The notes beneath the pieces were generated by a model. It was not told the origin of the DNA and made no database searches. It was given only the letters and a program-made list of their open reading frames with translations. Positions 1 through 38,460 of a DNA stretch of 38,460 nt are shown piece after piece. The DNA comes from Sideroxydans sp. Lineage in GTDB: Bacteria > Pseudomonadota > Gammaproteobacteria > Burkholderiales > Gallionellaceae. How positions within the stretch are numbered: position 1 is the first letter of the stretch; the number at the start of each line of letters is the position of its first letter. The translations under genes and the position numbers were made by a program. The stretch is from contig PNNY01000006.1 in NCBI GenBank assembly GCA_013824485.1, positions 1 to 38,460 of the forward strand, in the 5' to 3' direction.

Positions 1-2
1 CG

Positions 3-473
3 AAGCCGATGTTCGATCGTTGGACCTATTTCGAGAAGTTCGACTACTGGGCTGTGTTCTGGGGCGTCACCATCATTGGTACCAGTGGCTTGATGTTGGC
101 GTTGCCGCACGTGACAGCGACCTATCTGCCTGGTTGGGTGTTCAACGTCGCGACCGTGGTGCACGCAGAGGAAGCGTTCCTTGCAGCTGTGTTCTTGTTC
201 ACGGTGCACTTCTTCAACAACCACTTCCGGCCGGACAAATTGCCTCCGCCTGACATCGTCATGTTCACGGGCGCGCAATCTTTGGAAGAGTTCAGACGCG
301 ATCACCCAGCGCAATATCAACGTCTTGTGGATACGGGTGAATTGGAAAAACACCTAGTCGATGCGCCTTCGATGCCCATGACGTTAGCATCGAAGATACT
401 TGGCATCGTGCTGATCCTGCTCGGCCTGACGTTGCTCGTGCTAGTTTCGATAGGGTTCTTCAACGCAATTTAA
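3..473 (+). CDS. C-terminal part of a cytochrome b / multiheme cytochrome c fusion protein (CbcL-like); 5' end lies outside the window
   Basis: Frame is open to the window edge (K-P-M-F-D-R-W...). About 80% identical by hand count to the C-terminus of the 666-aa protein at 4615-6615 (FEKFDYWAVFWGV, VHFFNNHFRPDKLPPPDIVMFTG). Confidence 0.85.
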   Translation, partial: KPMFDRWTYFEKFDYWAVFWGVTIIGTSGLMLALPHVTATYLPGWVFNVATVVHAEEAFLAAVFLFTVHFFNNHFRPDKLPPPDIVMFTGAQSLEEFRRDHPAQYQRLVDTGELEKHLVDAPSMPMTLASKILGIVLILLGLTLLVLVSIGFFNAI

Positions 474-498
474 CTGAATAGTCTTAAAATGTTTTGGC

Positions 499-530
499 AA
501 ATCGGCGGAATTTTTCCGCCGATTTTATTT
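499..530 (+). terminator. Rho-independent terminator after the partial cytochrome b gene
   Basis: Perfect 11-bp stem AAATCGGCGGA / TCCGCCGATTT (499-509 / 515-525) followed by a T-rich tract. Confidence 0.8.
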
Positions 531-1029
531 GGTCTGGTCGAAATCTGATGTCCGAAAAAATAATTCTATGTGAAAACAGTCAAGTACTTGGCTATATGTA
601 GCGGAATTTCTTTGCATCTTAATAGTTCGAGAGTATCGTGCGCGTATTGATATATGAACGTGTGGGCGCAAAGGGTAATTGACGATTCATTGCCTGGTTA
701 GCAAAGTCGGAGACATGGGTCACTGATATAGCCGAACACAAAAAAGTATTCGTAACAGCAATAGATTCAAAATCTGAAAATGAATTTCGCGAGTCGGGCT
801 TTCAGCTTGGTGATTGGGGTAGTTTCAATCACATCTTCAAATACATCACTGGCAGCTCTGCCAGTTATTGATGTCGTCGGTAACAACTCGAATAGTCTTG
901 CTGTTGGCAAGATCGATAGTGCTTCGCGTCTTAAATACCTCAGCGGCAGAAAAATAATAAAAGTGCCTGACACCAGTGGCGATGTTGCGCTATGAGAATT
1001 CTCTTTACTTGAACCAAGGAGCATTAGAA

Positions 1030-1380
1030 ATGAAATCCATCATGACACGAAATAAAATCGGGGTAGCCGGAACACTCGTTGTAATTGCCTGCTTCCTCTC
1101 CGTTCCTGCATATGCAGTAGATGCGGCGGACGCCCAAGAGTTACTTGAGAAAAGCAAATGCTTGAAGTGTCACGATGTAGAGAAGACCAAAAAAGGCAAG
1201 GCGTACAAGAAGATCGCTGCCGACTATAAGTCCAATCCCAACGCCGTTGCCGCAATCACCAAACACGTCACCGAGCCGAGCCAAGTGAAGATCGAAGGTG
1301 AAATGGTGGATCACGGCGTTGTTAAAACGCGTGACAAGGCGCGCATTCAGAATCTGGTTGAGTGGATTCTTTCGCGCTGA
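1030..1380 (+). CDS. Periplasmic monoheme c-type cytochrome (class I / MtoD-like)
   Basis: Signal peptide MKSIMTRNKIGVAGTLVVIACFLSVPAYA, one CLKCH heme motif. Start at 1030 preferred over 976 because AAGGA precedes it. Confidence 0.85.
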   Translation: MKSIMTRNKIGVAGTLVVIACFLSVPAYAVDAADAQELLEKSKCLKCHDVEKTKKGKAYKKIAADYKSNPNAVAAITKHVTEPSQVKIEGEMVDHGVVKTRDKARIQNLVEWILSR

Positions 1381-1446
1381 TAGCAGATCGGGTCATGCTT
1401 CAAGTGGAGCTTGATCGAAATGAAGGTAAATAAAGGGAGTTTAGAA

Positions 1447-2328
1447 ATGAAAAAACTGATTGGAGCACTAGCCTTGATGCTAGGTGTAACTTTTGCCGGA
1501 CCGGCGCTATCTGCTGAGCCAGTCGAAGGATCTTCGATTGCACAACAGTGCGTGGGTTGTCACAAGGAGGAAGTCAAGACCCATGGCAATCACGCTTATC
1601 ACGGTGATTGCGCTAGCTGCCATGTGAAAGCGAATGACCACGCCAAGGCGGAAGAGGCGCGTGAGAATGCCAGCGCTGCCGATGCGCCACAGAGCATCAA
1701 GGCCGGTGTCCCAGAATCCAAGCAATGTTTGACCTGCCATGAATCGGACAAGAAGCGCATGCACTTCTCGATCGCCGAGCATAACAAGGCGGGTGTTCAA
1801 TGCACCGACTGCCACGGCAATCACACTCCCAAAGTTAAACAACTGAAAGCCTCGCAGGAAAAAGGCGGCAAGACCACGGCTTTGTGCGCTACCTGTCACC
1901 AAGACGTATTGGCGAAATTCAACATGCCTTCTCATCACCCTGTGAAAGAAGGTGGCGCAACCTGCACTGGCTGTCATGATCCACATGCTTCCAAACAAGC
2001 CACTCTCGGCGGCAAGAATGAAGTTTGTACCAAGTGCCACCAAGCAGTGCGTGGCCCTCATGTGTTTGAACACGCTCCCGTGGTCGAAGATTGCACGGCT
2101 TGTCACGACCCGCATGGTTCGCCCAACCGCAAGTTACTGACCGTCGCGCAACCCATGATTTGTTTGCAATGCCACTCGGTCGCCACAAATAGGCATGGTC
2201 AGCCTGCAGGTACTGCTAATGCTGCGACGAACAACACAGCGCGTATATCGGGCGCTGCTTTGCGCGATTGCGTTAGTTGCCACGGCGCGATCCATGGCAG
2301 TTCGATCGATCAGCACTTAAGACACTAA
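1447..2328 (+). CDS. Decaheme c-type cytochrome, MtrA/MtoA/DmsE family
   Basis: Signal peptide MKKLIGALALMLGVTFAGPALSA and 10 CXXCH motifs (CVGCH, CASCH, CLTCH, CTDCH, CATCH, CTGCH, CTKCH, CTACH, CLQCH, CVSCH). DmsE-type C-terminus CVSCHGAIHGS. Start at 1447 chosen for the signal peptide and the upstream GGGAG. Confidence 0.92.
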   Translation: MKKLIGALALMLGVTFAGPALSAEPVEGSSIAQQCVGCHKEEVKTHGNHAYHGDCASCHVKANDHAKAEEARENASAADAPQSIKAGVPESKQCLTCHESDKKRMHFSIAEHNKAGVQCTDCHGNHTPKVKQLKASQEKGGKTTALCATCHQDVLAKFNMPSHHPVKEGGATCTGCHDPHASKQATLGGKNEVCTKCHQAVRGPHVFEHAPVVEDCTACHDPHGSPNRKLLTVAQPMICLQCHSVATNRHGQPAGTANAATNNTARISGAALRDCVSCHGAIHGSSIDQHLRH

Positions 2329-2346
2329 GTTATTAAGGGGAAAATT

Positions 2347-4512
2347 GTGAAAACGAATACTCAAATCAAGTTTGTGCTGACGGCTTCAATCATGCTAGTT
2401 ATGTCGCCATCGCATGCCGAAGAAAATGCCCAAGCAGGGCTCATCTTTAGTGGCACCGTCACACCCAAGCTGTTTGTGATGGATCAATTGCAAGGTACAA
2501 GTAGCGCTCAATTCCTTGAACGCTACGATGCGCACAAAGGGGAAGGTAAAAGCGGGGCATATTTTGATGCAGATTTGAATGTGGTCGCCAACAATGGCAG
2601 TCGTAACATGCTGGAATTGGAGCGACAAGGTTTTGGTGTGCACAATCATCGAAGTGCATTGAAGGTTGACACCGATACCTTGGGAGCGACGGCTTACTAC
2701 ACCAACTTTAGAACAAGTACCGGGAGTTTAGGGTTTTTATATAACCCGAATCTGGTGGCGGGCGGCACAGATCCATTGTATTTCCCTGCTAGCAGCCTAA
2801 ATACAAATGATGGTTATGTCGCGCAATTCAATAATGACTCACCTGCACAAACCAGCTATAAAGTTGATCGCGCCACTTATGGGGCGGGCTTGGCATTGAA
2901 ACCGCAATTGACCGAGTTTAATGTAGCAGCTGCACTCAATTTCGATGGCTACGAGCGCAAGGGAAATCGCTTTGCAACTTATGTTGCGGGTGGGAGTGAT
3001 GTTGTTGCAGGCACTGCTGGCAATGCAAGAGCTCTGCAGCGTTGGCGTGGATACGATTCGCAAGTGAACGAGCAAATGAATCGCATGACGTTTAGTTTGA
3101 ATGGTTCACCCAGCGGGTTTGCGCTGGCTTATGAGGGCGTGTTGGAGAGATTCAACAATAAAGCACCGGATGTGTTGATGGGTGATTACTCGGCTAATTT
3201 TGCAGGCGCTACATTTAATAGTGCATCCGCAACCAAGCCCTTGCATTTTGTGCCAGACAGCACATTAATCTCGAATAACCTGCGCTTCGCAAAGAACTAC
3301 GGTAGCACAGCCGTCGCTGCGGGTTATGGTTTGTCGGTGCTTGATCAAGATTCATTCACCGCAAGACAGCAACTTGCAAGCTACAACGTTGGCAGGATAA
3401 CGACCAACAGTGGCTACCTGAATATCACTTCTAACGTGCTGAGTTTTGCGGGGCTGGAAGGCTTTGTCAAATACAACAACCGTGACAATGGTTCAACCTT
3501 TCCTGCCGTGGGATTGATCAATCCCGCAGCGGATCAGCAGTTGGGCGTTCGTATCAATCAGATTAATTCATTGAGCTACGGTGTAGCAGCAACATTCCGT
3601 CCAGACCTGCTGAAATCGTCGGTTGCCGTCGGGGTGAAGCGCGAAGACAAAGATCGTGACTTAACTTGGTCAAACCCAACTATTTTGCCAGCCTTTGGTT
3701 CAATTCAACCGCAACGTTCTTTGTATAAAGAGAAAACGGTTACAGATGAACTTTACGCAAATTGGGTAGCACGTCCTGCTGCAGGGGTTGTACTTCGCAT
3801 CAGTCCGTCTTACACCGCTGCCGCCAAGACTGGTCAGGTTACCGAGCCAGAAAAGGCGAGCAATTTGAAGACCAAGGTCAGCTACGTTACCAATAACGGT
3901 ATGTTGGTGGGCGGGTATTACAACTATAAAAACACTAAGAATGCCAATAATGAGTTGTTTAACAGTATCGCCAACAACGTAGCAACCACCTCAGTCACAC
4001 AAGATGTGACAAAGACACAGCAAGCCGCTGGGGGCACATTGAATTTGCCAGTGTCTGAGTGGATTAATATCAATGCAGGTTTGTCTTGGACGCAGGATGA
4101 TTTCGCCAGTTATTACTTGTCATCGGATCGCCGCCGTTTTGAGCAAGGCGTTACGAATGCAACCACACTCAACTTCTTGATCCGTGATCGTTCGAATTAC
4201 AAGGTTGATACCTACGTGATTATGTTGGGTGGAGATTGGCAAGTGAGTGACCCTATTGGGATCAATGCTGCGTATACCTTCACAAAATCTAAAGGGAATA
4301 CAGCAAGTGGTGTGATCCAGTCGGAGTTACCTACCGTTGATGGTGTAGTTGATAATGCGGTACATAGCCTGATTTTAGGTGGTGACTATGTACTGTCGAA
4401 AACGATCAAGATCAAGGGGGCTTATGTATATGAGCGTTATACCGATGACTCCTACACAACTTTGACGGGCTCGTATCATTCCGTGGTGGCGGGGGTCAGC
4501 GTCGGTTTCTAA
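2347..4512 (+). CDS. MtrB/PioB family outer-membrane beta-barrel porin partnering the decaheme cytochrome
   Basis: 721 aa, signal peptide ending SHA, alternating hydrophobic/polar strands, C-terminal Phe (GVSVGF). Directly downstream of the decaheme cytochrome. Confidence 0.85.
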   Translation: MKTNTQIKFVLTASIMLVMSPSHAEENAQAGLIFSGTVTPKLFVMDQLQGTSSAQFLERYDAHKGEGKSGAYFDADLNVVANNGSRNMLELERQGFGVHNHRSALKVDTDTLGATAYYTNFRTSTGSLGFLYNPNLVAGGTDPLYFPASSLNTNDGYVAQFNNDSPAQTSYKVDRATYGAGLALKPQLTEFNVAAALNFDGYERKGNRFATYVAGGSDVVAGTAGNARALQRWRGYDSQVNEQMNRMTFSLNGSPSGFALAYEGVLERFNNKAPDVLMGDYSANFAGATFNSASATKPLHFVPDSTLISNNLRFAKNYGSTAVAAGYGLSVLDQDSFTARQQLASYNVGRITTNSGYLNITSNVLSFAGLEGFVKYNNRDNGSTFPAVGLINPAADQQLGVRINQINSLSYGVAATFRPDLLKSSVAVGVKREDKDRDLTWSNPTILPAFGSIQPQRSLYKEKTVTDELYANWVARPAAGVVLRISPSYTAAAKTGQVTEPEKASNLKTKVSYVTNNGMLVGGYYNYKNTKNANNELFNSIANNVATTSVTQDVTKTQQAAGGTLNLPVSEWININAGLSWTQDDFASYYLSSDRRRFEQGVTNATTLNFLIRDRSNYKVDTYVIMLGGDWQVSDPIGINAAYTFTKSKGNTASGVIQSELPTVDGVVDNAVHSLILGGDYVLSKTIKIKGAYVYERYTDDSYTTLTGSYHSVVAGVSVGF

Positions 4513-4518
4513 TCTTGG

Positions 4519-4553
4519 CGTGGCGGCCGCCTGTTTTGCGTCCGCCACGTTTT
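4519..4553 (+). terminator. Stem-loop with short T tract between the porin and the cytochrome b fusion genes
   Basis: CGTGGCGG (4519-4526) / CCGCCACG (4542-4549) followed by TTTT. Confidence 0.6.
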
Positions 4554-4614
4554 AGTATTAATTGTCTAATTTAGGCGCGTTGAAGTTGACTGCCTTATTA
4601 GAGGGTCATCAATT

Positions 4615-6615
4615 ATGTTACAAAAAAAATTCAAGCAAGCCGCACTTATCCCAATCTTTCTTATGGTTGGGTTTTTTATTTTTAGCGCGGAAGCAAATGC
4701 AATTCCTGGCGATTCGTTGGCCGCCAAGAAGCTGGATAATGCAACTTGCCAAACATGCCATGACGGCAAGTCGGAATTGACTACAAAAGATGCGGATGGC
4801 GAGAAGCGTTCATTGCATGTTATTAATCCAGACAAATTTGGCAAGAGTGTGCATGCCAAGCTGGATTGTGTTTCCTGCCATACCTACATCAAGAACGACA
4901 AGGCACCGCATAAGAAAGCTGCGACAGACAAACTGCCGAGTTGCATCGAATGTCACACCGATTTGTGGGAAAAAGCCAAGGCAGAGGGATTGAGTGCCGA
5001 AAAGCCGCGCCTAGGGTTGGTGGTGGAGAACATCATTGGCTACGAGAAGTCGTACCATGCGCGCCCCAACGAGGACGAGCCGAATCGGCCGAATGCGACT
5101 TGCCACCAATGCCATAACACGCATGAATTCAATGTTCCATTACGTGACTCTCCGGAACGCGCACAGTGGCGCCTGACGACGCCCAAGGTGTGTGGTGAAA
5201 GCTGCCACAAGGAACAGCTCGAAGAGTTCGCTGGTTCAGTGCACGGCAAGGCGGTGTTGGAAAAGGGCGATGCCAAAGCAGCGGTATGTGTAGATTGTCA
5301 TAGCAGTCACGAGATCGGGGCGACAGCGTCGTCACAAGTCAGGCTAGCGATCACGGATAAATGCGGTGAATGCCACGAAGATAGCCTGAAGACCTATCGG
5401 GCTACCTATCACGGGCAGGTTGGCGCACTCGGCCATGCGTACACCGCCAAATGTTTTGATTGCCATGGTAGTCACGACGTGCGGAAGCTCGATGATCCGG
5501 ATTCGTTGATGAATCCAGAATACCGTCTGGAAACGTGCCAGAAATGTCACACCGACAAGAAGCCTGGTATGCGCACGGCGACGGAGGGTTTCGTTACCTT
5601 TGGCCCGCATGCACATGGTGGCGATTTCGAGAAGTATCCCGAGATGTGGATTGCGACCAAGGGTATGGTCGCGCTGCTGATCGGCGTATTTGCGTTCTTC
5701 TGGTTGCATTCCGGTCTTTGGTATTACCGCGAGTGGCAAGATCGCAAGGCTGGCAAAGCTCCTCCGCATATCGATACCAAGGGGCTGGTGCTCGACGAGA
5801 AAAAGCACTTCCAGCGCTTCCCTGTGGGGTGGCGTGTCGCCCATCTGGCTTTTGCGCTGATCACCATGACGCTGGTCTTGACCGGTACCAGTGCCTTGTT
5901 CTCTCACAGCACTTGGGCACCTATCGTGTCTGACTTCCTTGGCGGGCCAAGGACGATGGGCTTGATCCACCGTGTGGCGGCGGGGCTGTTTGTGGGCATC
6001 TTCTTGATCCACTTCGTCTATGTGATGCAAAAGCTGTTGCGCAGCAAAACGTTCCGCTGGTTCGGTCCGGATTCATTGATACCGAACTGGAAAGATCTCG
6101 CGGATTGTTGGGGCATGTTCAAGTGGTTCCTTGGCAAGGGGCCTCGGCCACGCTTTGATCGCTGGTCGTACTTCGAGAAGTTCGACTACTGGGCCGTTTT
6201 CTGGGGCGTGAATGTGATCGGTTGGAGCGGTCTGATGTTGGCTTTCCCACATGTCACGGCGAGCTATTTACCGGGATGGGTATTCAACGTGGCGACCTTG
6301 GTCCATGGCGAGGAAGCGTTCCTTGCTGCGGTATTCTTGTTCACGGTGCACTTCTTCAACAACCACTTCCGCCCTGACAAGTTGCCGCCGCCGGATATTG
6401 TGATGTTTACTGGGACACAGTCGCTAGAAGAGTTCCGCCATGATCATCCGGCGCAATATCAGCGTATGGTGGATTCTGGAGAACTGGAAAAGCATCTAGT
6501 GGATGCGCCGTCGACTGGGTTTGCGCGGAGTTCGAAGATATTGGGATTGATCTTGATTAGCGTTGGCCTAGTGCTACTGGCCTTGGTCATCAACGGATTT
6601 CTCGGGAGTTTCTAG
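4615..6615 (+). CDS. Inner-membrane multiheme cytochrome c / cytochrome b (b561/HydC/FdnI-like) fusion, CbcL-like quinone-linked oxidoreductase
   Basis: N-terminal signal/anchor, 8 CXXCH motifs plus one CGESCH (CX3CH), then several transmembrane helices with His residues typical of di-heme cytochrome b (VAHLAFALITMTLVLTG, GLIHRVAAGLFVGIFLIHF, VHFFNNHFRPDK). Confidence 0.85.
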   Translation: MLQKKFKQAALIPIFLMVGFFIFSAEANAIPGDSLAAKKLDNATCQTCHDGKSELTTKDADGEKRSLHVINPDKFGKSVHAKLDCVSCHTYIKNDKAPHKKAATDKLPSCIECHTDLWEKAKAEGLSAEKPRLGLVVENIIGYEKSYHARPNEDEPNRPNATCHQCHNTHEFNVPLRDSPERAQWRLTTPKVCGESCHKEQLEEFAGSVHGKAVLEKGDAKAAVCVDCHSSHEIGATASSQVRLAITDKCGECHEDSLKTYRATYHGQVGALGHAYTAKCFDCHGSHDVRKLDDPDSLMNPEYRLETCQKCHTDKKPGMRTATEGFVTFGPHAHGGDFEKYPEMWIATKGMVALLIGVFAFFWLHSGLWYYREWQDRKAGKAPPHIDTKGLVLDEKKHFQRFPVGWRVAHLAFALITMTLVLTGTSALFSHSTWAPIVSDFLGGPRTMGLIHRVAAGLFVGIFLIHFVYVMQKLLRSKTFRWFGPDSLIPNWKDLADCWGMFKWFLGKGPRPRFDRWSYFEKFDYWAVFWGVNVIGWSGLMLAFPHVTASYLPGWVFNVATLVHGEEAFLAAVFLFTVHFFNNHFRPDKLPPPDIVMFTGTQSLEEFRHDHPAQYQRMVDSGELEKHLVDAPSTGFARSSKILGLILISVGLVLLALVINGFLGSF

Positions 6616-6707
6616 CCTGAGTGGATTCTCAGATGAGTAAGAGCCGTGTTGCGGTGGGTTGCAACAACGTGTAGCTACTTGTATCAATAGTGTGTTCGGA
6701 AGCAAAT

Positions 6708-6736
6708 AAAAAGGGGCACAATTTGTGCCCCTTTTT
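6708..6736 (+). terminator. Strong Rho-independent terminator ending the cytochrome cluster
   Basis: 13-bp perfect stem AAAAAGGGGCACA / TGTGCCCCTTTTT with a 3-nt loop. Confidence 0.9.
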
Positions 6737-6783
6737 AATGTGCTCATGAGAGCATTACCATCAGCGGAACGGATCCAAAATCT

Positions 6784-7308
6784 ATGTCCAATATCTTTAT
6801 CCTTTATTCAACGACCGACGGGCATACAAGAGAGATATGTCTGCGGATGCAAGCAGTCATCGAGTCGACGCATCGAGTCACGCTTTTGCCGCTGGCGGAA
6901 TGCACAGCCAATGACTTGCTAGCGTTCGACACCATTGTGATCGGTGCCAGCATCCGTTATGGCAAACACCAGCCTCAGGTCATAGCGTTCGTGAATGAGA
7001 ATGCTCAGATATTGGATGGCAAAGCCAATGCATTCTTTTCAGTGAACGTCGTTGCGCGTAAACCGGAAAAGAACACACCAGAGACGAACCCTTATTTGCA
7101 GAAGTTCTTAAGGCAGATCGTGTGGAAGCCCAAACATCAGGCCGTATTTGCGGGCAAACTCAACTACCCAAGCTATCGTTTCGTTGATCGATTCATGATT
7201 CGATTCATCATGTGGATGACACATGGTCCAACGGATACAAAAAATATCTATGAGTTCACAGACTGGAAACAGGTAGAAGATTTTGGGCGTCAGGTGAGTC
7301 GCATGTAG
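6784..7308 (+). CDS. hemG: Flavodoxin-fold protoporphyrinogen oxidase, HemG type
   Basis: N-terminal flavodoxin motif ILYSTTDGHTREI, GASIRYGKHQP, FFSVNVVARKPEKNTPETNPY, and the HemG C-terminal FMIRFIMWMTHGPTD. Confidence 0.88.
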   Translation: MSNIFILYSTTDGHTREICLRMQAVIESTHRVTLLPLAECTANDLLAFDTIVIGASIRYGKHQPQVIAFVNENAQILDGKANAFFSVNVVARKPEKNTPETNPYLQKFLRQIVWKPKHQAVFAGKLNYPSYRFVDRFMIRFIMWMTHGPTDTKNIYEFTDWKQVEDFGRQVSRM

Positions 7309-7480
7309 TGCGATTGCCCAATCAGCATCTGAGTGATTTGGCGAATATATTTCTGACCGATAATCGCTCGTGTCATCGGAATTCTTTAGTAGATGCGCGG
7401 GTGAAGTGTTACTTTGGATCGGAAGCCCGTCGAAAACATTTTGGCCGCTCATCAACTAATCACAGCAACGGAGGTGCGTA

Positions 7481-8305
7481 ATGGCAAACCAACCCGAGAT
7501 CACCAACATGGCCCTGTTCTGCGATTTCGAGAACGTGGCGCTGGGCGTGCGTGATGCCAAGTACGCACAATTCGATATCAAGAAAGTGCTGGAACGCCTG
7601 CTGCTGAAAGGCGGCATTGTCGTCAAAAAAGCCTATTGCGACTGGGAGCGCTACAAAGAATTCAAGGCGACCATGCACGAGGCCGCGTTTGAATTAATCG
7701 AGATCCCGCACGTAAGACAAAGCGGCAAAAATTCCGCCGACATCCGCATGGTCGTCGATGCACTCGACCTTTGCTACACCAAAGCCCACATCGACACCTT
7801 CGTCATCATCAGTGGCGATTCCGATTTCTCACCGCTGGTTTCCAAGCTGCGCGAGAACAATAAATACGTCATCGGCATCGGAGTGAAAGATTCGACCTCA
7901 GATCTGCTGAGTGCCAACTGCGACGAATTCATCTTCTACGACGACCTCGTGCGCGTGCAAGAAGCCAAGAAGAAACAGGCCGCCAAGAAAGCGCCCGCCA
8001 AAGCGAAGGCTGAAATTTCGAAGCCGACTGCTGCGAAAAGCGAGGAAGACAAAAAACAAGAAGCCATGGATTTCCTCGTTGAGACGGTCGAGGGCCTCAT
8101 CTCCGAGCGCGGCTCGGACGAGAAACTCTGGGGCTCCATGGTCAAGCCCACCATGCAACGGCGCCGTCCCGGTTTCAACGAATCCTATTACGGCTATCGT
8201 TCCTTCCGTGAGCTGGTGGAAGATGCGCAGAAGCACAAGCTGGTCGTGCTGGTGAAGGATGAAAAGTCAGGGCAGTATACGATTCGGTTGTCGGTGACGG
8301 AGTAA
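7481..8305 (+). CDS. NYN domain (LabA/PIN-like) putative ribonuclease with C-terminal OST-HTH/LOTUS domain
   Basis: NYN signatures MALFCDFENVALG, DIRMVVDALDL, TFVIISGDSDFSPLVSKLRE; Lys/Ala linker; C-terminal LWGSMVKPTMQRRRPGFNESYYGYRSFRELVE typical of LOTUS. Confidence 0.88.
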   Translation: MANQPEITNMALFCDFENVALGVRDAKYAQFDIKKVLERLLLKGGIVVKKAYCDWERYKEFKATMHEAAFELIEIPHVRQSGKNSADIRMVVDALDLCYTKAHIDTFVIISGDSDFSPLVSKLRENNKYVIGIGVKDSTSDLLSANCDEFIFYDDLVRVQEAKKKQAAKKAPAKAKAEISKPTAAKSEEDKKQEAMDFLVETVEGLISERGSDEKLWGSMVKPTMQRRRPGFNESYYGYRSFRELVEDAQKHKLVVLVKDEKSGQYTIRLSVTE

Positions 8306-8958
8306 TGAAAAAGGAAGGTATCTCAAGATATAAGCTGCTTCGGATTGCAGCAGAATCACTTAGAAACTCCTTGCGATTGCATTTCGATTCTGTGTTTCTG
8401 TTTGAGAATGGATCGTATCCATCTGCTTTCCAGTTATCGGTGTTGTCTTTAGAGGAATTCGCAAAAGCTAAATGGATTGAGCATTATGTTTGGACGGCGG
8501 AAACCAACGAAGGTTACCCAGACCAAGAATTTGAGCAAAGTTGGTTGAAGCTGCTTTATCAGCATCCCGAAAAACAAATGGCATTTATAGGTAGAGAGAT
8601 ATTCGAATACTCACCCAAATTTGCGGCTTTCATCAAAAAGCGTGGGCTGGAAGAGAAGAAGCAACATTCTGTTTATGTAGGATTATCTAGGTTGAAGGGA
8701 GCGGTAGATACGACAAGCCGCATTTCAACACCGGCTAAAATCAAGAAAAAAGATGCAATGCAAATGATTTCCTTGGTTGGATCTGAGTTCCTTGAAATCT
8801 GCCAGCGAATAGAACTCGAAGAAAGCTATTTCAGTATTGAGCAAATGGACGAGATTTTTGATTACAAAATATATCGCAATTTGCTTAAGTGGCCGTATAG
8901 AACTGGACTTAAGTCCAAGCGATGGTCGAAGGTGTGGTTTGACCGAATAGGCGATTAA
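8305..8958 (+). CDS. AbiV-like HEPN-domain protein (putative abortive infection protein)
   Basis: N-terminal helical pattern with YPSAFQLSVLSLEEFAKAKWIEHY (AbiV/HEPN A..L..LSLEEFAKA) and KKQHSVYVGL. Start ATG overlaps the upstream TAA by 1 nt. Confidence 0.6.
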   Translation: MKKEGISRYKLLRIAAESLRNSLRLHFDSVFLFENGSYPSAFQLSVLSLEEFAKAKWIEHYVWTAETNEGYPDQEFEQSWLKLLYQHPEKQMAFIGREIFEYSPKFAAFIKKRGLEEKKQHSVYVGLSRLKGAVDTTSRISTPAKIKKKDAMQMISLVGSEFLEICQRIELEESYFSIEQMDEIFDYKIYRNLLKWPYRTGLKSKRWSKVWFDRIGD

Positions 8959-8974
8959 GTTGCCATTCTTCAAA

Positions 8975-8983
8975 TGCTATAAT
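8975..8983 (+). promoter_or_regulatory. Extended -10 promoter element upstream of argS
   Basis: TGCTATAAT; no convincing -35 box, as expected for an extended -10. Confidence 0.5.
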
Positions 8984-9097
8984 CCGCGCCTCTTTTGGGC
9001 GGGTAGAAAGCACCCGCTCCCCCACTGCAACCCTCCCGCAGAGGGAGGGGGCAATCGAATCGCTAGGCGATGATTATTTTTACTCTGGTGCTGTTTC

Positions 9098-10774
9098 ATG
9101 TCCGCTGTCCTCAATTTCAAATCTCATTTAGCTGAATCTTTCGCGCACGCTTTGCGCGAGGTCGCACCTGATTTCGTCGGTGCGACCATTCTCATCGAGC
9201 GCCCCAAGCAAGCTTCGCATGGCGATTACGCTTGCAATCTGGCGATGCAGTTGGCGAAACCTTTGCGCAAATCACCGCGCGACATCGCCAACGCTTTGAT
9301 CGCCGCATTGCCGAAATCAGATGTGGTGGAAAAGGTGGAGATCGCGGGCGCGGGTTTCATCAATGTGTTCATCACTAAAGCAGCGAAACAAGAAGTGGTG
9401 CGCGGCGTATTGCAAGCGACAACTAACTTTGGTCGCGTCAATACGGGTGCGGGTAAGAAAGTGGGCGTGGAGTTCGTCTCAGCTAATCCAACAGGCCCGC
9501 TCCATGTGGGACACGGTCGTGGTGCAGCGGTGGGCGATTGTCTGTGTAGCGTGTTGGATGCCGCAGGCTGGGATGTGACGCGCGAGTTTTACTACAACGA
9601 TGCAGGTGTACAGATCGACAATCTCACTTTGTCGGTGCAACTGCGCTGCAAGGGTGTCACGCCTGACGATGCTTCTTGGCCAGAGTCCGGCTATCGCGGC
9701 GACTACATCGCTGATGTGGCGCGCGCTTATCTGGCGAAAGAGACCATCGTCTCTAGCGACCAGAACATCACAGGCAAAGGTGATGTGAACGATGCAGAAG
9801 CGATCCGTCATTTTGCTGTGGCCTATCTGCGCCGCGAACAAGATCTGGACCTGCGCGCGTTTGGTGTGGAGTTCGATGTGTTCTCTTTGGAGTCCGCGCT
9901 CTACACCGAAGGCAAAGTGGAAGCGACTGTACAGAAGCTCATCGCCAGCGGCCACACTTACGAACAAGAGGGCGCGCTATGGTTGCGCACCACTGACTTC
10001 GGCGACGACAAAGACCGCGTGATGCGCAAGACGGATGGCGGCTATACCTACTTCGTGCCAGACGTCGCCTACCATTTGGAAAAATGGAAACGCGGCTTCG
10101 TGCGCGTCATCAACGAGCAAGGTTCTGATCACCACAGCACCATCACGCGTGTACGCGCGGGTCTGCAAGCCTTGAACGAAGGTATCCCCAAAGGTTGGCC
10201 CGACTACGTGCTGCACCAGATGGTGACCGTGTTGAAGAACGGCGAAGAGGTGAAGATCTCCAAGCGGGCGGGTAGCTACGTCACCCTGCGTGATCTCATC
10301 GACGAGGTGGGGTGCGACGCGACGCGTTACTTCCTCGCTGCGCGCCATCCTGATTCGCAACTGGTGTTCGACATCGATCTGGCCAAATCGCAGAGCAACG
10401 ACAATCCCGTTTACTACATCCAATACGCACATGCGCGTATCAGCACCGTGTTGGGACAGTGGGGCGGTGAACACGCTGCGCTATTGAATGCCGACGTGAG
10501 CATCTTGGATAGCGAGTACGAGACAGCGTTGCTGCAACGTATGATCGATTACCCACAAGTGATTGAGACGGCGGCAGAAGACCTTGCGCCGCATCTGGTC
10601 GCCTTCTACCTCAAAGAGTTGGCGGCCGATTTCCACAGCTATTACAATGCTTCGCGCTTCTTGGTCGAGGACGAAAAGATCAAGCTGGCACGGTTGGCAT
10701 TGATCGCCGCCGTGGCGCAAACGATTAAGAATGGTTTGGCATTGTTGGGCGTCAGTGCGCCAGACAAGATGTAA
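9098..10774 (+). CDS. argS: Arginyl-tRNA synthetase
   Basis: Class I motif [52 protein letters not shown]-type C-terminus. Confidence 0.97.
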
Positions 10775-10792
10775 TTTCAAGAAGGAATAATC

Positions 10793-11389
10793 ATGGCTAA
10801 AGCAGGCAACACAGGTAGTGGCGGCGGGTCTCCTAAATCCAAGGTGATGGCAGGGCTGGTCGTTGGTGTCGTGCTAGGCGTTGCGTTCGCCGGCTTCGTC
10901 GCTTGGTACGTGCTGGCAAAGAATCCTGCCTCCTTCACTAATAAAGAACTGCGTGAGCCGCCAAAGGTGGTGCCGCAAGTAGTGCCGGCACCAGTGAGCG
11001 CCCCAGTCGCCGCTTCAAGCGTAGGCACAACCTCAAAATTCGAGTTCTACAAAGAGTTGCCAGACAAACCCGAAGGCAGTGCGACCAAGCAAGTGGTCAC
11101 CAAGCCGCAAGCACCGGTCGTCAACCCGCCAGCCAAAGCAGCCGTTGATAGCGCGCTGTATCTCGTCCAAGCAGGCTCATTTCAAAATGCTGACGATGCA
11201 GAGAAACTAAAAGCGAAGTTGGCACTCGTAGGCATGGAAGCCAGCGTGCAGAAAGCTGATATTCCAGGTAAGGGCGTGTTTCATCGTGTGCGTCTTGGTC
11301 CTTACAAAGGAATGACCGAAGCGAATGCGACCATCGCCAATTTGAAACAGAACGGCATCAGCAACGCCACTGCGTTGCATGCTCAGTGA
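10793..11389 (+). CDS. SPOR-domain membrane protein (FtsN-like)
   Basis: One N-terminal TM helix, Pro/Ala-rich linker, C-terminal SPOR repeat YLVQAGSFQNADDAEKLKAKLALVGMEASVQ...HRVRLGPYKGMTEANATIANLK. Confidence 0.85.
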   Translation: MAKAGNTGSGGGSPKSKVMAGLVVGVVLGVAFAGFVAWYVLAKNPASFTNKELREPPKVVPQVVPAPVSAPVAASSVGTTSKFEFYKELPDKPEGSATKQVVTKPQAPVVNPPAKAAVDSALYLVQAGSFQNADDAEKLKAKLALVGMEASVQKADIPGKGVFHRVRLGPYKGMTEANATIANLKQNGISNATALHAQ

Positions 11390-11405
11390 TCTACAGGAGA
11401 TAAGG

Positions 11406-12035
11406 ATGAAACTGTTTGCTAAGTTCTTCGCAGTCGTCGTGTTGTTGTTCGCCACACAGGCGCAAGCCGAAGTGGTCGCAGGCCGTGATTACAAATTACT
11501 GAATCCAGGACAGCCCACCAGTAGCGGTAGCAAAGTCGAAGTATTGGAGTTCTTCTTCTACGGCTGTTCGCATTGCTATCACCTGCACGGCCCATTGAGC
11601 AAATGGGAAGAGAAGCTGCCCAAAGATGTGAGCCTTCAAATGGTGCCTGTCATCTTCCGTGATTCATGGGAGCCGATGGCGCGCACTTTCTACGCGCTGG
11701 AATCCATCGGTCAGCGTGAGAAGTTGCACAACGATCTGTTCGAAGCATGGAACGTCTACAACACAGATTTGAGCGATGCAGGAAAGATCACTGACTTCGT
11801 GGCAAAGCGCGGCGTGGATAAATCGAAATTCACTGCGGCGTACAACTCTTTCTCTTTGCAAAGCAAAGTCGCACGTAGCAACCAGATGGTTCAAGCGTTC
11901 GGCATCCGTGGTACACCCACGATCGCCGTCGATGGTAAATACATCATCACGGGTCTTGAGCCAGCAGACACTATTCGCGTGCTGGACGAAGTCATCAAGA
12001 TTGCACGCAAGGAACGTCAAGCGAACAAGCACTGA
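11406..12035 (+). CDS. dsbA: Thiol:disulfide interchange protein DsbA family
   Basis: Signal peptide and thioredoxin-fold motif FFYGCSHCYHLHGPL; GIRGTPTIAVDGKYIITG. Start at 11406 follows AGGAGATAAGG. Confidence 0.9.
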   Translation: MKLFAKFFAVVVLLFATQAQAEVVAGRDYKLLNPGQPTSSGSKVEVLEFFFYGCSHCYHLHGPLSKWEEKLPKDVSLQMVPVIFRDSWEPMARTFYALESIGQREKLHNDLFEAWNVYNTDLSDAGKITDFVAKRGVDKSKFTAAYNSFSLQSKVARSNQMVQAFGIRGTPTIAVDGKYIITGLEPADTIRVLDEVIKIARKERQANKH

Positions 12036-12799
12036 TGCGTGTTGTTGTCAGTGGCGCGTCGAGTGGCATCGGTCTAGCCCTCACGCGCCATTATCTTGAG
12101 CGCGGCGCATCCGTCGCCGCCTTCGCCCGCCGTGGCGAACTGTTGCAAACCCTCGCTACTGAATTTCCAGATCAAGTCCATTGCTACACGCTCGATGTGC
12201 GTGACGCGTCTGCCATCCAACACGCCGCACAAGATTTTGTTCAGAAGGTCGGCGTGCCCGACATCGTCATCGCCAACGCAGGCGTGAGTGTCGGCACACT
12301 TACCGAAGATGCGGAAGACCTATACGCATTCAAGCAAGTGATGGACATCAACGTATTGGGCATGGTGCAGACCTTTCAACCTTTTGTGCATGCCATGACA
12401 CAAGCCAAGTGTGGAGCGCTCGTCGGCATCGCCAGTGTCGCAGGCTTCCGTGGCCTGCCCGGTGCTAGTGCCTACTCGGCGTCTAAGGCCGCCGCTATCT
12501 CTTATCTGGAATCATTGCGTGTCGAGTTGCGTGGCAGTGGAGTGAAGGTCGTCACCATCGCGCCGGGTTACATCAAGACGCCGATGACGGACATCAACCC
12601 CTATCCCATGCCCTTCATCCTCGCGCCAGAAGTGGCGGCGCAACGCATGGCGCGCGTCATCGAACGAGGTTGTTCGTTCGCCGTCGTGCCGTGGCAGATG
12701 GGTATCGTGGGTTGGGTGATGAGACGATTGCCGAATTGGCTGTATGACCGACTCTTCGCCAACGCGCCGCACAAGCCGCGCGGCTTACTGAAGAGATAG
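12035..12799 (+). CDS. Short-chain dehydrogenase/reductase (SDR) family oxidoreductase
   Basis: VVSGASSGIGLALTRHY, NAGVSVG, YSASKAA active site. Confidence 0.92.
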   Translation: MRVVVSGASSGIGLALTRHYLERGASVAAFARRGELLQTLATEFPDQVHCYTLDVRDASAIQHAAQDFVQKVGVPDIVIANAGVSVGTLTEDAEDLYAFKQVMDINVLGMVQTFQPFVHAMTQAKCGALVGIASVAGFRGLPGASAYSASKAAAISYLESLRVELRGSGVKVVTIAPGYIKTPMTDINPYPMPFILAPEVAAQRMARVIERGCSFAVVPWQMGIVGWVMRRLPNWLYDRLFANAPHKPRGLLKR

Positions 12800-12801
12800 C
12801 G

Positions 12802-13524
12802 ATGGCGATCTACAAACGATTCCAACACGGCGGCGTTCCGGAATATCTGGCGCGACATTATTGGTGGGCCTATCTGTGGCGCAGAAGCATCTGGTTCTTC
12901 GATCACCAGCCCATCATCAACGCCATCCTGTTCGGCCAATACGAGAAGTTGATGCAAAAGACGCTCGCCCATGTGGAGCGCAAATCTGGGGCGAAGCTAC
13001 TGCAACTTACTTGTGTCTACGGCAAGCTCACAACGTCGCTAGTGCATCACACCGATAATGAAGTACATCTATGTGATGTTGCGATAGGTCAGTTGGAATT
13101 GGCGCGCGGCAAGACGATGGATGTGGCAGATCGTTGTTTGCTCACACGCATGAATGCCGAATCGTTGGGTTACGCCAATGACTCGTTCGACCAAGTGATC
13201 CTGTTCTTCCTCTTCCACGAACTACCACCTGAAGCACGGCAAAATGTGTACGACGAGATCGCGCGCGTGGTGAAACGAGGTGGCTCGGTACTCATCACCG
13301 AATACGGCGATACTCCGCGCGGACACCTGTTGTATCGCTTCTGGCTCACGCGTTTCATCATTGGTTATCTAGAGCCTTTCCTGCCCGGATTCTGGCAGGA
13401 GGATGTGACGGGGAAATTGAGTTCTGCGTTACAACGCCAACGAAAAACGTTGGCGGATGAGCCACAAGTCGAACATTGCTTTGTGGATTTTTATCGAGTG
13501 ATGAGGTTCGATGTGAATCAATAA
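12802..13524 (+). CDS. rquA: Class I SAM methyltransferase resembling rhodoquinone biosynthesis protein RquA
   Basis: YLARHYWWAYLWRRSIWFFDHQPIINAILFGQY, LLQLTCVYGKL, VHLCDVAIGQLELARGK, ILFFLFHELPPEARQNVYDEI, GYLEPFLPGFWQEDV match the RquA layout as remembered (Y-WAYL, VLQ-CVYG, FFL-HE-P). Confidence 0.65.
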   Translation: MAIYKRFQHGGVPEYLARHYWWAYLWRRSIWFFDHQPIINAILFGQYEKLMQKTLAHVERKSGAKLLQLTCVYGKLTTSLVHHTDNEVHLCDVAIGQLELARGKTMDVADRCLLTRMNAESLGYANDSFDQVILFFLFHELPPEARQNVYDEIARVVKRGGSVLITEYGDTPRGHLLYRFWLTRFIIGYLEPFLPGFWQEDVTGKLSSALQRQRKTLADEPQVEHCFVDFYRVMRFDVNQ

Positions 13525-13542
13525 GGTGCTTTAGTCTAGAGA

Positions 13543-15096
13543 CTACTTGCTCACCGCTGCACTCACGATCTGTACCTGAAACAAAGACAATTCCTGTTCA
13601 GTCTTCACACGCACGCCGCTTACTTGAACATTCCCTTGTTGGTTCGGTGCGATGTTCGATGTGATGAGTAGAGGCTGAGTTTGAGCGACCACGCGACGCG
13701 TAGCTGCATCTAATTGCACGACACGCACTTGCACGTTGCTGACGGTCTCGGCAGTGGGGTTCTCCACCACGGCGTAGAGGTTGCCTCGGGTGTCGGCTTG
13801 CACGCCGCTCAATAGATATTTTCCGGGATTCTTAGGTAAATCTAGGCGCGTGAACTTGGCGGCGGCGAATTGTCCTGCGCTGGAATCTGAGCCTGCTGCC
13901 GCGCCGTAATTCTGCATCGCTGCGTTGATGTCGCCGCGTGACTCGGCCAGTATGCCAAGCAGTGCATGAGCGGGTGCGGTGGGCAGTAGAGAAGTGCTTT
14001 TACTGAGCGCCACTTCGGCTTCGGGATTGCGTCCCAGATTCTTCAGCGCGATGCCGCTTTGTAAATGTGGACGGAAATAATCAGGTTGCATCTGAATGGC
14101 GCGTTCGTAGAAGGGCAGTGCGGCAGCGCTGTTCTTTTGTGTGAGGGAGATGTCGCCCAATAGCTCTTGGAAGCGTGCTTCGCGCGGCTCACCAGCAACC
14201 GCCTTCTTCGCAAGCGTGGTGGCTTTGGTGGTGTCGCCAGTGCTCAGTGCGATGACGCCTTGATCATAAGCGCTGTATGCGGGTCGAGTCGCTTTCAACT
14301 TCCCCACTTTTTTCGCATACACCTCGCGTCCCCATTCACCGCCTTCGCCTAATTCAGCGAGGGTGACTTTGTTGGCGGCGACACGTTCGGGAGAGGGCGG
14401 ATGGCTGGCGAACAAACCTGAGATGAAGTCAGATTGCTTTCCTTCGCTCAATCGAACGAAAGTCTCTTGCAAGGTGACGGCGGCACGTGGATCGTAACCC
14501 GCTCGCTTCATGTAGATCATGCCGTACTTGTCAGATTCAGATTCGGCATCGCGGCCAAATTTGGTGGAGATGAGTTGTGAGCTAAGTTGCGCTGCTCCCA
14601 CGGCCAGATTGGCGTAGCTCTTGTCTTGCGTGTAGATGCCGGTGGCGAGCACCGCACCTTGCAACAACATGCCCGATTCCATGCCTTTTGCGCCGTGACG
14701 CGCCGCAGCATGCACGATCTCATGGCTCAACACGGCAGCGAGTTCTGCCTCACTGTTCAATTCGTACAACAAGCCGCGATTGAAGGCGATCTTGCCGCCG
14801 GGCATCGCCCATGCGTTGGGCACGGAGTCATTCAGTACGACGAATTCATAAGGAAGTTTGCGGTCGGCCACGGCGGCGAGTTTGTTGCCCACACTTTGCA
14901 CGTAGGCGGTCAGCTCGGGGTCGATGATGTAGTCGCCGCCTTGTTGTTGGCGGGCGGGTGCGTAGTTCTGTTGGCCTATCGAGATCTCTTGCGATTCAGA
15001 AACTAACTGTAGCTCGCGCTTGCCAGTGACAGGATTGGTGCCGCAGGCGCTCAGCAATAAAGAAGTGATTACGACTACAAGAATAGAACGCAACAT
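13543..15096 (-). CDS. M48 family zinc metalloprotease lipoprotein with TPR repeats (BepA/YfgC-like)
   Basis: Lipobox LLLSACG, HExxH motif SHEIVHAAARHG, GRDAESESDKYGMIYM, C-terminal TPR-like repeats. Confidence 0.9.
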   Translation of the reverse strand: MLRSILVVVITSLLLSACGTNPVTGKRELQLVSESQEISIGQQNYAPARQQQGGDYIIDPELTAYVQSVGNKLAAVADRKLPYEFVVLNDSVPNAWAMPGGKIAFNRGLLYELNSEAELAAVLSHEIVHAAARHGAKGMESGMLLQGAVLATGIYTQDKSYANLAVGAAQLSSQLISTKFGRDAESESDKYGMIYMKRAGYDPRAAVTLQETFVRLSEGKQSDFISGLFASHPPSPERVAANKVTLAELGEGGEWGREVYAKKVGKLKATRPAYSAYDQGVIALSTGDTTKATTLAKKAVAGEPREARFQELLGDISLTQKNSAAALPFYERAIQMQPDYFRPHLQSGIALKNLGRNPEAEVALSKSTSLLPTAPAHALLGILAESRGDINAAMQNYGAAAGSDSSAGQFAAAKFTRLDLPKNPGKYLLSGVQADTRGNLYAVVENPTAETVSNVQVRVVQLDAATRRVVAQTQPLLITSNIAPNQQGNVQVSGVRVKTEQELSLFQVQIVSAAVSK

Positions 15097-15136
15097 AAGT
15101 TTCCCCTCGAATTGGTGGCGCTGCGCGCGCCGTGAA

Positions 15137-16657
15137 CTAACCTGCCAGTTTCTTCTTCAGCACCTCGTTCAGCTGCGCCGGATTGGCTTTGCCTTGGCTT
15201 GCCTTCATGGCCGCGCCGACGAAGAAACCGAACAGCTTGTCTTTGCCGCTACGGTATTCAGCCACTTTGTCTGCATTGGCTGCGATGACGCCATCCACGA
15301 TCGCTTCGATCGCGCCGCTATCGGAGACTTGCTTCAGACCTTTCGCCTCGATAATGGCGTCAGCTTCACCACCCTCTGCCCACATCGTGCGGAACACTTC
15401 TTTCGCACCTGAGTTAGAGATGGTGCCGTCGGCGATGCGCGTCAGCATGCCGCCTAGTTGTTGTGCAGTGATTGGGCATTGCGCTATATCCAAGCCATCT
15501 CGGTTCAACTGGGCGCTGACTTCGCCGCTGATCCAGTTGGCTACAAGTTTGGCGGCAAATTGGCCTGCATGAGCTTCCGCTGAAGGAGTTTCTGGGGAGG
15601 TAAGAATGCCAACCCCCTGTGACAACAGGTGCTTCACAACACCCTCAAATAAATCAGCCGTTTCTCGCGAAGATGTCAGAACGGCGGCGTCGCTTGGCGA
15701 TAAAGCATAATTGGAAACATAACGCGCCTGCTTGGCGTGTGGCAATTCTGGTAGCGTCGCACGCACCTGCTCCTTCCACTCTTCGCTGATCTCCAGCGGC
15801 AACAGATCAGGATCGGGGAAATAGCGATAGTCGTGCGCGTCCTCTTTGCTGCGCATCGCACGTGTCTCGCCCGTATCAGGATTGAACAGGATGGTGGCTT
15901 GGTGCACTTTGCCACCATTTTCAATCGTGTCGATCTGCCATTGCACTTCGTAGTCGATGGCTTGTTGCATGAACTTGAACGAGTTCAGGTTCTTGATCTC
16001 GCGGCGTGTGCCCAGCGGCTGGCCGGGCTTGCGCACCGACACGTTCACGTCGCAGCGGAACGAACCTTCTTGCATGTTGCCGTCGCAGATACCGATCCAG
16101 CGCACCAGTGTGTGTAGGGCTTTGGCATAGGCCACCGCTTCTGCAGCGGAGCACATGTCTGGCTCGGAGACGATCTCAAGTAACGGTGTGCCAGCGCGGT
16201 TCAAATCCACGCCCGTCACACCTTGTGATTCGCCATGTACGGATTTGCCCGCGTCCTCTTCCAAGTGCGCGCGTGTGATACGTACGGTCTTCTCGTAAGG
16301 TTTTGCATTACCCGAAAGCGGTTCGACTTGGATAGTCAAAGCGCCTTGGCCGACTACCGGCAGATCGAACTGGCTGATCTGGTAGCCCTTGGGAAGGTCG
16401 GGGTAGAAGTAGTTCTTGCGTGCGAAAACCGAGCGCGGCGCGATGTGTGCGCCCGTCGCCAAGCCGAACTTGATAGCGCGTTCTACTGCACCTTTGTTCA
16501 GCACTGGCAACACACCCGGCAAGGCCAAGCTCACGGCATCCGCTTGTGTGTTCGGTTCCGCGCCGAACGCAGTCGATGCGCCGGAGAAGATTTTAGTGTT
16601 GGTCGAGAGCTGGGTGTGTACTTCCAGTCCGATGACGATTTCCCAAGTCATGTTCAA
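15137..16657 (-). CDS. gatB: Aspartyl/glutamyl-tRNA(Asn/Gln) amidotransferase subunit B
   Basis: [58 protein letters not shown]-terminal YqeY-like domain. Confidence 0.97.
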
Positions 16658-18108
16658 ATCCCCTGTGGCGCGCGGCTGTGCCAGTCGGTCGCCAGTTGAT
16701 ATTGGTGCGCCACGTTCAGCATGCGCGCTTCGTCGAAATAGTTGCCGATGATCTGCAAGCCGACAGGCATGTTGTTATCGCCGAAACCGCAAGGGATGGA
16801 CATGCCGGGCAAGCCCGCCAAGTTCACGGCGATGGTGTAGATGTCGGATAGATACATCTGCACCGGATCGTCGCCTTTCTCGCCCAGCTTGAACGCAGTG
16901 GAAGGCGAGGTCGGTCCCATGATGACGTCGCAATGTTTGTAGGCTTCTACGAAATCCTGCGCGATGAGGCGGCGAATCTTTTGTGCTTGCAGGTAGTAAG
17001 CGTCGTAGTAGCCGTGGCTCAGCACATAGGTGCCGATCATGATGCGGCGCTGTACTTCTGCGCCAAAACCTTGCGCACGGCTCTTCTCGTACATGTCGGC
17101 CAAGTCGGTGTACTCGGGCGCGCGATAACCGTAACGCACGCCATCGAAACGTGACAGGTTGCTCGATGCCTCTGCGGGAGCCAGCACGTAGTACACAGGG
17201 ATGGAGAGGCGCGTGTTGGGTAGGCTGATGTCGACGATGACCGCGCCCATCTTCTTGTATTCGGCGATGGCCGCTTCGACCGCTTTCGCCACATCACTGC
17301 CCAAGCCTTCGGCGAAGAACTCTTTTGGGATGCCGATGCGCAGGCCGTTCAGCGGTTTGTTCAGGTCGCGTGCGTAGTCTTCCTTGTCGCGTTGCAGCGA
17401 AGTGGAATCACGCTCGTCGAAGCCTGCCATGGTGTTCAGCATCAGCGCCAAGTCTTCTGCGTTGCGACCCATCGGTCCCGCTTGGTCGAGGCTGGAGGCG
17501 AAGGCGATCATGCCATAGCGTGAGACCACGCCGTAGGTCGGTTTCAAGCCAGAGATGCCACACAGTGCCGCAGGTTGGCGGATAGAGCCACCGGTGTCGG
17601 TTCCCGTTGCTGCCGCGCATAAACGCGCTGCGATGGCAGAAGCCGTGCCACCAGAAGAGCCGCCGGGTACGCGCGCCTTGTCCCACGGGTTCTTCACGCT
17701 GCCGTAATGCGAGGTCTCGTTGCTTGAGCCCATGGCGAACTCGTCCATGTTGGTCTTGCCGAGGTTCACCGCCCCCGCGTTGTTGAACTGCGAAATGACG
17801 TGCGCGTCGTAGGGCGACACGAAGTTGTGCAGCATCTTGGAGCCGCAGGTGGTCAGCCAATCCTTGGCGCAGAAGATGTCTTTCTGCCCGAAAGGGATGC
17901 CGGTCAAGGCTTCGGCTGTACCCGCCGCGATGCGCGCATCAGCAGCCTTGGCTTGAGCCAAGGTAGCTTCTGGTCGCGTCGTGATGTAGGCGTTCAGTTC
18001 GGGATTGAGTTGGGCGATGCGGTCGAGGTAGAGCTGGGTCAGTTCGACGCTGGATATCTTTTTGGCGCGCAATGCCGCGCCCATTTGTGAGAGGCTAGAT
18101 TCGATCAT
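16654..18108 (-). CDS. gatA: Aspartyl/glutamyl-tRNA(Asn/Gln) amidotransferase subunit A
   Basis: Amidase signature [37 protein letters not shown] and [17 protein letters not shown]. Confidence 0.97.
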
Positions 18109-18113
18109 TTCAT

Positions 18114-18401
18114 TTACTCGATGACTTGCGGAACGAGGTAAAGACCGCCTTCCACTTGCGGGGCGATGGCTTGGAAAGCCTCGCGCTGATTGAATTCAGT
18201 GACTTTGTCCTCGCGTAGGCGCTGGGCAACATCCTGTGCGTGGGACATAGGTTCGATTCCCTTGGTGTCCACGGCTTGCATCTCTTCGATCAATCCGAAG
18301 ATGCCGGAGAGTTGCGAACGGGCTGTTTCAATCTCGGCAGGGGTCATCGCCAGACGCGCTAGACGCGCCACTTTTTCAACGTCGGTGGTACTTAAACTCA
18401 T
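18114..18401 (-). CDS. gatC: Aspartyl/glutamyl-tRNA(Asn/Gln) amidotransferase subunit C
   Basis: 95 aa: [16 protein letters not shown]...[20 protein letters not shown]; located upstream of gatA. Confidence 0.95.
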
Positions 18402-18413
18402 AGCAAATTCTCC

Positions 18414-18558
18414 GAGAAACCACTAAAAATCCACACTTCATCCCAACTGCGGCGTTGCAGAAAAAATCCCTAGCTCACATATCCAAAAATATGCCGCGCG
18501 TCGGGATTTTTCCTGCGCCTTGCATTTGGGCGAATTGTGTATTTTTCGTGGGTTTCTC
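18414..18558. repeat. Palindromic repeat element, copy C (between divergent gatC and mreB)
   Basis: About 145-bp imperfect palindrome bounded by GAGAAACCACTAAAAATCCACAC / GTGTATTTTTCGTGGGTTTCTC. Core aligns with the reverse complement of copies A and B (AAAATCCA...GCGTTGC...CACATAT...ATATGC...GCGCCTTGC). Confidence 0.75.
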
Positions 18559-18580
18559 TATATCCAAATAAGGCCGATAG

Positions 18581-19693
<1,113 letters not shown>

Positions 19694-19704
19694 GTAGTAC
19701 CTCC

Positions 19705-20622
19705 TTGGAAGACACCAGAACGTTACGCTTCTTCAATCGCGGCCCGAGTGCGGTCGCGCGTCTGGTGTTCTTCTCAGTTCTATCCCTAGTTTTGCTGTTC
19801 GTGGATGCTAGGTACAACTATCTCGAATCCGCACGGCAAGTCATCGCCGTCATCATCTATCCCCTACAGCGATTGACTGCGTTACCCGGAGAAGTGTGGA
19901 ATGGTGCGGGTGAGTACATCACACTGCAACGTCATCTGGTCGCGGAGAATGAGCAGCTGCATCTGCAACACGCTGCTGATGCGACGCTACTCAATCAGAT
20001 GCAATCACTTCAGGCTGAAAACGCACAGTTGCGCGAATTGTTGGATGTGACGCAACGCGCTGACTACACCATGCAGATGGCGCAGATCGCTTATGTCGAA
20101 CGCGACATCTTCAAGCGCAAGTTGTTCATAGACAAAGGCGAGCAAGCTAACGTGCAAGCTGGACAGGCCGTCGTCGATAACGGCGGTGTAGTGGGACAAG
20201 TCACGCGCGTGTACCCTTGGTTGTCCGAGGTGACGCTGGTGACTGACAAGGACATCGCAGTGCCGATCCAAGTCGTGCGCAACGGTATCCGCGCGGTGGT
20301 CTTCGGTTCGGGCAACATCAGTGAATTGGAATTGCGTTATCAGCCCGTCAATGCCGATATCGAAGTAGGTGATGTGTTGGTCACGTCGGGCATGGATGGG
20401 ACTTATCCGCCGGCGCTGCCTGTCGCCCAAGTCATCAAGGTGGAGCGTGATCCGGCTTATCCATTCGCTCGTATCGTGTGTGCACCGTTGGCGGGTGTGG
20501 ATAGACATCGCACCTTGCTCATCGTGTCTAGCGTGCCGCCACTGCCAGAGCGTCCTGTCGCTGAGACGGAAGCGGACGATGCGCAGCGCATGAAGAAGAT
20601 CGTGAAACGGAGCAAGCCATGA
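19705..20622 (+). CDS. mreC: Rod shape-determining protein MreC (TTG start)
   Basis: N-terminus FFNRGPSAVARLVFFSVLSL, coiled coil, DKGEQANVQAGQAVVDNGGVVGQV. No in-frame ATG upstream. Confidence 0.95.
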   Translation: MEDTRTLRFFNRGPSAVARLVFFSVLSLVLLFVDARYNYLESARQVIAVIIYPLQRLTALPGEVWNGAGEYITLQRHLVAENEQLHLQHAADATLLNQMQSLQAENAQLRELLDVTQRADYTMQMAQIAYVERDIFKRKLFIDKGEQANVQAGQAVVDNGGVVGQVTRVYPWLSEVTLVTDKDIAVPIQVVRNGIRAVVFGSGNISELELRYQPVNADIEVGDVLVTSGMDGTYPPALPVAQVIKVERDPAYPFARIVCAPLAGVDRHRTLLIVSSVPPLPERPVAETEADDAQRMKKIVKRSKP

Positions 20623-21137
20623 GACAGGACTTAGCCAGAGACCGTGAGTTCTTGTTGCCAGCCACCACGGCGTTCATCGTGATGAGCTTCTTCATTGCCG
20701 TATTGCTTGAATGGATGCCTTGGCGCGGATGGATGTTGGCGCTACGCCCTGATTTTGTGGGATTGGTGCTGTTGTACTGGTGTACGCACAAGCCCCACCG
20801 TGTCGGTATCGGTATGGCGTGGGTGTTGGGCATCTTCGTGGATGTGGCGGACGCGAGCCTGTTCGGTCAACACGCACTCGCTTACTCGGTGCTGGCATTT
20901 GGTGGTTTGGTGTTGAACCGCCGTGTACAGATGTTCAATCTGCGCGAACAATCTGTGCACGTGTTTGCCTTGTTGCTCGCCAGCTATTCCGTTTACGCCA
21001 TCGTGCATTGGCAAGTACGCGGTTTCGTGGCGTGGGAGTATTTCTTGGGTGTCGTGACATCCTCGTTGTTGTGGATCCCCCTCACGCATCTTCTCCAAGC
21101 GCTGCGCCGTCCGCGTCGCGATCCTAACGAACTATGA
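20619..21137 (+). CDS. mreD: Rod shape-determining protein MreD
   Basis: Small multi-TM protein between mreC and the PBP2 gene with 4-nt overlaps. Confidence 0.93.
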   Translation: MRQDLARDREFLLPATTAFIVMSFFIAVLLEWMPWRGWMLALRPDFVGLVLLYWCTHKPHRVGIGMAWVLGIFVDVADASLFGQHALAYSVLAFGGLVLNRRVQMFNLREQSVHVFALLLASYSVYAIVHWQVRGFVAWEYFLGVVTSSLLWIPLTHLLQALRRPRRDPNEL

Positions 21138-23029
21138 GCCGCATCGTCGAGCTGAAAGACACCCAGCGCGAGATCTACTTCTTCCGTCTGCGCCTGTTCC
21201 TGAGTCTGGGTTTCGTGGCACTGCTGTTCTTCATCCTGTTGCTGCGATTCTTCTATCTACAAGTGATCCGCCACGATTATTTCGAGACGATGGCTGAGAG
21301 CAATCGTATCTATGTGGTGCCCATCGTGCCTAACCGAGGTGTCATCACTGACCGTAACGGGGTCGTATTGGCGCGCAATTATTCTGGCTACACACTGGAG
21401 GTGACGCCAGAGAAAGTGCCGGATATGCAGGCAACGATCGCAGAGATCGGCAAACTGGTGGAGATCAAACCGAAAGATTTGCGCCGCTTCAAGAAACTGA
21501 TGTCAGAGCGTCGTTCTTTGCAGACCTTGCCTATCCGCACGCGATTGACCGATGATGAGGTGGCGCGTTTCGCTGCGCAACGTTACCGTTTCCCCGGTGT
21601 CGAGATCAAAGCGCGCTTGTTCCGCGAATACCCGTTCACTGAAGTTACCTCGCATCTGCTCGGCTATATCGGGCGCATCAACCAGCAAGAGATCGACGAG
21701 TTGGAAGAGCAAGAGCAAGCGACCAACTACATGGGGTCCGACTACATTGGCAAGACTGGTATCGAGCAGCGTTATGAAGCTGAGATGCATGGTGTGACGG
21801 GCTTCGAGCAAGTTGAAGTGGATGCAGGTGGGCGTGCTGTGCGCATGTTGTCGCGCACCGCGCCACAATCGGGCAAGAACCTGACGCTGACCTTGGATGC
21901 GAAATTACAAGAGATCGCGGTGCAAGCGTTTGGTGATTATCGCGGTGCACTGGTCGCTATCGATCCTTCCAATGGCGAAGTGCTGGCTTACGTCAGCAAG
22001 CCGGGTTACGACCCGAATCTTTTCATCGACGGCATCGATACCGAGAACTGGGAAGCTTTGAACAACTCTCCCGATGTCCCGCTCAACAATCGAGCACTAC
22101 GTGGACAGTACCCCATGGGTTCCACCATCAAACCTTTCATGGCGCTGGCAGGCCTGCACTACAACGCGAAGATGACGACGCGCGAGATCAGCGATCCCGG
22201 TTATTACACCTTGCCAGGAAGCAGTCACCAGTACCGCGATTGGAAGGCAGGCGGGCATGGTCGCGTCGACCTGTTCAAGTCGGTGCAAGTCTCTTGCGAC
22301 ACCTTTTACTACGGCTTGGCTACCGAGCTAGGCATCGACCGTATGCATGACTATCTGCAACAGTTCGGCTTCGGTAAGAAGACAGGTATCGACCTTGAGG
22401 GCGAGACTTCCGGCTTGTTACCTTCTACAGAGTGGAAGATGAAGCGCTATAAACAGATCTGGTACCCGGGCGATACAGTTTCGGCGGGTATCGGTCAGGG
22501 CTACCATCTGGTCACACCGATGCAGCTCGCTTTTGCGACGGCGACATTGGCCAACGATGGGGTGGCGTTCAAACCGCATCTGGTGAAAGAGATACAGCAT
22601 CCAGAAGGCGAGGTGCAGATACCGCCACAGCCGCTCTACAAAGTGGACATCCCGGCGGAGGATCTGGCACTGGTCAAACGCGCCATGGTGGCGGTCACTC
22701 AGCCCGGTGGTACGGCGGTCGGAGCGAGCATGGGGGCGCAATACACCATCGCAGGTAAGACCGGCACGGCGCAAGTCATCGGCATGAAACAGGGTGAGAA
22801 ATACGACGAGAGAAAAGTGTCTGAATATTTCCGCGACCATGCTTGGTTCATCGCTTTCGCCCCCGCCGACAAGCCGCGCATCGCCTTGGCGGTATTGGGT
22901 GAGAACGCGGGACACGGAGGCTCGGTGGCGGCCCCCATCGCACGCAAAGTGATGGATTATTATCTGCTTGGTAAAGTGCCTACGCCACTCAAGAAGGCGG
23001 ATGAGAAGCCGGGCGTGGAGAACGATTGA
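21134..23029 (+). CDS. mrdA: Peptidoglycan D,D-transpeptidase PBP2 (MrdA)
   Basis: Transpeptidase motif PMGSTIKPFMALAGL, SxN-like VSCDTFYYGLA, KTGTAQV; N-terminal TM and dimerisation domain. Confidence 0.97.
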   Translation: MSRIVELKDTQREIYFFRLRLFLSLGFVALLFFILLLRFFYLQVIRHDYFETMAESNRIYVVPIVPNRGVITDRNGVVLARNYSGYTLEVTPEKVPDMQATIAEIGKLVEIKPKDLRRFKKLMSERRSLQTLPIRTRLTDDEVARFAAQRYRFPGVEIKARLFREYPFTEVTSHLLGYIGRINQQEIDELEEQEQATNYMGSDYIGKTGIEQRYEAEMHGVTGFEQVEVDAGGRAVRMLSRTAPQSGKNLTLTLDAKLQEIAVQAFGDYRGALVAIDPSNGEVLAYVSKPGYDPNLFIDGIDTENWEALNNSPDVPLNNRALRGQYPMGSTIKPFMALAGLHYNAKMTTREISDPGYYTLPGSSHQYRDWKAGGHGRVDLFKSVQVSCDTFYYGLATELGIDRMHDYLQQFGFGKKTGIDLEGETSGLLPSTEWKMKRYKQIWYPGDTVSAGIGQGYHLVTPMQLAFATATLANDGVAFKPHLVKEIQHPEGEVQIPPQPLYKVDIPAEDLALVKRAMVAVTQPGGTAVGASMGAQYTIAGKTGTAQVIGMKQGEKYDERKVSEYFRDHAWFIAFAPADKPRIALAVLGENAGHGGSVAAPIARKVMDYYLLGKVPTPLKKADEKPGVEND

Positions 23030-24129
23030 TGATCAATGTCCAACAGATAAAACGACGTTTCATGTTGCACCTCGACCCAGTCCTTTTGTATGGATTGGGC
23101 GCATTGTTGTTCGTCAGCCTAGTCGTTCTCTACAGTTCGAGTGATGGCAGTTGGATGCGCGTGTTGGGACAGCTGATGAATATTTTGGTCGCGTTCACCG
23201 CGCTGTGGATAGTCGCCAACATGCCTTTGCATTGGCTGATGCGCATCGCGGTCCCCATGTACGTCCTTGGAATGGCTTTGCTCATCGGAGTGGCACTGTT
23301 CGGCGAGATCAGTCATGGTGCGCGTCGCTGGCTCAATATCGGGGTGGCGACCATACAACCCTCCGAGTTGATGAAGATCGCCGTGCCGTTGATGATGGCT
23401 TGGTATTTCGAGAAGCACGAAGCCACGCTCACTTGGCGCAACCATCTCATTGCGGCGGTATTGTTGGCGATGCCCTTTGTTCTCATCGTGCGCCAACCTG
23501 ACTTGGGTACTTCCATCCTCATCGCGGCCAGTGGCTTTTACGTGTTATTTCTCGCAGGATTGAGTTGGCGCGTGATGGGCGCGCTTTTCGTGGGCGCTTT
23601 AGCCAGTGCCCCGTTCGTGTGGGGCATGCTGCACGATTATCAACGCCATCGCATCATGATGTTGCTCGACCCTTCGCAAGATGCGCTGGGTAAGGGTTAT
23701 CACACCATCCAAGGCATGATCGCGGTCGGCTCTGGTGGTTTCTTGGGTAAGGGCTATATGGAAGGGACGCAGACCCATCTGGATTTCTTGCCCGAGCGCA
23801 GCACCGATTTCATCTTTGCGGTGTATTCCGAGGAGTTCGGATTCCTTGGCAACTTGCTCCTGCTCGGCATCTACATCTTCATCATCGGGCGCGGCTTTAT
23901 CATCACCGCCAATGCATCGACTTACTTCACACGGTTGATGGCCGGTAGCATCACGCTGACGTTCTTCACTTACACCTTCGTCAACATGGGCATGGTCACG
24001 GGTATCCTACCGGTGGTCGGTGTGCCATTGCCATTGTTGAGCTACGGCGGCACATCCATGCTCACGCTGATGTTAGGCTTCGGGGTGTTGATGAGTATCC
24101 ATACGCACCAGCGGCTAGTTAAAACTTAG
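23026..24129 (+). CDS. rodA: Rod shape-determining protein RodA (SEDS glycosyltransferase)
   Basis: SEDS motifs IQPSELMKIAVPLMMAWYF, RQPDLGTSILI, DFIFAVYSEEFGFLG, PLPLLSYGGTSMLTLM. Confidence 0.97.
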   Translation: MMINVQQIKRRFMLHLDPVLLYGLGALLFVSLVVLYSSSDGSWMRVLGQLMNILVAFTALWIVANMPLHWLMRIAVPMYVLGMALLIGVALFGEISHGARRWLNIGVATIQPSELMKIAVPLMMAWYFEKHEATLTWRNHLIAAVLLAMPFVLIVRQPDLGTSILIAASGFYVLFLAGLSWRVMGALFVGALASAPFVWGMLHDYQRHRIMMLLDPSQDALGKGYHTIQGMIAVGSGGFLGKGYMEGTQTHLDFLPERSTDFIFAVYSEEFGFLGNLLLLGIYIFIIGRGFIITANASTYFTRLMAGSITLTFFTYTFVNMGMVTGILPVVGVPLPLLSYGGTSMLTLMLGFGVLMSIHTHQRLVKT

Positions 24130-24140
24130 GGAGATAACAA

Positions 24141-25115
24141 ATGGATCACAAACTGATTGGCTTGTTGTGCGGCGTCACGTTGTTGGGCGCATGTTCTAGT
24201 GCACCGAAAAAAGCGGAGACACGCCAAGGCGCGGCAGCCCCCATCGTCGACCTGCGAAATGGCGGAAGCGTGCCGCAAACAGCGACGACAGCACCCGCTA
24301 CAACAGGCAGTGGCGCTTATCTCGCGGGCGATGGCCCTGGCGCTGACGTGCCTGCGAATCTGGATGCGATCCCGGATGCCGTGCCGAAAGCAGAGCCATT
24401 ACATAAGTATGCGAATCGCCAATACTCCGCGCTGGGTAAGACCTATGTACCGTTGCAAGAGACCGGCAAATACAAAGAGCGCGGCATCGCTTCTTGGTAT
24501 GGTAAGAAGTTCCACGGGCAGAACACCTCCATCGGTGAGGTATACGACATGTATGCCATGACGGCAGCACATCCGACTTTACCTATCCCCAGCTATGCGC
24601 GCGTCACCAATGTCGCCACAGGAAAGTCGGTCGTCGTGCGTGTGAACGATAGAGGTCCGTTCTTGCATGATCGCATCATTGACTTGTCTTACGTCGCCGC
24701 GTACAAATTGGGTTACGTCAACAACGGTAGTGCAGAGGTCGAAGTCGAGAGCATCGCTGTCGATCCGAACGCACCTGTGGTTGCGGCAGTCGAGCCTGCT
24801 CCGGTCAAAGTCGAGCCAGCCGTCGTCGCACCAGTCGTGGCAGTAGCGCCGACCATCCCTGTGGCGACAGCAGGCGCGGTCACTGGCAAAGTCTATTTGC
24901 AACTCGGTGCGTTCAAGGCCAAGCAAGGTGCAGAGAGCTTCTTGGCGAAGATGAGTGCGGCGACCGCTGATAGCGGCAAGACCTTGGCGTTGTATGAGAA
25001 GAGCGGTCTGACCCGTGTCCATCTCGGCCCTTACGCGAATGCAGATGACGCGCGCAAGGCAGCGGCAAAGCTACAAGCCAAGCTGGGATTCAAGCCGTTC
25101 GTCAGCCTGCATTGA
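24141..25115 (+). CDS. rlpA: RlpA family septal ring lytic transglycosylase/lipoprotein with C-terminal SPOR domain
   Basis: Lipobox LLGACSS; ERGIASWYGKKFHGQNTSIGEVYDMYAMTAAHPTLP; VVRVNDRGPFLHDRIIDLS; SPOR C-terminus. Confidence 0.96.
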   Translation: MDHKLIGLLCGVTLLGACSSAPKKAETRQGAAAPIVDLRNGGSVPQTATTAPATTGSGAYLAGDGPGADVPANLDAIPDAVPKAEPLHKYANRQYSALGKTYVPLQETGKYKERGIASWYGKKFHGQNTSIGEVYDMYAMTAAHPTLPIPSYARVTNVATGKSVVVRVNDRGPFLHDRIIDLSYVAAYKLGYVNNGSAEVEVESIAVDPNAPVVAAVEPAPVKVEPAVVAPVVAVAPTIPVATAGAVTGKVYLQLGAFKAKQGAESFLAKMSAATADSGKTLALYEKSGLTRVHLGPYANADDARKAAAKLQAKLGFKPFVSLH

Positions 25116-25147
25116 TCCTCAAGGTGAGGCTGACTTGACCGTCGGTC

Positions 25148-25175
25148 TTGCGCAAGCATTAGAATGTGCTAATAT
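25148..25175 (+). promoter_or_regulatory. Sigma70-like promoter upstream of the rhodanese genes
   Basis: TTGCGC -16 nt- TAATAT, with TG upstream of the -10. Confidence 0.45.
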
Positions 25176-25205
25176 TCAAACATCGCTTACCCAGGAGCAA
25201 CAACG

Positions 25206-25541
25206 ATGTTTGCCAACAGCTTCAAAGAGATCGACCCTTCTGAACTTGACCAATGGCTGAACGATGCTAGCCAAGACATGCATGTCCTCGATGTGCGTGG
25301 AATGGATGAGATCGCCACAGGAACCGTCCCCAAAGCCATCGCACTACCGCTGCATACCTTGCCCATCAAAGCGCGCGATTTCTCCAAGCAACAAAAGTTA
25401 GTCGTCTTATGCCATAGCGGCGGCCGTTCGGCCCAAGCCTGCATGTACCTTCAACAGCAAGGTTTCACCAATGTGTACAACCTACGCGGCGGGATGATGG
25501 GGTGGCGCCAAAGCGGTTTTGCCGCACACCGACTGAGTTGA
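25206..25541 (+). CDS. Rhodanese-like domain protein (cytoplasmic)
   Basis: HVLDVRGMDEIATGTVPKAIALPL, active-site loop LCHSGGRSAQ, NVYNLRGGMMGW. Confidence 0.93.
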   Translation: MFANSFKEIDPSELDQWLNDASQDMHVLDVRGMDEIATGTVPKAIALPLHTLPIKARDFSKQQKLVVLCHSGGRSAQACMYLQQQGFTNVYNLRGGMMGWRQSGFAAHRLS

Positions 25542-25560
25542 TCGAATCCAAAGGAACGAT

Positions 25561-25953
25561 ATGAATATGAAATCAAAATGGATGGCAGTACTCGTCGCAC
25601 TCGGTCTCGTCATGGTCGCTCCGCGTCTGATGGGGCAAGATGTGGCTGAAGTGAGCGTGCAACAAGCACAAAGCATGAGTCAGCAAGGGGTGTTGTTGCT
25701 AGATGTGCGTGAAGAGAGTGAGTACGCCGCGCTACATGCACCTCAGGCAAAGCTCATACCTTTGGGTGATGTTTCATCTCGCATGAAAGAGATCGATGCA
25801 TATAAGGACAAACCGATCGTAGTCGTTTGCCGTTCAGGCAGGCGTTCTGCCAAGGCGGTCGCGATCTTGAAAGAGGCCGGATTTGCTCAGGTGAGCAATG
25901 TGCAAGGAGGCATGATCGCTTGGGAACAAGCGGGGCTCGCGACCATCAAGTGA
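25561..25953 (+). CDS. Rhodanese-like domain protein with N-terminal signal/anchor
   Basis: Hydrophobic N-terminus MAVLVALGLVMVAP, LLLDVREESEYAALHAP, VCRSGRRSAKA, NVQGGMIAWEQAG. Confidence 0.92.
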   Translation: MNMKSKWMAVLVALGLVMVAPRLMGQDVAEVSVQQAQSMSQQGVLLLDVREESEYAALHAPQAKLIPLGDVSSRMKEIDAYKDKPIVVVCRSGRRSAKAVAILKEAGFAQVSNVQGGMIAWEQAGLATIK

Positions 25954-25979
25954 CCCAATGAACTCGTGAGTCGATGGTT

Positions 25980-27320
25980 TTAGCTCGCGACTCGCAATAC
26001 CAAACCCTTCAAGTACGCCCCCTCTGGAAAACTCAGCAGCACCGGATGATCTGGTGCTGCGTGCAGTTTCTTCACGATCTGCGCATCAACGCCTGCATCC
26101 AATGCGGCACCCGCGATGATCTTTTGGAACAGGTCGTCGTTGATGCCACCTGAGCAGGAGTAGGTGAACAGCAAGCCACCCGGACGCAGCAATTTGAATC
26201 CCAGCAGGTTGATGTCTTTGTACGCACGCGATGCCTTTTCTGCAAAAGCGGCGGTGGGAGCAAACTTGGGCGGATCAAGCACAATGAGATCGAACTTGCG
26301 GTTCTGGTCGCGCAGTTTGCGTAGCGCTTCGAACACATCTGCGCATTCCCACTCAGTCTTCGAAGAATCCAATCCATTTATCGCTATATTCTGTTGTGCG
26401 ATCTCCAGTGCCTCTTGGGATGAGTCGATAGAGAGCACTGATCTCGCACCTCCGCGCAGGGCGTAGAGAGAAAAACCACCGGTGTAGCAGAAGCAATTAA
26501 GCACATCCTTGCCCTGCGCCAACTCGCCAGTGAATGCGCGGTTGTCGCGTTGGTCGAGGTAGTAGCCCGTCTTCTGACCTTCTGCCACATCCACGGCGAA
26601 ACGCAGCCCGTTCTCAAGCACTTCAACGGTCGCAGGCAAGGCGCCACGTAAGACACCATTTCGTTTAGGCAGGCCTTCCAACTCACGCCCGTCTGAGTCG
26701 GATCGTTCATAGATACAAACGGGGGAAAGCAGTTCTTGCAGGATATCGGCGAGCGTATCGCGCCAATGTTCCGGCCCCGCACTGCCGAGTTGCATCACGA
26801 GTACGTCACCATATTTGTCCGCGATGAGGCCGGGTAGGCCATCCGATTCGCCGTGGATGATGCGCATGCCGTTGCCACTTTTACTGATTGCCAGAGTACG
26901 GCGCGCTTCGAGTGCGTTAGTGATCTTGGTGCGGAAGAAGTTGGCATCGATGACGTCCTTCTCATGCCACGACCACACGCGAGCTGTGATCTGCGAGTCG
27001 GCGTTGTAAGCCGCCCATGCGAGGAAATTTCCCGCGACGTCATGCACAGGTAAGGTGTCGCCACTCTTGGGTGCACCATCGATATAGTCGATGGCGCCGG
27101 AGAAGATCCAAGGATGGCGGCGTTGTAACGATTTCTCACGCCCTTCTTTGAGTGTGATGCAAGGTTTGGCCGACACATCGCCTACACGAGGTTTGCTATT
27201 GGCCTGAGGTGTATGCGTGTCTGTCGTTGCTTTGTCGCGCTGCACGCGTTTGCGGAAATCCTTGCCGCCTTGAGATTGGCGGTGTGGCGTGGAGTGCGAT
27301 CTGGGTTTGGATTGGCTCAT
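25980..27320 (-). CDS. rlmI: Class I SAM-dependent rRNA methyltransferase, RlmI family (PUA + methyltransferase)
   Basis: KSLQRRHPWIFSGAI PUA start, KTGYYLDQRDNRAF, VLNCFCYTGGFSLYALRGG, DLIVLDPPKFAP. Confidence 0.92.
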   Translation of the reverse strand: MSQSKPRSHSTPHRQSQGGKDFRKRVQRDKATTDTHTPQANSKPRVGDVSAKPCITLKEGREKSLQRRHPWIFSGAIDYIDGAPKSGDTLPVHDVAGNFLAWAAYNADSQITARVWSWHEKDVIDANFFRTKITNALEARRTLAISKSGNGMRIIHGESDGLPGLIADKYGDVLVMQLGSAGPEHWRDTLADILQELLSPVCIYERSDSDGRELEGLPKRNGVLRGALPATVEVLENGLRFAVDVAEGQKTGYYLDQRDNRAFTGELAQGKDVLNCFCYTGGFSLYALRGGARSVLSIDSSQEALEIAQQNIAINGLDSSKTEWECADVFEALRKLRDQNRKFDLIVLDPPKFAPTAAFAEKASRAYKDINLLGFKLLRPGGLLFTYSCSGGINDDLFQKIIAGAALDAGVDAQIVKKLHAAPDHPVLLSFPEGAYLKGLVLRVAS

Positions 27321-28219
27321 GGTTTTTTCTTAGCGCGTGGATGTGCGCCGTCGTAGATCTTGGCGAGATATTGAAAGTCGAGATGGGTATAGACCTGCGT
27401 GGTCGAGATGCTGGCATGACCGAGCATCTCTTGCACGGCGCGCAGATCTCCAGAGGATTGCAACACGTGCGTGGCGAAAGAGTGGCGCAACATGTGAGGG
27501 TGTACGCCGGTGTTGAGTCCTTGTTTAATCGCCCATTTTTGTAACTGAAGTTCTACCGTGCGGGGGGCGATGCGCGCGCCTCTGTTGCCTACGAACAAAG
27601 CAGTCTCATCAGGCTTCGCCACTTGCTCGCGCACGGCGAGCCACGCTTGTAACGCAGTGATGGCATGACTACCCAGCGGCACGATGCGTGTCTTGTTACC
27701 TTTACCGGTGACGCGTACCGATGCATCGGCGAAATCCATGTCGATAGGATCCAAACCCACCAGTTCGGCCAGACGCAATCCGGAAGAGTAGAGCAATTCG
27801 AACATCGCTTTGTCGCGCGCGTCGATTGGGTTCTCTACGGGCATGTCCATCAGCTTCGATGCTTCGTCGGGAGACAGTGCGTGCGGCAATGTCTTGGGTG
27901 CTTTGGGCGGACGCAATCCGACGCAAGGGTTGCTCTTGCAGTCGTGATCACGCATCAGGTAGTTGTAAAACCCGCGCCATGAAGACAACACGCGCGCCAG
28001 CGAACGGCCACTCAAGCCACCGCCATGTAACTGGGCGATGTAACGGCGAATGTGATGACTCTTAAGATCGGGGAGGGGCGTCGCTCCAGCCAATGTGAAC
28101 AAGCGGCGAATGTCGCGCGCATAGTTCTCGGCAGTCAGTGGGGAGTAGTTGCGCTCGTTGTTCAGGTAGGCGAGGTAGCCTTCAAGCGTGGCAGGAACGG
28201 GCGCAGGATTATCAAGCAT
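27317..28219 (-). CDS. xerC: Tyrosine recombinase XerC
   Basis: Catalytic motifs LYSSGLRLAELVGL, HPHMLRHSFATHVLQ, LGHASISTTQVYTHLD. Confidence 0.96.
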   Translation of the reverse strand: MLDNPAPVPATLEGYLAYLNNERNYSPLTAENYARDIRRLFTLAGATPLPDLKSHHIRRYIAQLHGGGLSGRSLARVLSSWRGFYNYLMRDHDCKSNPCVGLRPPKAPKTLPHALSPDEASKLMDMPVENPIDARDKAMFELLYSSGLRLAELVGLDPIDMDFADASVRVTGKGNKTRIVPLGSHAITALQAWLAVREQVAKPDETALFVGNRGARIAPRTVELQLQKWAIKQGLNTGVHPHMLRHSFATHVLQSSGDLRAVQEMLGHASISTTQVYTHLDFQYLAKIYDGAHPRAKKKP

Positions 28220-28363
28220 TGTGGTGGCTCGAAAAATTCAAAGTTCTAAGCAAGACAAGGCGCGAATAAAAAATTGTGACGTAGCATATTGAAATATGTG
28301 AGGAGCAATTTTTTATGAGCAACGCAGTATTGCGACGAAATTTGGATTTTGCGAGCCGCCATC
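28220..28363. repeat. Palindromic repeat element, copy A (DUF484/xerC spacer)
   Basis: Imperfect palindrome with outer arms GGTGGCTCGAAAAATTCAAA / TTTGGATTTTGCGAGCCGCC. Core CTAAGCAAGACAAGGCGCGAATAAAAAATTGTGACGTAGCATATTGAAATATGTGAGGAGCAATTTTTTATGAGCAACGCAGTATTGCGACGAAATTTGGATTT nearly identical to copy B. Confidence 0.85.
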
Positions 28364-28997
28364 AGACGTGCAAGCGGAAAGCACTACCCAGTGTTTCGGC
28401 GATGCGTTGCAGGAACATCGTGCCCATCTCGGGATAGAAACGCTCCTTGTCCTCACTCGCGAGGATCAACATGCCGATGGTCTGTCCATTCGCGCGGAGC
28501 GGCAGATAGGCGAACGAACGTAGATGTTCGCCAGACTCGCCGAACCAGGTGAGCGTGTCTTGCGCAGAGTGGTGTGTGCAAACAGGTTGTTGATGCTGGT
28601 CAGCGAATGCCAACACTTCAGCACTAGGCGGTTCGTCTTTCCACAGATGCAACGCGGCATGTGGTACGGCAAAGATGTCGCGCAGATTGTTCACGATGAG
28701 GTTCTGCAAGGTGTTGCGGTCATGTGGACCGAACAGGGCGCAATTGAACTGGTGCACCTTGAGTTGCAGCGCATCGTTCTCTTTCGCGTATTCCAGCAAC
28801 TCGTGCAACTTCTTCTCCAACTCTTTCACACGTTCGCGCAGAGTGAGCAGTTGGCGCTCTGATAAAGACACCGTGCGGCCTCCGTGCGGATGGGGCAGTG
28901 TGATCTCCGAGAGAAGTTGGGCGTGATCTTCAAAGAACTGAGGATTTTCTTCTAGGTACTTCGCTACGTCGTCTGATTTCATAATTTCCGCTTTCAT
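28362..28997 (-). CDS. DUF484 family protein (GAF-like)
   Basis: VAKYLEENPQFFEDHAQLLSEITLPHPHGGRTVSLSERQLLTLRERVKELEKKL; located between dapF and xerC as in many proteobacteria. Confidence 0.93.
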   Translation of the reverse strand: MKAEIMKSDDVAKYLEENPQFFEDHAQLLSEITLPHPHGGRTVSLSERQLLTLRERVKELEKKLHELLEYAKENDALQLKVHQFNCALFGPHDRNTLQNLIVNNLRDIFAVPHAALHLWKDEPPSAEVLAFADQHQQPVCTHHSAQDTLTWFGESGEHLRSFAYLPLRANGQTIGMLILASEDKERFYPEMGTMFLQRIAETLGSAFRLHV

Positions 28998-29000
28998 TTA

Positions 29001-29146
29001 GAGGGGGCTTTTAGAAATTCAAAGTTCTAAGCAAGACAAGGCGCGAACGAAAAATTGCGACGCGGCATATATGAAATATGTAAGGAGCAATTTTTTGTGA
29101 GCAACGCAGTATTGCGACGAAATTTGGATTTATAGAAGCCCCCTAT
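29001..29146. repeat. Palindromic repeat element, copy B (dapF/DUF484 spacer)
   Basis: Same core as copy A in the same orientation, with outer arms AGGGGGCTTTTAGAAATTCAAA / TTTGGATTTATAGAAGCCCCCT. Confidence 0.85.
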
Positions 29147-29973
29147 AGATTGATCTCGCCATCAAACACGCTGATGGCTGGGCCTGTCATCGATACGGGC
29201 GAACCTTCGCCATTCCAAGAGATACTCAATGTGCCGCCACGGGTCGCCACATGAACAGTGGCATTGAGCAACCCGCGTTGGATTCCCGCGACCACGGCGG
29301 CACACGCACCTGTGCCGCAGGACAAAGTCTCACCTGCGCCACGCTCGAATACACGCAACTTGATGTGGTCACGATCCAGTACCTGCATGAAGCCTGCATT
29401 CACCCGTTTGGGGAAGCGTGGATGATTTTCGATGAGGGGGCCTTGCGCTGCCACAGGCGCAGTCTCGACGTCGGTCACCACCTGCACCGCATGCGGATTG
29501 CCCATCGACACGGCAGTGATCTGGATCGTGTCATTGCCGACCTGCAAAGCTTGCATCACGTCGCGGTCGTCGCTCACGAAAGGGATCTGCTTCGGTTCGA
29601 AGATGGGTGCGCCCATGTTCACCGTCACGCGCCCGTCTTCTTCCAAGCGTGGCGAGATGAGCCCGCTCTTGGTCTCCACGACGATCTCGCGTTTGTGAGT
29701 CAGCTTGTGGTCATGCACGAAACGCACGAAGCAACGCGCGCCGTTGCCACACTGTTCCACTTCGCCGCCATCCGCATTGAAGATGCGATAACGGAAGTCG
29801 GCATCCTTATGTTGTGCTTTCTCCACCAATAACAATTGATCGCAGCCGACACCGAAGTTACGGTTGGCCAGAAAGCGGATGTTCTCAGGTGTGAGCGATA
29901 TCTGTTGGCGCACGCCATCGATCACGACAAAGTCGTTGCCCGCGCCGTGCATCTTGGTGAATTTGAGTGCCAT
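29143..29973 (-). CDS. dapF: Diaminopimelate epimerase
   Basis: [48 protein letters not shown]. Confidence 0.97.
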
Positions 29974-30013
29974 GATTTTTGCTGTTCAGTTAACTGCCGC
30001 GATTATACGGTGT

Positions 30014-30430
30014 TCATCTTAACAACTGGGCGTGGTCGCGGTACATGCATCTATCCATCACCACCGTGATGCCCGCTTGTTGGGCGCGCAGTGCAGCTGC
30101 TTCGTGTATTACGCCATCCTGTAGCCATAGGTTCTTGATGCCGAGCTGGATGCAGCTATCGACGATCTCCGGTACGTGTTCGGAGGCGCGGAAGACATCC
30201 ACGATATCGGGAGTCTCGGGCAGGCTCTCAAGGTCGGGGTAGGCTTTTTCACCTAGCACCTCGTTGATCATGGGGCGCACGGGAATGATGCGATAGCCGA
30301 AACCCTGCAATGCTTTAGCGACATTGAAGCTGGGGCGCGCAGGTTGGGGTGATAAACCGACCACGGCCACGCTACGCACTTGGGTCAATAGCGCTCGTAT
30401 CTGCTCGGGGGTAGGATTGGAAAAGGTCAT
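30014..30430 (-). CDS. CoA-binding domain protein (YccU-like)
   Basis: SVAVVGLSPQPARPSFNVAKALQGFGYRIIPVRP, NLWLQDGVIHEAAALRAQQAGITVVMDRCMYRDH. Confidence 0.92.
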   Translation of the reverse strand: MTFSNPTPEQIRALLTQVRSVAVVGLSPQPARPSFNVAKALQGFGYRIIPVRPMINEVLGEKAYPDLESLPETPDIVDVFRASEHVPEIVDSCIQLGIKNLWLQDGVIHEAAALRAQQAGITVVMDRCMYRDHAQLLR

Positions 30431-30496
30431 GTCAGCTTACTGAAAGTTGGTGTGGCTATAATAAACCATCGCTACGCAAACAATAGAGGCCATACC

Positions 30497-32398
30497 TTGA
30501 GCGCGATCCATCCTTCAGAACTTTCTTTCATCACCAAGCACGCCCCGTTCGACCGCATGGAATTAGGCCATGTATTGTGGATGCTCGAACGCATGCATCT
30601 GGGGTATTACGCCGAGGGTGAGGTCATCGTCTCGCCGGACCAAGGCGTGGTCGATCGTTTGTTCGTCATCAAGCAAGGTGTGGTGCATGGCGAGCAGAAC
30701 GTCGCCAAAGCATCGGATGCCGATACGTGGCTGGAATTGATGGAGGGCGAGTGCTTCCCGCTGGGGGCGTTGCTTGCGAACCGTTCTGTTGCCAGTACCT
30801 ATCGTGCCGGGACAGACATCTTCTGCTATGAACTACCAGCCGCAGCGTTCAGTGAACTCATTGGAATGAGCGCTGCCTTCCGTGATTTCTGTACGCGCCG
30901 CATCGCCAATCTGCTCGAACATTCGAAACAAGTCATCCAAGCCCAATACAGTCAGTCGAGCGTGGAGCAACAATCGTTGGCGAGTCCGCTGTCGGCCATC
31001 ATTCGTCGCGCCCCAATCACATGCACTCCCGATGTCACGGTCAGAAGCGTTCTGACCATCATGAAAGAACAGCGCATCGGCTCGATGGTTGCGGCAGATG
31101 GCGAGGGGAGGCCGCTAGGGATCGTCACTTTGCATGACGTGCTGGACCGTATCGCCATCCCGCAGATCGACTTAGATCAACCGGTCATCAATGTGATGAG
31201 TACTCAGTTGTCTAGTTTGCCGCCACAAGCTTTGGCACATGAAGCGGCATTATTGATGGCGAAGCAAGGTTTTAGACATGTGTTGATCGTCGAGAATGAG
31301 CGGCTAGTGGGCTTGGTCTCTGAGAAGGACTTGTTCGCTTTGCAGCGTGTCGGCCTGCGTCAGATCGGAGCCTCCATACGCCATGCAGAGACGGTCGAGG
31401 GACTTCGCCAAGGTGCTGCCGACATCCGCCACATGGCGCGCAACATGATGGCGCAAGGCGTCGCACCGGAACAACTCACCCAGTTCATCTCCACCTTCAA
31501 TGACCTGATCGCCGAGCGCATCGTGGAATTGGAATGCAAGGCTAGCGGCATCACGGGTACGCCCCTGCATGATGGATTGTGCTGGTTGGCGCTTGGCTCG
31601 GAAGGCCGTTTCGAGCAGACGCTGAACACCGATCAAGACAATGCCCTCATCTTCAAAGTGCCAGACGGCATGACAGCCGACCAAGTACGCGAAAAGTTGT
31701 TGCCCATCGCGCGCCGAATCAACGAGACGCTGGATCAGTGTGGCTTCCCGCTGTGCAAAGGGGAGATCATGGCCAGCAACCCGAAGTGGTGCCTATCGCT
31801 GGAAGAGTGGAAGCGTGCATTCTCGGCATGGATCAGCGGCGGCTCACCAGAAGCGTTGTTGCACGCCTCCATCTTCTTCGATTTTCGTCCGCTCTACGGT
31901 CAGTTCGACTTGGCGCAAGACCTGCGCGGTTGGCTGGGACGCGTCGCCAGCGACAACAGCCGCTTCTTGCACATGATGGCGGAGAACGCATTGCGCAATC
32001 GCCCGCCGCTCGGTGTCGTACGCGACTTCGTCGTGGGCAAAGAGAACAAGATCGATCTCAAATTGAACGGCATCACCCCCTTTGTGGATGCCGCGCGCAT
32101 CTTCAGTTTGGCATCGGGCGTGACTGATACCAACACTATCCAACGTCTACGTCTAAGCGCGGAGAAGATGCGGATAGACAACACCGAGATAGATGCTTGG
32201 ATAGATGCACTACTGTTCATCCAAGTGTTGCGAATGCGCAGGCATGATGAGGCGAGCGCGCAAGGTGTCGATGACCAAGCGTTGGATAATCTGATCGATC
32301 CGGAGAAATTGAACGAGCTGGATAGGCGCATCTTAAAAGAGGCGTTCCGCCAAGCACGCAAGTTGCAAGCTAGATTGGCCATGGAGTATCACCTGTGA
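30497..32398 (+). CDS. Cyclic nucleotide-binding / CBS / DUF294 putative nucleotidyltransferase
   Basis: N-terminal cNMP-binding-like domain, CBS pair (VRSVLTIMKEQRIGSMVAAD...), DUF294 motif LGSEGRFEQTLNTDQDNALIF. TTG start at 30497 preferred because a TATAAT box overlaps the ORF-track start at 30452. Confidence 0.88.
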   Translation: MSAIHPSELSFITKHAPFDRMELGHVLWMLERMHLGYYAEGEVIVSPDQGVVDRLFVIKQGVVHGEQNVAKASDADTWLELMEGECFPLGALLANRSVASTYRAGTDIFCYELPAAAFSELIGMSAAFRDFCTRRIANLLEHSKQVIQAQYSQSSVEQQSLASPLSAIIRRAPITCTPDVTVRSVLTIMKEQRIGSMVAADGEGRPLGIVTLHDVLDRIAIPQIDLDQPVINVMSTQLSSLPPQALAHEAALLMAKQGFRHVLIVENERLVGLVSEKDLFALQRVGLRQIGASIRHAETVEGLRQGAADIRHMARNMMAQGVAPEQLTQFISTFNDLIAERIVELECKASGITGTPLHDGLCWLALGSEGRFEQTLNTDQDNALIFKVPDGMTADQVREKLLPIARRINETLDQCGFPLCKGEIMASNPKWCLSLEEWKRAFSAWISGGSPEALLHASIFFDFRPLYGQFDLAQDLRGWLGRVASDNSRFLHMMAENALRNRPPLGVVRDFVVGKENKIDLKLNGITPFVDAARIFSLASGVTDTNTIQRLRLSAEKMRIDNTEIDAWIDALLFIQVLRMRRHDEASAQGVDDQALDNLIDPEKLNELDRRILKEAFRQARKLQARLAMEYHL

Positions 32399-33102
32399 TT
32401 TCTTGGTTAAAGAGTTTGCTTGGTGACAAGCCGCAGTTGAGTGCCGAGCAACAACTGCGTTTCGATGCGTGGCGAGCTTTGCCCGATGCGCCGCTGAAAA
32501 AGTCCTTCAGCGAGATGCGCTGTGTGGTGGTGGATGTGGAGACGACCGGACTCAATCTGATGCAAGACCGTCTTATCTCCATCGGGGCGGTGGCAGTGGT
32601 GAACGGCAAGATCGCACTAGGCGATAGTTTCTATATTGTGTTGCAGCAGCAAGCGGCTAGCGACAAAGGCAACATCCTCATCCACGGCATCGGCCACGCC
32701 GAACAACTGCAAGGCGAACCGCCAGTAGATGCGCTACTGTCGTTCTTAGAGTACCTGGGCAAAGACCCGCTGGTCGCATTTCATGTCACCTTTGATGAGA
32801 CCATGATCAAGCGTGCCTTGCGTGACTATCTGGGTCTCAACTTCAAGCATCCTTGGCTCGATCTGGCTTATGTCATGCCGGGCCTTAATCCGCCCCTCGC
32901 CAAAAGGTTCCGCGCCTTGGATGATTGGATCGGCCATTCCAATATCCGCATCGATGCACGCCATAACGCCTTGGCAGATGCTTTGGCGACTGCACAACTG
33001 CTGCAAGTGGCTTATGCCCAAGCGTCGCGGAAGGACATCACCAAGATGTCCGAGTTGCATGATCTGGAAAAGAACCAGCGTTGGGTAAATAGCGTAAGTT
33101 GA
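32395..33102 (+). CDS. 3'-5' exonuclease, DnaQ/PolC epsilon-like
   Basis: Exo I motif VVDVETTGLN, Exo II-like FHVTFDETMI, Exo III HNALADALATAQLL. GTG start overlaps the upstream stop. Confidence 0.9.
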   Translation: MISWLKSLLGDKPQLSAEQQLRFDAWRALPDAPLKKSFSEMRCVVVDVETTGLNLMQDRLISIGAVAVVNGKIALGDSFYIVLQQQAASDKGNILIHGIGHAEQLQGEPPVDALLSFLEYLGKDPLVAFHVTFDETMIKRALRDYLGLNFKHPWLDLAYVMPGLNPPLAKRFRALDDWIGHSNIRIDARHNALADALATAQLLQVAYAQASRKDITKMSELHDLEKNQRWVNSVS

Positions 33103-33145
33103 CCGTAAGTCTGCCAAAGTAACATCTGCTCCTGTAGTAATGAGA

Positions 33146-33174
33146 AGGCCAGGCCATCCTGGCCTGTTGTTTTT
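33146..33174 (+). terminator. Stem-loop with T tract between the exonuclease and the DUF4212 gene
   Basis: AGGCCAGG / CCTGGCCT with 4-nt loop, then GTTGTTTTT. Confidence 0.7.
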
Positions 33175-33188
33175 CTAGAGGAGCCAAA

Positions 33189-33512
33189 ATGTCTGATCCG
33201 AATGTCAATTGGTTGGCGATCGATTCCAATCCAAAGTTCCAAGCATTGCACCGCAAGAAGACGTTTTTCTTGTGGGGCTTGATGGTGTTCTCCACCGTTT
33301 ATTACTTCCTGCTCCCTATCGGCGCGGCTTATTACCAAGATCTGTTCAAGATCAAGGTATGGGGCGTAGTCAACGTGGGCATCCTGTTCGCGCTGTCCGA
33401 ATTCGTCGTGGCATGGACCATCGCTTACGTCTATTCGCGTAAAGCGAATAAAGAGTTCGATGCGATGTCACAAGACATCATCAACGACGTGAACAACGGG
33501 AGAATGAAATGA
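33189..33512 (+). CDS. DUF4212 small subunit of a sodium/solute symporter
   Basis: Two TM helices, HRKKTFFLWGLMVFSTVYYFLLP..., C-terminal YSRKANKEFDAMSQDII; overlaps the symporter gene by 4 nt. Confidence 0.9.
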   Translation: MSDPNVNWLAIDSNPKFQALHRKKTFFLWGLMVFSTVYYFLLPIGAAYYQDLFKIKVWGVVNVGILFALSEFVVAWTIAYVYSRKANKEFDAMSQDIINDVNNGRMK

Positions 33513-35590
33513 GTAGCATGTTGAAAAAATTGTTCCTATCGCTCGCGGCGTTGAGCATCAGCAGCCCAGCCTTTGCAGCTGGCGTGGTGGCCCCAGAATT
33601 TAAGTGGATGACCTTCGCCGTGTTCGGCGTGATCATCGCCATCACCATGGCCATCACTTTCTGGGCAGCACGCTCCACCCACACGACTTCCGAGTTCTAT
33701 GCGGCGGGCCGTTCGGTCAGCGGTATCCAAAACGGTTGGGCGATCGCAGGTGACTATCTGTCCGCTGCGTCCTTCCTTGGCATCGCCGGTCTGATCTCTT
33801 TGTACGGTTACGATGGCTTCATGTATTCCGTGGGTTGGTTGGTCGCTTACATCACCGTGTTGCTGGTGATCGCTGAGCCCTGCCGTAACATCGGTAAGTA
33901 CACCATGGGCGACATCTTGGCTTTCCGTAACGATCCTAAGAAGACCAAGACCGTTGCTGCGCTGTCTACCATCACCGTGTCCACTTTCTACCTGACCGCA
34001 CAAATGGTCGGTGGCGGTGTGCTCATCAAGACACTGATCGGTATCGACTACGAGATCTCCGTGATCGGCGTTGGCGTGTTGATGCTGGCATACGTGGTGT
34101 TCGGCGGTATGAAGGCAACGACTTGGGTACAGATCACCAAGGCGGTGTTGCTGGTTACGGCTTCTATCATCCTTGTGATGATGGTGTGGGCTCCCTACGG
34201 CTTCAGCCTCCCCGGATACTTGGGTAGCGTCGTAGCTGATCCTGATGTGCAGAAGCAAGTCACTAAGTTGTTGGGCGACAAGGCTGCGATGATGACGCCA
34301 GAAGAATTGGGTCAACGCTTCCTTGAGCCGGGTCTGTTCTTGAAGAACCCCATCGATCAGATCTCTCTAGGTTTGGCTTTGGTGTTGGGTACAGCAGGTA
34401 TGCCGCACATCCTGATGCGTTTCTTCACGGTACCGACAGCACAAGCCGCACGTACTTCCGTCATCTGGGCGATGGGCATCATCGGCGGTTTCTATGTGCT
34501 GACGCTGTTCTTGGGCACGGGCGCTGCAATGTTGGTGGGTCCAGACAAGATCGCTGCAGTCGATGCAGGCGGCAACATGGCGGGTCCGTTGCTGGCGCAA
34601 TATCTAGGTGGCGGTGAGCAGTCGATGATGGGTAACTTCATGTTGGCCTTCGTGGCTGCTGTGGCGTTCGCAACCATCGTTGCGGTTGTGGCCGGTCTGG
34701 TGTTGGCTGCTGCTTCTGCGATGGCGCATGACATCTACGTCGGTGTTATCCGTGGCGACCATGCCACCCCAACTGAGCAAGTGGTTGCTGCACGTGTTGC
34801 TTCCGGCATCGTCGGTATCATCGCGATCACCGTCGGCATCTTGGCGCAAGGTCAGAACGTGGCTCACTTGGTCGCACTGGCATTCGCTGTGGCCGCTTCG
34901 TCTAACCTGCCAGCGGTGTTCCTCACGCTGTACTGGAAGAAGTGCAATACCACCGGCATCATCTTGGGCATGATCGTAGGTTCGTTGACTGCGATCGGCT
35001 TGGTGATGATCTCTCCTAACATGACTTATCCAAAGGCAGTCATCGCCGGCGCGAACAAGGTCTTGAATGGTGAGCCAGCTGTTCCTGCTAAAGAAGCTGC
35101 CCCAGCAGTAGAGCGTTCAGCATTCATCTGCGAGTTGTTCGCCTTGGATGGTTGCGTGTTGGCGAAACCAGCACAAGCGGCTACTCCAGAGAAACCAGCT
35201 AAGCCAGGTGCTGCCGAGAAACTGGCTGGTCTGACTGCGAAACTGCAACCACTGGAAGCATCGCTGCCAACCATCACTGATGTGACGGCAAAAGCGGCTG
35301 CTGAAGCGGATGTCGCTAAGTTGAAGAAGGACATCGCTGGCGTAGAGAAAGCAAAAGCGAAAGCTGAAGCTGACCTGAAGAAAGTCGAAGGTCAAACTAC
35401 CAGCATGATGGGCTTGGAAAAACCATTCTTCTTGTTGAAGAACCCCGGTTTGATCTCCATCCCATTGGGCTTCTTGTTGGTGATCTTGGGTTCTCTGTTC
35501 ACACGTGACAAACGTGCAGAAGAGATGTGGGACGAACTGTATGTGCGCCAGAACACCGGCATCAACGCAGAAGCCGCTTCCGCACACTAA
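33509..35590 (+). CDS. Sodium:solute symporter, ActP/VC_2705-like, with a large soluble insertion near the C-terminus
   Basis: SSS motifs EFYAAGRSVSGIQNGWAIAGDYLSAASFLGIAGLI, TAQMVGGGVLIKTLIGIDYE, GTAGMPHILMRFFTVP. Confidence 0.93.
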   Translation: MSSMLKKLFLSLAALSISSPAFAAGVVAPEFKWMTFAVFGVIIAITMAITFWAARSTHTTSEFYAAGRSVSGIQNGWAIAGDYLSAASFLGIAGLISLYGYDGFMYSVGWLVAYITVLLVIAEPCRNIGKYTMGDILAFRNDPKKTKTVAALSTITVSTFYLTAQMVGGGVLIKTLIGIDYEISVIGVGVLMLAYVVFGGMKATTWVQITKAVLLVTASIILVMMVWAPYGFSLPGYLGSVVADPDVQKQVTKLLGDKAAMMTPEELGQRFLEPGLFLKNPIDQISLGLALVLGTAGMPHILMRFFTVPTAQAARTSVIWAMGIIGGFYVLTLFLGTGAAMLVGPDKIAAVDAGGNMAGPLLAQYLGGGEQSMMGNFMLAFVAAVAFATIVAVVAGLVLAAASAMAHDIYVGVIRGDHATPTEQVVAARVASGIVGIIAITVGILAQGQNVAHLVALAFAVAASSNLPAVFLTLYWKKCNTTGIILGMIVGSLTAIGLVMISPNMTYPKAVIAGANKVLNGEPAVPAKEAAPAVERSAFICELFALDGCVLAKPAQAATPEKPAKPGAAEKLAGLTAKLQPLEASLPTITDVTAKAAAEADVAKLKKDIAGVEKAKAKAEADLKKVEGQTTSMMGLEKPFFLLKNPGLISIPLGFLLVILGSLFTRDKRAEEMWDELYVRQNTGINAEAASAH

Positions 35591-35612
35591 GAAAAAAGTA
35601 GTCGTATCACTG

Positions 35613-35643
35613 AACCCCGCCTCCTCCCCGGCGGGGTTTTTCT
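35613..35643 (+). terminator. Rho-independent terminator after the symporter gene
   Basis: AACCCCGCC / GGCGGGGTT stem followed by TTTTTCTTT. Confidence 0.85.
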
Positions 35644-35743
35644 TTGAGAATGATGATCTACATCAATCATGCGAGAATCACTACCGTAAAGACTTGAAAA
35701 ACTTGTTTCTCGAGATTTTGTAAGGCCATAGCAAAGGAAAAAT

Positions 35744-37009
35744 ATGGAAGCCATATTAGTTGTTGTTTTCGTCGTTGCTTATGCAGCAATCGCATTGGAA
35801 CATCCGCTGAGGGTGAATAAGAGCGTCCCAGCACTGATTGGTGCCGGTCTGTTGTGGACGATCTATGCGATGAACGCAGGCGATGTGAACGGACATCTGA
35901 GCGAGACATTGTCCGGCACGGCCCAGATTGTATTCTTTCTGATGGGGGCGATGACCATCGTGGAGGTGATTGATGCGCACGATGGTTTTGATGTCATCAC
36001 AGACAAGATCAAAACGACACATATAAGCACCTTGCTGTGGCTGGTCGGCTTGGTCACATTCTTCCTGAGCGCGGTGTTGGATAACTTGACCACGACGATC
36101 GTGATGATCGCAGTGGTGCGTAAATTGTTGGGAAATCGAGACGATCGCTTGTTCTTTGCGGGCATCATCATCATCGCTGCCAATGCGGGCGGTGCGTGGT
36201 CCCCCATCGGTGACGTGACGACCACCATGTTGTGGATAGGCGGACAAGTCACAGCACTGGCGATCATCGAGGGCGTGTTCTTGGCTTCGCTCGTCAATCT
36301 GTTTGTTCCGCTAGTGGTGGTCGCTTATATCAATCGCGGCAAGTTGGTAGTGCCGCCTGCAAAGGCGGAGATTGTCTCGGGTGTTTCGCACAACAGCGTA
36401 ATTGAACGCAACATCATGTTCTACGCTGGTATCGGTGTGCTGTGTGCTGTGCCTGTATTCAAGACACTGACGCACCTTCCGCCGTTCATGGGAATCTTGT
36501 TCGGTTTGGGTTTGCTGTGGTTGACAGGTGAATTGATCCATCGCAACAAGTCAGATGAGGTGAAGCAACACCTGACATTGGCAGCTGCGTTGCAGCGTAT
36601 CGACATGTCTTCGCTGGTGTTCTTCATCGGTATCTTGCTCGCCGTCGCTACGCTTGAACATACTCACATCCTCGCTGGACTAGCGAACTGGTTGGATCAT
36701 ACCGTCGGCAGTCAATCACTCATCGTGTTCATTTTCGGCCTAGTGAGCGCTATTGTGGATAACGTTCCGATGGTCGCTGCTGCGATGGGCATGTATCCGC
36801 TGGAACAATATCCCGCCGATTCTTTCATTTGGGAGTTCATGGCTTATGCTGCTGGAACGGGAGGCTCGATTCTCATCATTGGTTCTGCAGCGGGTGTGGC
36901 AGCGATGGGTATCGAGAAGATCGAGTTCTTCTGGTACGTGAGAAAGATCAGCTTGTTAGCCCTGCTCGGATATATCAGTGGGGCGCTCGTCTACATTGCC
37001 ACTCATTAA
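35744..37009 (+). CDS. nhaD: Na+/H+ antiporter, NhaD family
   Basis: LEHPLRVNKSVPALIGAGLLW, VLDNLTTTIVMIAVVRKLL, NAGGAWSPIGDVTTTMLWIGG, SAIVDNVPMVAAAMGMY. Confidence 0.93.
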   Translation: MEAILVVVFVVAYAAIALEHPLRVNKSVPALIGAGLLWTIYAMNAGDVNGHLSETLSGTAQIVFFLMGAMTIVEVIDAHDGFDVITDKIKTTHISTLLWLVGLVTFFLSAVLDNLTTTIVMIAVVRKLLGNRDDRLFFAGIIIIAANAGGAWSPIGDVTTTMLWIGGQVTALAIIEGVFLASLVNLFVPLVVVAYINRGKLVVPPAKAEIVSGVSHNSVIERNIMFYAGIGVLCAVPVFKTLTHLPPFMGILFGLGLLWLTGELIHRNKSDEVKQHLTLAAALQRIDMSSLVFFIGILLAVATLEHTHILAGLANWLDHTVGSQSLIVFIFGLVSAIVDNVPMVAAAMGMYPLEQYPADSFIWEFMAYAAGTGGSILIIGSAAGVAAMGIEKIEFFWYVRKISLLALLGYISGALVYIATH

Positions 37010-37037
37010 TGGAATATGAGCAAGTGTTTGTTGAGGA

Positions 37038-38438
37038 TTAAACCGTTGCGGGCATCGGGAATTGGATACTGAAGCGAGTGCCGATCCCGTTGGTGCCTGC
37101 GTCGAGCCGGATGTCTGCATTGTGGCGTTTGGCTACTTCCGCAACGATGGCTAATCCTAAACCGCTACCACTTTGGCCTGTGCCTAGCACGCGATAGAAA
37201 CGCTCGAACACACGCTCACGATGCTGTGGGTCGATGCCGGGCCCGTTGTCTTCTACACTCAAAACCACTGTCTTTCCGGTCACATGGATGCCCACCGTGA
37301 TCTGACCCTCGACGGGGGTGTAACGGATGGCGTTGTCGATGAGGTTGTTCAACAGCTCTATCAGGCTCGTCGTGTCACCCATGACCATCTGCTGTTCGCG
37401 CGTCCCATCAAAACCTAAGTCGATACGCTTTTCCAATGCCATAGGTACCCAATTGGCCGTGCACTCCTGCGCGATCTGGCTAAGGTTTGTCTTGGTGAAA
37501 GTGTCGGAGATGAGTTCGACGGGTTCGTTACGCGCCAAAGCCAACAGTTGATTGACCAAGCGTGTGCCGTGTTGCGCACTGGTCAAGATGTGTTCCAACG
37601 CTTGTTGTTTGCGTTCTGGGTCGTGCTCGCGCAGTGCCAGTTCGGATTGTGTCTTCAGACCTGCCAACGGTGTGCGCAGTTGATGCGCCGCATCGGCGAC
37701 GAATCGCTGTTGCGCGCGCATCACGGCTTTCAAGCGTTCGAGCAAATCGTTCACGGCGTCGATCAGCGGCCTGACCTCATCGGGGGCTTGGCTACCATCC
37801 AAGCGTCTCACGTCGTCTTTCTTTCTGAACATCACTTGCCTGCGTAATTCTTCCAACGGTGCTAGACCTTGCTTCAACGCGAACCACACCGCCGCCACCG
37901 CGATCAAGATCAGCAGCAGTTGAGGGATGACGATGTTGGCGAGGATGCCGCGTATCAAAGCCTGACGCTGATTGATGGTCTCGGATAGATAGAGTTGATA
38001 CAGCTTTTGATTGTCTGGATTGTAGAAGACCAAACTGACGGTGCGCGTCTTACTCCCATCATGCTGTCCGTTGCTGAAGATAGGGCCGATCTTGCCATTA
38101 CGAAAGTTCAAGGGGCGACCAAGGTTGACGTTACCCGCGAGCTTGTTCCCTTCTTTGTCGCTCACGGTGTAGAACACCTCATCGGGTGCGGCGAGTGATT
38201 TGCCATCAGGCAGGTCAAGCGCGAAGTCCAAACGTTCTTTACCGCCACTCAACCCAAGTTGCGCGCCAATAGCCTGCGCGCGTTGCAATAACACCATGTC
38301 ATACGGTTTGTTGGCATAGGTCAGCGTGGCGACGTAGCCTGCGATGGTGCTGAACAGCCACAACACAAAGAGTGGCGTCAGCAACCAGTTGATGAGGTGG
38401 ATGCGGAGCGAGAGTGCGCTAGTTTCTTTTTCTGCCAC
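37038..38438 (-). CDS. Two-component sensor histidine kinase (TctE/QseC-like); response regulator probably lies just beyond the window
   Basis: FVADAAHQLRTPLAGLKTQSELA H-box, NLIDNAIRYTP N-box, VEDNGPGIDPQHRERVFERFYR, GSGLGLAIV. GTG start; an upstream frame ends in ...TETKS-stop just before it. Confidence 0.92.
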   Translation of the reverse strand: MAEKETSALSLRIHLINWLLTPLFVLWLFSTIAGYVATLTYANKPYDMVLLQRAQAIGAQLGLSGGKERLDFALDLPDGKSLAAPDEVFYTVSDKEGNKLAGNVNLGRPLNFRNGKIGPIFSNGQHDGSKTRTVSLVFYNPDNQKLYQLYLSETINQRQALIRGILANIVIPQLLLILIAVAAVWFALKQGLAPLEELRRQVMFRKKDDVRRLDGSQAPDEVRPLIDAVNDLLERLKAVMRAQQRFVADAAHQLRTPLAGLKTQSELALREHDPERKQQALEHILTSAQHGTRLVNQLLALARNEPVELISDTFTKTNLSQIAQECTANWVPMALEKRIDLGFDGTREQQMVMGDTTSLIELLNNLIDNAIRYTPVEGQITVGIHVTGKTVVLSVEDNGPGIDPQHRERVFERFYRVLGTGQSGSGLGLAIVAEVAKRHNADIRLDAGTNGIGTRFSIQFPMPATV

Positions 38439-38460
38439 GTTCTAGCTTTTGGTCTCGGTG

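Follow-up and report, generated by a model that had tools for sequence, protein, structure and literature searches.

RquA converts ubiquinone into rhodoquinone, an electron carrier of low potential. Two groups of RquA, A and B, have been distinguished, and both are treated as RquA (PMC5953543). The enzyme uses SAM as the amino donor and requires Mn2+, with Fe2+ giving low activity, and a D118A/D143A double mutant abolishes the synthesis of rhodoquinone (RQ) (PMC9814641). In 73 of 84 genomes, canonical rquA has been shown to co-occur with the O2-independent ubiquinone (UQ) pathway (PMC11707229). The presence of RquA serves as a marker for inferring rhodoquinone from genomes. An RquA-like sequence is no guarantee of activity, however, since one rquA from GWC2-55-46 yielded no RQ in E. 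coli (PMC13386864).

In the window, by which we mean the whole stretch of 38,460 nucleotides analysed here, from a Sideroxydans-like Gallionellaceae MAG, we found an intact open reading frame with an ATG start on the plus strand (12802-13524), which encodes an RquA-like SAM-dependent protein of 240 aa. The frame begins two bases past the stop codon of an SDR oxidoreductase gene (12035-12799, plus strand), whose product scores 393.8 bits on PRK07024, above the curated cut-off of 266. As proposed in the preliminary description, the RquA-like gene closes a tightly packed run, and the neighbours were confirmed by sequence and profile matches. The run comprises argS for arginyl-tRNA synthetase (9098-10774), which is syntenic in relatives, followed by genes for a SPOR/FtsN-like protein (10793-11389) and a DsbA-like thiol:disulfide interchange protein (11379-12035), all on the plus strand, and the SDR gene. 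On the other side lie, on the minus strand, a convergent gene for an M48-type peptidase with TPR-like repeats, recognised by sequence (13543-15096), and gatB (15137-16657). Upstream of the run, an AbiV-family abortive-infection (HEPN) protein is encoded at 8305-8958 (plus strand; 78.7 bits on Pfam, cut-off 27.1), between an NYN-domain gene and argS.

The top NCBIfam family of the protein is NF038261, the NCBI equivalog model for the rhodoquinone biosynthesis protein RquA. The score of 163.5 bits (E 6e-48) is just below the curated cut-off of 175 bits; the second-best family reached 50.9 bits, and Pfam recognised generic methyltransferase domains only. In a sample of 300 genomes of the order, canonical RquA scored 270-322 bits on the same model, the family of the window's protein 158-176 and UbiE-like proteins at most 60, while two scores near 175 came, as judged by coordinates, from a split copy and a partial copy. 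At one locus (L051, G137 contig 25: 104570-105222), a canonical RquA lies in two overlapping frames of 104 and 175 bits, which suggests a frameshift or an assembly error. The same grouping was repeated in a sample of 398 genomes of the phylum, with a single intermediate of 225 bits that, judged by its motifs, looks like a divergent RquA of group A. The 163.5 bits of the window's protein are far more than chance would give, as the genome's own UbiE reaches about 50, but fall short of the 270-322 of canonical RquA; the protein is therefore not just a generic methyltransferase, nor is it a canonical RquA. A canonical model built here gave 286-390 bits for canonical sequences, 154-193 for the clade and at most 50 for UbiE. 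In profile-profile comparisons the clade matched canonical RquA with E 3e-55 over 234 columns and UbiE with E 5e-15 over 131 columns. Membership in UbiE/MenG was rejected: the protein reaches 41.7 bits on TIGR01934, where the cut-off is 158, and its motif I carries no acidic residue.

Across the clade, which we call group C, scores on NF038261 range from 155 to 186, so that the cut-off of 175 runs through it; many proteins of Mariprofundaceae pass (177-186), whereas those of Gallionellaceae mostly fail (158-176). Automated naming will therefore be inconsistent, with some members called RquA and others not, and we found no biochemical basis for this division. A cut-off that splits a clade could also mean that the window's protein is an ordinary canonical RquA, narrowly missed by a strict HMM threshold. 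We consider this very improbable, because the scores are sharply bimodal (155-186 versus 270-322, with the lone 225-bit protein reading as group A) and the tree separates the two sets with full support.

Judged from its sequence, the protein belongs to a well-separated third branch of RquA, with at least 80 members, beside groups A and B. A scan of named genomes gave 137 relatives, 80 of which were kept for analysis. In the tree, about 1.9 substitutions per site lie between group C and canonical RquA (support 100/100), and an earlier quick tree likewise splits the two. The UbiE outgroup, whose branch exceeds 5-8 substitutions per site, lies too far away to place the root, so that group C may also nest inside RquA; a grouping of C with A was not rejected (p-AU 0.31). 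Mean identities are 31.5% between the clade and group A, 25.2% between the clade and group B and 34.4% between A and B, where the labels A and B were set from tree and motifs and not from the sequences of PMC5953543; each of the three is about 20% identical to UbiE. Because these mean identities are similar, we named the clade group C, a sister of a depth comparable to the A-B split. Group C is apparently undescribed so far, although PMC11707229 or PMC13386864 may already list some of its members as RquA. The preliminary description had called the protein RquA-like. This wording stands, as the SAM-site changes are present and RquA is the nearest characterized family, but the stronger claim that it is RquA proper is weakened: the protein falls outside the canonical clade and under the cut-off, and RquA-conserved positions are altered throughout its clade.

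Carriers of group C are found in the Gallionellaceae (Sideroxydans, Gallionella, Ferrigenium), in the Zetaproteobacteria (Mariprofundus, Ghiorsea and others), in vent Gammaproteobacteria, in Ectothiorhodospiraceae and in a few Alphaproteobacteria; the titles of some carrier MAGs (Polaromonas, Emcibacter) may reflect binning errors. Many carriers come from lineages that are known to oxidize iron at neutral pH. Of the 74 genomes in the family of Mariprofundus sp. KV, 30 have the RquA-like gene and none has a canonical RquA. A universal presence in Mariprofundaceae was rejected on this family-wide count. One genome of the Mariprofundus family (L176: 5213-5983, G474) has two RquA-like copies, one of them beside multiheme cytochrome and cytochrome b-like genes. 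Our literature search gave nothing on rhodoquinone in Gallionella or on respiratory quinones in Gallionellaceae, and no quinone measurement for any carrier of group C. The part of the literature on rhodoquinone and Zetaproteobacteria that was accessible held no report of RquA in Zetaproteobacteria.

We defined conserved positions as those that are the same in at least 80% of canonical RquA sequences. By alignment, the window's protein retains 33 of these 59 positions, among them Q68, Y73, G74, D92, Q97, K104, H139, E140, Y168, E191, P192 and Y231, all of which except P192 are invariant or nearly so across the clade. The YWWAY and LEPF motifs are kept as well. In motif I (residues 67-74, LQLTCVYG, 13000-13023), the acidic residue is replaced by Gln68, and GxG by VYG, as in canonical RquA; Q68, Y73 and G74 are invariant throughout group C. 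Asp92 (13075-13077) corresponds to R. rubrum D118, which contacts the SAM ribose (PMC9814641), and is invariant in all groups; Asn118 (13153-13155) corresponds to D143, and 77 of the 80 clade members have Asn there. Both equivalences were mapped via the distance of 25 residues between D118 and D143 in canonical sequences, as the R. rubrum sequence itself lies outside the alignment. Canonical group A has Asp or Asn at this position. Since three of its nine rows carry Asn, the change need not be disqualifying. Residues 135-140 (FFLFHE, 13204-13221) include the pair His139-Glu140, which all 80 clade rows and all 22 canonical rows share and which is R/N in UbiE; this pair may form a metal site. 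All of these codons lie on the plus strand, as do those of Glu167-Tyr168 (13300-13305), which replace the canonical Asp-Tyr-[His/Ser]. About a dozen RquA-wide positions are altered across the clade, including A70T, V166T, D167E, A194L, L197F, Q232R and the loss of P95. Moreover, H/S169 became A or G, P171 was lost, and D75 became K, S or E; at the level of motifs, DYHxP is changed to EY[A/G] and YQ to YR.

Substitutions at sites where both canonical groups are fixed, including those after motifs II and post-II, together with a preserved SAM-site signature and fold, would fit altered pocket residues that have shifted the substrate or the regiochemistry. The protein would then still modify quinones but form a product other than RQ, for instance a different aminoquinone or a UQ that is demethylated or altered in some other way, or it would act on a UQ precursor. 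We regard this as rather unlikely: no product or partner gene is known, YWWAY, D118 and the His-Glu pair are all preserved, and the divergence from group A only slightly exceeds that between A and B.

An AlphaFold model based on 40 clade members reached a pLDDT of 89 and a pTM of 0.88, and replaced an earlier model from 6 sequences (pLDDT 68). Among solved structures, the new model is closest to SAM-bound yeast Coq5 (TM-score 0.67), an enzyme of the ubiquinone pathway. The match of the predicted fold is compatible with a quinone substrate but does not prove it. It also bears on the idea that the protein is a SAM-dependent enzyme outside quinone metabolism, for instance a methyltransferase for another lipid or metabolite, which kept its RquA-like SAM site by descent. 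The neighbours in Gallionellaceae (argS, SPOR, dsbA, SDR and gat genes) have no quinone link, and the locus of the vent Gammaproteobacteria includes a gene that is CFA-synthase-like by sequence, both of which would suit such an enzyme. Nevertheless, we find it improbable, as the acidic residue of the methyltransferase motif I is replaced in every member, as in RquA, no association with a non-quinone pathway is consistent across lineages, and Coq5 is the closest structure.

The host possesses genes for ubiquinone synthesis, with UbiA, UbiE and two UbiH-type hydroxylases over their cut-offs; the UbiE is a separate, bona fide one (418.9 bits, cut-off 378). Among 34 genomes of the genus, no MenD was over the cut-off and MqnA was not found; the window's own genome is about 90% complete. 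A MenA-like prenyltransferase is encoded between ruvC and ruvA on contig 20 of the window's own genome (L136, 1408-2358); it is under all MenA cut-offs and is possibly an orphan or specific for a different substrate. Neither UbiU nor UbiV was found in this genome, whose two PF01136 matches (of about 447 and 650 aa) are unlike the UbiU/UbiV-like pair of relatives. The absence of an anaerobic UQ pathway is no bar to the RquA reaction, because purified RquA is active under air (PMC9814641).

Genomes of the genus either have or lack the RquA-like gene at one exact place, between the SDR gene and gatB. In carriers it directly follows the SDR gene, which marks a conserved site of insertion, and is followed by the convergent gatB or, as in the window, by the M48 gene first. 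In several non-carriers gatB directly abuts the SDR gene, with the two matches 9-18 bp apart (L182, L185, L187, L188). Carriers fall into two groups of the SDR tree; therefore, at least two changes are needed. The gene ubiU occurs in one of 14 carriers and in 14 of 20 non-carriers, or, among high-quality genomes, in none of nine and in 10 of 12, respectively. A PorC-type gamma subunit of 2-oxoacid oxidoreductase shows the reverse, with eight of nine high-quality carriers versus one of 12 non-carriers. Although Fisher tests were strong for both, the negative and the positive association each reduce to two independent contrasts, and hence we do not take the co-occurrence as proof. That most carriers have no ubiTUV, the opposite of canonical RquA, would also agree with the formation of a product other than RQ.

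In vent Gammaproteobacteria, the RquA-like gene is commonly followed by genes for a CxxCH membrane protein, subunits of a 2-oxoacid:ferredoxin oxidoreductase, a GltD-like protein and malate dehydrogenase. Genes for ferredoxin-dependent 2-oxoacid oxidoreductases are also near in Gallionella STB_51 (L082) and in an alphaproteobacterium (L119), although the arrangements differ. These neighbours point to low-potential metabolism. The CxxCH protein represents a conserved membrane protein family of about 255 aa with one heme motif and no Pfam or NCBIfam match; in vent Gammaproteobacteria (L100, L103-L106, L108, L109, L114, L115, L125, L127-L129), its genes lie close to the RquA-like gene or immediately behind it, and in one Sideroxydans (L067: 204-974) about 6 kb upstream of it.

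An extracellular electron transfer island lies at 976-6615 (plus strand) of the window. It encodes a mono-heme cytochrome, an MtrA-like decaheme protein (10 CxxCH), a porin-sized protein of 721 aa and a cytochrome with 8 CxxCH, and the contig starts with a partial cytochrome b-like (CbcL-like) frame. Of the CbcL-like/MtrAB island described before, the MtrA-like decaheme, the porin-sized frame and the multiheme cytochromes are present at 1411-6615, upstream of the RquA-like gene. Pfam (E <= 1e-4) confirmed the cytochromes but left the porin-sized and the partial CbcL-like frames unnamed. Any link between the RquA-like gene and this MtrAB-like island is speculation from their adjacency in one window and contig.

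Overall, that the protein works like RquA remains the best explanation, and we put the probability that it performs the RquA reaction at roughly 0.55. Sequence kinship, the RquA signature, the predicted fold, the UQ genes beside undetected MenD and MqnA, and the genomic context underlie this reading. Against it stand the score below the cut-off, the long and fully supported branch, the clade-wide changes and the near-absence of ubiU in carriers. As an enzyme of the RquA superfamily, the protein would bind SAM, probably associate with the membrane and modify quinones. Ubiquinone from the host's UbiA/UbiE/UbiH-type pathway would be the substrate, and a ring methoxy group would be swapped for the amino group of SAM with the help of a divalent metal. 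The product, rhodoquinone, would give the quinone pool a low-potential branch in a host for which no menaquinone pathway was found. Tentatively, vent Gammaproteobacteria and the neutrophilic Fe(II) oxidizers of the Gallionellaceae and Mariprofundaceae, at least some of them without a menaquinone pathway, may owe to this third lineage a low-potential pool of a rhodoquinone-like or new aminoquinone. If true, the uphill flow of electrons in the carriers, and their metabolism linked to fumarate or ferredoxin, would have to be redrawn. Should group C make rhodoquinone, current models of the respiratory chains of many likely iron oxidizers lack a low-potential quinone; should it make none, several genome-based rhodoquinone inferences would be wrong.

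Compared with the known systems, the protein resembles RquA of groups A and B (R. rubrum RquA, NF038261) in its length, in the class I SAM fold and in the N-terminal YWWAY, which is the group A form. Moreover, it shares the Gln for the motif I Asp, VYG, D118, FFLxHE, LEPF and a C-terminal F-x-x-[FLV]-Y. It differs from both groups in an identity of only about 25-31%, a separate clade, Asn for D143, EY[A/G] instead of DYHxP, YR instead of YQ, a short extra stretch ahead of residue 180 and a score under the curated one. Unlike published canonical rquA, the group C gene is mostly found without ubiTUV in this genus. With the ubiquinone C-methyltransferase UbiE/Coq5, the protein has in common the class I SAM fold and the D118 equivalent, but the identity is about 19-20%, and UbiE/Coq5 is devoid of Gln68, VYG, the His-Glu pair and the N-terminal helix motif.
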